A stretch of DNA of 34,924 nucleotides from Anaerolineae bacterium (GTDB lineage Bacteria > Chloroflexota > Anaerolineae > B4-G1 > SLSP01). The stretch lies in contig JAFGFB010000003.1 in NCBI GenBank assembly GCA_016931315.1, forward strand, positions 1 to 34,924, in the 5' to 3' direction. Below the pieces are notes generated by a model. It ran no database searches. It was not told where the DNA came from and saw only the letters and a list, made by a program, of their open reading frames with translations. Made by a program: the position numbers and the translations under genes. Of the stretch, positions 1 through 34,924 are shown piece after piece; positions within the stretch are counted from its first letter, which is position 1, and the number at the start of each line of letters is the position of its first letter.

Positions 1-543
1 AAAGACCTGACCACATCATCAACATGCACCAGGGCTACCCGGTTTGCTGGATCGGATATGGTGATCGGCAAATCGTGCGCAATATTGTGGCAGAAAGTCG
101 CCACAACGGAGTTGTAATTGGGCCGGCACCACTTACCAAAAACGTTCTTCAACCGGTAAATGATGACCGGCGCCTGCGCTTCTTCAGCATAACGGCCAAC
201 CGTCTCCTCAGCCTGTAATTTGCTTCGACCGTAGGGATTATCACGCTCTGCCTGAATCGAAGAAGAGAGCACCAAAGGCACCGCACGTCCGCCCGCTTTC
301 AGTATTTCGCAGACCTGCGCGGTAAATGTCACATTGCCAGTCGTGAATTCCTCCACGGATTCAGGCCGGTTAACGCCAGCAAGGTGGAAGACAATGTCAG
401 CTTCTGCCAGCGCCGCTTCCAATTTCTGAAGCGGTTGTTCGAGATCAAAGCCAAACACCTGCACATCCTCGCGCGGTGCCAACTGCGCCACCAAATTCCT
501 GCCAATAAAACCGCGTGCTCCGGTAATCACAACTTTAACCATG
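1..543 (-). CDS. capF: CapF/WbjC-like bifunctional UDP-sugar reductase, partial
   Basis: The gene starts at an ATG at 543, with GGAG seven bases upstream, and runs off the left edge, so only the N-terminal 181 residues are visible. They begin with a Rossmann glycine motif (GARGFIG, residues 8-14), contain an NPYGRSK stretch with the Tyr-x3-Lys pair, and carry the NVFGKWCRPNYNSVVATFC block typical of CapF. In Staphylococcus aureus CapF, an SDR domain plus a C-terminal cupin domain epimerises and reduces the CapE product to UDP-6-deoxy-L-talose-HexNAc, on the way to UDP-L-FucNAc. The cupin part would lie outside the window. The gene follows the CapE-like gene by 86 bases on the same strand, which supports the assignment. 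CapG, the 2-epimerase, would be expected further left (inference). Confidence 0.88.
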
Positions 544-629
544 GCTTTCTCCAATCCGCACCCAAGAGATATCGAAAATACAGAGGCCATCGCAGAAGAC
601 ACTTTGTATGCCCCTATTCTCGAGATGCT

Positions 630-1637
630 TCATTCTAGAGCAGCTCGCACCTCTGGCAATTTCAGCAACATCTCCACCATCTCGTCCTCATCCAACCTTC
701 GGGTGTTGTCAGAATTATAATCGCCATCCAACAACGGCTCGCGCCCCTCAGTAAAATAGAGATTATAATTCAAATCGCGATTATCTGCCGGTACGCGATA
801 ATAATCCCCCAAATCCTCGGCGCGCAGCATCTCCTCACTGGTCAGCAACGTTTCGTATTTCTTTTCACCGTGCCGGGTACCGATGACACGGATAGGATTA
901 TCGGCCTCGAAAATCCGTTTGAGCGCGTCTGCCAAAGTCTCTATCGTCGCGGCTGGCGCCTTCTGCACAAAAAGGTCGCCCGAGACCCCATGCTCAAAAG
1001 CATAGAGTACCAAATCTACAGCATCGGTAATGCTCATCATAAAGCGTGTCATGGTTGCATCAGTCACCGTGAGCGGCTTGCCCGTCTTGATTTGCTCGAT
1101 GAAGAGCGGGATGACCGAACCGCGCGAAGCCATGACATTACCGTAACGCGTAATGGTAATAATGCAGTCGCGTTCCACGGCAATACGCGATTTTGCAATG
1201 GCCAGTTTTTCCATCATCGCTTTGGAAATCCCCATCGCATTAATGGGATAGGCAGCCTTATCGGTGCTAAGCACCACCACCCGCTGCACACCCGAGGCAA
1301 CTGCCGCGTTCATCACATTCTCAGTACCCACAGCATTGGTGAGCAGCGCCTCCATGGGGTAAAACTCACATGAAGGCACCTGCTTGAGCGCCGCTGCATG
1401 AAACACAAAATCTACCCCGGTCATCGCATCTCGCAGGCTTTCGGGCCGCCGCACGTCGCCGATATAGAACTTTAGCTTGGGATTATTGTAAGCCAGCCGC
1501 ATATCATGCTGCTTCTTCTCATCCCGCGAGAAGACGCGAATTTCCTGAACATCGGTATCCAGGTAGCGATCCAGTACGGCATTGCCAAAGGTGCCGGTGC
1601 CACCGGTAATAAGCAAAACCCGACCATTAAACTTCAT
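630..1637 (-). CDS. capE: CapE/WbjB-like UDP-GlcNAc 4,6-dehydratase (5-inverting)
   Basis: This is a 335-residue extended SDR enzyme with a TGGTGTFG nucleotide-binding loop at residues 11-18. The active-site stretch STDKAAYPINAMGISK (124-139) has Met135 where FlaA1-type dehydratases have the catalytic Tyr. That Met, with Ser124 and Lys139, is characteristic of the CapE/WbjB branch. The family converts UDP-GlcNAc to UDP-2-acetamido-2,6-dideoxy-L-arabino-hexos-4-ulose in the cytoplasm, the first step to UDP-L-FucNAc and related sugars. The ATG at 1637 is preceded by an AAAGGA ribosome site about eight bases away. It follows the upstream glycosyltransferase by only 13 bases and precedes the CapF-like gene, so the three are probably co-transcribed. 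The length is normal for the family. Confidence 0.93.
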   Translation of the reverse strand: MKFNGRVLLITGGTGTFGNAVLDRYLDTDVQEIRVFSRDEKKQHDMRLAYNNPKLKFYIGDVRRPESLRDAMTGVDFVFHAAALKQVPSCEFYPMEALLTNAVGTENVMNAAVASGVQRVVVLSTDKAAYPINAMGISKAMMEKLAIAKSRIAVERDCIITITRYGNVMASRGSVIPLFIEQIKTGKPLTVTDATMTRFMMSITDAVDLVLYAFEHGVSGDLFVQKAPAATIETLADALKRIFEADNPIRVIGTRHGEKKYETLLTSEEMLRAEDLGDYYRVPADNRDLNYNLYFTEGREPLLDGDYNSDNTRRLDEDEMVEMLLKLPEVRAALE

Positions 1638-1650
1638 CTCAAATCCTTTC

Positions 1651-2799
1651 TCAGTTGCATTTCGCCGCAGTTAAAAATAGCGTACGATTGGCTTCAATCA
1701 CAGCAGGATCATTCGCCGCAGTTTCGCCAAAACGACGCGCATGATCAGCATACTCCCTGAAAGCAGCGTCATCCATTTGGAGCATGTTCTCGAGAATAGT
1801 TATGAATCGTTCTGGTTGTGAAAGCGGAACAATCCATCCAGCCTTTTGCTCTTCCAAACCTCTCCAGGGGGTTGTATCACTAATCAATACCGGGCACCCC
1901 GCGCGCAGCGCCTCGGAAATCACATGCCCAAAATTCTCCCCACGCGTCGGAAACAAGAACAAGTGATAATTGCCAAACGTATCCATAACCTGCTCAGGCA
2001 TAATCTCCCCCCTGTAGGTAACCTCAATAGAGGGTGGCATCTGCGCGATGATGGATTGGCATTCCTTCCAGTAAGCCAAATCTTCAAGCGGTCCATAGAT
2101 ATCAAAAATGACACGACCTGTTAAGCCGGACAAAAGCCTCAATGCATAATCAAGATTCTTCTTGCGAGAAACCCGCGAGAGAAAAACTAACTTAAGAGCG
2201 CCAACATCTTTGAACACAATATCAGAGTTCCTTTTACGCACTGGCACCAAATCCTGGGCCACCACAACTATAGGGTTCTTGCCTTGCATGGCATGCGCAA
2301 TATCCTCGCGTTCATATGCGCTGGAAGCCTGCCAGACAATGTCTTGGTAGAAATTCAGTACTTTTGTCAGCGCCAGATAAAGCTTCTTCTTGTACTTCTT
2401 GAGCCCTAAAGCTCCTGGCGAGAATTCGCCCCTCGGCGCCAGGACGATCGGTTTCGATGGTATCAGCTTCAGCCACCGGAGCGCAAGGGTCCTAATGGTC
2501 AGGCGAGAAAAACAGCTGTTCAGATAAATGACATCGAAATCCAAAGCATTGAGCCGCCGCTTCCAGCACGCCCACCGCCTCTCGGTCGAACGCAGATATA
2601 ACACCTGCGCTTTACCCACCCGCTGCCACACGCCGGGTTGAATGCTCGAATAGGGTGGTCCGGATAAATCACGGTCCGAAGTCAGAACCAGGAACTCAAA
2701 TTCATCTCCCAAAGCATCAGTGACGCTGGCAAGCGTGCGGATCGGCCCCCCCGCTTTGTATCCAGGGAGATAGTGATTCGTAACGACTAAAATTCTCAT
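1651..2799 (-). CDS. GT4-family glycosyltransferase
   Basis: I chose the ATG at 2799, which gives 382 residues and the usual GT4 opening (MRILVVTNHYLPGYKAGGPI: a beta strand, then a Gly-rich loop). The reading frame stays open for 29 more codons upstream, but they show no family features. The C-terminal Rossmann half has the retaining-transferase motif: Glu in the TRGENFGH segment, seven residues, then Glu in ISEAL, followed by a GCPVLISD segment. GT-B enzymes of this type add a sugar from a nucleotide-sugar donor to a lipid-linked acceptor at the inner membrane face. It lies between the flippase gene and capE, which points to exopolysaccharide repeat-unit assembly. The donor and acceptor cannot be read from the sequence. 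Confidence 0.9.
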   Translation of the reverse strand: MRILVVTNHYLPGYKAGGPIRTLASVTDALGDEFEFLVLTSDRDLSGPPYSSIQPGVWQRVGKAQVLYLRSTERRWACWKRRLNALDFDVIYLNSCFSRLTIRTLALRWLKLIPSKPIVLAPRGEFSPGALGLKKYKKKLYLALTKVLNFYQDIVWQASSAYEREDIAHAMQGKNPIVVVAQDLVPVRKRNSDIVFKDVGALKLVFLSRVSRKKNLDYALRLLSGLTGRVIFDIYGPLEDLAYWKECQSIIAQMPPSIEVTYRGEIMPEQVMDTFGNYHLFLFPTRGENFGHVISEALRAGCPVLISDTTPWRGLEEQKAGWIVPLSQPERFITILENMLQMDDAAFREYADHARRFGETAANDPAVIEANRTLFLTAAKCN

Positions 2800-2898
2800 G
2801 TTGCGCCGCACTACCTGAAATGAGCATCTAGTCAAAGCAGATGCATTACACGCAATCTCGTTTTTGTAAGCAGCAAAGGTTTTCACACAAATATGGAA

Positions 2899-4236
2899 TC
2901 ACTCCCGAGATTTGGGAATGGGTCGTGATAGTCGCTTTGGAAATCTCCCGACGAGATATTGATACAGTTCGCGAACATCTTTGGAAGTTGGAACAAATGC
3001 CACTGCAAACGACAATCCAGTCTCACGCTTGAGCAGCACCACAAAGACGAAAAAGACAAAGGTATAGCTAGCTATTGAAGCAAGAGCCGCTCCAAGAAGC
3101 CCGTAACGCGGCAACAATAAGAACAGAAGCAAAATAGTGCTGATTAATCCTGTAATTTGTGCCACCATAGGCCATTTAGGTTTGCCCAAACCGCGAAAAG
3201 ACTCCTCAAGAATATCATTCAAATTCGAAATAAAACCAGCCACCACCAACACCATCGCTGCGGCAATAGAAGCCTTGAAAGCATTACCATAGACCGCTGG
3301 AATAACTACAGGTGCCCCAACGACGAACACGGAAATCAAGAGCGATCCCACCAATACACTCCGACGCAGAATCTTCTGCAAAAGATCACTTTGTGCCTGT
3401 TCATGATGCAATGCAGCCAAATGTGGAAACGCAGTTTGAGCAAAGGCATTCATGACAGGAGACAGTAAGCTTCCCCAGGCAACAGCAACCACGTAATATC
3501 CCAGTGTCTCCGATGGCAAAAAAGCCGCCATCAACAATTGATCAATGCGCAGATTTAACTCTCGGGGAACACTGCTCAGCATTGATGGGAGACCATAACG
3601 GAAGAGAGATGGAGTCAGACTGAGGTCAGGCTTATATGATCCTCGAACGGTCAAAAACATTGCAATCATCCAGGTAATGTTGTGAATCAATATTGCTACC
3701 AGATATCCATACGCAACAAACAGCGAACTGATTTGCCCAGAAAAAAAACCAATCACAAAAACCATGAGCCACAAAACGGAGAATTGGACACGTATTCCAT
3801 TCCAAACGGCCATTCGCCCAAGACCACGCAACATGAAATATGGAAGTCCGCCAGCAAAATGGATAAAAACACGGAGAAGAAAAATACGAGCGCCCTGAAT
3901 CACATACGTGTCTTGAGAGGATAACAACTCTGGTGCCAGAGCATACATGAGTATATAAACTGGAAAAGCCAACAAAAGAAGCATGATCTGGGCAGTTGAG
4001 AAGGTAATATTCGCCCGTTTGGGGTCTTTCCCTGCATAGTAAGCCGCTGCGGTCGGAATTCCAAATGTACCAAAAGTCAATGTGAACATTGCTAAATTCT
4101 GCATCGCTGCTAGTTCTCCACGACCCTGCGGACCCAAGAGACGAGCGGCAATAACAGACGTCACCATATTGAATCCAAAGGACACAAGATTAGCGATTGC
4201 TGTCCCTTCAACGCCACTTAACCGAAAACTCTTCAT
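2899..4236 (-). CDS. Wzx-type polysaccharide flippase (MOP superfamily)
   Basis: This is a 445-residue, strongly hydrophobic protein with about a dozen predicted membrane segments and short basic loops. It begins with the typical flippase N-terminus (Ala/Asn/Phe-rich first helix, then RLLGPQGRGELA around residues 33-44). Members of this family move undecaprenyl-linked oligosaccharide repeat units across the cytoplasmic membrane. It sits between two glycosyltransferase genes in a locus that also has a polymerase, consistent with a Wzx/Wzy-dependent pathway. No clear Shine-Dalgarno sequence lies before the ATG at 4236; the upstream sequence is CT-rich. Either translation is weak or leaderless, or the start differs. 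The gene is visibly more AT-rich than the genes right of about 10 kb. Confidence 0.9.
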   Translation of the reverse strand: MKSFRLSGVEGTAIANLVSFGFNMVTSVIAARLLGPQGRGELAAMQNLAMFTLTFGTFGIPTAAAYYAGKDPKRANITFSTAQIMLLLLAFPVYILMYALAPELLSSQDTYVIQGARIFLLRVFIHFAGGLPYFMLRGLGRMAVWNGIRVQFSVLWLMVFVIGFFSGQISSLFVAYGYLVAILIHNITWMIAMFLTVRGSYKPDLSLTPSLFRYGLPSMLSSVPRELNLRIDQLLMAAFLPSETLGYYVVAVAWGSLLSPVMNAFAQTAFPHLAALHHEQAQSDLLQKILRRSVLVGSLLISVFVVGAPVVIPAVYGNAFKASIAAAMVLVVAGFISNLNDILEESFRGLGKPKWPMVAQITGLISTILLLFLLLPRYGLLGAALASIASYTFVFFVFVVLLKRETGLSFAVAFVPTSKDVRELYQYLVGRFPKRLSRPIPKSRE

Positions 4237-4366
4237 AGAGAGAACATGATACCTTGATTTTAGTAATGTGCAATGCTAGTTGCGCCTGGAACATGTGACC
4301 AGACACCACTTTATGGTTTCTGTAGGCCAGTTATCAGTAGCGATCATCGGCATTATTCTGTGCCGA

Positions 4367-5674
4367 TCAAAATGAACCCTCTTCACAAAGACTCGGATCA
4401 CGCAATACCGCTTTACAGATAAATTCTAGTACTTTGCGGGCTTGAGCATCCCAAGTCTTGTTGTCAGTCACATAGGCACGAGCGGCATCGCCCATGCGAG
4501 ATCTTTCTTGTATGGGCAAAGCACTCACCTTCTCCAGCAGATCAGCCAACCCCTGCGGTGTCTCATCCTTACAAAGATAACAGATACTTCCGTACTCCTC
4601 TTCAGTGTGACCAGTACAGGTACTTATAACGGGCGTGCCCGACGAAAAGTACTCCAACAACTTCGAAGGATAGAAGTAATCCGTATGTATTGACTGCGTC
4701 AATCGCATATTAATCAGTACATCCGCAGAATTGTAGAGGTCCAATACTTGCTCGAATGAGATATATCCCAGATATTCAATGCGGGAATCCATGGCTGCCG
4801 CCGTTTTTACCGCCTGCTCCAGAGTCCCTCCACCTGCAATACGAAGGCGAAAGCGCTCTCCCTTGAGCCTGGAAAACGCCTCTATCAGGACGAGCATGCC
4901 ATTAGCCTCATCCAAACTTCCAGCAAATGCGATGACGAATGACGCCAAATCCCCTGATCGTGTTTTGAAAGCCGCACCAGTTCTCTGCAATACTTCTGGT
5001 CTTATACCGCCATCTATCCGAAGGTAAGGGTGATCCGGAGCAAAATCACGCATAATGCGATCAGCCACAACAATGTGACCATCGAAACGTTGAATCAACC
5101 ATTTGTGCAGCCAGTAATCCAGACGATTGGCAAGTGTAGATGGTACAGTCTGACCCGGTACGTTAACATCATTAATGGCTACAACCGCTTTGGCGCCAAT
5201 CAGGCGCGCCCCCAGAAGTGTGAATAAACCCGGCGGCACACTCAGGTTGAATGTGTAGACTACACGGTGCGGCTTCCGCCTCACCCTCCAGCCCCAACGT
5301 AAAAGCTCCCCGAGCACACTAAAGCCAATGACAAATTGCTTCAACGGGGTTACATTCAAAAACCCAACAAGTTTGACAAGCAATGTTGGTGACAAATGGG
5401 TATGGGATTTTCGAACCCATAGTCGGGATGATCGCGGAAAGGAAGCTATAGGAGCTAACGAAATGATCACGGACGGAGGTAGTCCTGCACGCTCTAGCCC
5501 CAACAGCAATCCTTGTTGTGCGCGCTGCCCTGCCCGGCTGAATGCTGAGGTATGGAAGAGTGGCTGATCTGGCACGACACTGCCAACATACGCCAGCGCC
5601 ACCTTTGAATCTAGCGCAAGACCTGCATCCCTTTCATCGGGAAGCGTAGTCGTCCGAGTCAGATCATCCTTCAT
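4367..5674 (-). CDS. GT4-like glycosyltransferase
   Basis: The 435-residue protein has a GT-B architecture. The N-terminal half has a VVYTFNLSVPPG segment and a VVAINDVNVPGQ segment. The C-terminal donor-binding half has IAFAGSLDEANGMLVLIEAF, then RIAGGG, then the conserved YFYPSKLLEYFSSGTPVIST block. In that block Lys-Leu-Leu-Glu occupies the place of the second Glu of the usual E-x7-E motif. It would transfer a sugar during repeat-unit synthesis on the cytoplasmic side. Its first four bases overlap the end of the polymerase gene, so translation of the two is probably coupled. The first 20 or so residues are not conserved-looking, so a later start is possible. The substrate is unknown. Confidence 0.85.
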   Translation of the reverse strand: MKDDLTRTTTLPDERDAGLALDSKVALAYVGSVVPDQPLFHTSAFSRAGQRAQQGLLLGLERAGLPPSVIISLAPIASFPRSSRLWVRKSHTHLSPTLLVKLVGFLNVTPLKQFVIGFSVLGELLRWGWRVRRKPHRVVYTFNLSVPPGLFTLLGARLIGAKAVVAINDVNVPGQTVPSTLANRLDYWLHKWLIQRFDGHIVVADRIMRDFAPDHPYLRIDGGIRPEVLQRTGAAFKTRSGDLASFVIAFAGSLDEANGMLVLIEAFSRLKGERFRLRIAGGGTLEQAVKTAAAMDSRIEYLGYISFEQVLDLYNSADVLINMRLTQSIHTDYFYPSKLLEYFSSGTPVISTCTGHTEEEYGSICYLCKDETPQGLADLLEKVSALPIQERSRMGDAARAYVTDNKTWDAQARKVLEFICKAVLRDPSLCEEGSF

Positions 5675-7047
5675 TGTGGCATCCTCGCGCTAACCCGACG
5701 AATTATTGTTCGTGTCAACAACCACAATATGAGAGTGCTCCAAAAAGCCACCAAACCTTCTCCTCCTTGCAGCAACTGATTGTTGGCCGGGAAATAAAGC
5801 AGCATAATCAGGAATTGAGAAAACATCACTACAGCAAAAGGGTTGAGCCGATTAAGTGTATCTAGCCATGCCATTGCAAATAAATGCCCAATAAGAAACA
5901 TTAACAGAATCGTGCCAGGGAAAGATAAATCCGAGGCAAGCCATGGATAAATCGTTGACCAGTGACCGTACGCATCCCAACCATACTTTTGCAGCCTTAC
6001 AGGATAAGGTAAGTCCAGGATCTCCGGCATGCCGACAATGCGAGCAGCTTGACGAAAGAGAAACTGTGAATTTCCGACCCCAAACATGGGCACAAAGGGC
6101 TCATCCAAAGCGAGATAGAGCGCATAGTAACCTTGTGTTATATATGAGCTAAGACCCGCCACACCTACCTGTAACTCGGGTGGAAAGCTCCGCATCAAAA
6201 TATGGTTCTCATCCGCGTAGACTCCCAGAGTCGAGGAATAATATCTTCGAACAGAACTGCCCCGACTAAGCATAGTAGATGTAAAGAAAGAGAATATCAG
6301 AACAAAAGCTATAACGCCTAGAACAAGCACGCGGCCACCGGGGCGACGCCGTTGCAGCCGACGCCCCTTAGAAACCGAAGAGGCAAAGAGCAACCAAACA
6401 GCAATGAACAGAAACCGGGCGACTCCGGCATTTGTCCCAATAGACACAGAAAGTACCAGATCCCCCAGAGCTACAACGAGTGCGAGCCTCCGCAAAAAAG
6501 GTCGCAGCTGCCCCCAATAGAATACTGTTAAAGGCAATAACACGATTGTAAATGGGGCCAGGAATATCCGCATGTACATAACAACTGGGACGCCCTCTTG
6601 CCTCAGGGCTTGTGATCTGAAATAGGCAATGCCCAAATTCCCCAGCGCGCCACGAATATCGGGAAAGTAACTCCCTGTCGTCAGTTTTGAAGTAGGGAAG
6701 AACAGCAGAGCACTGATCACAGAGGAAATGACAACCAGGTGACCTACCGACCAACGGCCATAATATCCACCAGGCTTTCGATTTGCCGCAGTAAGGTACC
6801 CAATTAATAAAGCAACATGAGTGCAAAAGAGATAAAAATACAGTTTTGCGCCGTTTTGCACCGGATAAGGCCAGGGCCCAAAAGCAAACAGCAGAACGGT
6901 TAAACTCAAATAGGTTAAGAAGAAAACGATGGGAAACAACCGTAAGCTCGCAGACCACTTATAGGCACGAACCCGCTCAATATCGGGAAGAGCGACTTCC
7001 ATAACCGGCCCTTGTTCAACATCATCAAGCTTGTGAACTAACCCCAT
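5671..7047 (-). CDS. Wzy-like O-antigen/exopolysaccharide polymerase
   Basis: This is a 458-residue polytopic membrane protein with roughly ten hydrophobic segments, starting near residue 36 after a soluble N-terminus. A long extracytoplasmic region at about residues 265-385 carries a SRGSS segment and a YGHWSTIYPWLA segment. This layout matches O-antigen polymerase-like proteins, which join repeat units on the outer face of the membrane. Sequence identity in this family is low, so the call rests on topology and neighbours: flippase, two glycosyltransferases, CapE and CapF. The gene is coupled at both ends. Its start overlaps the upstream TPR gene stop by one base (TAATG), and its stop overlaps the next glycosyltransferase by four bases. 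Confidence 0.82.
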   Translation of the reverse strand: MGLVHKLDDVEQGPVMEVALPDIERVRAYKWSASLRLFPIVFFLTYLSLTVLLFAFGPWPYPVQNGAKLYFYLFCTHVALLIGYLTAANRKPGGYYGRWSVGHLVVISSVISALLFFPTSKLTTGSYFPDIRGALGNLGIAYFRSQALRQEGVPVVMYMRIFLAPFTIVLLPLTVFYWGQLRPFLRRLALVVALGDLVLSVSIGTNAGVARFLFIAVWLLFASSVSKGRRLQRRRPGGRVLVLGVIAFVLIFSFFTSTMLSRGSSVRRYYSSTLGVYADENHILMRSFPPELQVGVAGLSSYITQGYYALYLALDEPFVPMFGVGNSQFLFRQAARIVGMPEILDLPYPVRLQKYGWDAYGHWSTIYPWLASDLSFPGTILLMFLIGHLFAMAWLDTLNRLNPFAVVMFSQFLIMLLYFPANNQLLQGGEGLVAFWSTLILWLLTRTIIRRVSARMPQ

Positions 7048-8933
7048 TATCGTCCTCGACCAGGTAGCATTTTTTGCCTGTCTGAATCTTCGCCAAGTAT
7101 AACAGGCCTGATCTCCAAAGCATCAATCCACAACTGACCTCGTCCCCAGTTGCGAATCAGCGGTGTAAGAGGTGTCGAGATTGAAGCGCCATCAATCAGT
7201 ATGTGTTTAACGAACCACTGACGATTGGAATCCTTAACACCCGCATACGCAAGTCGTGTTCCACCCACCACGGTGTTTTCACCCAGGAATACCAGATCCA
7301 TATTATCTGGATCCTGAGAAGCATAGCGGAGCGAAATAAGATATCTCTCATCACCATAGGGATGGGCCGTCCCAATATACTCCGCATATGTCCGTGCTTG
7401 CTCCGGCACAACATGTTCCCAAAGGGCAATGATGCGAGCCACACCCATCCCGAATATCAAATCGTCTTCACCGGCAGCATAGTATCCGCAATTCCGATTC
7501 TGCCCTTGATAAATGCCCAACGCCCATCCTTCTGGATTCTGGTCGCGCCATTTTTCAAAGCCCGCGTTTGTCACTAAATCAGGTCCTAAGCGGACAGTAT
7601 CTACCGGCACACCCAGTTGATTTGCGACAAAGAGTCGTCCATCGGTATGCATCCGCAATTCTTCACGCCAAAGCCCCAGCTCATAGCATCCAGTGTCCTC
7701 ACATAACTGCGTAAGCTTCATTAAAGCGAATACATCGTTCGGTGCCAGTGCATGATACTGAGAATACCATTCGAACGCCGCGGTATCACATGCCGAATCA
7801 TTCTCTTTGCAGCGGGCCTCACTCACTAATCCCAACCGCAAATAAGCCGTAGCATAACCCGGATCTATGCTCAGTGCTTGCAAATATGCCTGCTCTGCCC
7901 TGGCCCAATCTCCATGACGATGGAAGGCTTCACCCAGGTAGAAAGGCCATTCCGGTTCAGAAGGATAGAGCCGTGCCAATTCCTGCAGCAGATCCTGCAC
8001 GCTCAACAGAGAGCCATGACGCCAGACCAAATACGAAACAAGAGTACTGAGCTGATCGCGATCCCAAACTCCATCAGCACGCAAAGCAGGCATAACTTCC
8101 ATTGCATAATCCAACAACCGCATATCTGTTGGATTCACCGCTTCAAACGGATAGTGGATCAAAGCCTCACGATATCCAGCAGTCGTTTGGTCATCACTCT
8201 TCTGAGTGAGTCTCCACAGGTGATAGTTGACATATAAATCTTCCGGGCGCAACGTCGCTGCACACTTTAGCACGCTGTAATTTTTCTGCTCAGTCCCAAC
8301 TATCGAATTAAGGTCCATATAAGCCAGTGCCACCGTATCACTAATGGTACGGGTCACTAATGGCAAGGGGGCTGACTCATAAACCGTCACTACATTCGCG
8401 GCGGCGTGAATCTTGTCGAATGAGGTTAATAAATCCATGTACAACAAAGGGTTTCGTTGCGCTCTATCTGTCCACTTCTCAAGTACCTCAGTAGCACGAT
8501 CGGCACTCCCGGAAGCCAGCGCGACTCGCCCCAAGGACCAAGATGCAGTAAAGGATCCCTGTGAAAGAACAACGGCACGCTCCAGCACATCTGCAATATG
8601 AATAATTCGGGAGTCACCCTCAAACAATCCATAGAATGGATAGATGTCAGGTACCCGAGGCTCCTGCTCCACCAACATGTTCCGAAAATCCAACATGGCA
8701 AAATTCACATGAAACATGCTTGCAAGCGCAAGAGCTTTCATTCCTACCAGCAGAAGCAGCACAACAGTTAATCCGCGTAGGTGTCTTCTACAAGCCTCAA
8801 AGAGTGATTTCGCTTGCAATAAGGACAGCACTATTACCTCGACACAGTAAATAAAATAGGCGGAACCGTGGTTAGTCTCTACCAAAACACATCTTCGATG
8901 AGAAAGACTAATCCCCGCGTCCATATCTACCAT
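7047..8933 (-). CDS. Membrane-anchored TPR protein with C-terminal beta-rich (CBM-like) domain
   Basis: The open frame gives 628 residues. One hydrophobic segment lies at about 54-75 (LTVVLLLLVGMKALALASMF). A long alpha-helical region follows, with at least one clear TPR pair around 330-375 (EPEWPFYLGEAFHRHGDWAR, then ALSIDPGYATAYLRLGLV). From about residue 460 a domain begins with LVTNAGFEKWRDQNPEGW, which resembles galactose-binding or carbohydrate-binding jelly-roll modules that follow an N-x-GFE opening. The ATG at 8933 lacks a ribosome site and lies next to a terminator-like T-tract. A GTG at 8831, preceded by GAGGT five bases upstream, gives a more normal signal-anchor N-terminus and may be the true start. 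It is coupled to the polymerase gene, so it may organise polymer assembly or export. No enzymatic function is recognised. Confidence 0.75.
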   Translation of the reverse strand: MVDMDAGISLSHRRCVLVETNHGSAYFIYCVEVIVLSLLQAKSLFEACRRHLRGLTVVLLLLVGMKALALASMFHVNFAMLDFRNMLVEQEPRVPDIYPFYGLFEGDSRIIHIADVLERAVVLSQGSFTASWSLGRVALASGSADRATEVLEKWTDRAQRNPLLYMDLLTSFDKIHAAANVVTVYESAPLPLVTRTISDTVALAYMDLNSIVGTEQKNYSVLKCAATLRPEDLYVNYHLWRLTQKSDDQTTAGYREALIHYPFEAVNPTDMRLLDYAMEVMPALRADGVWDRDQLSTLVSYLVWRHGSLLSVQDLLQELARLYPSEPEWPFYLGEAFHRHGDWARAEQAYLQALSIDPGYATAYLRLGLVSEARCKENDSACDTAAFEWYSQYHALAPNDVFALMKLTQLCEDTGCYELGLWREELRMHTDGRLFVANQLGVPVDTVRLGPDLVTNAGFEKWRDQNPEGWALGIYQGQNRNCGYYAAGEDDLIFGMGVARIIALWEHVVPEQARTYAEYIGTAHPYGDERYLISLRYASQDPDNMDLVFLGENTVVGGTRLAYAGVKDSNRQWFVKHILIDGASISTPLTPLIRNWGRGQLWIDALEIRPVILGEDSDRQKMLPGRGR

Positions 8934-8936
8934 GTG

Positions 8937-8981
8937 ACAAAGAAAGCGCTCTCGATTTCTTTAGTTGAAATCGTTGAGCGC
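8937..8981 (-). terminator. Candidate rho-independent terminator after the Ser/Thr kinase gene
   Basis: A two-part hairpin is visible. GCGCT (8946-8950) pairs with AGCGC (8977-8981). Inside it CGATTTC (8953-8959) pairs with GAAATCG (8967-8973) around a seven-base loop, with a small 2x3 internal bulge. On the minus strand the stem is followed by TTTCTTTG. It lies 34 bases after the kinase stop codon, so the kinase and the polysaccharide genes are probably separate transcripts. Confidence 0.6.
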
Positions 8982-9014
8982 AATCCTGGCACCAAGACAA
9001 CTACCTAGCAGGAA

Positions 9015-11501
9015 TTATGGCGCGGGCGCGCACTGAGACTGCCCTTCTTTAGCCCAGCTGTAATCGGGATTGATCTCCAGAGCTGTTGTGAAGCTTTGTG
9101 TAGCGAAATCACAATCACCCAGCTTCACATAAATCCATCCTCGAAACGCATGAGCATTAGCATTTCTGGGTTCCAACTCTACCCAGCGGTCATTAGCAAC
9201 AAGCGCCTCGTTGTACTGTTCCAAAGCATAATGTGCATTGCATAAGCCGGTATAAGCAGATATGTTTTCCTGTATCTCAGCAGACTGAAGGAAATATGTG
9301 ACAGCCTCATCAAAACGCTTCAGATGGAATGAGCTCCAACCAGTCACAGAGAAGGCTAAGGGATCTGTAGGCGCCAGGGCTATCCACTTCTCACCATAGG
9401 TTAAAGATGAAGCATAATCTCCAGATTGATGATAACTCACCGTCAACCCGAGGTACGCCCCCACCGTCTCTTTGATCCGATTAGCTTCTTTGTAAACAGA
9501 GATGGCCTCATCGTACCGTTTCAAGTTCATTAATGCATTACCATATGCAACGCGGGCTTTCACATCGGAAGCATCTAAATTGATCCACTTCTCCGCCGTT
9601 GTCAATGCACCTTCGTAATCCTTGCATTTGTTGTACACCGTCGTCAAACCCTCGTAACTCTCAGCCTTCTCTTGAATCTCCAATGACCGTGAGAACGCAT
9701 TGATAGCCGGGTCACATTGATTCAAGCCATTGAATGCCAGCCCCATCATTCTATACGCATCAGCGCTCTCAGGTGCGATCTGCGCCCAACGCTCAGATAC
9801 CTCAAGCAAGGAATCAAACTCACCTTGTTGTAGATAGAGATTGCTCAGCCCATCAAACGCCGTTTCAGACTCCCCCAACTCCAGTGAGCGAAGGAAGGCG
9901 TCACGAGCCTCCGTATGACGCCGCGATTGATATGCAGCCAGGCCCAACTGATTATGGGCCTCAAGGTTATTAGGTTCCCGAGCGACCCACTGCTGTGAGG
10001 CAGTATAGGCATTCTCGTAATCCTTAACAGCATAATAACTTATACTCTGCCCCTTATAGCCATCCACGCTCTCCGGCTCTAATTGCACCGCATTCCCAAA
10101 AGACGCCCCCGCCGCCTCATACTGCCCCGACTCATACTGCGCCCAGCCCAACCCGCGATACGCCGCAGCATTCTCCGCATCTTTCTCCAGCGCCGCTTCA
10201 AACGCAACCTGCGCAGCAGCATAATCCTGCGCAGCCAAGGCAGCTTCACCCTCTTCCACCAGTCTGGCTACCGTCATACGCTGCAGGAAGAAATAGCCGA
10301 ATACCGCCGCCACCGCCACCAGGACCAGGAGTATTCCTCCACCCACCAACCATGGCCACACAGCCCGTTTCTTCTTCGCCGGCACCGGCTCAGCCCATCC
10401 TGATGCCGCCGGAGGGTAACCATAAGCCGGTGAAGGCGCCGCTGCCTGAGTGGGCGGATAGCCGTAGGGTGCGGGAGGTCCTCCTGCGGGCATGTTAGCA
10501 GGAACCGTCCCATAGGGCTGCGATGAGGCCGTGGGAGCAGATGCAGGCAATCCATTATACTGCGGCAATTGTGTTCCAGGAGGCATAACCGCCGTGCCCC
10601 CACGCGGCGCCGGCGCAGGCATTGGCGGGGTCGCCGAAATCCCATAAGCAGGCGCCGGCACTGCCGCACCTGCGGCGCCGGCCAGGGCCGCGACAAATTC
10701 TCCAGCGCTCACAAAGCGCTCGCTGGACTGTTTGGCCAACATCCGTGCGATAGTCCATTCGACATGCTGAGGCAATCCGGGCGTAAAACGAGTGATTGCC
10801 GGCGGAGGATTGTTAACCTGTGCATACAACAGCGCCGTCGTCGTCCCATCGAAAGGCACCTGACCGCTCAACATCTCATACGCTACAATACCCAGCGCAT
10901 ACAAATCACTACGATGGTCTACCGCCAAACCCTGAATTTGCTCGGGGGACATATAGGCAGGCGTTCCCAAGACAGTCCCAGTTGAAGTCAATCGCGCGGT
11001 GGCCCCAGAGCCTTCCAGGGCTTTGGCAATGCCAAAATCGGTGATCACCACGCGGTCGTCTTCAGCGAGCAGGATATTAGCCGGTTTGATATCGCGATGC
11101 AGGAAACGCCGCTTGTGCGCATAGTCCAACGCCTCGGCGACCTGGCGCAGAATGCCCACGGCACGTTCGAGCGGGAGCGCGCCCTGATCCAGAACCAACT
11201 GCTCTAGAGATGTGCCTTCAACGTATTCCATGGCGATAAAAATGTGCCCCTCATGCTGACCCACTTCATAGATGGTCACAATATGGGGATGGCTCAAGTT
11301 AGCCGCCACAATCCCCTCTTGTTGGAAGCGTTGAATGAACTCCGGATCGTTCCCCAGATAAGGCAGCAGTACCTTCAAGGCCACATAGCGGCGTAGAGAG
11401 GGCTGCCAGGCTTTATAAACAATTGCCATTCCACCACGGCCCAGTTCATCCAGAATCTGGTACTGCCCCATCGTCGTGCCAATGAGATTTTCCTGCTGCA
11501 T
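9015..11501 (-). CDS. Transmembrane Ser/Thr protein kinase with C-terminal TPR array
   Basis: I chose the ATG at 11501 because AGGAGG lies just upstream, giving 828 residues; an in-frame start six codons earlier lacks this. The Hanks-type kinase domain (about 14-275) is complete: glycine loop GRGGMAIV, Lys43, HRD at 135-137, Asn142, DFG at 155-157, and a SPE in place of APE. A linker rich in Pro, Ala and Tyr follows (about 280-380). Then come a basic patch, one membrane helix (WPWLVGGGILLVLVAVAAVF), and about 420 residues of TPR units outside the cell. PknB-like kinases of this form sense external ligands or partners and phosphorylate cytoplasmic targets. It has its own terminator-like hairpin downstream. 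The TPR units alternate in two types, giving a repeat of about 68 residues. Confidence 0.95.
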   Translation of the reverse strand: MQQENLIGTTMGQYQILDELGRGGMAIVYKAWQPSLRRYVALKVLLPYLGNDPEFIQRFQQEGIVAANLSHPHIVTIYEVGQHEGHIFIAMEYVEGTSLEQLVLDQGALPLERAVGILRQVAEALDYAHKRRFLHRDIKPANILLAEDDRVVITDFGIAKALEGSGATARLTSTGTVLGTPAYMSPEQIQGLAVDHRSDLYALGIVAYEMLSGQVPFDGTTTALLYAQVNNPPPAITRFTPGLPQHVEWTIARMLAKQSSERFVSAGEFVAALAGAAGAAVPAPAYGISATPPMPAPAPRGGTAVMPPGTQLPQYNGLPASAPTASSQPYGTVPANMPAGGPPAPYGYPPTQAAAPSPAYGYPPAASGWAEPVPAKKKRAVWPWLVGGGILLVLVAVAAVFGYFFLQRMTVARLVEEGEAALAAQDYAAAQVAFEAALEKDAENAAAYRGLGWAQYESGQYEAAGASFGNAVQLEPESVDGYKGQSISYYAVKDYENAYTASQQWVAREPNNLEAHNQLGLAAYQSRRHTEARDAFLRSLELGESETAFDGLSNLYLQQGEFDSLLEVSERWAQIAPESADAYRMMGLAFNGLNQCDPAINAFSRSLEIQEKAESYEGLTTVYNKCKDYEGALTTAEKWINLDASDVKARVAYGNALMNLKRYDEAISVYKEANRIKETVGAYLGLTVSYHQSGDYASSLTYGEKWIALAPTDPLAFSVTGWSSFHLKRFDEAVTYFLQSAEIQENISAYTGLCNAHYALEQYNEALVANDRWVELEPRNANAHAFRGWIYVKLGDCDFATQSFTTALEINPDYSWAKEGQSQCAPAP

Positions 11502-11585
11502 TGCTCCTCCTTTGCACACCTACAACTTGACTGGAGTTCTACGCCTGGATGCGGCAAGGTCAGGCCTTACAAGCCACCCCGCATC

Positions 11586-12515
11586 CTAATTCCGAAACCA
11601 CCCAACCGTCTCGCGTAACCCCTGGCGGAAATTCACAAATCGCTCCAAACCCAGCAGGGCCTTTGCCCGCGACGCATCCGCCTGCGAATGCTTGACGTCA
11701 CCGGGGCGCTCCGCCTCAAAACGTGGCAGCTGCTGCGTGCCCAGGATACCATTCAATTCTTCGACCAGCTCCAATAGCGTCACACGATCCCCCAAGGCTA
11801 CATTCATCACCTGCCCCACGGCGTCCTCGCGTTCACAAGCCCGGAGATTGGCAGCAACCACATTCGTCACATAGGTGAAATCCCGCGACTGCAAGCCATC
11901 ACCGTAAATAATAGGCGATTCATCCTTCAACATTGCGGTGATGAATTTGGGAATCACAGCCGCATATTCGGAATTGGGGTCCTGCCGGGGGCCAAAGACG
12001 TTGAAATACCGCAGGCTCACCGTGGGCAAACCGTAGACCTCATGAAATGCCGTGCAATAATTCTCGCCCGCGAGTTTTGATACAGCGTAGGGCGATAGAG
12101 GATGGGTAGGCATGTCCTCGTGCTTGGGCAGCGTAGGACTGTTGCCGTATACAGAGGAGGAAGACGAATACACAACCCGCCGCACTTGCGCCTCGCGTGC
12201 TGCCAGCAACACGTGGAGCGTGCCGGTCACATTGGCCTGATGTGAAGCCAACGGCGCCGCAACGGAGCGCGGCACCGAAGGAATGGCTCCCAGATGCAGC
12301 ACATAATCCATACCCGCGACGGCACGACGAACCATCTCAAGATCACAGAGACTGCCCTCGAGCAGCTCAACATGCTCCAAATTGTGCGCAATATTCTCGC
12401 GGCGTCCGCTAGAAAAATCATCCAGCACACGGACCGTCTCGCCGCGGCGCACCAACTCATCCACGATATGCGAGCCGATGAAGCCCGCGCCCCCAGTTAC
12501 CAAATAACATGCCAT
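11586..12515 (-). CDS. NAD-dependent sugar-nucleotide C4-epimerase (GalE/WbpP-like)
   Basis: This is a 309-residue extended SDR enzyme. TGGAGFIG at residues 7-14 binds NAD(P), SSSSSVYG (117-124) supplies the catalytic Ser, and Tyr143-x3-Lys147 (YAVSK) is intact. The RYFNVFGPRQDPNSEYAAVI block and a YGDGLQSRDFTYV block place it near UDP-GlcNAc/UDP-Glc 4-epimerases of the WbpP type rather than dehydratases. Product specificity cannot be settled by eye. GGAGGG lies seven bases before the ATG. It follows the next epimerase gene by 57 bases and probably shares its promoter at 13,670-13,697. It would supply sugar nucleotides for the neighbouring polysaccharide locus. Confidence 0.9.
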   Translation of the reverse strand: MACYLVTGGAGFIGSHIVDELVRRGETVRVLDDFSSGRRENIAHNLEHVELLEGSLCDLEMVRRAVAGMDYVLHLGAIPSVPRSVAAPLASHQANVTGTLHVLLAAREAQVRRVVYSSSSSVYGNSPTLPKHEDMPTHPLSPYAVSKLAGENYCTAFHEVYGLPTVSLRYFNVFGPRQDPNSEYAAVIPKFITAMLKDESPIIYGDGLQSRDFTYVTNVVAANLRACEREDAVGQVMNVALGDRVTLLELVEELNGILGTQQLPRFEAERPGDVKHSQADASRAKALLGLERFVNFRQGLRETVGWFRN

Positions 12516-12572
12516 GAAAACCCTCCGCTTCCAGAGCTTCTGATGTTTGCAGTGAGCCTACTCAAACGCAGT

Positions 12573-13577
12573 CTACGTCAATGCCACCTCAATGAGCTGC
12601 GCGAGTGTCTGCTGCAGTGGGATGCGAGGTTCCCACCCTGTGAGCTGCTTGATGCGGCTGATATCAGGCACGCGCCGCTGCATGTCCTCGAAGCCGGGCT
12701 CGTAGGCTTGATCGTAGGGGATGAAGACCACCCGCTTCGCCGGATCCGGCAGCGCGATAGCTGGCGCGCCACGCTCTACCCCCTCCCATACCCGCTGTGC
12801 CAGTTCCAGTACGGTAACCTCTTCCACAGTTCCCACATTGAAAACCCGACCTACCGCCTCAGGGTTTTCAGCCAGTAACAACAAGGCGCGTACCGTGTCC
12901 TGCACGTTGCAGAAACAGCGGCTCTGGCTTCCATCGCCATAGACCGTGATAGGTCCGCCATTGAGCGCTTGCTTCACGAAGCGCGGCACCACCATCCCAT
13001 ACTGCCCCGTCTGGCGCGGTCCAATTGTGTTGAACAGGCGAAAGACCACCACCGGCAAGTCCATCTGGCGGTGATAAGCCAAGCCGAGAAACTCATCTAC
13101 CGCTTTGGAATCAGAATAACTCCAGCGGGCTTTGGTCGTCGGCCCCAGCACGCGATCATCATCTTCGCCAAAGGGGACTTTGTTGCTTTTGCCGTACACT
13201 TCGGAAGTGGAAGCCAGGAGCACCTTCTTCCGGTATCGGGCTGCAGCTTGCAGGACGGCATGGGTTCCCAGGACGTTGGTCTCAATCACGCGCACCGGGT
13301 CGCGCACAATCAACTCCACGCCCACTGCCGCCGCCAGGTGGAAAATCACATCACATTCACCGGCAAGCCGGTCGAGCACCACCTCATGCGTGATTGTATC
13401 TATAACTGGCGTAAAATGAGGGTCGGAGACCAAATGCTGGATGTTTTCGAAACGGCCGGTCGAGAGATTGTCAATAATAGTGACCCGCCAGTCCTGCGCC
13501 AGCAACGCTTCCGAAAGATGGGAGCCAATAAACCCCGCTCCGCCTGTGATCAAGGCATGCCCGCGAACACTTGCCAT
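12573..13577 (-). CDS. NAD-dependent epimerase/decarboxylase (UDP-xylose-synthase-like SDR)
   Basis: The 334-residue extended SDR has TGGAGFIGSH at 11-20, STSEVYGK at 123-130 and Tyr154-x3-Lys158 (YSDSK). The FRLFNTIGPRQTGQYGMVVPRF block and YGDGSQSRCFCNVQD resemble UDP-glucuronate decarboxylases and related dTDP/GDP-sugar enzymes. The reaction is therefore probably on a nucleotide sugar in the cytoplasm, but decarboxylase versus epimerase is not decided. The ATG at 13577 follows GAGGCAAG. It is the first gene after a strong-looking promoter and a palindromic leader element, and is likely the head of a two-gene or longer operon. Confidence 0.87.
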   Translation of the reverse strand: MASVRGHALITGGAGFIGSHLSEALLAQDWRVTIIDNLSTGRFENIQHLVSDPHFTPVIDTITHEVVLDRLAGECDVIFHLAAAVGVELIVRDPVRVIETNVLGTHAVLQAAARYRKKVLLASTSEVYGKSNKVPFGEDDDRVLGPTTKARWSYSDSKAVDEFLGLAYHRQMDLPVVVFRLFNTIGPRQTGQYGMVVPRFVKQALNGGPITVYGDGSQSRCFCNVQDTVRALLLLAENPEAVGRVFNVGTVEEVTVLELAQRVWEGVERGAPAIALPDPAKRVVFIPYDQAYEPGFEDMQRRVPDISRIKQLTGWEPRIPLQQTLAQLIEVALT

Positions 13578-13589
13578 ATACTTGCCTCA

Positions 13590-13602
13590 TGTGACGGTCA
13601 CA
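13590..13602. promoter_or_regulatory. 13-bp palindrome in the 5' leader of the epimerase operon
   Basis: TGTGAC-G-GTCACA is a perfect inverted repeat 13 bases upstream of the start codon at 13577 and about 60 bases downstream of the predicted transcription start. It resembles the half-sites bound by CRP/FNR-family regulators but with a three-base instead of six-base separation between TGTGA and TCACA. It could be an operator or a small mRNA hairpin covering the ribosome site. No regulator is identified. Confidence 0.35.
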
Positions 13603-13669
13603 GTTTACGGAAGTCTCACCATACTGTACCATGGCAAAAAGAGACGCCCGCGGACACCGTCTTGCTTGC

Positions 13670-13697
13670 AGTATATGCCAAGCATCGCTTGTGTCAA
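13670..13697 (-). promoter_or_regulatory. Sigma-70-type promoter with palindrome in spacer
   Basis: On the minus strand a perfect TTGACA (-35, 13692-13697) is followed after 16 bases by TATACT (-10, 13670-13675), predicting a start near 13,662 and a leader of about 85 bases. The spacer contains CAAGC-GAT-GCTTG (13679-13691), a perfect inverted repeat. The rest of the gap (13,698-13,852) shows no gene or RNA that I can support. Confidence 0.7.
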
Positions 13698-13852
13698 CCT
13701 GAAAAACACCTTCCGGGAAACAAATTTGACCGTTGTATGCTGACGGGCTTGTTTTTGCCCCCATGGCGTTCGGGTTTTCTTCCAACGCGAGGCGCAAATT
13801 CCGGGCTGATGCGACGCATCGGTTTTGAATGTAAGTCCTCAGGTTGTGCAGG

Positions 13853-14482
13853 TCAGCCCTGCTGTAATGCCTCCAGCAGGCGCTGCATCTGCAAGCCATT
13901 GGTCAAATCGCCGCGTGTACGTTCCAATACCGCCCGCAGTTGATCCACCCGGTGCCGTAAGCCGCCGGTAAGCGCATCAGGATAATCGAATGACATTAGC
14001 ACTTCATATACAGAATCCATAATCGCCAGCAAGCGCTCGGCTTCCGTCATCTGCCCGCGGCGCATGCAATCCAGGCATCGCCGGCGCAATTCGCTAGCCG
14101 CTTCACACAAGCCGTTGAGATAAGCCGCATAAGGCACAGCCAGCTCCATGGGCGAAGGGAGCGTGCGATTCGCCACCAGCACCAAGGTGAGATGCGCTTC
14201 CACCAGCTCCTTGAGGGCATCCTGGGTATAGCCGGCATAAAACAAATCGGGATAAGGCTCAAGCGCCGCACGAATCTCATTTGCCATCGCATCAGCCTCA
14301 GCCAGAATAGACTGAGCGGACTCCCACTCCTCGCGATGTCCGGCGCGGATTGCCTGTGAACAGAGCCGGATGAGCTCCCGGCTCTGGTTTAACACCTGGT
14401 CACGCGCCGCATTGCGAGGGCGCCAATCCTCCTGCACCGCCTCAGCCAAGCCATCCAGCCAGGTATCCAGATTGAGTGTCAT
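13853..14482 (-). CDS. Translin/TRAX-family protein (candidate RNA-binding or RNase subunit)
   Basis: This 209-residue, all-helical protein carries the translin family signature throughout: RDQVLNQSRELIRLCSQAIR near the N-terminus, FYAGYTQDALKELVEAH at 81-97, YAAYLNGLCEAASELRRRCL at 118-137, and FDYPDALTGG followed by RVDQLRAVLERTRGDLT at 165-194. Translin and TRAX form ring-shaped octamers that bind nucleic acid. TRAX subunits are RNases using a Glu-x-x-Glu pair and an Asp. Here Glu92 and Glu95, and possibly Asp180 and Glu187, could fill those roles (inference from motif position). The family is best known from eukaryotes and archaea; archaeal members are often mislabelled haloacid dehalogenase. 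The ATG directly abuts the stop of the DUF3467 gene, so the two are translationally linked. Confidence 0.9.
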   Translation of the reverse strand: MTLNLDTWLDGLAEAVQEDWRPRNAARDQVLNQSRELIRLCSQAIRAGHREEWESAQSILAEADAMANEIRAALEPYPDLFYAGYTQDALKELVEAHLTLVLVANRTLPSPMELAVPYAAYLNGLCEAASELRRRCLDCMRRGQMTEAERLLAIMDSVYEVLMSFDYPDALTGGLRHRVDQLRAVLERTRGDLTNGLQMQRLLEALQQG

Positions 14483-14803
14483 CTATTCCTCTCCTTCAGG
14501 GGGACGCGCGGAGCCGAAGAAAGCCCGGGCAAGGTCCTCCCCCTGTCCCGGGAGCGCAATTTCACCGTACGTCGCTTCGTATTTGGCCAGGTTCTCCTGC
14601 AAAGCCCGCAATAACAGCTTGGCATTGAAAGGGGTCATGACCACCCGCGCCTTCACCCGAATCTGAGGTTGATTGGGCAGAGCTTGCGCCAGATCGAAGA
14701 CCATCTCTGATGGTGAATGAGTGATCAGCGCAAAGTTGGCATAAACGGGTTCGAGTCCCACCGGCAACTCTACATTCAAGGCCTTGGGTTTGGGATTATT
14801 CAT
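14483..14803 (-). CDS. DUF3467 family protein
   Basis: The 106-residue protein matches DUF3467: a short variable start, then VYANFALITHSPSEMVFDLA, a KARVVMTP strand, and NAKLLLRALQENLAKYEATYGEI. The function of this family is unknown. It is widespread in bacteria and some archaea, and its size suggests a single compact alpha/beta domain. The ATG at 14803 has AGGAGA upstream. Its stop codon touches the translin-family start with no gap, a strong hint of joint production. It lies downstream of the ssb terminator and has no obvious promoter of its own, so some read-through from ssb may feed it. Confidence 0.88.
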   Translation of the reverse strand: MNNPKPKALNVELPVGLEPVYANFALITHSPSEMVFDLAQALPNQPQIRVKARVVMTPFNAKLLLRALQENLAKYEATYGEIALPGQGEDLARAFFGSARPPEGEE

Positions 14804-14835
14804 AGCTATGCTCTCCTAGCAAAGTCCTCGTAATC

Positions 14836-14861
14836 AAAAACAGAGGGGCAATGCCCCTCTG
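14836..14861 (-). terminator. Rho-independent terminator of ssb
   Basis: CAGAGGGGCA (14841-14850) and TGCCCCTCTG (14852-14861) form a perfect ten-pair arm around one central base. On the minus strand the stem is followed at once by TTTTTG. It lies 21 bases past the ssb stop codon. Confidence 0.9.
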
Positions 14862-14882
14862 TTGCTCTCCATCCCGTACTGC

Positions 14883-15302
14883 CTAGAAGGGCAGGTCCTC
14901 GCCACCATCATAAGAAGCATCAGGCTCAGCAACCCCTGCGCGGCTATCACCTTCGGTTCTGCCACCGAGAAAACGAATATTCTCCGCAGTGATTTCAAAA
15001 CTGGCACGGGGTGTACCATCCTGTCCTGTCCAAACGCGCGGGCCGCCCGTGGCTTTATCAGGAGTTAGGCGCCCCTCAACCAGAACCAATCGCCCCTTCT
15101 GCAGATACTGCGCAGCAGTTTCCGCCTGACGCCGCCAGACAGTAATGCGGAACCAAACTGTTTCCTCGCCTTGAGATCCGTCGGTATTACTCCACTTGCG
15201 TGACGAGGCTACGCTAAATGTAGTAACAGGTGTCCCATCAGGCGTATAGCGCATCTCGGGGTCTTTTCCAAGGTGCCCAACAATCGTGACTTTATGGTAC
15301 AT
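14883..15302 (-). CDS. ssb: Single-stranded DNA-binding protein
   Basis: The 139-residue SSB has the OB-fold opening YHKVTIVGHLGKDPEMRYTP, TTFSVASSRKW, WFRITVWRRQAETAAQYLQK and LVLVEGRLTPD. A short Asp/Gly-rich linker leads to the conserved acidic tip ending in Asp-Leu-Pro-Phe, which recruits replication and repair partners. It coats single-stranded DNA during replication, recombination and repair. AAGGAGA lies seven bases before the ATG. The gene has its own promoter (15,350-15,378) and a clear terminator. The C-terminal linker is short compared with many bacterial SSBs, but this is within the normal range. Confidence 0.97.
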   Translation of the reverse strand: MYHKVTIVGHLGKDPEMRYTPDGTPVTTFSVASSRKWSNTDGSQGEETVWFRITVWRRQAETAAQYLQKGRLVLVEGRLTPDKATGGPRVWTGQDGTPRASFEITAENIRFLGGRTEGDSRAGVAEPDASYDGGEDLPF

Positions 15303-15349
15303 TGCGGCTCTCCTTTCATTAGAGGTATAGCAAATGAGAATGCAAATTT

Positions 15350-15378
15350 ATTATACACGAAAGACTGGCACAGCACAA
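15350..15378 (-). promoter_or_regulatory. ssb promoter
   Basis: On the minus strand a perfect TATAAT (-10, 15350-15355) lies 17 bases after TTGTGC (-35, 15373-15378), giving a leader of about 40 bases before ssb. The -35 overlaps an inverted repeat CAAGC-ATAGA-GCTTG (15376-15390), which has the same half-sites as the palindrome in the promoter at 13,670-13,697. Confidence 0.65.
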
Positions 15379-15429
15379 GCATAGAGCTTGATTAAACCAC
15401 CCCAGTTCACCACACAGACACCAGCAGAC

Positions 15430-16233
15430 CTACGGTGCCGTCTCCCCCTCAAGGAAGCAGACCAGCCCCTCAACGATGCCCAAAGCGACCACGTCCTGGC
15501 GTTCCACCAGTATTTCGCGATCGTCCAGCATGAATCCCGTCTCAATAATTGCAGCCGGGGTACTCTGATCAATCTCGTAAAACGCATGGTAGCGCGTCAT
15601 ATCGAAGGTGATAGTATTGGCGTCAAAGGGAAGGCCCGTGCGCGCGTGATAATACCGGCTGAGGCATGATACCAATATATCCTCACTGCCCGGAATATAA
15701 CTGGATTCCGCCCGAGCCACCTTAAAGCCCGTCTTGCCCGCATACCCGCAGGAATCCGCGTGAATTGAAAGCAACACGTCCGCCTGATAGCCAGTAAGGC
15801 GCTCATCGAACTCTTCCAGCAAATCTACGTTCCAGCCGCGCGCTCGCAACATTCCCACAACCAGGTCGGCAATTTGAGAATTGAGTTGCACTTCCTGTAG
15901 GCCATCAGGGCATACCGCACCACTATCACTGCCCACGTGCCCCGCAACAATTCCCACACGAATGACATGAAACGCAGCAGGCTCAGGATTAACCAGGGCC
16001 AGGGGCCCCGGGGTTGGCGTGGAAGCGCCCAAAGGAATGAGCGCGGGTCCGCTTTGGGGCTGAGTCGCGGCAACAGCGCTGGTGGAAACGGGAATGATAG
16101 GCACAAAGCCCAGCGGCGCCAGCAAGGCCAGTCCGGCGGCCAGCACAACCAGGACGCGCAGCAACAACCCCGCAGCCCATGGATCGGACTCTGAGGACGT
16201 TACCGGTTTGGAGCGATTAATCGTTTTGCTCAT
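15430..16233 (-). CDS. N-acetylmuramoyl-L-alanine amidase (Amidase_3), membrane anchored
   Basis: The 267-residue protein has a basic cytoplasmic N-terminus, one membrane helix (about 20-48) that may act as uncleaved anchor or signal, a Pro/Thr-rich linker, and a zinc amidase domain from about residue 90. The metal and catalytic residues are all present: His99 in VAGHVG, Glu114 in LQEVQLN, His158 in SIHAD and Glu231 in IIETGFM. Such enzymes cut the bond between MurNAc and the stem peptide in peptidoglycan outside the membrane. The gene follows the alpha/beta hydrolase by 23 bases. It is the last gene of the long minus-strand run before ssb. No terminator with a T-run was seen after it. Confidence 0.92.
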   Translation of the reverse strand: MSKTINRSKPVTSSESDPWAAGLLLRVLVVLAAGLALLAPLGFVPIIPVSTSAVAATQPQSGPALIPLGASTPTPGPLALVNPEPAAFHVIRVGIVAGHVGSDSGAVCPDGLQEVQLNSQIADLVVGMLRARGWNVDLLEEFDERLTGYQADVLLSIHADSCGYAGKTGFKVARAESSYIPGSEDILVSCLSRYYHARTGLPFDANTITFDMTRYHAFYEIDQSTPAAIIETGFMLDDREILVERQDVVALGIVEGLVCFLEGETAP

Positions 16234-16256
16234 GGTTGTTTCTCACCAGCACAGGC

Positions 16257-17045
16257 TCAACGCATTCGCCGGCGCCATTCAGCCTTAACTTCAATAGCAT
16301 CCCAATTATCCCGATGAATGAGGAAGTCCAACACCAGCCGGGTGAACTTGCTGGTGTCTTCCAACATCGGGAAATGCTGCACGCCATCCATCAACAGGAT
16401 GTTGACATTCTCCTCCAGACCATCTATTACCCCATCCACAGGAACCTGAATGAGTGGGTCCTGCGTGCCATATAAGAACATGACCGGAATATCCAGGTCT
16501 TCGAGCAGCAGACTCAAGTCATAGTGTGCCACATTGCGCAAGGTATTGAGCACGGCGTCCCCATCGGTTTTTGCGGCTTCCAAAGCAACTTCCTGATATT
16601 CGTTGAGACGCCGCCCGAGAATACGTGCGGCAGGGTTCTCACCGCCGCCAAACCCGGTCAAGGTGCGGCTCATGCTCTCGGCAGCAAAGGGAACGTTAGT
16701 CAACAGCAATTGCTCTACCTGATTCGGATAGCGCTGCGCAAAGTGCAGAGCGACCAACCCGCCGAGACCGTGCCCCACCAGAGGAATTTGGGGCAGCCCC
16801 ATCTGTTGCATAAACAGCGCTACTTGCGCCACATAGCTATCAATAGAGTAGCGCTCACGGTTCTTATCGGAATCCCCAAAGCCCCAGAAATCCAAGGCAT
16901 AAGCGCGATAGGATGAGGATAAGGCCACCATCGAAGGCACCCAATAGCGCCATGAGCCGAGCCAGCCATGCAGGAAGAGCAGCGGTTTACCGCGGCCCAA
17001 AGCCTCATAATGCGCGAGGCTGCTTTCCAGAATGACGGCACTCAT
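16257..17045 (-). CDS. Alpha/beta-hydrolase-fold protein lacking the nucleophilic Ser
   Basis: The 262-residue alpha/beta hydrolase has the oxyanion-hole HGWLGSWRYW (26-35), LDFWGFGDSD (51-60), a nucleophile elbow, an acid region TQDPLIQ and a catalytic-His region GVQHFPML. The elbow reads GHGLGG (91-96), so Gly93 (codon GGT) replaces the usual Ser. As read, ordinary Ser-hydrolase chemistry is not expected. It could be a binding protein or regulator, use another reaction, or reflect a one-base sequence error (AGT would give Ser). It is paralogous to the protein encoded at 25,876-26,661; the two share YEA-x-GRGKP and YALDFWGFG. It follows the CheY-like regulator by 19 bases. Confidence 0.88.
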   Translation of the reverse strand: MSAVILESSLAHYEALGRGKPLLFLHGWLGSWRYWVPSMVALSSSYRAYALDFWGFGDSDKNRERYSIDSYVAQVALFMQQMGLPQIPLVGHGLGGLVALHFAQRYPNQVEQLLLTNVPFAAESMSRTLTGFGGGENPAARILGRRLNEYQEVALEAAKTDGDAVLNTLRNVAHYDLSLLLEDLDIPVMFLYGTQDPLIQVPVDGVIDGLEENVNILLMDGVQHFPMLEDTSKFTRLVLDFLIHRDNWDAIEVKAEWRRRMR

Positions 17046-17064
17046 CCAGTCACACCCCTTAAGC

Positions 17065-17442
17065 TTATGCCTTACCGTGCTGCTGCAGGATTTGCTTCAC
17101 CTGTTTGATCAACTCATCAGGGGCAAAAGGCTTGAGAATGTATTGCGCCGCGCCCGCGCTCAGTCCCTCTTGAATCTCGCTTTCTTGACCCTTGGCTGAA
17201 AGGAAAACGACAGGAGTCGTCTGCATTTCTGGAATCTGCATCAGCGCCGCGCACGCCTGATAACCCGTCATCCGCGGCATGCGCACATCCATCAAGATCA
17301 AATCTGGTTTCACCTGCGGAGCTTTCTCCACCGCATCGGCCCCATTCACCGCCAGTTCCACCTCGAAACCGGCAAAACGCAAGGTAAAAGCGATCAGCTC
17401 GCGAATATCACGTTCATCTTCTGCTACAAGGATTTTCACCAT
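17065..17442 (-). CDS. CheY-like single-domain response regulator
   Basis: This 125-residue REC domain has no output domain. Acidic residues Glu8 and Asp9, the phospho-acceptor Asp52 (LILMDVRMP), the Ser/Thr switch region (FLSAKG) and the Lys in ILKPF are all present, so it should be phosphorylatable. It starts only three bases after the giant histidine kinase gene ends, which makes that kinase the likely phospho-donor. Without an output domain it must act by protein-protein contact or as a phosphate relay or sink. Confidence 0.96.
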   Translation of the reverse strand: MVKILVAEDERDIRELIAFTLRFAGFEVELAVNGADAVEKAPQVKPDLILMDVRMPRMTGYQACAALMQIPEMQTTPVVFLSAKGQESEIQEGLSAGAAQYILKPFAPDELIKQVKQILQQHGKA

Positions 17443-17445
17443 AAC

Positions 17446-20400
17446 TCACTCCTTCTTCCCACTCGCCCCTTCTACCAGGCGGGAAATCTCCGCGCCCAGC
17501 TCTTCCATCGAGAAGGGCTTGGTCACGAAGCGCAATGCACCCAACGCCTCAAGATCGGGCGGGACTCCATCCTCCGGATCCGCAAAACCCGTCATCACTA
17601 CCACAGGAATACTGGCTGTATCAGGGTTTTGCTTCAATGCCTTCAACACCTGATAGCCATCCATGCCTGGCAGGTGCAAGTCCAACATAATCAACGCCGG
17701 CGGGTGCTCCTGTGCCACCCGCAAGGCGCGCTCCCCACGTGTGGCAGTCCGCACCTGCAAACCCTGCGCGCGCAGAGCGGTTCGCAGCAAATTCAGAGTA
17801 TCGCGGTCATCATCCACCACAAGCACCGTCCCCTTGCTAGAGAGGACACGGTTGATGACATTCAATAGTCGCGGCTCATCCAAGGGCTTGGTGAAATAGT
17901 CCACCGCTCCCAACCGCAAACCACGATCTTTGTCAAAGACAACCGAGACAATCACCACCGGAATTGCGGCAGTATCCGGATTGCGCTTAAGTAACTGCAA
18001 AACCTCAAAGCCATCCAGATCAGGCAGGCGAATATCCAGTGAAATCAAGTCCGGTTGCTCGGTCCGCGCCAGATGCAGCGCTGTCTCACCCGAATTCGCC
18101 AGCAGGACGCGGTGTCCTTCATGTTCCAGGGTAAGCCGCAACAACTCAGCGACCTCAGGGTCATCCTCCACAACCAGAATCGTGGCCCCCAAATTCACTC
18201 CAAAGCCCACAGGAGATTGCCCCACTGGCGCGGTAGATTCGCCCTCTGCCAGCGGGAATGTCGCGGTGAAGACACTTCCTTCACCGGGTTCGCTCTCAAC
18301 GAAAATGCGCCCGCCATGCATCTGCACAAGCGAAGCCGTAATCGCCAGTCCCAAGCCCGTTCCGCCCGCCTCCAATACCAGCGGATCATCCACACGATAG
18401 AAGCGCGAGAAAATGCGGCTTTGATCCTCAGGCGAGATGCCAATGCCCGTATCTATCACGGCAACGTGAAGCATCTCTTCTTTCACATAAGCCTGAACCG
18501 TCACCTCACCCCCAACCGGGGTGTATTTATACGCATTGCCCACCAGGTTGGTCAAAATCTGTACCACACGATCAGGGTCCCCCCACACCATGGGCAGCAC
18601 CGCGGGCGCGACAGTGTGAATACGCAGTCCTTTCTCTTCAATCTTGGGCGTCAGCGTCAGAACCACCTGAGAGATTAATTCGCCCATATCCACCGCGCGG
18701 CAGTTGAGTTCCACTTTGCCGCCCTCGATGCGCGACATATCCAACAAATCATTGACCAGGCTCGTCAACCGATCGGCATTCGTGCGAATGACGTTGAGAA
18801 ATTGTAACTGCATCTCATTGAGTGTGCCGGTGGCACCCATGAGCAGTAAATCCACATAGCCCTTCACCGAAGTCATGGGAGTGCGCAATTCGTGTGAGAC
18901 AGTAGATACAAATTCCGTCTTAGCGCGATCGGCTTCAACTTCGGCAGTGATATCACGGAATGCCGATACGACTCCCAGAAATTCGCGACTCGGCGAAATC
19001 ACCGGGGAAAGGTGCATACTCACCACTTGCCGCCCAATCTCCAGGCGATCCGACAGGAATTCACCGCTCTGATAGCTTGCCGATTCTGCGCGCCACACCT
19101 CGACCTGCTCCAACCAGCCGCGCACCTTGGCGCCGTACAGCCCTAATACATCGCCCAAGGAACGCCCGACGGCCTGGTTTCGACCTAAAGACAAAATCCG
19201 TTCCGCTGCAGCGTTGAACAGAATGATCTTTCCCGTAGCCTCCGCTACCAACACACCATCGGCAATGCCCTCCAGAATGGCCTGGCTACGGGCACTCTCA
19301 TTCTGCTGTGTGCGCAACATCACACCCACACGCTCAGCCTGCTCGCGAATCAACCGGTAGAGCTCGGCATTGTTGAGCGCATGTCCCACCTGTACTGCCG
19401 CAGCCTCCACCAGACGCTGGTCGCCGATATCAAACGCGCCCAATTCTTCAGAGTGCAGGAAAATCACCCCTGCCGTTTCATCCGCCGCCATGATGGGCAC
19501 CGCTAACACGGAGCGCGTGTTATCAGCGATGGGAATCCAGCGCTCATCAGCCTTGACATCCGGCACAATGGCGGACTGCCGGTTCTTGAGGACCCATCCC
19601 ACCAGCCCCTCGTTGCGATTGTAAACGGCCCGCACGCCGCCGGGCGGGACCGATTTTTCTCCACCTACGGAAGCCCGGTGCTGTAAATGGCCCGAGTTTA
19701 TATCCAGGAGCAATACCGTGGCGCGCTCAGCATGCACGGCATCCTTGAGCATCGAGACCGTTTTATGCAACACTCGATCAATATCCAGGCTAGCGACCAG
19801 ACCCGAAGCGATTTCGTACAGAATCGTCGAGCGGTCACGCTCATTACGCAGGCTGCCCAGAGCATCCGCGAGTTCTGCGGTGCGCTCTTCTACCCGGCGC
19901 TCCAGCTCTACCGAGAAGTTCTTCACCTCCTCGAACAGCTGGGCATTTTCCACCGCCACCGAGATTTGATCGGCAAGCATAGTGAGTGTGGCCACTTGAA
20001 TCGGCTCGATAGCACTCGTTTGCCGGCGTTCCGCACTCAAGACTCCAACGGTATGCCCCTCAACCTGAAGCGGCACAAGCAAAGCCGATCCGATAGGCAG
20101 CGTACCGGCAACAAAACGCGGATCGCTAGTCACATCATCCAATGCCAGTGGCATTCCAGATGTGACTACCGCACCGACAAGCCCTACGCCCGGCTCTACT
20201 CCAAGGTCTTTGCCGAGGAAATCCAAATCATAACCGGATGAAGCGCGCGGCATAAGAGTTGTTTGACCCCGGGACTGCAAGTGGACAGTCGCATAATCAT
20301 AACCCAGCAAATTTGTGACCGCCTGCGCCACGGTATTGAGGACCATAGAAAGGTCCAACTTGGTGGTAATAGAACGGCTCAACTCGTTAAGCAGCATCAA

Positions 20401-21819
20401 GGTATTCAGCTGCAACTGCAAGTTCTCCACCAGGCGGTTATTGGCGATGGCAACGCCAATTTGTGCCGCAAATAATTCCAAGACTTCCAATGACGTGCGG
20501 GTGGGCGCACGCCCATCCAGCGGCGCGTCTACCGACAAATACCCCAACACATCTCCTTGCGGACTGTAGAGGGGGACAATCAACATATCCTGTGGATGCC
20601 ACATACCAGGAACACGCGTCTCGATAGCCGCCATCTGCGGTTCAAAGACATCAATTTCGCCGCGCCAAATGTGTTGTTGTTCAGCCGGGATATAGTAGCA
20701 GTTGCCCATGCGAAACTGGTCTTGTAGCAATCGGGCAATCTGCGCCCAGGGGCGACGCACCTGCTTGAGACGTTCCAGGTCCGCCAGTGACATGCCGGCG
20801 CCCGCCACCCGCCGCACCATCGCACCCTCTAACACGCTAATGAGCACGATTTCGTAGCCCACGGCTTCCTGAGTGGCATAGGCCATTTCTAACAGCGTAT
20901 CATCCAAAGGGCGATCCGAACGCATGGTTCGCGCAGCTTCCAGCAGCAGCCGCATCTGTTCGGCGCGCTGGCGCATCAGGTTTCCCCGCAACAACTGCTC
21001 CTGGTAACGCCGGTCATTGCCCACAGCCAACGCAGTTTGTGCTGCCAAACCCTCCACAAAACCCACCATTGCAGGAGTCAAGGCATCGGAGCGCCGAGAA
21101 TGCAAGACAATAATTGCTGCCAAACGCCCCTCGTAGAAAACCGGTGACCACAATTCCGTGCGCATGCCCGCGTGGTGCGCCGGCGTTGAGCGCAAACCGG
21201 CAATATCGGGCACATAACGCGTGACAGGCTGGCGCATGAACGCGACCATCGTCGGATCGTTTTCGTGATGGGTGAGCAAATCCTCAAAATCTGCCACCGT
21301 CGCAGCCTCATAACCCTCGGCCATAGCCACTGCGGGTTGATCTCCCCGCCAGAGCCAGATCATCCCCGCATCAGCATGGGTGAAGTTGAGCGCTTCTTCA
21401 AGCACCAGTTGCAGAATATGTCCCAAATCGAGGGTGCTGGCAATCTCGTGAATGATTCGCCGTAATGCCCCCTCAGAATCCAAACGCCGTGCCACCTCTT
21501 GCTCCACTTCGCGGGTGCGTTGCATTTGCAATTGCCACTTTGACGTCAACACAGCGGCGGCTCCCGCCAAAATCCCCGCGTACAACCAATCGGGCAACAG
21601 GGTGGATTTCTGGAACAGGGCAGGAATTGCCAACGCAAATAGAATCAGAGCCACGAGCCACGCACGTCGTTTCCACAGCAAGCCGCCTAAGGCTGCCGGC
21701 AAAATCAGCAAATACAACCCCAAGGGCTGCATACCAGTATAGAGCAGCAACAATACCAAGGCACTGCTCAGTATTACCGCGCCCCATCCTGGCTGAAACG
21801 ACTCTAAACGCTCGCGCAT
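17446..21819 (-). CDS. Giant hybrid histidine kinase (TM-4xGAF-PAS-HisKA-HATPase-2xREC)
   Basis: The protein has 1457 residues. Reading along: about four N-terminal membrane segments (12-95), four GAF-type domains (about 125-265, 295-460, 480-625, 670-820) joined by coiled-coil linkers such as VELERRVEERTAEL near 640, one PAS domain (about 840-955), HisKA with His976 in VSTVSHELRTPM, an HATPase domain (N box near 1091, DTGIG 1123-1127, GTGLGL 1153-1158), and two REC domains with phospho-acceptors Asp1262 and Asp1380 and lysines 1311 and 1434. All catalytic motifs look intact. GAF domains often bind small molecules or chromophores, but the ligands here are unknown. It probably relays phosphate to the CheY-like regulator and perhaps to the REC-GGDNF protein, whose genes flank it. 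Membrane attachment is by the N-terminus only; most sensing would be cytoplasmic. Confidence 0.95.
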   Translation of the reverse strand: MRERLESFQPGWGAVILSSALVLLLLYTGMQPLGLYLLILPAALGGLLWKRRAWLVALILFALAIPALFQKSTLLPDWLYAGILAGAAAVLTSKWQLQMQRTREVEQEVARRLDSEGALRRIIHEIASTLDLGHILQLVLEEALNFTHADAGMIWLWRGDQPAVAMAEGYEAATVADFEDLLTHHENDPTMVAFMRQPVTRYVPDIAGLRSTPAHHAGMRTELWSPVFYEGRLAAIIVLHSRRSDALTPAMVGFVEGLAAQTALAVGNDRRYQEQLLRGNLMRQRAEQMRLLLEAARTMRSDRPLDDTLLEMAYATQEAVGYEIVLISVLEGAMVRRVAGAGMSLADLERLKQVRRPWAQIARLLQDQFRMGNCYYIPAEQQHIWRGEIDVFEPQMAAIETRVPGMWHPQDMLIVPLYSPQGDVLGYLSVDAPLDGRAPTRTSLEVLELFAAQIGVAIANNRLVENLQLQLNTLMLLNELSRSITTKLDLSMVLNTVAQAVTNLLGYDYATVHLQSRGQTTLMPRASSGYDLDFLGKDLGVEPGVGLVGAVVTSGMPLALDDVTSDPRFVAGTLPIGSALLVPLQVEGHTVGVLSAERRQTSAIEPIQVATLTMLADQISVAVENAQLFEEVKNFSVELERRVEERTAELADALGSLRNERDRSTILYEIASGLVASLDIDRVLHKTVSMLKDAVHAERATVLLLDINSGHLQHRASVGGEKSVPPGGVRAVYNRNEGLVGWVLKNRQSAIVPDVKADERWIPIADNTRSVLAVPIMAADETAGVIFLHSEELGAFDIGDQRLVEAAAVQVGHALNNAELYRLIREQAERVGVMLRTQQNESARSQAILEGIADGVLVAEATGKIILFNAAAERILSLGRNQAVGRSLGDVLGLYGAKVRGWLEQVEVWRAESASYQSGEFLSDRLEIGRQVVSMHLSPVISPSREFLGVVSAFRDITAEVEADRAKTEFVSTVSHELRTPMTSVKGYVDLLLMGATGTLNEMQLQFLNVIRTNADRLTSLVNDLLDMSRIEGGKVELNCRAVDMGELISQVVLTLTPKIEEKGLRIHTVAPAVLPMVWGDPDRVVQILTNLVGNAYKYTPVGGEVTVQAYVKEEMLHVAVIDTGIGISPEDQSRIFSRFYRVDDPLVLEAGGTGLGLAITASLVQMHGGRIFVESEPGEGSVFTATFPLAEGESTAPVGQSPVGFGVNLGATILVVEDDPEVAELLRLTLEHEGHRVLLANSGETALHLARTEQPDLISLDIRLPDLDGFEVLQLLKRNPDTAAIPVVIVSVVFDKDRGLRLGAVDYFTKPLDEPRLLNVINRVLSSKGTVLVVDDDRDTLNLLRTALRAQGLQVRTATRGERALRVAQEHPPALIMLDLHLPGMDGYQVLKALKQNPDTASIPVVVMTGFADPEDGVPPDLEALGALRFVTKPFSMEELGAEISRLVEGASGKKE

Positions 21820-21906
21820 AACCTTCTACTCATCCTGCTAATGTGTTTTCGATGGACCGTCAAACCACTATTCGGCAAACGCGTCCCATTGCTCCCACTC
21901 ACCGGT

Positions 21907-22800
21907 TCAGGCCTTCCGAACCCGCCTGCGCGCCTCAGCCGCTGCCTCTGTCACCTCACGAATATCCGTGAATGGACCTTCATCCGCCGTAAGCACACCA
22001 ATTTGTAGGCGCATTAGCGGCACCTGTTTTTCTTCGCCATCGCTATCACGGATGACCAAATAGCCCTGCATACGAGTCATGAAATCGTAGTGCGTGCCCA
22101 CATTCTCCTCAAAACGCCGCTCCAGTTCCGCTTTGAGCTGGTTGGCGAGTGTTTTGCGGGTAATCACGATAAAATTGTCCCCACCGATATGACCAATAAA
22201 ATCTTCGGCAGAACCCAGGTTCTCAACCGTCTCGCTGAGCGCCAGTGCGGTGAAACGCAGTACTTCCTCGCCCGCGACAAATCCATAGACCTCATTGAAG
22301 GCATCCAAACCAACAATGCCAATGTAGAGAATCCCCCAATCGGCTAGTCGCAAAAGTTGCCGGAGCTGCTGCTCGATCAGCCTGCCGCTGGGCAAACCGG
22401 TAGTGGGACTGGTCAGGCTCTCGACCTCAGCGCGTTTGATGGTGTTCCTGACCCGCAGGCGCAGTTCCTCGACATCGAAGGGCTTGGTGATATAGTCATC
22501 GGCGCCCAATTCCAGGCCGTGGATTTTATCGCTGCGCTCGTCCTTCTGGGTAAGAAAGAGGATGGGAATGTGGCTCGTGCGCAAGTTGGTGCGCAACTGG
22601 CGACAGACCTCATAGCCATCAATATCGGGTAACATGATATCCAGGACAATAACGTTCGGCAACAATTGCCGCGTCATATCAAGAGCAACACTCCCACGCG
22701 GCGCGACATGCACTTCGTATTCCAACGAGCGGAAATACAACTGCAGCATGTTAGAGATATCGGAATCATCTTCCACTACCAGAATACGACCTTCGCTCAT
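21907..22800 (-). CDS. Response regulator with degenerate GGDEF domain (GGDNF)
   Basis: The 297-residue protein has an intact REC domain (Asp11, Asp12, phospho-acceptor Asp54, Lys106 in ITKPF). It is joined by a short helix to a GGDEF-like domain that begins after LTSPTTGLPSGR, where active enzymes read LTGLPNR. The signature at 206-210 is GGDNF. The Glu needed for metal and GTP chemistry is Asn, so diguanylate cyclase activity is doubtful. Such domains can still bind GTP or c-di-GMP, or act as scaffolds. It lies 87 bases upstream of the giant kinase gene on the same strand and is a likely partner. Confidence 0.93.
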   Translation of the reverse strand: MSEGRILVVEDDSDISNMLQLYFRSLEYEVHVAPRGSVALDMTRQLLPNVIVLDIMLPDIDGYEVCRQLRTNLRTSHIPILFLTQKDERSDKIHGLELGADDYITKPFDVEELRLRVRNTIKRAEVESLTSPTTGLPSGRLIEQQLRQLLRLADWGILYIGIVGLDAFNEVYGFVAGEEVLRFTALALSETVENLGSAEDFIGHIGGDNFIVITRKTLANQLKAELERRFEENVGTHYDFMTRMQGYLVIRDSDGEEKQVPLMRLQIGVLTADEGPFTDIREVTEAAAEARRRVRKA

Positions 22801-22856
22801 AGCCTACCTCCTACCCTAAGCCCTAAACGGACCAGGCTGCCTGCTCAACAAGAAAG

Positions 22857-23927
22857 TCAGTATAAATTCGCCTTAACGCGCGCAATGGTTTCTTCAGGCA
22901 GCTCGCGCTCAAAACTGCGCAAGGCTGCCAGCCGAAACCCATGTTTTTCAGCCAATGCATCTATTTCCTGCATGCGGTCAACGGATAAATTTTTCCCCAA
23001 GGAATAATCCTCAAAGCGACCTTCCAGTGCCAATGCCATGGTCTCAGCCACACAACCAAAGGTCAACGTCGGCGGGGGACCATAATCAAAGCCAAAGTCC
23101 ACTGCTCCGGGCACCTGCACCAACCCACCATCGAATACAAGCACATCATCCCGAGCCTGCGCCACCTGCCACGATACATCCCGTGGACGTGAGACATCGC
23201 AAACCACAGCCCCGCGCCGCAGGTATTCCGGACGCACCAAATATCCGCCCGCGCTGGTCACTGTGATGACCACTTCAGCACGTTGAATATCAGCAACTGC
23301 GGTCGAGAGCTGTAAATCTTTGGCGCCCGCCGCCCGCAAGCGTCCCGCGACAGACTCCAAACGCGGTTGGTCACGGCCAATCAATAACAACGAGCCGACC
23401 TCGCCAGCCAATCCTTCAGCCACCACACCGCCGATAGCGCCAGTCGCGCCGACAACGGCAAGCGTAACTGCCGCAGGCTCGTATTCCATCCGGCGCATCG
23501 CCTCCCGCACCGCGCGAATTGCCAGCGCCGCCGTATAACTATCGCCCGATGTTACCGCAATATCCAGCGCGCGGGCAATGGTTACCCCGCCATCTCCGAC
23601 CACCGAGGTATAGGCCCCCAGGCCCAGAACCTGCGCACCCAGGCGCTCAGCCAATCGCCCCGCGGCGATAATCTTGCGATAGACCTCCCCCGGCGACAAA
23701 TGCAACATCCGCTGTACCGTATACGGCACAGCAATCAACCACCCTTCGATCTCTTTCCCTGTGGCTAACGAGCGAACCCCGGTGACGTGTGAAATATAGA
23801 CAGGGGGCCAAAACCGCGAAAAGAAATCAATCGCAGGTTCCGGCAGCACACGCCCCAAAAGTGGGTATTTGCGCGCCACATCGCGTTTCGCCGACAAAGG
23901 ATGGATGATGAAGGCAAAGGCGTCCAT
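22857..23927 (-). CDS. Long-chain acyl-ACP reductase-like protein (AAR family)
   Basis: The 356-residue protein aligns by eye over most of its length with cyanobacterial acyl-ACP reductase, which makes fatty aldehydes from acyl-ACP with NADPH. Shared blocks are HVTGVRSLATGKEIEGWLI (47-65), LGLGAYTSVVGDGG (101-114), the nucleotide loop VVGATGAIGG (158-167), FDGGLVQVPG (265-274), FGCVAETMALALEGRF (290-305) and SLGKNLSVDRMQEIDALAEK (309-328). Cys292 lies in the FxCxAE motif where the cyanobacterial enzyme carries its thioester-forming Cys, so catalysis is plausible. No aldehyde-deformylating oxygenase gene is in the window, so the aldehyde, if made, would go elsewhere. It sits 14 bases after the beta-helix gene. 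Substrate and product are inferred from homology only. Confidence 0.8.
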   Translation of the reverse strand: MDAFAFIIHPLSAKRDVARKYPLLGRVLPEPAIDFFSRFWPPVYISHVTGVRSLATGKEIEGWLIAVPYTVQRMLHLSPGEVYRKIIAAGRLAERLGAQVLGLGAYTSVVGDGGVTIARALDIAVTSGDSYTAALAIRAVREAMRRMEYEPAAVTLAVVGATGAIGGVVAEGLAGEVGSLLLIGRDQPRLESVAGRLRAAGAKDLQLSTAVADIQRAEVVITVTSAGGYLVRPEYLRRGAVVCDVSRPRDVSWQVAQARDDVLVFDGGLVQVPGAVDFGFDYGPPPTLTFGCVAETMALALEGRFEDYSLGKNLSVDRMQEIDALAEKHGFRLAALRSFERELPEETIARVKANLY

Positions 23928-23941
23928 GAATCATCCAAATC

Positions 23942-25195
23942 CTAACGTGGATAGAGACGCGGGTGCGCAGCATCCGGATTCGGCAATTTCCAGTGATCGC
24001 TATCCTCATAATTAATGTTCCGGTCAATCACCCGGCGCTCCGGTGAAGCAAACAAAAGCACATCCGATTCAATCATCCGTGCCGGGAAAATGATCATTCC
24101 AGAGCCAATACGCACGTTATGACCGACCGCAGAGCCAACCACCGGCATTCCGGTATTCTCCAATTTTCCGGCAAAATGCGAACGAATGGGAATATGGGGC
24201 ACGAGGTTAAAATCAGTAAAAGTATTGCCCGCGCCGATGAATGTACCACGTCCCACCACACACATTTGCAGGCAGGTATTCTGCGCCACCATACAATCTT
24301 CCATGAGCACTGATTCGAACAACGAGGCGCGAAACGGCATAAAAGTTCCATCCCCCACGACACTCAAGAGCAGCTGGCAACCGTGAGAGATATTCACATT
24401 GTTGCCCAGAACACAATTAGCCACCATCGCGCCAGCGCCAATGGTCACATTGTTGCCAATAATAGTCGGGCCCTGAATAATCGCCGTCGGGTCAATCTGA
24501 CAATTCTTACCAATCTGAACCAATCGGGTACTGGCGAGCAATTGTCGGCGCTCCAACATCGCCTGCCACAGCAAGCGCAGATTGAGGCCTAAGTCCTTCT
24601 CCAGTGACTGCTCAAAGCGCGCCCCAATGGAGAAAATGCCAAACATGACATTAGCAAAGAGGATGTGAGTCCAATGCTCGATGGACAGAAATGCCTTGGT
24701 AGGCAGTTGATAGACAAGATCGCCATAAACGTTGGACATGTGGGTAGGGACATGATAATACCCAGCCTCACGCGGTTCCGTGTGCATGAGCAGAGGGCGC
24801 ACTACAGGGTCCACACCATAGGGGTAATACCAGAGATCCGCGACATAGACGTTACCCTGACGCCGAATACCCCGCTGTAAATAGATGGCGTGCCGGGAAA
24901 TAGCCGGGTCATCCAGGTCAAAGGCTACCTGACAGGCTTTGCCGAGTTTCTGTGCGCGGGCAATGAAATCATCAATGAAGGGTTGGTCGAAATAGAGATT
25001 CTCGCGATAGACCAAAGTCTCAATGCGCTCATTGCCAATCTCAGAAATTGAATCTACCTCAACTTCCTCAGTCGTGTAACGTGCCAAAATATCCCGCTGG
25101 TGCAGCCACAGGGGTTTGCCCAACACGCTCAAATCGCGCGCGGGTTCGTTAAATGGCGATAATTTGCGCTTGTCACGCAGGATGATTTTTCGCAC
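23942..25195 (-). CDS. Left-handed beta-helix (hexapeptide-repeat) protein, probable acyl- or nucleotidyl-transferase relative
   Basis: The 417-residue protein starts at a GTG at 25195 with AAGGAAG upstream. Residues about 245-385 form hexapeptide repeats of the [I/V/L]-G-x4 type: IGKNCQIDPTAIIQGP, IIGNNVTIGAGAMV, VLGNNVNISHGC, VVGRGTFIGAG and GHNVRIGSGMIIFP. This predicts a left-handed beta helix, normally trimeric and common in acyltransferases and sugar-phosphate nucleotidyltransferases. The N-terminal 240 residues do not show a clear nucleotidyltransferase signature; they contain a WTHILFANVMFGIFSIGARF helix that may touch membrane. Neighbours suggest a role in lipid or acyl metabolism (inference). 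It is 12 bases from the V4R gene and 14 from the AAR-like gene, so co-transcription is likely. Confidence 0.75.
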   Translation of the reverse strand: MRKIILRDKRKLSPFNEPARDLSVLGKPLWLHQRDILARYTTEEVEVDSISEIGNERIETLVYRENLYFDQPFIDDFIARAQKLGKACQVAFDLDDPAISRHAIYLQRGIRRQGNVYVADLWYYPYGVDPVVRPLLMHTEPREAGYYHVPTHMSNVYGDLVYQLPTKAFLSIEHWTHILFANVMFGIFSIGARFEQSLEKDLGLNLRLLWQAMLERRQLLASTRLVQIGKNCQIDPTAIIQGPTIIGNNVTIGAGAMVANCVLGNNVNISHGCQLLLSVVGDGTFMPFRASLFESVLMEDCMVAQNTCLQMCVVGRGTFIGAGNTFTDFNLVPHIPIRSHFAGKLENTGMPVVGSAVGHNVRIGSGMIIFPARMIESDVLLFASPERRVIDRNINYEDSDHWKLPNPDAAHPRLYPR

Positions 25196-25207
25196 AGAAT
25201 CGCTTCC

Positions 25208-25879
25208 TTATGCAGGCACAACAGGCATCCGCCCGATGCGAAACATACAGGCAGGATCACCCAACCCCATACACGTCACTTCCTCAACTGGGAAAGACCG
25301 TCCGCCGCTAGCCCAATACAACGTTTCCGTAAGAAGCCCTGTCACCAAAGAGCAAACTGGATAGGTTGTCTGCAAACCCCAACAGATAGCGCAGCGTTCC
25401 ATAATCCACAGATAACACTCCGGTGTTTCCGCCAGGCGCACGCGCTGATCAGAATAACGATTCAGAATCTCCGCGAGCACTTCCATACTCAGGCGCACTC
25501 GAAAAGAAAGGGGCAGAATACGAAAAGCCACATCCGCAACGCTCAGCAAGCCCCCAAAATCCTTGATGCCATAGCGGAAAAGGGCATGCCCCGAGCGCAG
25601 GGAGAGTTGCTGCCCACTGCGCACGCCATACATCTCATCAATTGCGGCAGTCAGTTGCGCGATTGCCGAAAACGGGAGTGCCGGTTCAAAATTCGGCGGT
25701 AACGTTTGATCCGCCAACTCGGGTAGCCGGGCCAGGGTCAACACTGCTCGCAGGCTATTGGCTCCCAGCACATCTTCCAACGAGAGCAGCAGGATACGCA
25801 CAAGTTTATTGGGAAAATACCCCTCCTCGTGCGCAGCATGCGCCGCGACCCCATCTTCAAGCCGCTGCGCCGTGCTCAC
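25208..25879 (-). CDS. V4R (4-vinyl-reductase, BchJ-like) domain protein
   Basis: The 223-residue protein starts with GTG and overlaps the hydrolase stop by four bases (GTGA). The N-terminal region is helical. The C-terminal part (about 120-216) is a V4R domain with six Cys: Cys155, Cys163 and Cys166 (RCAICWG), Cys176 (PVCSLVTG), Cys203 and Cys211 (TCMGLGDPACMFRIG). V4R domains bind small hydrophobic ligands and often a metal. They occur in BchJ of phototrophs, in regulators such as XylR/DmpR, and in archaeal regulators. No photosynthesis gene is visible here, so a sensor or small-molecule-binding role is more likely than bacteriochlorophyll reduction. It is in the same tight cluster as the AAR-like gene. 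Confidence 0.85.
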   Translation of the reverse strand: MSTAQRLEDGVAAHAAHEEGYFPNKLVRILLLSLEDVLGANSLRAVLTLARLPELADQTLPPNFEPALPFSAIAQLTAAIDEMYGVRSGQQLSLRSGHALFRYGIKDFGGLLSVADVAFRILPLSFRVRLSMEVLAEILNRYSDQRVRLAETPECYLWIMERCAICWGLQTTYPVCSLVTGLLTETLYWASGGRSFPVEEVTCMGLGDPACMFRIGRMPVVPA

Positions 25880-26661
25880 TGCAATTCCAGAAAATCCCGC
25901 ACAACTTGATTGAAATGGTCTTTTTCGTCCAACATGGGGAAATGCGCCGAACCATCAAAATAGTGGAGTAGAGCATTTTTTACACCGGCTTGCAATACGC
26001 GGCCCTGTTTGGGGTCCACGATATTGTCCTTCTTGCCGTAAACTCCCATGGCTGGAATGCGCAATTCGTGCAGGTGCGGGCGCAAGTCAGTGAAGCGCAA
26101 ATCCCGAATACTGTTTGAAAAAGAATCCATCGTGGTGCTGGACAAATCCTTTTGAAACATTTCGTACCACGTACGCCAATCCCGCGCATAAAACCGCGAG
26201 GCAATCCGCATACCAAAGGCAAAAATCCGCGGGAAACGATACAGCAGCGCAGCAATCTGGCGGTTACCCGCCAGTTTGAGAGGAAAAGCCAAGCCGGAAC
26301 CAACAATGGGGGACCCGACTACCGCGACGCGCGAAACGCGTTGGGGATACATCAAAGCCAGGCTCAACGATACCGTCCCCCCCATAGAGTGCCCCATTAC
26401 GGGCGCCTTTTCCAGCCCCAAACGCTCCATGAACTGGTTCACCATCTCCACGTACTCCACGACCGAAAAAGCGCCGTGTTTAGCGGATTCACCAAAGCCC
26501 CAAAAATCGAGAGCATAGGCCTTGTATTTGGGCGCCAATAGTTGCATGGTAGGTAGCCAATAGCTCCACGAACCCAACCAACAATGCAGCAAGATAACAG
26601 GCTTGCCGCGCCCAATGGCTTCGTAGTGCACAATTCCACGATCCGTAACAATGGCTACCAT
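25876..26661 (-). CDS. Alpha/beta-hydrolase-fold enzyme
   Basis: Taking the ATG at 26661 gives 261 residues, matching the 262 of its paralog at 16,257-17,045; the frame is open for 17 more codons back to a TTG. The nucleophile elbow GHSMGG (90-95, Ser92) is intact, LDFWGFGESA follows strand 3, and the acid (KKDNIVDP) and His (GSAHFPMLDE) regions are present. The usual oxyanion HG is HC (Cys27, codon TGT), which is unusual. Substrates could be esters, lactones or acyl groups; the sequence does not decide. It overlaps the V4R gene by four bases and would be the first gene of the long minus-strand cluster. The start codon has only a weak upstream ribosome site. Confidence 0.88.
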   Translation of the reverse strand: MVAIVTDRGIVHYEAIGRGKPVILLHCWLGSWSYWLPTMQLLAPKYKAYALDFWGFGESAKHGAFSVVEYVEMVNQFMERLGLEKAPVMGHSMGGTVSLSLALMYPQRVSRVAVVGSPIVGSGLAFPLKLAGNRQIAALLYRFPRIFAFGMRIASRFYARDWRTWYEMFQKDLSSTTMDSFSNSIRDLRFTDLRPHLHELRIPAMGVYGKKDNIVDPKQGRVLQAGVKNALLHYFDGSAHFPMLDEKDHFNQVVRDFLELQ

Positions 26662-26753
26662 AACACCAGTCCCAGCCCTCTTTTCCACCTCTATAATAAC
26701 ATACCTGAACAATCTGCGAGGAAAAGGGCTGTTGCGGTTCAGTTAAAAAATGG

Positions 26754-27293
26754 TTACTCTCCGCTTTGATCCATCACTTCAAGGATGGAATACAATAACT
26801 CCAACAGTACCTGCTTCACGCTTTCACGATTACGCGCCACACAAGGCACCACCTTGATTCCAGGCTCGATCTTGAGCACAATGCGCAGGTCGTCGGGAGG
26901 CCAGGCATCTTTCATATCCTGCTTGTTGGCAGCCACGATATAAGGCACGGGAGAATAGGCGCGGAAGGTATCCAAAATACGCTGCGCCTCGCGAAAGGTC
27001 TCTGGGCGAGTGCTATCAACCATCACCACAAAGCCCAACATACCCTCGGAGAGAATTTCCCACATAAAATCGAAACGCCGTTGCCCTGGTGTGCCAAAGA
27101 GATAGAGAATCAGTTCGTCATCAATCGTGATACGACCAAAGTCCATTGCCACTGTAGTGGCTTCCTTGATGCGCTCAGCGCGGCTTGAGATTTTCTTCTC
27201 AGTTGAAACCACATCAATTTCGCTGACGCTCTGGATAAACTCCGTCTTGCCAGAGGAGAAGGGACCTGTCACAACGATTTTTAAGGTCTGCAT
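26754..27293 (-). CDS. MglA/Ras-like small GTPase
   Basis: The 179-residue GTPase has a P-loop GPFSSGKT (10-17), a switch II region FGTPGQRRF (66-74) and an NKQD base-recognition motif (123-126). MVDSTRPETF lies where Ras proteins have the beta-4 region. Bacterial proteins of this type, related to MglA, act as nucleotide-controlled switches for polarity, motility or other signalling. The start lies three bases after the DUF4388 gene stop, a pairing common in several phyla. No Roadblock/MglB activator gene is seen next to it. A T-run follows the stop codon but without a clear hairpin. Confidence 0.93.
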   Translation of the reverse strand: MQTLKIVVTGPFSSGKTEFIQSVSEIDVVSTEKKISSRAERIKEATTVAMDFGRITIDDELILYLFGTPGQRRFDFMWEILSEGMLGFVVMVDSTRPETFREAQRILDTFRAYSPVPYIVAANKQDMKDAWPPDDLRIVLKIEPGIKVVPCVARNRESVKQVLLELLYSILEVMDQSGE

Positions 27294-27296
27294 GAG

Positions 27297-28151
27297 TTAG
27301 AGCTCCCGGATGCGGTCAATCAACTTATGAATCAGACCACGTTTAACATCGGGACGACGCACCGTCGCATCCACGCGCTCTCTTTCCGCAGTCTTGGTGC
27401 TCCGTGGTTCACCCACTGAGGCATCGGTCACCTGCCGTGGCGGACGGATAATCTCTACCAGGCCCGCTTGCAACAATCCATAAACAATCTTGCGAATCTG
27501 AAATTCGCTCATATTGTTATTCTGTGCAATTTGTTGGATAGTATTGCGGGGATTCACGAAGGAAATCACGCGCCACTCCTCAACCGTCAGATTCACATCG
27601 CGGAGGGGCGTATTCGGTTTCTCGGCAAACTTAAGCGCGACATCAAGCGAAGGTAATTCATCTTGCAGGCGTTCCCACTCCTTGAGTCGCCGGCTTCCTT
27701 CCATGATCACGTTCTCCAACGCAATCGAGGTAACCAGCTTACCCTGAATCGGCAACTCTGCCGGTTCAAAACGGAATGTTCCGGTATTCCAGGAGAACAC
27801 CCGATAGACGAGGTTGACAATGTGCTGACGCACAATCTGCACTATTTCTTGTTGTTGAATGTGCCCCGATTGAATAAGCATCATTGCCACATCTCGGTCA
27901 GGCTTACCTGCCGCATTCGCCGTAATGACACGCACCTGCTCAGCAGTCAATTTGCCCGCTTGTTGCAACAAAGGCAACAGCGATATTTCCTTCCCATCGG
28001 CAGCTGCATATACCAGCGCGCCCTCACGGAAGCACAGATAGGCTTTGTTTTGTGAACCTTCAAGATAAAGTGTCCCGGTCTTGCGAGCCAGATTGATCAG
28101 GTTCAGCAGTTGCGTGATGCCGAAATCCTTCAAATTGCCTTTTAGCGCCAT
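27297..28151 (-). CDS. DUF4388 (PATAN-type) protein with C-terminal winged-helix region
   Basis: The 284-residue protein opens with MALKGNLKDFGITQLLNLIN and ARKTGTLYLEGS, a characteristic DUF4388 start, with CFREGALVYA following. A second block at about 110-150 (VYRVFSWNTGTFRFEPAELP) is also typical. Residues about 180-240 resemble a winged helix (TIQQIAQNNNMSEFQIRKIV). A basic tail of about 40 residues ends the protein. DUF4388 domains occur in signalling proteins, often beside MglA-like GTPases, and are thought to mediate protein interactions. The ATG at 28151 has AAGGA nine bases upstream and the promoter at 28,211-28,238. It forms a two-gene unit with the GTPase. Confidence 0.9.
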   Translation of the reverse strand: MALKGNLKDFGITQLLNLINLARKTGTLYLEGSQNKAYLCFREGALVYAAADGKEISLLPLLQQAGKLTAEQVRVITANAAGKPDRDVAMMLIQSGHIQQQEIVQIVRQHIVNLVYRVFSWNTGTFRFEPAELPIQGKLVTSIALENVIMEGSRRLKEWERLQDELPSLDVALKFAEKPNTPLRDVNLTVEEWRVISFVNPRNTIQQIAQNNNMSEFQIRKIVYGLLQAGLVEIIRPPRQVTDASVGEPRSTKTAERERVDATVRRPDVKRGLIHKLIDRIREL

Positions 28152-28210
28152 TTATGCCGTCCTTACACAATCTTCAACATAACAGTAAAATCGAGAATGG
28201 TCATATATCC

Positions 28211-28238
28211 ATTATAACTTGCTTCTAATAGTCAGCAA
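28211..28238 (-). promoter_or_regulatory. Promoter of the DUF4388-GTPase operon
   Basis: On the minus strand TATAAT (28211-28216) is preceded 16 bases earlier by TTGCTG (28233-28238), predicting a leader of about 50 bases. The rest of the gap (28,239-28,406) shows no supported gene. Confidence 0.6.
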
Positions 28239-28406
28239 ATCCCAGATTCAGGGGCAATTGTTTGGCGTTCTCCTCACTTGCGATGACAAAAGACAACCAA
28301 AGTCGCAATTTCTGAGAGTGTTTTTGGTTACTGCGCTAAACACCATACTCGGCGCCGCGGCAACCCCAAACACTTCTATCCTGGCTCTCCAGTTCCCAAT
28401 GCGCAC

Positions 28407-30233
28407 CTACCCAGATTTCAGCGTGCGCGCCTGAACGAGAAGTTCCTCTGCCCCCTGGAGCGCGGCGACACCTTGCGTACCCAACATCTGTGCCAGTTCG
28501 TCCAAGCGAGAGCCGGATTCCAAGCGCTGCACCGAAGCTACCGTACGGCCATCCGTTACCGTTTTCTCCACCCCATAGTGAACGTCGCCAAACGCCGCTA
28601 GTTGCGGCAAATGCGTGATACACAATACCTGATGACCCGGTTGCCCCGTGCCTTCAGTTTCCAGAAGTGAGGTTTGCGTCAGGCGCCATAGTTTGGCGCC
28701 CACCACTGTGCCCACACGCCCCCCGATACCCTGATCAATTTCGTCAAAGATCAACGTCGGGGTACGATCGGCACGCGAAAGCACTGTTTTGAGCGCCAGC
28801 ATCAAGCGCGCCGTCTCACCACCTGAAGCGATTCGCGCCAACGGCTTGAATCCCTCTCCCACGTTGGGGGCAATCAGGAATTCCACGTGATCCACACCGG
28901 TGCTGTCAAATGCGGCACGAGACACCCGCTCAGAGATTTGCAGCTCCGCCTCCCCTACCGTCAGCCAGACCTCCGCGGGTTGAGCCAGTTCTACCGGCAA
29001 ACCGGAGGCATCCGACTCCCACCGGAATGACACCCCAAAACGGGTCCCCGCCATCCGCAAATCTTCCAGCTCAACTTCAACCCCTGCCGCCAAACGCGCG
29101 GCAGATTCCCGCCGCGCCGTGGAAAGGTCAGCGCACAGCCGTCCAGCGACCTCGCTGGATGTTGCCGCTTCCTCCTCCAAAGCCATGATGCGCTCATCAC
29201 TGTGCTCCAAAAGCTCCAACTCCGCGGCGATTTTGGCGGCATAGGCCAAAATCTCATGAATCTCGCCGCCGTATTTGCGTTGTAGTCCATGAATCAAAGC
29301 CAGGCGCTCTTCCACTTGCTGCAAACGACGGGGATTGAACTCAATCTGGCTCAAATACTCGCGCAGAAAACCTGCCAGGTCTTCAATCTGATAGACGGCT
29401 TCTAACCAGGCGGTCTCTTTTGCGCCAAGCGAGGGGTCTACACGAACCAGCGTCGTCATCTCACGCTGCCCTTTTCCCAACAAATCCAGCACGGCAGGTG
29501 ACTCTTCTGTGCCCTCCTCAAGCAGCGTCAGCAATGTTGAGGTCAGTGAAGCGAGTTGCTCAGCATTTGCGAGGCGAGTGCGCTCAGCATTCAGCTCTGC
29601 CTCCTCATGCGGACGCAACGCAGCCGTGTTAATCTCCTGTAACTGAAATCGCAGCAAATCCTGGCGTTGCATGCGCGTGCGTTCATCCTGCTGTAGAGCA
29701 TGCAGCTCCCGCCGCACCGTTTGCAGATGACGCACGGCTTCCGCCACCTGCCCGCGCAATTCCCCGAGATCGGCAAAGCGATCTAGCAAGTTAACATGTT
29801 CCGCTACGCGCAACAGGCTCAAATGCTCACTCTGCCCGTGAATATCCACCAGGCCCTCGCCAATCTGCCGCAAGAGTGCGACCGAAACGACCGTCCCATT
29901 CACGCGGGCCACAGAGCGCCCCGTCTCACGCAGCTCACGACTCAACCACAGCACATCAGGCGCCTCAGATTCCAGACCTTCCCGCGCTAGCAACGGCGCC
30001 AGGAAAGCCTGCTGCCCCACATCGAGCACGAACATCCCCTCGACAAGGGCACGCGACGTTCCCTCACGGACAGCGGTTACATCGGCGCGTCCACCGAGCA
30101 ATAAAATCACCGCGTCAATCAGGATGGATTTACCGGCGCCCGTTTCTCCAGTGAGAATATTGAATCCAGGCTCCAGGCTCAGATGCAGCTCATCAATAAT
30201 CGCAAAATCACGAATATGCAGTTCCCTTAACAC
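28407..30233 (-). CDS. recN: DNA repair protein RecN
   Basis: The 608-residue SMC-like ATPase starts at a GTG at 30233. MLRELHIRDFAIIDE and a Walker A box LTGETGAGKS (27-36) open the N-terminal head half. A coiled-coil middle (about 160-400) follows, then the ABC-type signature region LARIASGGETARLMLALK, a Walker B strand TLIFDEIDQGIGG and CITHLPQLAAFGD. RecN acts in double-strand break repair by holding DNA ends together. The length is normal for the family (about 550-610). It lies divergently to the mevalonate operon. No T-rich hairpin terminator was seen after the stop. Confidence 0.97.
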   Translation of the reverse strand: MLRELHIRDFAIIDELHLSLEPGFNILTGETGAGKSILIDAVILLLGGRADVTAVREGTSRALVEGMFVLDVGQQAFLAPLLAREGLESEAPDVLWLSRELRETGRSVARVNGTVVSVALLRQIGEGLVDIHGQSEHLSLLRVAEHVNLLDRFADLGELRGQVAEAVRHLQTVRRELHALQQDERTRMQRQDLLRFQLQEINTAALRPHEEAELNAERTRLANAEQLASLTSTLLTLLEEGTEESPAVLDLLGKGQREMTTLVRVDPSLGAKETAWLEAVYQIEDLAGFLREYLSQIEFNPRRLQQVEERLALIHGLQRKYGGEIHEILAYAAKIAAELELLEHSDERIMALEEEAATSSEVAGRLCADLSTARRESAARLAAGVEVELEDLRMAGTRFGVSFRWESDASGLPVELAQPAEVWLTVGEAELQISERVSRAAFDSTGVDHVEFLIAPNVGEGFKPLARIASGGETARLMLALKTVLSRADRTPTLIFDEIDQGIGGRVGTVVGAKLWRLTQTSLLETEGTGQPGHQVLCITHLPQLAAFGDVHYGVEKTVTDGRTVASVQRLESGSRLDELAQMLGTQGVAALQGAEELLVQARTLKSG

Positions 30234-30318
30234 GCCCAGTCCTCACACAACAAAGTGGGCATCCCTGTTCTAATGGAAGCTCCCATCTGCACCGAGATGC
30301 CAACAGCACCACACTCTC

Positions 30319-30363
30319 CTCACAATGTGAGAAAAGGATATACCAAATCGGTGTATAAGGCAA
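30319..30363 (-). promoter_or_regulatory. Possible recN promoter and palindromic operator
   Basis: On the minus strand TATATC (30337-30342) follows TTGCCT (30358-30363) at a short spacing of 15. Just downstream lies a perfect palindrome CTCACA-A-TGTGAG (30319-30331), where a repressor could cover the start site. recN is an SOS gene in many bacteria, but this palindrome is not a known LexA box to me. Confidence 0.4.
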
Positions 30364-30461
30364 GTGGTAAGTGTTTAGTGTTTTTGTTGGTATTCTTCGG
30401 CGCTCTAAACGTGCCCAAGACCAGAAGAATATAACGCGGAAAGGCTTTGGAGGTTGTCTGA

Positions 30462-30491
30462 TAGCTTTTGAAAGCTACTTTGTGCTAAGAT
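30462..30491 (+). promoter_or_regulatory. Candidate mevalonate-operon promoter with palindrome
   Basis: An extended -10 (TGC then TAAGAT, 30483-30491) lies 33 bases before the HMG-CoA reductase start. The -35 position is occupied by TAGCTTT-TG-AAAGCTA (30462-30477), a perfect 16-base inverted repeat that could be an operator or activator site. The -35 hexamer itself is poor. Confidence 0.45.
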
Positions 30492-30523
30492 GTAACCGTT
30501 AAAATGTATGAAATTGGAGACCT

Positions 30524-31807
30524 ATGCCCGAGGAGCGAAGTTCTCGCATTGCGGGATTCTATAATTTAGATTTCAATGCACGCCTGCGACTGCTCACTGA
30601 GTGGGCGGCGCTGAACGCCGAAGAGCAAGCAAAGCTCTCCGGCGCTTTGGGTTTGAATGTCGAGCGCGGCACGCACATGATTGAGAACGTTGCCGGCGTG
30701 TATGGCTTACCGCTGGGCATCGCTACCAACTTCAAAGTGAATGGACGCGACGTGCTGGTTCCGATGGTCATCGAGGAACCCTCAGTGGTTGCTGGTGCTT
30801 CGCTGGCGGCAAAACTGGCGCGCGCAGGAGGCGGCTTCAGCGCGAGCGCCGACTCACCGGTCATGATTGGGCAGCTGCAAGTAGTGGACCTGGATGACCT
30901 GGAAGTGGCACGCGCGCAAATCCTGGAGGAGAAGGAGACACTCCTTGCGTTGGCACATGCGGTGGACCCGGTATTGGTCCGGTTGGGTGGTGGCGCGCGG
31001 AATTTGGAGGTACGCCTGCTGCCTGATACTGCGGTCGGTCCCATGCTTATCCTGCACTTGCTCTACGATGTCCGCGACGCGATGGGCGCCAATGCTATCA
31101 ACACCGCCTGCGAACGCCTCGCGCCGGAAGTCGAGCGACTCACAGGGGGCAGGGTCTTCCTGCGCATTCTCAGCAATCTGGCGGACCAGCGCTTGGCGCG
31201 CGCCGAGGTCAGCATTCCAGAAAGTGCGTTAGCCTTCAATGATTTCACCGGTGAATCTGTCGCTGCGGGCATCGAGAAGGCCTGGGCTTTTGCTGCCGCG
31301 GACCCCTATCGCGCCACAACCCACAACAAAGGTATTATGAACGGCATTGATGCCGTGGTGCTGGCCACAGGCAATGACTGGCGCGCCATCGAAGCCGGAG
31401 CGCATGCCTATGCCGCCCGTGATGGGCGCTACACCAGCCTGAGCACCTGGCGGCGCAATGGACAGGGCCATCTCAACGGCAATTTAGAGCTGCCCCTGGC
31501 GCTGGGCATTATTGGAGGGGCAACCCGCGTTCACCCCACAGCACAAGTGGCGCTCAAGATTCTAGGTGTGCAAACAGCCCGCGAATTGGCGGAGATCGTT
31601 GCAAGCGTAGGCCTGGCGCAAAATCTCGCCGCCATCCGCGCCCTGGCAACGGAGGGCATTCAGAAGGGGCACATGGGACTCCATGCTCGTCAGGTTGCCA
31701 TGGCGGCTGGCGCCACGGGTGAAGCCATCGAATGCATCGCACAGACAATGATCGCTGAAGGCGTCATCCGACTGGATCGCGCCGCTGCACTATTGAAGCT
31801 TTTATAG
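30524..31807 (+). CDS. mvaA: Class II HMG-CoA reductase
   Basis: The 427-residue enzyme carries the class II signature ENVAGVYGLPLGIATNF (54-70) and the catalytic residues Glu84 or Glu85 (IEEPSVV), Lys269 (HNKGIMNG), Asp285 (GNDWRA) and His387 (GLHARQ). DAMGAN (185-190) contributes to coenzyme binding. Reductases of this class interconvert HMG-CoA and mevalonate. Because HMG-CoA synthase and thiolase genes follow in the same operon, synthesis of mevalonate for isoprenoids is the likely direction. GGAG lies five bases before the ATG. The next gene starts nine bases after the stop. The class is bacterial while the following three genes are of archaeal type, so the operon is mixed. NADH versus NADPH use cannot be told. 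Confidence 0.96.
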   Translation: MPEERSSRIAGFYNLDFNARLRLLTEWAALNAEEQAKLSGALGLNVERGTHMIENVAGVYGLPLGIATNFKVNGRDVLVPMVIEEPSVVAGASLAAKLARAGGGFSASADSPVMIGQLQVVDLDDLEVARAQILEEKETLLALAHAVDPVLVRLGGGARNLEVRLLPDTAVGPMLILHLLYDVRDAMGANAINTACERLAPEVERLTGGRVFLRILSNLADQRLARAEVSIPESALAFNDFTGESVAAGIEKAWAFAAADPYRATTHNKGIMNGIDAVVLATGNDWRAIEAGAHAYAARDGRYTSLSTWRRNGQGHLNGNLELPLALGIIGGATRVHPTAQVALKILGVQTARELAEIVASVGLAQNLAAIRALATEGIQKGHMGLHARQVAMAAGATGEAIECIAQTMIAEGVIRLDRAAALLKLL

Positions 31808-31816
31808 GAGGCAACT

Positions 31817-32881
31817 GTGGCAGAACGCTGGACCATGCATCCACAACGCCCGGTCGGCATTATTGGTTATGGCTCTTATGTACCAATGTATCGCCTGCCC
31901 AATACGGAAATCAGCCGCATTTGGGGCAGTGGCGATGAGGGCGGCCCAATCAAGGAAAAAGCCGTCGCCGGATTGGATGAAGATACCATTACCATCTCTA
32001 TCGAAGCCGCACGCAACGCGCTAAGCCGGGCAGGCATTGACCCGGAAGACATCCGCGCAGTTTGGGTAGGCAGCGAATCGCACCCGTACGCGGTTAAGCC
32101 CAGCTCAACCGTGGTCGCGGAAGCCATTGGCACGTCACCCTTTCACCTGGCGGCGGATCTGGAATTCGCCTGCAAAGCCGGCACCGAAGCCTTACAAGCC
32201 GCTATCGGATTGGTGGGCGCGGGTATGGCGGAGTATGCCATGGCTATCGGCGCGGATACGGCGCAGGGGCGCCCTGGTGACGCACTGGAATATACCGCAG
32301 CCTGTGGCGGCACGGCCTTCATTGTCGGACCGGCTGAAGAGGCGCTCGCGATACTGCGCGGTTCGCTCTCTTTTGTGAGCGACACGCCCGACTTCTGGCG
32401 CCGGGCCTATCAACACTACCCCAGCCATGGAGGACGCTTCACAGGCGAACCCGCTTACTTCCACCACATTCAATCAGCAGCAGATGCGCTCATGGGCGAA
32501 ATGGGCCTGGAAGCCAAAGATTTCACGTATGCGATTTTCCACCAACCCAACGTCAAATTCCCGCAGCGGGTAGGCAAACGCCTGGGCTTTACCAAAGAAC
32601 AACTTGAGCCAGGCCTGATCAGTAACATCATTGGCAATACGTATGCCGGTGCGGCGATAACGGGCTTCTCAGCCACCCTCGATATCGCCAAGCCGGGAGA
32701 CCGCATACTGATGGTCAGTTTCGGTTCTGGAGCAGGTTCCGACGCCTCCGTATGGGAAGTCACCGAAGCTCTGGAAGAACGGCGGCACAAAGCCCCGCTT
32801 GTCGCGGATTATATCGCCCGGCGGGTCGAAATTGACTACGGGCTGTACGTCCGTTATCGCAGCAAGATATTGGTGAAGTAG
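31817..32881 (+). CDS. Archaeal-type HMG-CoA synthase
   Basis: The 354-residue thiolase-fold enzyme starts at a GTG with AGGAGG six bases upstream. It begins [17 protein letters not shown] as archaeal HMG-CoA synthases do. The catalytic Cys119 ([12 protein letters not shown]), His242 ([11 protein letters not shown]) and a candidate Glu87 ([13 protein letters not shown]) are present. The enzyme condenses acetoacetyl-CoA with acetyl-CoA to HMG-CoA. It is about 350 residues, shorter than eukaryotic or Gram-positive MvaS (about 390-520), and lacks their sequence pattern. Its operon with an archaeal-type thiolase and a DUF35 protein matches archaeal gene order, where the three form a channeling complex. 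Confidence 0.94.
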
Positions 32882-32890
32882 GAGGCATAG

Positions 32891-34048
32891 ATGCGAGAAG
32901 TTGCCATTATCGGTATCGGCCAAACTCCCGTGCGGGAGCATTGGCCCATCAGCCTTCGGCATCTGGCGCTAGAAGCCTCACTCAATGCGCTGCACGATGC
33001 CAACATTGAAAGAGTGGATGCCGTCTATGTCGGCAATATGATGTCGGGTGAAATCACCGGTCAAGAACATCTCGGTGCGCTGCTTGCCGACAGCCTGGGA
33101 CAAACGGGCGCCGAAGCATTGAAAGTCGAAGCCGCTTGCGCCTCAGGCTCGGCTGCATTTCGCGTGGGCATGATGGCAGTTGCCAGCGGCATGAATGACC
33201 TGGTATTGGTGACCGGTGTAGAGAAAATGACCGACACCTCGGGACGCGAAACCACAGCGGCGCTGGCAATGGCTGCCGATGCGGAATATGAGGTCGCACA
33301 AGGAGTCTCGTTCGTGAGCCTTAATGCGCTGCTGATGCGGCGCTACATGTATGAATACGGCTGGGAGCGTAAAGACTTCGCCAATTTCGTCGTCACGGCA
33401 CATTCCAACGGGATGAACAATCCCAATGCAATGTTCCACATGAAAGTAACCCCGGAACAATATGCCCGTTGCGCCACCATCGCCGACCCGGTTGGCTTAC
33501 TCGACGCCTCGCCGGTCTGCGATGGCGCCGCAGCAGTCATCCTGGCGCCGGCTGAATATGCCCGGACGTTAAGCCCGGCGCCCATACGGGTACGTGGCTC
33601 AGGCATCGCCACGGCGCCGGTAGCCGTCCATGACCGCAAAGACCCGCTGGCATTGGAAGCTGCGCGGCTCTCAGCCAAACGCGCCTACGATATGGCCAAA
33701 GTCAAACCGCAGGATATCAGTTTCTTCGAATTGCACGACGCCTTTACCATCATGTCGGCGCTAAGCCTGGAAGCCTCGGGCTTTGCTGAGCGTGGGCAGG
33801 GCGTGCGCCTGGCGCTTGACGGAGAAATCACCCTGCAAGGGCGGCTTCCCATTGCTACCATGGGCGGGCTGAAATCGCGGGGACATCCTGTGGGCGCTAC
33901 AGGTATGTACCAGATAGTCGAGACGGTTCTGCAACTACGCGGGCTTGCGGGGAAGAATCAGCTGCCCAATGCACGCCTGGGAATGGTGCAGAATATTGGC
34001 GGAAGCGGCGCAACCATCATCACGACGATTTTGGAAGCAATGAGTTAA
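32891..34048 (+). CDS. Archaeal-type acetyl-CoA C-acetyltransferase (thiolase)
   Basis: The 385-residue thiolase has the acyl-accepting Cys83 (EAACASGSAAF), His282 (FELHDAF) and His332 (KSRGHPVGATG). Where classical biosynthetic thiolases have a second catalytic Cys in a C-G-G motif, this protein reads NIGGSGAT (368-375), as in archaeal and SCP2-like thiolases. It would make acetoacetyl-CoA from two acetyl-CoA, the unfavourable first step of the mevalonate pathway. AGGAGG lies before the ATG at 32891, nine bases after the HMG-CoA synthase stop. Coupling to HMG-CoA synthase by complex formation would help pull the reaction (known for archaeal homologs, inferred here). Confidence 0.94.
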   Translation: MREVAIIGIGQTPVREHWPISLRHLALEASLNALHDANIERVDAVYVGNMMSGEITGQEHLGALLADSLGQTGAEALKVEAACASGSAAFRVGMMAVASGMNDLVLVTGVEKMTDTSGRETTAALAMAADAEYEVAQGVSFVSLNALLMRRYMYEYGWERKDFANFVVTAHSNGMNNPNAMFHMKVTPEQYARCATIADPVGLLDASPVCDGAAAVILAPAEYARTLSPAPIRVRGSGIATAPVAVHDRKDPLALEAARLSAKRAYDMAKVKPQDISFFELHDAFTIMSALSLEASGFAERGQGVRLALDGEITLQGRLPIATMGGLKSRGHPVGATGMYQIVETVLQLRGLAGKNQLPNARLGMVQNIGGSGATIITTILEAMS

Positions 34049-34136
34049 ATTGTAGGGTGTGCCACGCAAAAAGAGAAAGTCAGACGTAGCACACACAACG
34101 GATCACAATGTCTTATACTCGGAAAGGAGAAATCTC

Positions 34137-34550
34137 ATGGAAGGAAAAGTTGCACACGATTGGCGGTTGAGGGGTCAGCGGTATCGCCTGGAGGGAGAGG
34201 AATGTCCTCATTGCAAGGCAAAAATCTTCCCCCCACGCGATATCTGCCCGGAATGCAAGAGACCGGCAAAGGAACCCTACCGCCTCAGCGGTCGCGGCGA
34301 AGTTTATACCTTTAGCACGCTGAACAGCGCGCCGGAGGGCTTTGAGAATTACACCCCCTACACCGTGGCGCTGGTCAAACTAGAAGAAGGTCCCATGATC
34401 ACCGCGCAGCTCACCGATGTGGCGCCGGAAGATGTGCGCATCGGGATGCCAGTGGAAATGGTCACCCGCAAGCTCCGCGCCCAGGGTGACGAAGGCACCA
34501 TCATTTACGGCTACAAGTTCCGCCCTACGGGGTTGGGACACGCGCACTAA
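34137..34550 (+). CDS. DUF35 Zn-ribbon/OB-fold protein, thiolase-HMGS scaffold
   Basis: I chose the ATG at 34137 because GGAAAGGAG lies just upstream, giving 137 residues; 26 extra codons upstream look unlike the family. The N-terminal helix is followed by a rubredoxin-like zinc ribbon with Cys23, Cys26, Cys37 and Cys40 (CPHCKAKIF and CPECKRP), then an OB-fold (GRGEVYTFSTLNSAPEGF, PYTVALVKLEEGP, IGMPVEMV). In archaea a DUF35 protein bridges thiolase and HMG-CoA synthase and shares their CoA-binding pocket. The gene order here suggests the same role. An 88-base gap separates it from the thiolase gene, with no convincing promoter in it. A strong terminator follows. Confidence 0.93.
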   Translation: MEGKVAHDWRLRGQRYRLEGEECPHCKAKIFPPRDICPECKRPAKEPYRLSGRGEVYTFSTLNSAPEGFENYTPYTVALVKLEEGPMITAQLTDVAPEDVRIGMPVEMVTRKLRAQGDEGTIIYGYKFRPTGLGHAH

Positions 34551-34576
34551 GCCCTATCAGTAAGGTAGTAGTATCA

Positions 34577-34625
34577 CACCGCCTGCACGGTTCCCAAGTC
34601 CGGGAACCGTGTAGGTGGTGTTTTT
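34577..34625 (+). terminator. Rho-independent terminator of the mevalonate operon
   Basis: A 19-pair stem (34577-34595 with 34602-34620, two G-U pairs) around the six-base loop AAGTCC is followed by TTTTT (34621-34625). It begins 27 bases after the DUF35 stop and its T-run touches the end of the convergent SDR remnant. Confidence 0.95.
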
Positions 34626-34872
34626 ACTTCAAGGCTTCCCCGCCATCCACAAAGAGCGTCTCACCGGTAACATAATCCGCTTCGAGAAGATAGCGGAGAG
34701 CCTGGGCGACATCCTCGGGGGCTCCCCAGCGCCGTAGTAACGTGCTCTGCGCAATGCGAGATTCCTGCTCCGGTGTGAAATTCGGCGGTGGCAATACCGG
34801 TCCGGGAACAATGGCGTTGACGCGCACCGCCGGCGCCAACTCCACCGCCAGGGCGCGGGTCATACCCAACAA
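34624..34872 (-). pseudogene. C-terminal fragment of a short-chain dehydrogenase/reductase
   Basis: About 80 residues match the C-terminal third of classical SDR enzymes: LLGMTRALAVELAP, VRVNAIVPGPV, LLRRWGAPEDVAQALRYLL and DYVTGETLFVDGGEALK. A full gene needs about 160 more residues with a glycine loop and Tyr-x3-Lys. Instead, the frame upstream of LLGM reads Cys-Thr-Ser preceded by a TAA stop at about 34,879-34,881. The remaining 40 bases to the window edge do not look like SDR. The gene is therefore truncated, interrupted or misassembled here. A working start at the TTG near 34,872 is very unlikely to give an enzyme. Confidence 0.7.
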
Positions 34873-34924
34873 GCTAGTGCATTAACAGGCAACATTTTCG
34901 GGAATAGTAAGGTGTGGCTCATGA

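Follow-up and report, generated by a model that had tools for sequence, protein, structure and literature searches.

A conserved gene block of Anaerolineae that places an acyl-thioester reductase-like gene beside GTPase, V4R and two-component signalling genes

Gene content and conservation of the block

The window analysed here, i.e., the whole stretch of 34,924 nucleotides of contig JAFGFB010000003.1 from an Anaerolineae bacterium, carries on its minus strand a run of genes which begins with a DUF4388 gene (start at 28151), includes a response regulator and a kinase, and extends down to about position 16257. The gene order is DUF4388-GTPase-hydrolase-V4R-HEX-reductase-response regulator-giant GAF histidine kinase, with the following features:

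27297..28151, minus strand: DUF4388 (PATAN) protein; C-terminal region weakly winged-helix-like
26754..27293, minus strand: small Ras-like GTPase, MglA type; motifs GPFxxGKT, GTPGQ and NKQD
25876..26661, minus strand: alpha/beta hydrolase; Ser92 (GHSMGG), Asp212 and His240 invariant
25208..25879, minus strand: V4R protein; model pLDDT 93; four conserved Cys (163, 166, 176, 203)
23942..25195, minus strand: HEX, 417 aa; nucleotidyltransferase-like N-terminal domain and left-handed beta-helix, a GlmU/ST0452-like architecture
22857..23927, minus strand: acyl-thioester (acyl-ACP/CoA) reductase-like protein, 356 aa; predicted active-site Cys292; NAD(P)-loop GATGAIG at 160-166
21907..22800, minus strand: response regulator with a degenerate GGDEF domain (GGDNF)
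17446..21819, minus strand: hybrid histidine kinase, 1457 aa; GAF, PAS, HisKA, HATPase and receiver domains
17065..17442, minus strand: single-domain response regulator at the end of the block, conserved there in a subset of families
16257..17045, minus strand: second alpha/beta hydrolase, related to the first, at the block end and conserved in a subset of families

The four genes from hydrolase to reductase, on which the initial annotation had focused, do lie at the places and on the strand that it gave, with a 4-base overlap between hydrolase and V4R, 12 bases separating V4R from HEX and 14 bases separating HEX from the reductase. The hydrolase start is best placed at 26661, because MVAIVTDRGIVHYE matches the family start MSSIVTDQGIVHYE. 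Pfam and NCBIfam agreed on the families of the block proteins, with Pfam matches to Abhydrolase_1 (E 9e-30), V4R (E 3.5e-10) and Hexapep (E 1e-12). A promoter and terminator scan of the locus gave no excess over shuffled sequences. Elsewhere in the window, HMG-CoA reductase, HMG-CoA-synthase-like, thiolase and OB/Zn-ribbon genes form a single run (30524-34550, plus strand), a mevalonate-pathway cluster of archaeal-like arrangement, and a bacterial protein with a Translin-family match (29.8 bits versus a Pfam cut-off of 25.9) is encoded at 13853-14482 on the minus strand.

Among 199 genomes of the class that were scanned, 81 contained a reductase relative, either standalone (about 360 aa) or fused (about 690-760 aa). 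At the 56 standalone loci mapped, some of them cut by contig ends, HEX was found in 53, the response regulator in 49 (in a few cases some way off), the GTPase and the hydrolase in 48 each, DUF4388 in 44 and V4R in 36. Median gaps between block neighbours were 29-104 bases, and the core order was held in about 18 families, as counted from the maps, while the outer flanks varied. HEX adjoined the reductase in 78 of 80 named loci, mostly from Anaerolineae MAGs, and the full seven-gene order was present in 46 of the 80. Relatives thus keep the four-gene block, but its proposed status as a self-contained acyl-product pathway was not sustained, since conservation of the enzyme genes is about matched by that of the GTPase, DUF4388, response regulator and kinase genes. 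In keeping with the annotation's remark that no such pathway had been described, no operon with this gene combination was found in the literature searched; an operon in which an acyl-thioester reductase stands next to a Ras-like GTPase, a V4R protein and a two-component sensor is apparently undescribed.

Parts of the block also occur apart from one another. At loci L032 and L050 the reductase is present and the block absent, and some lineages have a block without V4R, with V4R located elsewhere in the genome. Two Anaerolineae loci (L203 and L204, in genomes G291 and G396) retain DUF4388-GTPase-hydrolase-V4R-HEX with no reductase adjoining HEX, and G291 yielded no reductase at any other place either. 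The occurrence of blocks without V4R or without an adjacent reductase means that the parts are not all interdependent. Genome G130 has the block split between two loci, L220 with DUF4388-GTPase-hydrolase-V4R and L076 with HEX-reductase-regulator-kinase, a separation suggestive of a module made of two halves. HEX was found outside the class as well, in other Chloroflexota. At loci L192, L194-L196 and L202 (Chloroflexus-, Roseiflexus-, Herpetosiphon-like and others), it is followed by the response regulator and the giant GAF kinase and lacks the reductase, with V4R just upstream in some. In the Chloroflexus-, Roseiflexus- and Herpetosiphon-like loci, hydrolase and GTPase do not lie beside HEX either. 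Because this HEX-regulator-kinase core occurs without it, the reductase is a frequent effector and not the defining part of the module: it is dispensable, and HEX-regulator-kinase is the older core.

The reductase and its fused relatives

Profile searches place the reductase in the AAR/PigE-N thioester-reductase superfamily, with the putative nucleophilic Cys and the dinucleotide loop kept. It matched the PigE model NF053554 with 212.9 bits (E 9e-63), below the full-length equivalog cut-off and with the alignment ending at position 354 of the 837 in the model. The AAR model TIGR04058 gave 102.7 bits (E 2e-29), short of its curated cut-off of 449.7. Its best PDB match was PigE 4ppm (residues 4-352, E 7e-37, or 2e-56 with the family profile); the corresponding values for AAR 6jzq were residues 12-336, E 6e-25 and 2e-44. 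By sequence, the PigE reductase domain, and not AAR, stands closest among characterised proteins, so that the AAR likeness originally proposed holds as a family relation, but not as the nearest kinship. As AAR and PigE themselves were not placeable in the reductase tree (branches over 3.7), which broadly tracks the families, we make no claim as to which of them is its sister. Glutamyl-tRNA reductase, shikimate dehydrogenase and SDR identities were rejected, their matches being much weaker and confined to the dinucleotide domain.

Cys292 (FGCVAE) aligned in register with AAR C294, which holds the acyl chain as a thioester (PMC7089970), and with Cys296 of the PigE N-terminal domain, which carries out thioester reduction (PMC8341465). 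Both the Cys and the Glu of CxAE were invariant across the 56 standalone and 13 fused relatives compared, in line with the thioester-forming Cys of the initial annotation, and the dinucleotide-loop glycines were kept. From this homology and the invariant Cys, the protein is predicted, with good confidence, to reduce an acyl thioester to an aldehyde. The PigE N-terminal domain (prodigiosin) and the TamH reductase domain resemble the block protein over its residues 4-352 with the Cys aligned (PMC8341465), whereas the block protein ends at 356 aa without a fused PLP aminotransferase and is encoded in a signalling operon, not in a pigment cluster. Relatives borne on plasmids carry the annotation of class III aminotransferase, i.e., they are PigE-like. 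With AAR (6JZQ/6JZU) it shares a similar length, the dinucleotide loop, the C294 equivalent and, in 54 of the 56 standalone relatives, an Arg at the position of R189, the NADPH-phosphate arginine. It differs with regard to the ADO partner: of R73, R79, K80 and Y247, four AAR residues whose mutation abolishes ADO binding (PMC7089970), R73 and Y247 are not conserved in standalone relatives, while R79 and K80 are mostly kept. A search for ADO itself in 150 of the class's genomes (taken to be G000-G149 among the 199), the window's own included, found none, although the Synechococcus control was recovered; its absence, already remarked upon for the locus, thus extends to this set.

There is no obvious aldehyde-using gene in the block (no aminotransferase, alcohol dehydrogenase or ADO), and no PKS or NRPS genes were detected among the window proteins scanned. 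No ACP was found with TIGR00517 in the window's genome, which is 89% complete, while five relatives have one; assembly incompleteness is perhaps the reason. In genome G208, a block-type standalone reductase outside the block (L205:1616-3452) lies directly beside a PlsC-type acyltransferase gene, with a patatin-like gene, assigned by eye, on its other side.

The fused Chloroflexota reductases (about 690-760 aa) belong to this superfamily by their C-terminal domain, with 34-43% identity within the class, but they form a separate clade with full support (100/100), carry an extra N-terminal domain which gave no match to anything, and lie outside the block. WS/DGAT was present in 20 of the 22 genomes with a fused reductase versus 6 of the 128 without (Fisher p 1e-17, only indicative since the genomes are related). 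No association was observed for the standalone reductase (5 of 46 genomes against 21 of 104 without it), and four of those five genomes also have a fused reductase. One fused reductase gene overlaps a WS/DGAT gene, and others are near Fe-ADH or AMP-ligase genes; L209:8213-11802, L210:1691-10510 and L060:2561-9082 are loci of these kinds, WS/DGAT neighbours included. These neighbourhoods and the co-occurrence assign the wax role to the fused kind, which probably represents the wax-ester reductases of Chloroflexota. The distribution of ADO and WS/DGAT lends no support to wax or hydrocarbon synthesis as the block's main task, and the acyl-product pathway first envisaged sits poorly both with the link of WS/DGAT to another, fused reductase and with the survival of the module without the block reductase.

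V4R, GTPase and HEX proteins

V4R domains in general are ligand sensors, and the block protein matched PF02830 with 40.2 bits, above the gathering cut-off of 31. The fold of its model (pLDDT 93) matched H-NOX, PoxR V4R, TRAPP Bet3 and palmitate-bound TRAPPC3, with H-NOX ahead of TRAPP. A haem H-NOX identity was provisionally rejected, as no conserved His was evident in spite of the similar fold and the conserved residues are Cys: positions 166, 176 and 203 were invariant in the family alignment, and 163 nearly so. The fold and this four-Cys motif are common to the V4R/Bet3-TRAPPC3/H-NOX superfamily (PMC10933270), and the motif is a probable metal site, resembling the Zn site described in PoxR and Thor-TRAPPC3 (PMC10933270). 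Since V4R-fold relatives with cavities bind phenols or palmitate (PMC10933270), the protein is likely a hydrophobic-ligand binder, as had been suggested. Unlike these relatives, it is a standalone protein in a GTPase/acyl-reductase operon.

The genomic context of V4R points in a further direction. Out of 20 loci examined, 11, from 11 genomes including the window's own, showed Roadblock-V4R-response regulator in that order, and four others showed V4R-response regulator. The unit in the window's genome (L212:114-2055, contig C151) encodes a Roadblock/LC7 protein, a V4R protein and a degenerate-GGDEF response regulator, paralogous to parts of the block, and G208 has a single run of DUF4388-GTPase-Roadblock-V4R-HEX-hydrolase-Roadblock (L197). 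These units and the G208 run are the strongest evidence for reading V4R as a signalling component; it looks like a signalling partner, which fits better than a BchJ-like helper.

With regard to the GTPase, GTPGQ and NKQD were present in 48 of 48 relatives and the P-loop in 46. Roadblock (MglB) proteins are known MglA regulators (PMC4316618), and a Roadblock gene was found in 17 of 17 genomes; in the window's genome it lies beside the second V4R gene and not in the block. The MglA/Roadblock and Streptomyces conservon systems likewise combine an MglA-type GTPase with a histidine kinase or response regulator, and a PATAN protein is encoded near some MglA genes, as in the block (PMC4316618). The block differs from them in adding V4R, nucleotidyltransferase-like/beta-helix and acyl-reductase genes, a combination which was not found described.

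The HEX model had a pTM of 0.83, with moderate confidence for the beta-helix (pLDDT about 60-75), and its best structural match was ST0452, a sugar-1-phosphate nucleotidyltransferase/acetyltransferase (E 8e-7, TM about 0.5). It shares the nucleotidyltransferase-like fold and the left-handed beta-helix with GlmU-type enzymes, but not their G-x-G-T-R nucleotide loop, the family consensus starting with IIRDxRxIxPFNEPARDLRVLNKPLW; nucleotidyl transfer is therefore doubtful. His359, invariant in the family, could be a catalytic residue in acyl transfer. No HEX relatives were found on plasmids or viral contigs, hence there is no sign of mobility.

Possible roles of the block

We tentatively favour, as quite possible, the view that the locus encodes an acyl-thioester reductase module under signal control, in which two-component and GTPase signalling would govern an effector that makes a fatty (or other) aldehyde. 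Judging from AAR and PigE chemistry, Cys292 would take over the acyl group from ACP or CoA, and NAD(P)H would then release it as aldehyde. Gene order suggests that the place and time of reduction would be set by the GAF kinase together with the GGDEF-degenerate regulator and the MglA-type GTPase. V4R, from its fold and context, may bind a hydrophobic ligand, which could be the acyl substrate, the product or some related lipid, and signal its presence to the GTPase/response-regulator circuit. HEX would be the constant partner of regulator and kinase, as acyl/sugar transferase or scaffold, and the hydrolase may remove or edit an ester product. The likely output would be a regulated change in membrane or envelope lipids (fatty aldehyde or alcohol) and not bulk hydrocarbon or wax. 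This view is favoured by the identity of the reductase with its Cys, the conserved order with short gaps, the HEX-regulator-kinase core, the split block of G130, the Roadblock-V4R-response regulator units, the V4R fold and the link of WS/DGAT to another reductase. Counting against it are the lack of an obvious aldehyde-using gene in the block, the missing ACP in the window's genome, the moderate confidence of the HEX beta-helix model and the incomplete interdependence of the parts.

A dedicated operon for fatty aldehyde, alcohol, wax or hydrocarbon, where V4R carries the aldehyde and hydrolase and HEX finish the product, would account for the homology to AAR/PigE, the adjoining hydrolase and beta-helix enzymes, and the G208 relative beside a PlsC-type acyltransferase. 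We consider it unlikely in view of the absence of ADO from the 150 genomes, the scarcity of WS/DGAT in standalone-reductase genomes and its overlap there with fused reductases, the similar conservation of the signalling genes, and the persistence of the block in G291 without a reductase. Like PigE and TamH, the reductase might instead accept a specialised acyl thioester other than a fatty one, for a small-molecule signal or pigment pathway with its other enzymes elsewhere. The twofold higher score of the PigE model and the PigE-like annotation of plasmid-borne relatives speak for such a substrate, but the protein has neither an aminotransferase domain nor such a neighbour, the window proteins scanned include no PKS or NRPS, and we regard this option as distinctly improbable.

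Other readings concern the grouping itself. V4R (Bet3 fold) and Roadblock may regulate the MglA-type GTPase by means of an acyl ligand that the reductase makes or removes, similarly to TRAPP; the proximity of V4R to the GTPase, the eleven Roadblock-V4R-response regulator units, the G208 run with a GTPase and two Roadblocks, the TRAPP-subunit and TRAPPC3 fold matches, and the known role of Roadblock proteins are consistent with this. Nevertheless, H-NOX ranks above TRAPP, V4R domains generally are ligand sensors and in some block lineages V4R is confined to other parts of the genome, making such a module quite unlikely; that it is a bacterial TRAPP-like switch, with acyl-gated V4R and Roadblock controlling the Ras-like GTPase so that lipid state sets GTPase state, is a decidedly long shot. 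Vertical inheritance of an old order without joint function would fit a reductase tree that broadly tracks the families. It appears very improbable, given an order kept across about 18 families while outer flanks change; moreover, the persistence of HEX-regulator-kinase alone and the split block argue that the grouping is not mere inertia.

The comparison also tells two Chloroflexota reductases apart, one linked to wax-ester synthase and the other to the block. The block joins AAR/PigE-type thioester reduction, MglA/Roadblock GTPase signalling and V4R/Bet3 ligand sensing, which are usually studied apart, in a gene order conserved over a bacterial class many of whose members are uncultured. The block thereby offers a testable setting for asking which ligands and signalling partners bacterial V4R proteins have, and whether there is a bacterial parallel to the eukaryotic TRAPP association of V4R, GTPase and Roadblock.
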